Source of the DNA: an uncultured Ruminococcus sp.
GTDB lineage: Bacteria; Bacillota_A; Clostridia; Oscillospirales; Ruminococcaceae
NCBI GenBank assembly: GCA_947303535.1
Contig: CAMYYQ010000021.1
Location: forward strand, 1 to 9,227
Reading direction: 5' to 3'
Length of the DNA: 9,227 bases
The notes under the pieces were generated by a model. It was given only the letters and a program-made list of their open reading frames with translations, did not search any database and had not been told where the DNA came from. The first letter of the stretch is position 1, and every line of letters starts with the position of its first letter. Shown here one piece after another: positions 1 through 9,227 of this stretch. The position numbers were made by a program, and so were the translations under genes.

Positions 1-1
1 G

Positions 2-349
2 TTCAAGTACAATTACAGCAAAAAGCTCAAGGACATTCTCGTTGATATGGGTATGAAAGATGCTTTCGCTGATAAAGTTGCCGACTTCTCAAAGATAAAC
101 GATCTTACAGTTGACGGTGCACAGCCTCTTTATATAGGCGATGTTCTTCACAAGACAAAGATCGAGGTAACAGAAAAGGGAACAAAGGCTGCTGCTGTAA
201 CAGCTGTAATGATGATGGCAGCAACTGCTGTACAGCCTGTAAAGAAGATAATAAGAATTGATCTCAACAGACCTTTCGTATACATGATCGTTGACAAGAA
301 CAACGTACCTGTATTCATCGGTGCTGCAACACAGCTCGAAGAAAAATAA
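2..349 (+). CDS. Serpin (serine/cysteine protease inhibitor), C-terminal part
   Basis: The 5' end is cut off by the window edge, leaving 115 codons and the TAA stop; the ATG at 47 is internal. The translation follows the serpin C-terminus: a segment with DMGMKDAF and ADFSKI, then LYIGDVLHKTKIEVTEKGT (breach and strand s5A leading to the reactive-loop hinge), an Ala-rich hinge (KAAAVTA), the exposed loop (VMMMAATAVQPV), then LNRPFVYMIVDKNNVPVFIGA, matching the conserved NRPF and s4B/s5B end. Serpins trap proteases as suicide substrates. Counting 15 residues from the hinge Gly puts P1 at Ala in MMMAA-TAV, with an error of one or two residues. Small and hydrophobic loop residues suggest an elastase-like or subtilisin-like target, which is inference. 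No dockerin follows the serpin fold; the N-terminus, where a signal peptide would be, lies outside the window. The family call is firm; cellular location is unknown. Confidence 0.93.
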   Translation, partial: FKYNYSKKLKDILVDMGMKDAFADKVADFSKINDLTVDGAQPLYIGDVLHKTKIEVTEKGTKAAAVTAVMMMAATAVQPVKKIIRIDLNRPFVYMIVDKNNVPVFIGAATQLEEK

Positions 350-390
350 AGCTGTTTAAAATACGCAGAAAACATGATCACATATATAAA

Positions 391-426
391 ATACCGTCGG
401 GACAATGTTCTCGGCGGTATTTTTCT
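391..426 (+). terminator. Rho-independent terminator of the serpin gene
   Basis: An 11-bp stem is formed by 391-401 (ATACCGTCGGG) and 410-420 (CTCGGCGGTAT), with two G-T wobbles and an 8-nt loop, followed by TTTTTCTT. It lies 42 bases after the serpin stop. The T-rich tail runs into the -35 element of the next promoter, so the two units are separate but back to back. Confidence 0.88.
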
Positions 427-454
427 TGCTTTTAAGCCTAAAACAGTGTATAAT
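426..454 (+). promoter_or_regulatory. Sigma-A-like promoter for the first sigma/membrane-protein operon
   Basis: TTGCTT at 426-431, a 17-base spacer, and TATAAT at 449-454. Transcription would start near 461, giving a leader of about 110 nt before the sigma-factor start at 570. The -10 is perfect and the -35 keeps the TTG core. No separate ECF-type promoter was recognised, so autoregulation by the encoded sigma factor is not shown by the sequence. Confidence 0.6.
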
Positions 455-519
455 ATAATTAAAACAAAAAAATAATTCTAAACCTGTTACGTTTATGTTC
501 CAAAGGGAGAATAGATATT

Positions 520-564
520 ATGAAAGCCAACATGATGCATCTTAAAGCTTTACATAAGAGGTGA
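520..564 (+). CDS. Possible 14-residue leader peptide (MKANMMHLKALHKR)
   Basis: A short frame starts at ATG 520, nine bases after a reasonable SD (AAGGGAGA at 503-510), and stops at TGA 562-564. Its stop lies inside the AGAGGTGA SD of the sigma-factor gene, five bases before that start codon. A ribosome finishing this frame would sit on the sigma-factor initiation region, the geometry of translational coupling or of a control leader. The peptide is basic, with no known family and no run of one amino acid that would mark an attenuator. It could be chance; position and SD are the only support. Confidence 0.3.
   Translation: MKANMMHLKALHKR
557..564 (+). promoter_or_regulatory. SD that fixes the first sigma-factor start
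   Basis: AGAGGTGA lies about six bases before ATG 570. An in-frame GTG at 561 would extend the protein by three residues, but it sits inside this SD and so cannot be served by it. ATG 570 is therefore preferred. Confidence 0.75.
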
Positions 565-569
565 CCCAT

Positions 570-1136
570 ATGACACATGAAGAATATAAAAAGGCTTCCG
601 ACCGATCAAAGGAAGAAGCACAGCGTATAATATTCAATGAGTATTTCAAATATGTTTATACTATAGTTTTCAGCCGTCTGCGCAGCTGCGCCAGCCGTGA
701 GGATATTGAAGAATGTGTAGGAGATGTTTTTGCTGATGTATACATACATTATGACAGCAGCAAGGCTACCGGCGACAATATCTCAGGCTTTATCGGAACA
801 GTTGCCCGCAACAAGGCTGCCGATATGTACAGAAAGCTGACACGAAAAAGATTTACATTTGTTTCTGTTGATGACGAAGATGTTCCCGAACAGGAAGCAC
901 CCGAAAATACAGAAGCAGACTATGAGAAAAAAGAACTAAGAAGCAGCCTTATGAACTGTATATCACTTCTCGGCGAACCCGATTCAACTATTATAATGCA
1001 GAAATACTTCTTCATGCGAAGCTCACAGGAGATAGCAGATAAAGTGTCATTGACTCCCGAAGCTGTAAGAATGAGATGCAGCCGCGCTTTGAAAAAGCTC
1101 AGGGAAAAACTCACCGCTATGAACATATCACTTTAA
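570..1136 (+). CDS. ECF-type RNA polymerase sigma factor (first operon)
   Basis: The 188-residue product has the two-domain layout of ECF (group 4) sigma factors. Region 2 spans about residues 18-94, with the core-binding stretch DIEECVGDVFADVY (45-58) and the -10-recognition helix GFIGTVARNKAADMYRK (73-89). An acidic linker (100-120) follows. Region 4 spans about 123-184, with a helix-turn-helix at SSQEIADKVSLTPEAVRMR (151-169) and the basic recognition end ALKKLREK. The length is usual for the class. It would direct RNA polymerase to a small regulon when released from its partner. The downstream gene starts 13 bases after the stop, and its SD (AAAGGAGG, 1135-1142) overlaps the TAA, so the two are almost certainly co-transcribed. 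That gene encodes a membrane protein with anti-sigma topology. The target promoter motif cannot be read from this window. Confidence 0.92.
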   Translation: MTHEEYKKASDRSKEEAQRIIFNEYFKYVYTIVFSRLRSCASREDIEECVGDVFADVYIHYDSSKATGDNISGFIGTVARNKAADMYRKLTRKRFTFVSVDDEDVPEQEAPENTEADYEKKELRSSLMNCISLLGEPDSTIIMQKYFFMRSSQEIADKVSLTPEAVRMRCSRALKKLREKLTAMNISL

Positions 1137-1149
1137 AGGAGGTACAGTT

Positions 1150-2715
1150 ATGAACGATAAGGAGTTTGATCTTACAATGCTTGAAAATGCAGACAATGAA
1201 ACAATAAAACAAATCGCTGAAAACTGTCCTGCTTCCGATGAAGAAATGGAGAGGATGTTCGCTATGAGCAGAAAGATATATAATGAAAGAACCAAAGAAA
1301 GTAATAATAAAGATAATATCGAAGTATCAGGCGTAGAGCAGTACAGAAAGCCGATATGGCAGAAATTCACAGCTGTTGCGGCTGCACTGGTACTCACAGG
1401 CGGCGTTGTAGCAGGCGGAATGTATTTTATGAAGAACAAGAACAGCTTCAATACTAACGATCCTGTCCCTGTTGCAACATCACCTTCAACAAGCCCGTCA
1501 ACTCAGCCTGCTTCACTTGTTGAGGAAGGCTGTCCCTTCGGAGATATCTCCAATGATAAGGTACGTATAACATATGCCGCTATCACCCCCGGAGTTGTTG
1601 ATGTAAAACAGGATTTTGTAAAACAGCTTGCTGAAAACTTCAACAAGGGCAAATGGACAGAATTATCCGAAGCCAAACCGTTTGAAGGTGAATATTCAAC
1701 TCTTTTCATCTATAACAACGGAGATCCATATCAGCTCGACTGCTGTCTTTACAACACTGAAAACGGCAAGGGCGCATATGTAAAATTCAACAACGGCAAA
1801 GATCTAAAATATTACACAGGCGATGAATTTGTTGTAAAAGCAGTTCAGGGGCTTTACTCTTATGACTTTGATATGTCCGAAATCATCAAACTTGACGAAA
1901 CAGACTATGACGATCTTATCCATAAGGTATGGGCAGATCAGAAAGCTCAGACAAATGCCGAAGAAGTACCACTTCCTGAGTTTAGCAGTCAGAAAGATGA
2001 GCTTGCAGAGGCACAGCTCAAGGATATGGGTCTGAAAGTTGAAATAGTTAAGATCGCAGATATCACAGTAAAACCAGGCTATGTAATAAAGACAGAGCCT
2101 GAAGCAGGTACAAAACTTGCCGCAGGTTCAACTGTTAAACTTTACGTAAGCTCAGATGATACTTCCGAAGCATCAAATAATGACAACAACACAGTCTCAG
2201 CAGGAAATACAGAAAATGCAGAGCTTATCGCAAAGGCACAGAATTTCTACGATCAGGCTATCGAAGCCGACTTTAAATTCGGACGTTCAGCTCCGCAGTA
2301 CTTCAATATTGATACTATGAACTGCTTTACAGGTCCTGACGGTCGCACTCTTTCCTATGTATACGATATAACTCTTGACGAATTACGCTCTCAGTACCAC
2401 GAAACATTCAGCGACAGATATGCCGAAAACGATGCAACTATAGACAAATGGTATTCAATAAATGACGGTAAGTTATGCTGGATTACAGGCAATGCAGGTG
2501 TTGACCTTTACCTTGAAAGTGCAAAGGTTACAGAAGTACAGCGTCAGACAGACGACGAGATATTCTTTACAGTTGAAAGACATTACAGCGATTTCCGTCA
2601 TGTTGATATCGACGGCAGCTATGAACCACACACAGAAACAGATGACTTTTCAGTAGTTATCCAGCCTGACGGCTCATGGAAGGTGGGTAAATTCAACAAT
2701 CCTAAGCCCAACTGA
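1150..2715 (+). CDS. Membrane-anchored putative anti-sigma/sensor protein with PASTA domain
   Basis: A 521-residue protein with a strong SD (AAAGGAGG) seven bases before the ATG. Residues 1-72 form a hydrophilic, probably cytoplasmic head with acidic N-terminal helices. Residues 73-94 are one hydrophobic helix (AVAAALVLTGGVVAGGMYF), with KNK after it. A Pro/Ser/Thr-rich stalk follows (103-121). Residues 122-265 are an unrecognised alpha/beta-looking region. Residues 273-335 match a PASTA domain: VPLPEF, a helix with AEAQLKDMGLKVEIV, then PGYVIKTEPEAGTKLAAGS and TVKLYVS. After a Ser/Asn linker, residues 355-516 resemble the IseA/YoeB-type domain (TLDELRSQYHETFSDRYAEN, later LYLESAKVTEV and DGSWKVGKF); this is a weaker call. 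PASTA domains elsewhere bind peptidoglycan fragments. The position after an ECF sigma gene and the topology suggest a transmembrane anti-sigma factor sensing the cell wall, but no zinc-type (HxxxCxxC) anti-sigma motif is visible and that role is inferred. Confidence 0.85.
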   Translation: MNDKEFDLTMLENADNETIKQIAENCPASDEEMERMFAMSRKIYNERTKESNNKDNIEVSGVEQYRKPIWQKFTAVAAALVLTGGVVAGGMYFMKNKNSFNTNDPVPVATSPSTSPSTQPASLVEEGCPFGDISNDKVRITYAAITPGVVDVKQDFVKQLAENFNKGKWTELSEAKPFEGEYSTLFIYNNGDPYQLDCCLYNTENGKGAYVKFNNGKDLKYYTGDEFVVKAVQGLYSYDFDMSEIIKLDETDYDDLIHKVWADQKAQTNAEEVPLPEFSSQKDELAEAQLKDMGLKVEIVKIADITVKPGYVIKTEPEAGTKLAAGSTVKLYVSSDDTSEASNNDNNTVSAGNTENAELIAKAQNFYDQAIEADFKFGRSAPQYFNIDTMNCFTGPDGRTLSYVYDITLDELRSQYHETFSDRYAENDATIDKWYSINDGKLCWITGNAGVDLYLESAKVTEVQRQTDDEIFFTVERHYSDFRHVDIDGSYEPHTETDDFSVVIQPDGSWKVGKFNNPKPN

Positions 2716-2776
2716 TCACACGCATTTTTACTCCCTCCTTAAAGTTGAATTTATATATTCTGATAATTCGGCAAAA

Positions 2777-2807
2777 TAAAAGACTCCTCATACAGAGGAG
2801 TCTTTTA
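2777..2807. terminator. Bidirectional terminator between the PASTA protein and esterase genes
   Basis: A perfect 13-bp stem is formed by 2777-2789 (TAAAAGACTCCTC) and 2795-2807 (GAGGAGTCTTTTA), with a 5-base loop. Each strand has a T4 run at its 3' side, so it can end both convergent transcripts. The esterase stop codon (minus strand, 2790-2788) lies within the hairpin, at the loop junction. Confidence 0.92.
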
Positions 2808-3900
2808 TTAATATCTTTCTCAGAGCAACAACATCATAAACATCAATTATCTCATCTTTATTGATATCGTATTTTTCAAGTATTACATCACTGTTTGCTT
2901 CTGCGGAAGAACCGAGAATGAACTTCTGGAGCTTTACAAGGTCGGAGACATTATATTTGTTTTCGTCAGGCTGCTGAACAGTCGGAACATTTTTCAGATA
3001 CGAATCAATAAGCTCAGCCCAGTACTCTCCCATAAGCTTATAGCCCTTATTATTCGGGTGAACACCGTCCATGAGCTGAGTTTTTACATCTGTGATAACA
3101 CTTGAAACATCGGCATTTCGCAGCTGAGGACCTTTCAGCGAGCTTTCATCGGGACTCTGAGCATCTTTGTCCATATCCCAGCTGCTTAGTATCCTGACGC
3201 TCCTCATTTTCTGCACGACACTTGTAACATTTGCATTATAAGAAAGCAAGGTCTTATGTATATTTTCCTCCGCAACATCATCGGGATAGTTAGTCTGCCA
3301 GTCCGCAGAATGACGGTAATTGCCGAACCAGTCGTAAACACCGCTGCGGTTAGGATCAACATCGGGGATAGTAGTCACAAAAAGTGTGGAGCTTTCGGGA
3401 ATATTCCCCATAATATACTCAATAAGCTCTTGAAGCCTTTTATGTGCATTATCCATGTCATGATTGTCTATAACATCATTCGTACCTATCTGCAAGATAA
3501 CAATATCAGGCTCGCACTTGGCAAGACAGTCCGTAGACTTCAGCGTTTCAAGGATACCGTTTCTGCCCGGATACTCCTTTATAGCGTAGCCGCTGTAGCC
3601 CGTATTGTCATCATCATATGTAAAACTCTCCCCTGTTTCGCTGTCAGTAAACTCAGCCATGAAGTTATTTCCCTTAGAGCCTACCATATCAACGGAATAT
3701 CCCTTTTTAGTAAGTTCATTGTACAGGTACTTCCTGTAAGAGCCAGAAACTCCGTAGCCGTCGGTTATGGAGTCACCAATAGCCATGATCTTTATCTTAT
3801 CAGTTCCCTGCTCACTCAGTGCGCAGGCTTTTTTACTTGTAATATCAATCCCCGTAAAACAAACAGCCATAGCTGCCAGAACAGATACTATTTTACGCAT
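2788..3900 (-). CDS. Secreted SGNH/GDSL esterase, CE3-like, with C-terminal dockerin
   Basis: 370 residues from ATG 3900. A signal peptide (MRKIVSVLAAMAVCF...) has a likely signal peptidase I site after KKACA (about residue 27). The catalytic domain (36-305) carries the SGNH blocks: GDSITDGYG with nucleophile Ser44, TGYSG with Gly104, IGTNDV with Asn141, and DGVHPNNKGY with Asp278/His281. SYRKYLYNEL...VDMVGS after block I is typical of carbohydrate esterase family 3 (acetylxylan esterases), so removal of acetyl groups from xylan is the likely reaction. Residues 313-367 are a dockerin-like module: NVSDLVKLQKFILG, then YDINKDEIIDVYDVVALRKIL. The first repeat lacks a recognisable DxNxDG calcium loop, while the second keeps a divergent one. 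The dockerin would anchor the enzyme to a cohesin. ATG 3900 is chosen because AAAAGGAG lies eight bases upstream; the earlier in-frame GTG 3909 and ATG 3906 overlap or crowd that site. It is convergent with the PASTA operon and divergent from the second sigma operon. Confidence 0.9.
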   Translation of the reverse strand: MRKIVSVLAAMAVCFTGIDITSKKACALSEQGTDKIKIMAIGDSITDGYGVSGSYRKYLYNELTKKGYSVDMVGSKGNNFMAEFTDSETGESFTYDDDNTGYSGYAIKEYPGRNGILETLKSTDCLAKCEPDIVILQIGTNDVIDNHDMDNAHKRLQELIEYIMGNIPESSTLFVTTIPDVDPNRSGVYDWFGNYRHSADWQTNYPDDVAEENIHKTLLSYNANVTSVVQKMRSVRILSSWDMDKDAQSPDESSLKGPQLRNADVSSVITDVKTQLMDGVHPNNKGYKLMGEYWAELIDSYLKNVPTVQQPDENKYNVSDLVKLQKFILGSSAEANSDVILEKYDINKDEIIDVYDVVALRKILIKDSSV

Positions 3901-3908
3901 TTTCATCA

Positions 3909-3916
3909 CTCCTTTT
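3909..3916 (-). promoter_or_regulatory. SD that fixes the esterase start
   Basis: On the minus strand AAAAGGAG (3916-3909) is eight bases before ATG 3900 but only two before ATG 3906, and it overlaps GTG 3909. The spacing favours ATG 3900, which also gives a standard signal-peptide start (MRK). Confidence 0.75.
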
Positions 3917-3926
3917 GGTTTTTATA

Positions 3927-3955
3927 ATTTTACCATATAAGAATAAACTTTTCAA
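3927..3955 (-). promoter_or_regulatory. Sigma-A-like promoter of the esterase gene
   Basis: Minus strand: TTGAAA (3955-3950), a 17-base spacer, and TAAAAT (3932-3927). The start point would be near 3920, giving a leader of about 20 nt that contains the SD. No inverted-repeat operator was seen here. Confidence 0.6.
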
Positions 3956-4009
3956 CCGAATAAATAACCGATGAAGTTGATTTTTTACAGGAAATATACC
4001 TCCCTGTTA

Positions 4010-4038
4010 TTGCTTTATTTCCGCCCATATGTTATAAT
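4010..4038 (+). promoter_or_regulatory. Extended -10 sigma-A-like promoter of the second sigma operon
   Basis: TTGCTT at 4010-4015, a 17-base spacer, and TATAAT at 4033-4038, preceded by TG with one base between (TGTTATAAT). The -35 and spacing copy those of the first sigma operon. The predicted start near 4045 leaves a leader of about 180 nt, which holds a 7-bp hairpin (4084-4090 with 4102-4108, including one wobble) and no T run. The whole gene-free stretch 3901-4225 contains only this promoter, the divergent esterase promoter, the SD sites, this hairpin and the small repeat at 4137. Confidence 0.68.
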
Positions 4039-4136
4039 GATATTATAATAAGTATGTGTACTCAATAACGGCTTTAAGGCAGTTTCGCCGCGTATCACAT
4101 TCGGCGGACAAACAATTATATTTCACAACAAAATTT

Positions 4137-4154
4137 GTTCATAAAAAGTTCATA
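4137..4154 (+). repeat. Direct repeat GTTCATA, 11-base period
   Basis: GTTCATA occurs at 4137-4143 and again at 4148-4154, separated by four A's. The period is about one helical turn, as in some tandem operators. It lies in the leader of the second sigma gene, about 100 bases after the predicted transcription start. In such AT-rich DNA it may be chance. Confidence 0.3.
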
Positions 4155-4225
4155 GATTGTTTACATTTTTCTTTGCACATTCTGCCTGCGTGAACAGTTA
4201 TACATTAGTGAAGGGAGGTTTCAGC

Positions 4226-4684
4226 GTGTCAGTGGACATAAAAGATCAATACGATAAGATATTCCGCTACTGTTATTACAAGATTCACGACCGGGATAAA
4301 GCTGAAGATCTGACACAAGAGACCTTTCTCCGTTTTCTTGAAAGCTCTCATTACCACGATATGGGTAAGGAGCTCCACTATCTGTACACTATCGCAGGTA
4401 ATCTGTGTGCAGATGCCTATCATCGGAAGAAAACTGAAGAGCTTTCGGAAGATATGAGCGACGGAAAAGATTATGAGGACTTCATTCTCACAAATGTGGC
4501 ACTCGGCAACGCCATCAAAAAATTAACGGCCGAGGAACAGGAGATAATCCTGCTGCGTTACGTAAATGAAGTACCAATAGGCGTGCTGAGTGAGCTATAC
4601 GGGGTATCACGGTTCAAGATGAGCCGCATGATTAAGCAGATACTCACACGTCTGAAAAAAGATTTTAAAGGATCGGAGGGCTGA
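4226..4684 (+). CDS. ECF-type RNA polymerase sigma factor (second operon)
   Basis: A 152-residue product from GTG 4226, chosen because GGGAGG (4213-4218) lies seven bases upstream. The open frame extends back to TTG 4157, but the added residues are not sigma-like and no SD precedes them. Region 2 (about 7-70) includes YDKIFRYCYYKIHDRDKAEDLTQETF in the core-binding position and LYTIAGNLCADAYHRKK as the -10-recognition helix. Region 4 (about 95-147) includes LTAEEQEIILLRYVNEVPI and a helix-turn-helix GVLSELYGVSRFKMSRMI ending in basic residues. It is short even for an ECF factor, with a brief acidic linker. The next gene starts three bases after the stop, so translation is probably coupled. The two sigma factors in this window differ clearly in sequence, so they are not recent duplicates. 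Confidence 0.9.
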   Translation: MSVDIKDQYDKIFRYCYYKIHDRDKAEDLTQETFLRFLESSHYHDMGKELHYLYTIAGNLCADAYHRKKTEELSEDMSDGKDYEDFILTNVALGNAIKKLTAEEQEIILLRYVNEVPIGVLSELYGVSRFKMSRMIKQILTRLKKDFKGSEG

Positions 4685-4690
4685 AGCTTG
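4675..4690 (+). promoter_or_regulatory. SD and TTG start of the dockerin-bearing membrane protein
   Basis: GGAGG at 4675-4679 lies eight bases before TTG 4688, inside the end of the sigma gene. The next candidate, ATG 4700, is 20 bases from this SD and has only a weak AAAAGA near it. TTG 4688 is therefore preferred. Together with the GTG of the sigma gene, both members of this operon use non-ATG starts, which may hold expression low. Confidence 0.6.
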
Positions 4691-6658
4691 AATAAAAGAA
4701 TGAAAAAAGCTGTTCAGGAATCATTCAGATTCCCTGAGACCAAGCACAAAAATGAATTTCTTATGCAGGCTGAGGTCATCTCCGCTCAGGAAATGCAGCG
4801 GAAAAAGAGATATCCTGTTGTATTCAGACTGTCCGCCGCAGCTGCGGCTTGCGGAATGGCGGTAGGTTTATGGGCACATCTCGATAACCGCTCTAAACTA
4901 AGCGAAAATGATTTTCGTGGCGAGCCTGCGATCGTTACGACAACGGTCGGTAATGGTGAAGATCAGCCGATCACTACTGCTATCGGGAACGGCGAAACAG
5001 CAAGTGCAACAACTGTAAACGTCAGCGCAGTCACAACGGTCAGAACAGCGGCTGCAAAGACAACAACGGTAACCTCGGGACAAGCTCTTACTGCACTGGG
5101 AGCAAGATCTCGCAGCACTACTGCAAGCCGTTCCGACCACAGCAGAGTAACAACGAATACAAGCAGCAATCCAGCTGCTACTGAATATACGATCACAAAC
5201 GAAGAAAAAACTTATTATATGAAGCATCTCGGCGAGTTCGCCTCTGCATTTGTAATGGGAGGAAATGCCATTCCTATGGCATCAGCCGCCGAATACAAGT
5301 TACCGTATACAAGAATGTATCCGGGTGAGAACGACATATTCGCAGATATAGAAGCAAACCTTGAGATTGTTGATATAAGCGGCGACGGCGTTTTCAATAT
5401 GAGAGACTGCTATGATTTGTTCTGCTACAGCCATTATTATCAGGTATCCGATACCGTTAATTACAATTGCAGAAAATACGGCGTCTCAAAGACAGACGAC
5501 GAGGAAAATAATACTCCCTCGTGGCTCAGTTATTCAGAGCTTATAAGATATCTTCTTATCAAGGAAGGTCCAAAGCCTGAATTTTTCAGTAAAGAAGTTT
5601 ATCCGTACCGCGATACTGTAAACGGCACATATGCTCCTTTTGCATCTGATCTGTTCGTTTCGGCAGTATTCAGCGAAAGCGACCACCTTATGGCAGGTTA
5701 TCCGCTTATCTCTGCCGCGTACAGGAACAAGCTCATCGACCTTGACGTAAATGCTGACGGACTCTTTGATATAAATGATTATATCGACTATTTCGTCTGC
5801 ACCACTAATTTAAGCAAATCAAAGCAGGACAGCGGAGAATTCATACCGTGGGAAAGACCGGAAGCTACTGTTCAGCGCTGCAATGAGCTGCGCAGCAAAG
5901 CCGAAGCGATCACCCATGACGACTGGCTCGGTAATTACTTCGTATGGTGTCTGCTTGAATATACACCATTCCGCTCGGAATATGCAGAAGCAAGCTATTA
6001 CAACAGCATTATACCTGAGGCGTATTCAAAATACTACAGTCCCGAAAGATATTTTGAGGAGTATTGCGAAACTACGGGAATTGAGGAATATCTGTTCACA
6101 TTCAATACCCAGAAGTTCAACAGCTGCTTCGATGAATACTGCAAGGACGTCGCCGCAGGCAGAAGATCAGCTCCTGATATAAACCTTGACGGAGTTATAG
6201 ACCGCAAGGACTATGAAGCTTCCGATATCTATTTCGGTGATATCCTTAACGGAAGAAACGCTTCACAAAGCGAGCTCTCTTCCCGTGTATGGAACAATAT
6301 CACATCAAACTGTGATTTTAACAATAACGGCACAAGCGGTGATGTCTATGACATCATGATAACCCAGATGTACGTACTTATCAAGACAGGCGATAGCAGT
6401 CCAAACTCAGGCGGTTCTTATAATTACGACAGCAATATGGGTATCCTGTGGGATATGAACAATTCACGCAGCGGTGACGTTAACGGCGACGGCGAGGTAG
6501 ATATGGCAGATGCTGTTCTTATTATGCAGCACATTGCTAATCCGGATAAATTCCAGCTCACAGACTCAGCTATGTACAATGCTGATGTTGAAGGCGACTG
6601 CGACGGACTTAATTTAAACGATGCAAGTGCTATCCAGCGCAGACTTCTTGATCTGTGA
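4688..6658 (+). CDS. Membrane-anchored putative anti-sigma/sensor protein ending in a dockerin
   Basis: 656 residues. A basic cytoplasmic head of about 45 residues (MNKRMKKAVQESFRFPETK...) precedes one hydrophobic helix (about 46-63, VFRLSAAAAACGMAVGLWA). A long Thr/Ser/Ala-rich stalk (82-168) follows. The exterior (170-570) is not a known enzyme; it is mostly helical with many aromatics and holds four EF-hand-like loops: DISGDGVFNMRD (229-240), DVNADGLFDIND (353-364), DINLDGVIDRKD (497-508) and a divergent DFNNNGTSGDVY (543-554). The end (595-656) is a canonical type I-like dockerin: DVNGDGEVDMAD then ADAVLIMQHIAN, and a second repeat with DVEGDCDGLNLND and ASAIQRRLLDL. Dockerins plug into cohesins on scaffold proteins, usually to mount secreted enzymes. 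Here the dockerin is on a single-pass protein in an operon with an ECF sigma factor, which suggests a transmembrane regulator sensing cohesin or scaffold. Anti-sigma activity is inferred from topology and context; plain surface anchoring is the alternative. Confidence 0.86.
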   Translation: MNKRMKKAVQESFRFPETKHKNEFLMQAEVISAQEMQRKKRYPVVFRLSAAAAACGMAVGLWAHLDNRSKLSENDFRGEPAIVTTTVGNGEDQPITTAIGNGETASATTVNVSAVTTVRTAAAKTTTVTSGQALTALGARSRSTTASRSDHSRVTTNTSSNPAATEYTITNEEKTYYMKHLGEFASAFVMGGNAIPMASAAEYKLPYTRMYPGENDIFADIEANLEIVDISGDGVFNMRDCYDLFCYSHYYQVSDTVNYNCRKYGVSKTDDEENNTPSWLSYSELIRYLLIKEGPKPEFFSKEVYPYRDTVNGTYAPFASDLFVSAVFSESDHLMAGYPLISAAYRNKLIDLDVNADGLFDINDYIDYFVCTTNLSKSKQDSGEFIPWERPEATVQRCNELRSKAEAITHDDWLGNYFVWCLLEYTPFRSEYAEASYYNSIIPEAYSKYYSPERYFEEYCETTGIEEYLFTFNTQKFNSCFDEYCKDVAAGRRSAPDINLDGVIDRKDYEASDIYFGDILNGRNASQSELSSRVWNNITSNCDFNNNGTSGDVYDIMITQMYVLIKTGDSSPNSGGSYNYDSNMGILWDMNNSRSGDVNGDGEVDMADAVLIMQHIANPDKFQLTDSAMYNADVEGDCDGLNLNDASAIQRRLLDL

Positions 6659-6700
6659 CAATAAATAAAGCTATCACATTCCTCATATAAATGATATTTG

Positions 6701-6739
6701 AAAAGTACTCCCACGGTCAAGGCTGTGGGAGTACTTTTT
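6701..6739 (+). terminator. Terminator of the second sigma operon
   Basis: A perfect 14-bp stem is formed by 6701-6714 (AAAAGTACTCCCAC) and 6725-6738 (GTGGGAGTACTTTT), with a 10-base loop and a T5 run, 42 bases after the stop. The A4 run at its left end means it could also act on the opposite strand. Confidence 0.92.
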
Positions 6740-6786
6740 ATTGTTCAACTGAAAAATTCGGGTGGCGGAACGCCGTCCCCTACTAC

Positions 6787-6820
6787 TAAAAAAGCCACAG
6801 CTTTACTTAGCTGTGGCTTT
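6787..6820 (-). terminator. Terminator of the PadR/DUF1700/DUF4097 operon
   Basis: A perfect 12-bp stem is formed by 6791-6802 (AAAGCCACAGCT) and 6809-6820 (AGCTGTGGCTTT), with a 6-base loop. On the minus strand it is followed by a T6 run, so it suits the leftward operon ending at 6833, only 12 bases away. Confidence 0.9.
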
Positions 6821-6832
6821 ATTAATGCTATA

Positions 6833-7033
6833 TCATGGCTGTTTTGGCTCATCTTTTTCTTCTGCACGTTCAAGTGCCGAGATGACAGCGCAGAGCTTTT
6901 TCCTGCTTCCGCTGTCAAACTCAATGGTGACAACAGTATCATCACCGATAGGTAGAGTGTCCGTTACCGTACCGTCTCCGAAAAGCCGATGATGAACTCT
7001 GTTGCCTATTTTTATTTCAGTATGGTCAAGCAT
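6833..7033 (-). CDS. Small Tudor-like protein resembling the PcrA/UvrD C-terminal domain
   Basis: 66 residues, starting six bases after the stop of the DUF4097 gene and ending 12 bases before the operon terminator. The core (residues 8-50) reads KIGNRVHHRLFGDGTVTD, then VVTIEFDSGSRKKL and AVISALE. This matches the pattern GDRVxHxxFGxGTV...VxFxxxGxKKL...xLE at the C-terminus of PcrA/UvrD helicases, a small beta-barrel of the Tudor type that binds RNA polymerase in PcrA. Here it stands alone with an acidic/basic tail. The SD is weak (GAGAGA about nine bases upstream, within the previous gene's end), which fits translational coupling. The fold is a reasonable guess from motif pattern; no function is assigned. 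Its presence at the end of an envelope-related operon is unexplained. Confidence 0.7.
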   Translation of the reverse strand: MLDHTEIKIGNRVHHRLFGDGTVTDTLPIGDDTVVTIEFDSGSRKKLCAVISALERAEEKDEPKQP

Positions 7034-7039
7034 TGCAAC

Positions 7040-7939
7040 TTATCTCTCGTTGTAGTAAACATCTACCGAGCCAATGCCATGATCTATATCCATTTTATAC
7101 TTTCCGCCGTTTTTGGAGAAATCTGTCTCAGGGTTTGTAAGTCTGAATGTCATCTCGCCAACACCGCCGTCAGCATCTATATTTCCGTTGATAGTACCCT
7201 TAAACTCAAACTGTCCTACACCCTGATCCAGATCAAGACCGCCGAGTGTGCTTGAAAGAATGTTTATCTCACCTGCTCCGCCGTCGATCTTCAGCTTTTC
7301 CTTGCAGTCCATAGAATTTATGTTCAGCTGACCTGCTCCGCAGTCGATATCGCCGCTGTTACAAGTAATATCTGTAAATGTTACTTCCCCTGCACCGCAC
7401 TCCATTTTGAAAGTACCGCACTCTATATCTGAAGCAGTTGTCTCACCTGCGCCCATGTCAAGAATAAAGCTTGCATACTCCTTTTCAGGAATAGCTACCT
7501 TAACAGTAGCACTGTTATCGCCCCAAAGGTGAAAACTTGGCATAGTGATAAAGCCTATTCTCTTCTTTAAACATGAAGTTCTGAAAGTTGTTCCCTCTAC
7601 CTTCGCCTCAAATTCATCAGGAATATTTTCAGCATCAATATGTATCATCTTGTCACTGCTCTTTGTGATGATAAGATCACCGTAAGGAATATCAAGGTCT
7701 ATTTTATTTACTGTATCAGAGTTGAATGTCTGATGAATGTCCTTGAGCTTGAAATACTTATCCTTGTCGTGTCCGTTATAGAGAATAACACCGAGAACAA
7801 GCAGTATTATTCCAATAACAACAAATACCAGCCATACAAGTCCGCCGCCCGATCTCTTCTTCTGAGGAGCCTGCGGTGTCTGCGGTGCCTGAGGATACGG
7901 TGTACCCATGTTCATATCCATATTCATATTCTCATTCAT
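7040..7939 (-). CDS. DUF4097-family membrane-anchored beta-solenoid protein
   Basis: 299 residues. A Met/Asn-rich and Pro/Gln-rich N-terminus (1-30) precedes one transmembrane helix (about 34-54), then an exported repetitive domain. From residue 161 a motif of the form [D/E]xGxG[E/Q] recurs at 161, 180, 199, 219, 238, 257 and 286: DMGAGE, ECGAGE, DCGAGQ, DGGAGE, DQGVGQ, DGGVGE, DHGIGS. The 19-20 residue period fits the turns of a right-handed beta-helix, as expected for the DUF4097 family. The last interval is longer, at 29. The start ATG 7939 overlaps the end of the DUF1700 gene by eight bases, and GGGGG lies eight bases upstream. PadR-DUF1700-DUF4097 is a recurrent Firmicute gene set usually linked to envelope homeostasis; the molecular activity is not known. 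Confidence 0.88.
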   Translation of the reverse strand: MNENMNMDMNMGTPYPQAPQTPQAPQKKRSGGGLVWLVFVVIGIILLVLGVILYNGHDKDKYFKLKDIHQTFNSDTVNKIDLDIPYGDLIITKSSDKMIHIDAENIPDEFEAKVEGTTFRTSCLKKRIGFITMPSFHLWGDNSATVKVAIPEKEYASFILDMGAGETTASDIECGTFKMECGAGEVTFTDITCNSGDIDCGAGQLNINSMDCKEKLKIDGGAGEINILSSTLGGLDLDQGVGQFEFKGTINGNIDADGGVGEMTFRLTNPETDFSKNGGKYKMDIDHGIGSVDVYYNER

Positions 7940-8603
7940 TTACTTTTCCCCCTTTTTTGAAAAGACCGCCTATCCAGTTGCATACGCTCTTTATACCTCT
8001 GCCCATTGCTGGTATTGCCTTGTTCAGAACAGGCTTGCACATAAGCAATACCAGACCTGTTATTATGAAACCGCCGCCGAGGAGCATAAGTCCTACGCTT
8101 GGTACTTCAAATACTGCTGCGATACCGCCTGCGATCAATGCGATACCTGTTACAACAAATGCAACTACAAGAGATAATGCTGTAACGATAAGTGCAAATA
8201 ATACTGAAACAACAACTATGAGTATCGGAAGCCATATCGGGAATGTTATTACTGCAAGGAAAATTTTAAGTCCCCAGTTGCCTGACTTAGGCTGTACAGG
8301 CGCTCCCTGATATGGATACTGATACTGCGGCACAGGACCCGGCATCGGACCTGCTGCGAATGCAGGTGCAGGCTTAGGATCAAAAAACTCAGGTCCGCTT
8401 ATCTGTATACCGCTCTCACGGAGAATATTTACAGCCACATCTTCAGGTGAACCCATCGAAGTTGCTGTCTCCTCCTCTTTCCCGAACCCTGCGTCAAGAA
8501 ATACCTCTTCGTAGTAAGTAAGGGCATCATTTATATCATCGGAATTCATACCGCCTTTTTCCAGGCAGTTTCTCAATTTTGTAAGAAATTCAAGCTTGTT
8601 CAT
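7932..8603 (-). CDS. DUF1700 (HAAS-domain) membrane protein
   Basis: 223 residues from ATG 8603. Residues 1-64 are the HAAS/DUF1700 head: MNKLEFLTKLRNCLE, then DDINDALTYYEEVFLDAG and MGSPEDVAVNIL, matching the family's LGSPEDVA signature. A Pro/Tyr/Gln-rich linker (75-107) follows, then about three hydrophobic segments (111-133, 134-162, 165-189) and a basic tail. The frame can start at ATG 8621, but GAGGGAG (8619-8613) is nine bases before ATG 8603 and the family usually begins at MNKLEFL-like sequence. It overlaps the PadR gene by 14 bases and the DUF4097 gene by eight, so the three are one translational unit. In this gene set the head is thought to pair with PadR or the envelope protein; that is family context, not shown here. 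Confidence 0.87.
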   Translation of the reverse strand: MNKLEFLTKLRNCLEKGGMNSDDINDALTYYEEVFLDAGFGKEEETATSMGSPEDVAVNILRESGIQISGPEFFDPKPAPAFAAGPMPGPVPQYQYPYQGAPVQPKSGNWGLKIFLAVITFPIWLPILIVVVSVLFALIVTALSLVVAFVVTGIALIAGGIAAVFEVPSVGLMLLGGGFIITGLVLLMCKPVLNKAIPAMGRGIKSVCNWIGGLFKKGGKVNE

Positions 8604-8922
8604 TCTCTTCAGCTCCCTCATCCATTAAAATACTGTCGATCTTCTTTTTGTGATTACGCCATTCTTCTCTGTATTCCTCCAGAGAAGTTTTCCCCTGTAA
8701 CGTTAGTCGGTAATATCGGCGATTCCTGCCCATATACTCCTTATCATACGTTTCAAGCATATCGCCTTTCTGCAATCGTCTGAGTACAGGATAAAGTGTG
8801 GATTCTGATATATCCACAGCCTTTCGCAGATACTGCGTTATCTCATACCCGTATGTGTCATTGCGCTGAACTATGGAAAGCACCATAGCGTCAAGCAATC
8901 CTGCATTAATTGTAAAACCCAT
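8590..8922 (-). CDS. PadR-family transcriptional regulator
   Basis: 110 residues with the short PadR-like (PF03551-type) winged helix: LLDAMVLSIVQRNDTYGYEI (9-28), ISESTLYPVLRRLQKGDML (38-56) as the recognition region, the wing RRYYRLTLQGK (68-78), and a C-terminal dimerisation helix rich in Glu, Arg and Lys. Start ATG 8922 is chosen because AAAGGAG (8936-8930) lies seven bases upstream; a longer frame to 8961 would put this SD inside the gene. It heads the operon and follows a consensus promoter covered by a perfect palindrome, so it probably represses its own operon. Many PadR proteins respond to small lipophilic or antimicrobial compounds; the inducer here is unknown. Confidence 0.93.
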   Translation of the reverse strand: MGFTINAGLLDAMVLSIVQRNDTYGYEITQYLRKAVDISESTLYPVLRRLQKGDMLETYDKEYMGRNRRYYRLTLQGKTSLEEYREEWRNHKKKIDSILMDEGAEENEQA

Positions 8923-8929
8923 ATACTTT

Positions 8930-8936
8930 CTCCTTT
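8930..8936 (-). promoter_or_regulatory. SD that fixes the PadR start
   Basis: AAAGGAG on the minus strand (8936-8930) is seven bases before ATG 8922. The in-frame ATG 8940 lies just upstream of this SD, so it cannot use it. Confidence 0.75.
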
Positions 8937-8975
8937 CCATATAGTATTTTATGGTTTGCAATATTTGCTTTCTGA

Positions 8976-9000
8976 CAATATTATACGCCGTATAATATTG
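8976..9000. promoter_or_regulatory. Perfect 25-bp palindrome, likely PadR operator
   Basis: Arms CAATATTATAC (8976-8986) and GTATAATATTG (8990-9000) are exact reverse complements around a 3-base centre, GCC. The palindrome contains the whole -10 and most of the spacer of the operon promoter, so a bound dimer would block RNA polymerase. Further partial half-sites lie outside it: CAATATT at 8959-8965 and CAATATTAT at 9011-9019. That it is bound by the adjacent PadR is inference from position. Confidence 0.8.
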
Positions 9001-9008
9001 TTTGTCAA
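8980..9008 (-). promoter_or_regulatory. Perfect-consensus sigma-A promoter of the PadR operon
   Basis: On the minus strand TTGACA (9008-9003), a 17-base spacer (9002-8986) and TATAAT (8985-8980). Both hexamers and the spacing match the consensus exactly. The start point would be near 8973, about 50 nt before the PadR start. A promoter this strong normally needs tight control, which agrees with the overlapping palindrome. Confidence 0.9.
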
Positions 9009-9120
9009 TACAATATTATGATTTTTACAACGATTTGTATATCTGCACAATCAGAAATCCTATTTTTATACTTCTCACTGTTAGTTTTATACTAAGACAA
9101 CAGTAAAAGCGCATATAAAA

Positions 9121-9153
9121 GCCCGCAAGCAGTTACATAAACCGCTTACGGGC
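9121..9153 (-). terminator. Terminator of the gene entering from the right edge
   Basis: An interrupted stem: 9121-9125 (GCCCG) with 9149-9153 (CGGGC), AAGC with GCTT, and GTT with AAC, separated by single mismatches around a 5-base loop. On the minus strand it is followed by TTTTATA. It lies just downstream of a minus-strand stop at 9166. Confidence 0.72.
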
Positions 9154-9165
9154 GTTAAAACTATA

Positions 9166-9227
9166 TCATGTATTTTCAATATAAATGACGAATTCCATTT
9201 CGGAAGTCTCTTCCAGCCGTCTGACAT
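9166..9227 (-). CDS. C-terminal end of an unidentified protein (partial)
   Basis: The last 19 codons of a minus-strand frame enter from the window edge and end at TGA 9168-9166; the product ends VRRLEETSEMEFVIYIENT. It is preferred over the other two minus frames because one of those reads through the terminator and the other gives an unlikely composition. The hairpin at 9121-9153 fits as its terminator. Too short to assign a family. Confidence 0.5.
   Translation of the reverse strand, partial: VRRLEETSEMEFVIYIENT

Follow-up and report, generated by a model that had tools for sequence, protein, structure and literature searches.

A dockerin-bearing membrane protein paired with an ECF sigma factor in Ruminococcus: a putative anti-sigma factor that may report on cohesin state

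A dockerin is a plug that normally attaches enzymes to a cellulose-digesting machine. The stretch of DNA analysed here (the window, 9,227 nucleotides from an uncultured rumen Ruminococcus) places one instead on a predicted membrane protein, encoded 3 bp downstream of an ECF sigma factor gene, and this raises the question of what a dockerin might be doing beside a regulator of transcription. The nearest named genome to the window is that of R. flavefaciens YAD2003 (92% identity; locus L001), from which we infer that the DNA is R. flavefaciens-like. Strain FD-1 has 223 dockerin proteins according to PMC5429695, and the control of Ruminococcus dockerin proteins is described in PMC4081043 as 'yet to be understood'; a sigma-linked family of dockerin sensors would be a direct candidate for that control.

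The sigma factor gene (4226..4684, + strand) encodes a short protein of 152 aa that contains both regions expected of an ECF factor: Sigma70_r2 at 39.5 bits and Sigma70_r4 at 28.5 bits (Pfam, both above cut-off), with NCBIfam sigma70-ECF at 57.1 bits against a cut-off of 42.9. Its partner, a dockerin-bearing membrane protein and putative anti-sigma factor (4688..6658, +; 656 aa, TTG start), begins with a basic cytoplasmic head, residues 1-44 (4688..4819, +), for which an alignment and a low-confidence model predict two helices. There follow a membrane helix at residues about 45-65 (4820..4882, +), which is of low confidence in the model and clear by hydrophobicity, and a Thr/Ser-rich stalk, residues 66-172 (4883..5203, +; model and hydrophobicity), lying in a segment, residues 66-203, that comes out disordered in the structure model. 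The exterior, residues about 204-570, is helical and well modelled (mean pLDDT 86.5 when predicted alone) and carries four EF/dockerin-type loops, at residues 229-240 (5372..5407, +), 353-364 (5744..5779, +), 497-508 (6176..6211, +) and 543-555 (6314..6352, +). At the first and last positions of these loops, Asp is conserved in 59-62 of the 62 family proteins; residues about 491-566, which include loops 3 and 4, give a weak dockerin-like match. The dockerin proper, residues 596-654 (6473..6649, +), is R. flavefaciens group 1-like. By prediction, therefore, the partner has the layout of a membrane anti-sigma factor (cytoplasmic head, membrane helix, exterior), and the anatomy given in a first-pass annotation of this DNA, namely ECF gene, 3-bp gap, basic head, helix, Thr/Ser stalk and C-terminal dockerin, is confirmed.

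That annotation had proposed searching genomes for a conserved ECF pairing, and had held that homologues of the dockerin protein with no sigma gene beside them would speak against its reading. A protein search returned, besides the window protein itself, eight further proteins at 57-91% identity (nine in all). The pair recurs with a 3-bp gap in four loci of named genomes (L001-L004), one of which (L004) keeps it though the partner is only about 30% identical; in L005 the sigma reading frame is broken. A profile search of 100 Ruminococcus genomes, in which rows were merged by hand and about 12 candidates were scored per genome so that counts are lower bounds, gave at least 64 places where similarity reaches beyond the dockerin, and 61 of the 64 listed relatives were fetched for analysis. 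Head and membrane helix were present in 52 of these 61, spread over 38 genomes (a hand count), and in all 52 an ECF-like ORF lies immediately upstream, as expected for an anti-sigma gene adjoining that of its cognate ECF. These upstream assignments are based on ORF listings and Pfam; Sigma70_r2 was matched in 53/53 upstream ORFs, the window's included, and Dockerin_1 in 58/62 family proteins. One further relative (L080) is interrupted by a contig end. The remaining eight are head-less, with an N-terminal signal peptide (judged, as throughout, by inspection and simple rules), and not one of them has an upstream ECF. Relatives without a sigma gene thus do exist in the literal sense, but they are the ones that lack the head and membrane helix, which fits a link between head and sigma factor.

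The window pair is one of a multi-paralogue family: a single genome (G003) contains at least four ECF-dockerin pairs (L067, L126, L127 and L132), found on inspection of part of its 43 sigma-70 places. Loose proximity of ECF and dockerin genes in G003 was tried as evidence and rejected, as dockerin genes lay downstream in 8/43 cases and upstream in 7/43, which is not significant; only immediate adjacency, homology and module behaviour are therefore counted here. In the same genome, many other ECF genes stand ahead of genes for single-pass proteins, which have Thr/Ser stalks and differ in their exteriors (L128-L145), putatively a large group of undescribed sensors. Two of the 53 upstream ECF ORFs are broken, in L070 (the same place as L005) and L110, each beside an intact dockerin partner, through assembly error or decay. 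Among 396 genomes sampled from the wider taxonomic family, with two candidates scored per genome, full-length members were seen only in G001 and G004, and G469 had one match, confined to the profile's first part; on this thin sample, the distribution looks limited to the genus.

If the partner is an anti-sigma factor, its head should follow the sigma factor more closely than its exterior does, and this is what the family displays. The 53 ECFs, window included, fall into four types of 24, 16, 7 and 6 members (the window belongs to the second), with about 20% identity between types, and every type has its own head. Across 51 pairs (the two broken ECFs omitted) the Pearson correlation with sigma identity was 0.84 for heads and 0.54 for exteriors; within type E1 the values were 0.90 and 0.84, and within type E2 0.87 and 0.68. 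For exteriors, too, the correlation exceeds chance (Mantel p 0.001), which linkage of the genes would lead one to expect. In PMC7406223, which used distances where we used identities, the co-variation of class I pairs was 0.82 and that of controls 0.5-0.6. The heads thus co-vary with their sigma factors in the manner of membrane anti-sigma factors.

Exteriors have meanwhile been moving between ECF types. On the exterior tree, in which L080 is counted as head-less although it ends at a contig edge, ECF type requires at least 15 changes, where the minimum possible is 4 and the shuffled mean 33.0, and exteriors from within one genome pair across ECF types (L119 with L119b in G028; L071 with L110 in G044). 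At L119 (G028:C49, 2989-8535) two adjoining ECF-dockerin pairs have different ECF types and exteriors that are sisters on the tree, which we read as exchange or conversion of the exterior inside one genome. The window's head type, in turn, was found at 58 places in 48/100 genomes; at the 30 places for which loci were given, and which were therefore analysed, an ECF gene lies upstream in 30/30. Ten of these 30 are short ORFs of 377-453 aa (one of them truncated at a contig end) that have different exteriors and do not match a dockerin; in the long ORFs among the 30, the locus ends fall before the dockerin. The same head on other exteriors beside ECFs suggests that the head is a sigma-linked module and the exterior exchangeable, and such module behaviour is a signature of anti-sigma factors, with binding of the head to the sigma factor putative.

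Adjacency alone is no proof of regulation, and the partner could instead be a membrane anchor, its dockerin mooring scaffoldins, that shares an operon with the sigma gene and is no anti-sigma factor at all. We consider this quite improbable: an anchor would give no reason for the head to occur, always downstream of an ECF, on ten short ORFs whose exteriors are different, nor for sigma type to be tracked more closely by heads than by exteriors. That the partner is the anti-sigma factor of the window ECF, as the first-pass annotation had supposed, is on these comparisons very probable, given 52/52 paired relatives, heads that track sigma, and ECFs at 30/30 loci of the head type.

What kind of anti-sigma domain the head would be is less plain from its sequence, for which no Pfam match and no solved relative were found. 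The HxxxCxxC motif of class I (zinc) anti-sigma domains occurs in 0/53 heads. The motif is missing from many class I domains, so the heads are still compatible with class I, and we do not file them there. Comparison of the four head types with one another by HHalign was weak (best 86% probability, E1 with E2, over 28 columns), and we treat them as separate types whose unrelatedness is unproven.

The dockerin itself shows both calcium loops and the helices that make up a dockerin fold, and its best solved relatives are R. flavefaciens group 1 dockerins (5m2o, 5m2s) bound to ScaB and ScaA cohesins. Those two belong to enzymes, a carbohydrate esterase and a glycoside hydrolase (PMC5429695), whereas the window dockerin is part of a membrane protein encoded next to a sigma factor. 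PMC5429695 gives Ile39, Val43, Gln47, Gln83 and Leu87 as the most important group 1 contact positions, with Val and Met as reported replacements at position 39; the corresponding residues of the window dockerin are Met, Val, Gln, Gln and Leu. Of the 53 headed members, all 53 have Gln47, 52 have Gln83, 44 have Val/Ile/Ala at position 43 and 33 have Leu87; taken jointly, positions 39, 43, 47 and 83 are suitable in 43/53 and fail in 10/53. Cohesin genes were found in 10/10 genomes tested. Since the cohesin-contact residues are kept, the window dockerin is likely to bind ScaA/ScaB cohesins.

We propose, from the anatomy, the conserved pairing, the module swapping, the contact residues and a promoter-like element described below, that the short head would hold the sigma factor at the membrane, while the C-terminal dockerin would plug into ScaA/ScaB-type cohesins that also receive enzymes; that its being plugged in or displaced might change the state of the partner or lead to its proteolysis; and that the sigma factor so released could induce its own operon and other genes. 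We put this explanation as a whole, a sigma/anti-sigma pair with cohesin state as input, at slightly better than even, and the signal input taken by itself, that is, that cohesin state is what is sensed, at a little under even. With sigma-linked dockerin sensors of this kind, occupancy of the cellulosome would become a signal open to test.

The same sigma/anti-sigma pair could work with another input, the dockerin merely tethering the sensor to its own cellulosome while the exterior senses a released sugar, peptide or calcium. This would suit the large size of the exterior, its well-folded model and its four conserved loops, and it was the exterior, not the dockerin alone, that moved between ECF types. 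We judge the tethering alternative unlikely, at about one chance in five.

Returning to cohesin state as the input, a second feature of the family may bear on how it is read. In most fetched relatives, the alignment column of window Met178 coincides with a Shine-Dalgarno sequence, GAAAGGAG, followed after a short spacer by ATG AAA AAR and then by the code for a Sec-type signal peptide; the head-less relatives start at or near this column. The Shine-Dalgarno is present as GAAGGGAG/GAAGGAGG in relatives with different amino acids at the site, and the Arg-Ser of a Glu-Arg-Ser preceding it is coded AGG-AGY in 31/32 cases, against 5/137 Arg-Ser pairs elsewhere in the same proteins. Anti-Shine-Dalgarno pairing of -7 kcal/mol or better was calculated for 45/54 internal sites against 68/807 other in-frame ATGs, several of these 68 being true gene starts. 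Ribosome-binding site, start and signal peptide occur together in 43/54 (the window, the 52 headed relatives and L080), and likewise in L126 and L127, against 0/28 dockerin-less ECF partners; such counts are inflated by relatedness, although many members are distant paralogues. This suggests that in those 43, which lie outside the window's clade, one gene makes a membrane sensor and a secreted twin. The site is degraded in the window and in L066, L067 and L068, and the window retains a vestigial internal start and signal peptide at residues 178-200 (5219..5287, +) with no ribosome-binding site, so that the window gene probably makes one product. The first-pass annotation had seen a single pair; that pair is real, but it belongs to a family of multiple paralogues, most of which, among those fetched, also appear able to make a secreted copy.

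If the internal start is real, one gene would give both a sensor and a secreted competitor. We offer, tentatively and as rather less likely than not, a fuller version of the cohesin-state reading, in which a two-product gene family reads the state of the cellulosome: both copies would compete with enzymes for the same cohesins, so that free sites would be measured against an internal standard; the cassette would have been transferred to at least four head/ECF types; and the window's clade would since have lost the internal start and kept the membrane form only. Among full-length paralogues, the inner signal peptide comes close to the membrane helix in hydrophobicity (median 1.55 against 1.83), which raises a question of topology.

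The promoter-like element lies before the ECF gene (TTTACA-N9-GCACAT-N15-AGTTA; 4160..4200, +), and is the best conserved block upstream of the ECF in a 7-locus alignment. A first pattern, allowing 2 mismatches, gave 19 matches (5 of them at the own ECF) against 3 for the control, and several of the others were inside genes. A strict pattern, TTTACAN{7,10}CACATN{13,16}GTTA, gave 26 matches in 10 genomes against 2 for a reversed control; nine of these are directly before the window-type ECF, in 9/10 genomes (none in G044), and would most naturally be read as a sign that the operon regulates itself. The other 17 have a different core, CCGCACAT-N14/15-CGTTA, and stand at other places: at least seven precede dockerin-serpin genes (identified by sequence, with Pfam checked in 3) and six are no more than 3 kb from a paralogous ECF pair that shares the window's head type. 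For these reasons they were left unassigned as targets of the window sigma factor, and the strict pattern found no targets beyond its own operon in the 10 genomes. The genes at L205, L206, L208, L212, L220, L221 and L226 each encode a signal peptide, dockerin and serpin behind a related promoter-like element, and several adjoin a paralogous ECF pair; they are a candidate regulon for shielding the cellulosome from proteases.

Such serpins suggest another input for the pair, a protease alarm in which foreign proteases would cut the stalk or exterior and the released sigma factor would call up protective proteins, for example dockerin-serpins. A paralogous ECF with a partner of the same head type does stand beside dockerin-serpin genes that have a related promoter element, a serpin gene is present in the window (2-346), and in RsiV release starts with site-1 cleavage by signal peptidase (PMC6066255). 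The serpin adjoining the window operon is, however, without the promoter-like element, and the elements at serpin genes differ in their core from that of the window, and we regard the alarm as improbable here. A serpin 3' end is all that the window holds of this gene (2-346, +); in L001 and L003, where the gene is full, a dockerin-like stretch precedes the serpin.

Among known systems, a near parallel is SigI/RsgI of Acetivibrio (Clostridium) thermocellum, a cellulosome maker in which a sigma operon encodes a single-pass anti-sigma factor with an extracellular sensor (PMC6056542). The SigI factors described there have a SigI C-domain in place of region 4, and CBMs or enzyme-like modules serve as sensors; the window sigma is in contrast an ECF with region 4, and the dockerin is on its partner. 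No RsgI N-terminal domain was found in the partner, for which Dockerin_1 is the sole Pfam match at E up to 1 and NCBIfam gives none, and so the earlier assignment to an ECF rather than a SigI system stands. PMC11557425 states that only Acetivibrio-type makers use RsgI receptors. In its operon, cytoplasmic head, membrane helix and exterior the pair resembles sigmaV/RsiV and CnrH/CnrY; class II CnrY wraps its ECF with two helices (PMC7406223), and the window head is modelled as two helices. The exterior and dockerin nevertheless differ from those systems, and no sequence relation between the heads was found. An ECF-linked dockerin membrane protein was not found described in the parts of the open-licence literature covered: the main text of PMC2930009, an inventory of FD-1 dockerins, has no 'sigma', 'transmembrane' or 'membrane', and PMC4081043 has no 'sigma' or 'transmembrane'. 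We file the pair as a variant of the ECF/membrane anti-sigma kind, one with a dockerin, for which those papers gave no description.

Another ECF gene of the window (561-1136, +) is separated by 13 bp from a downstream gene for a PASTA-domain membrane protein with another head type (the pair spanning 561-2715); this PASTA-partnered pair is also present in L003, L143 and, for its ECF part, L001. A GDSL-type esterase (2788-3909, -) is divergent from the dockerin-linked ECF operon, and its C-terminus gives a weak dockerin-like match (E=0.056, below cut-off). Beyond the dockerin gene, at 7040-8961 (-), genes for a PadR regulator, a HAAS-domain protein and a DUF4097 (LiaG-like) protein stand in a row, a trio also present after the dockerin gene in each of L001-L005, with opposite orientation in L004 and L005.
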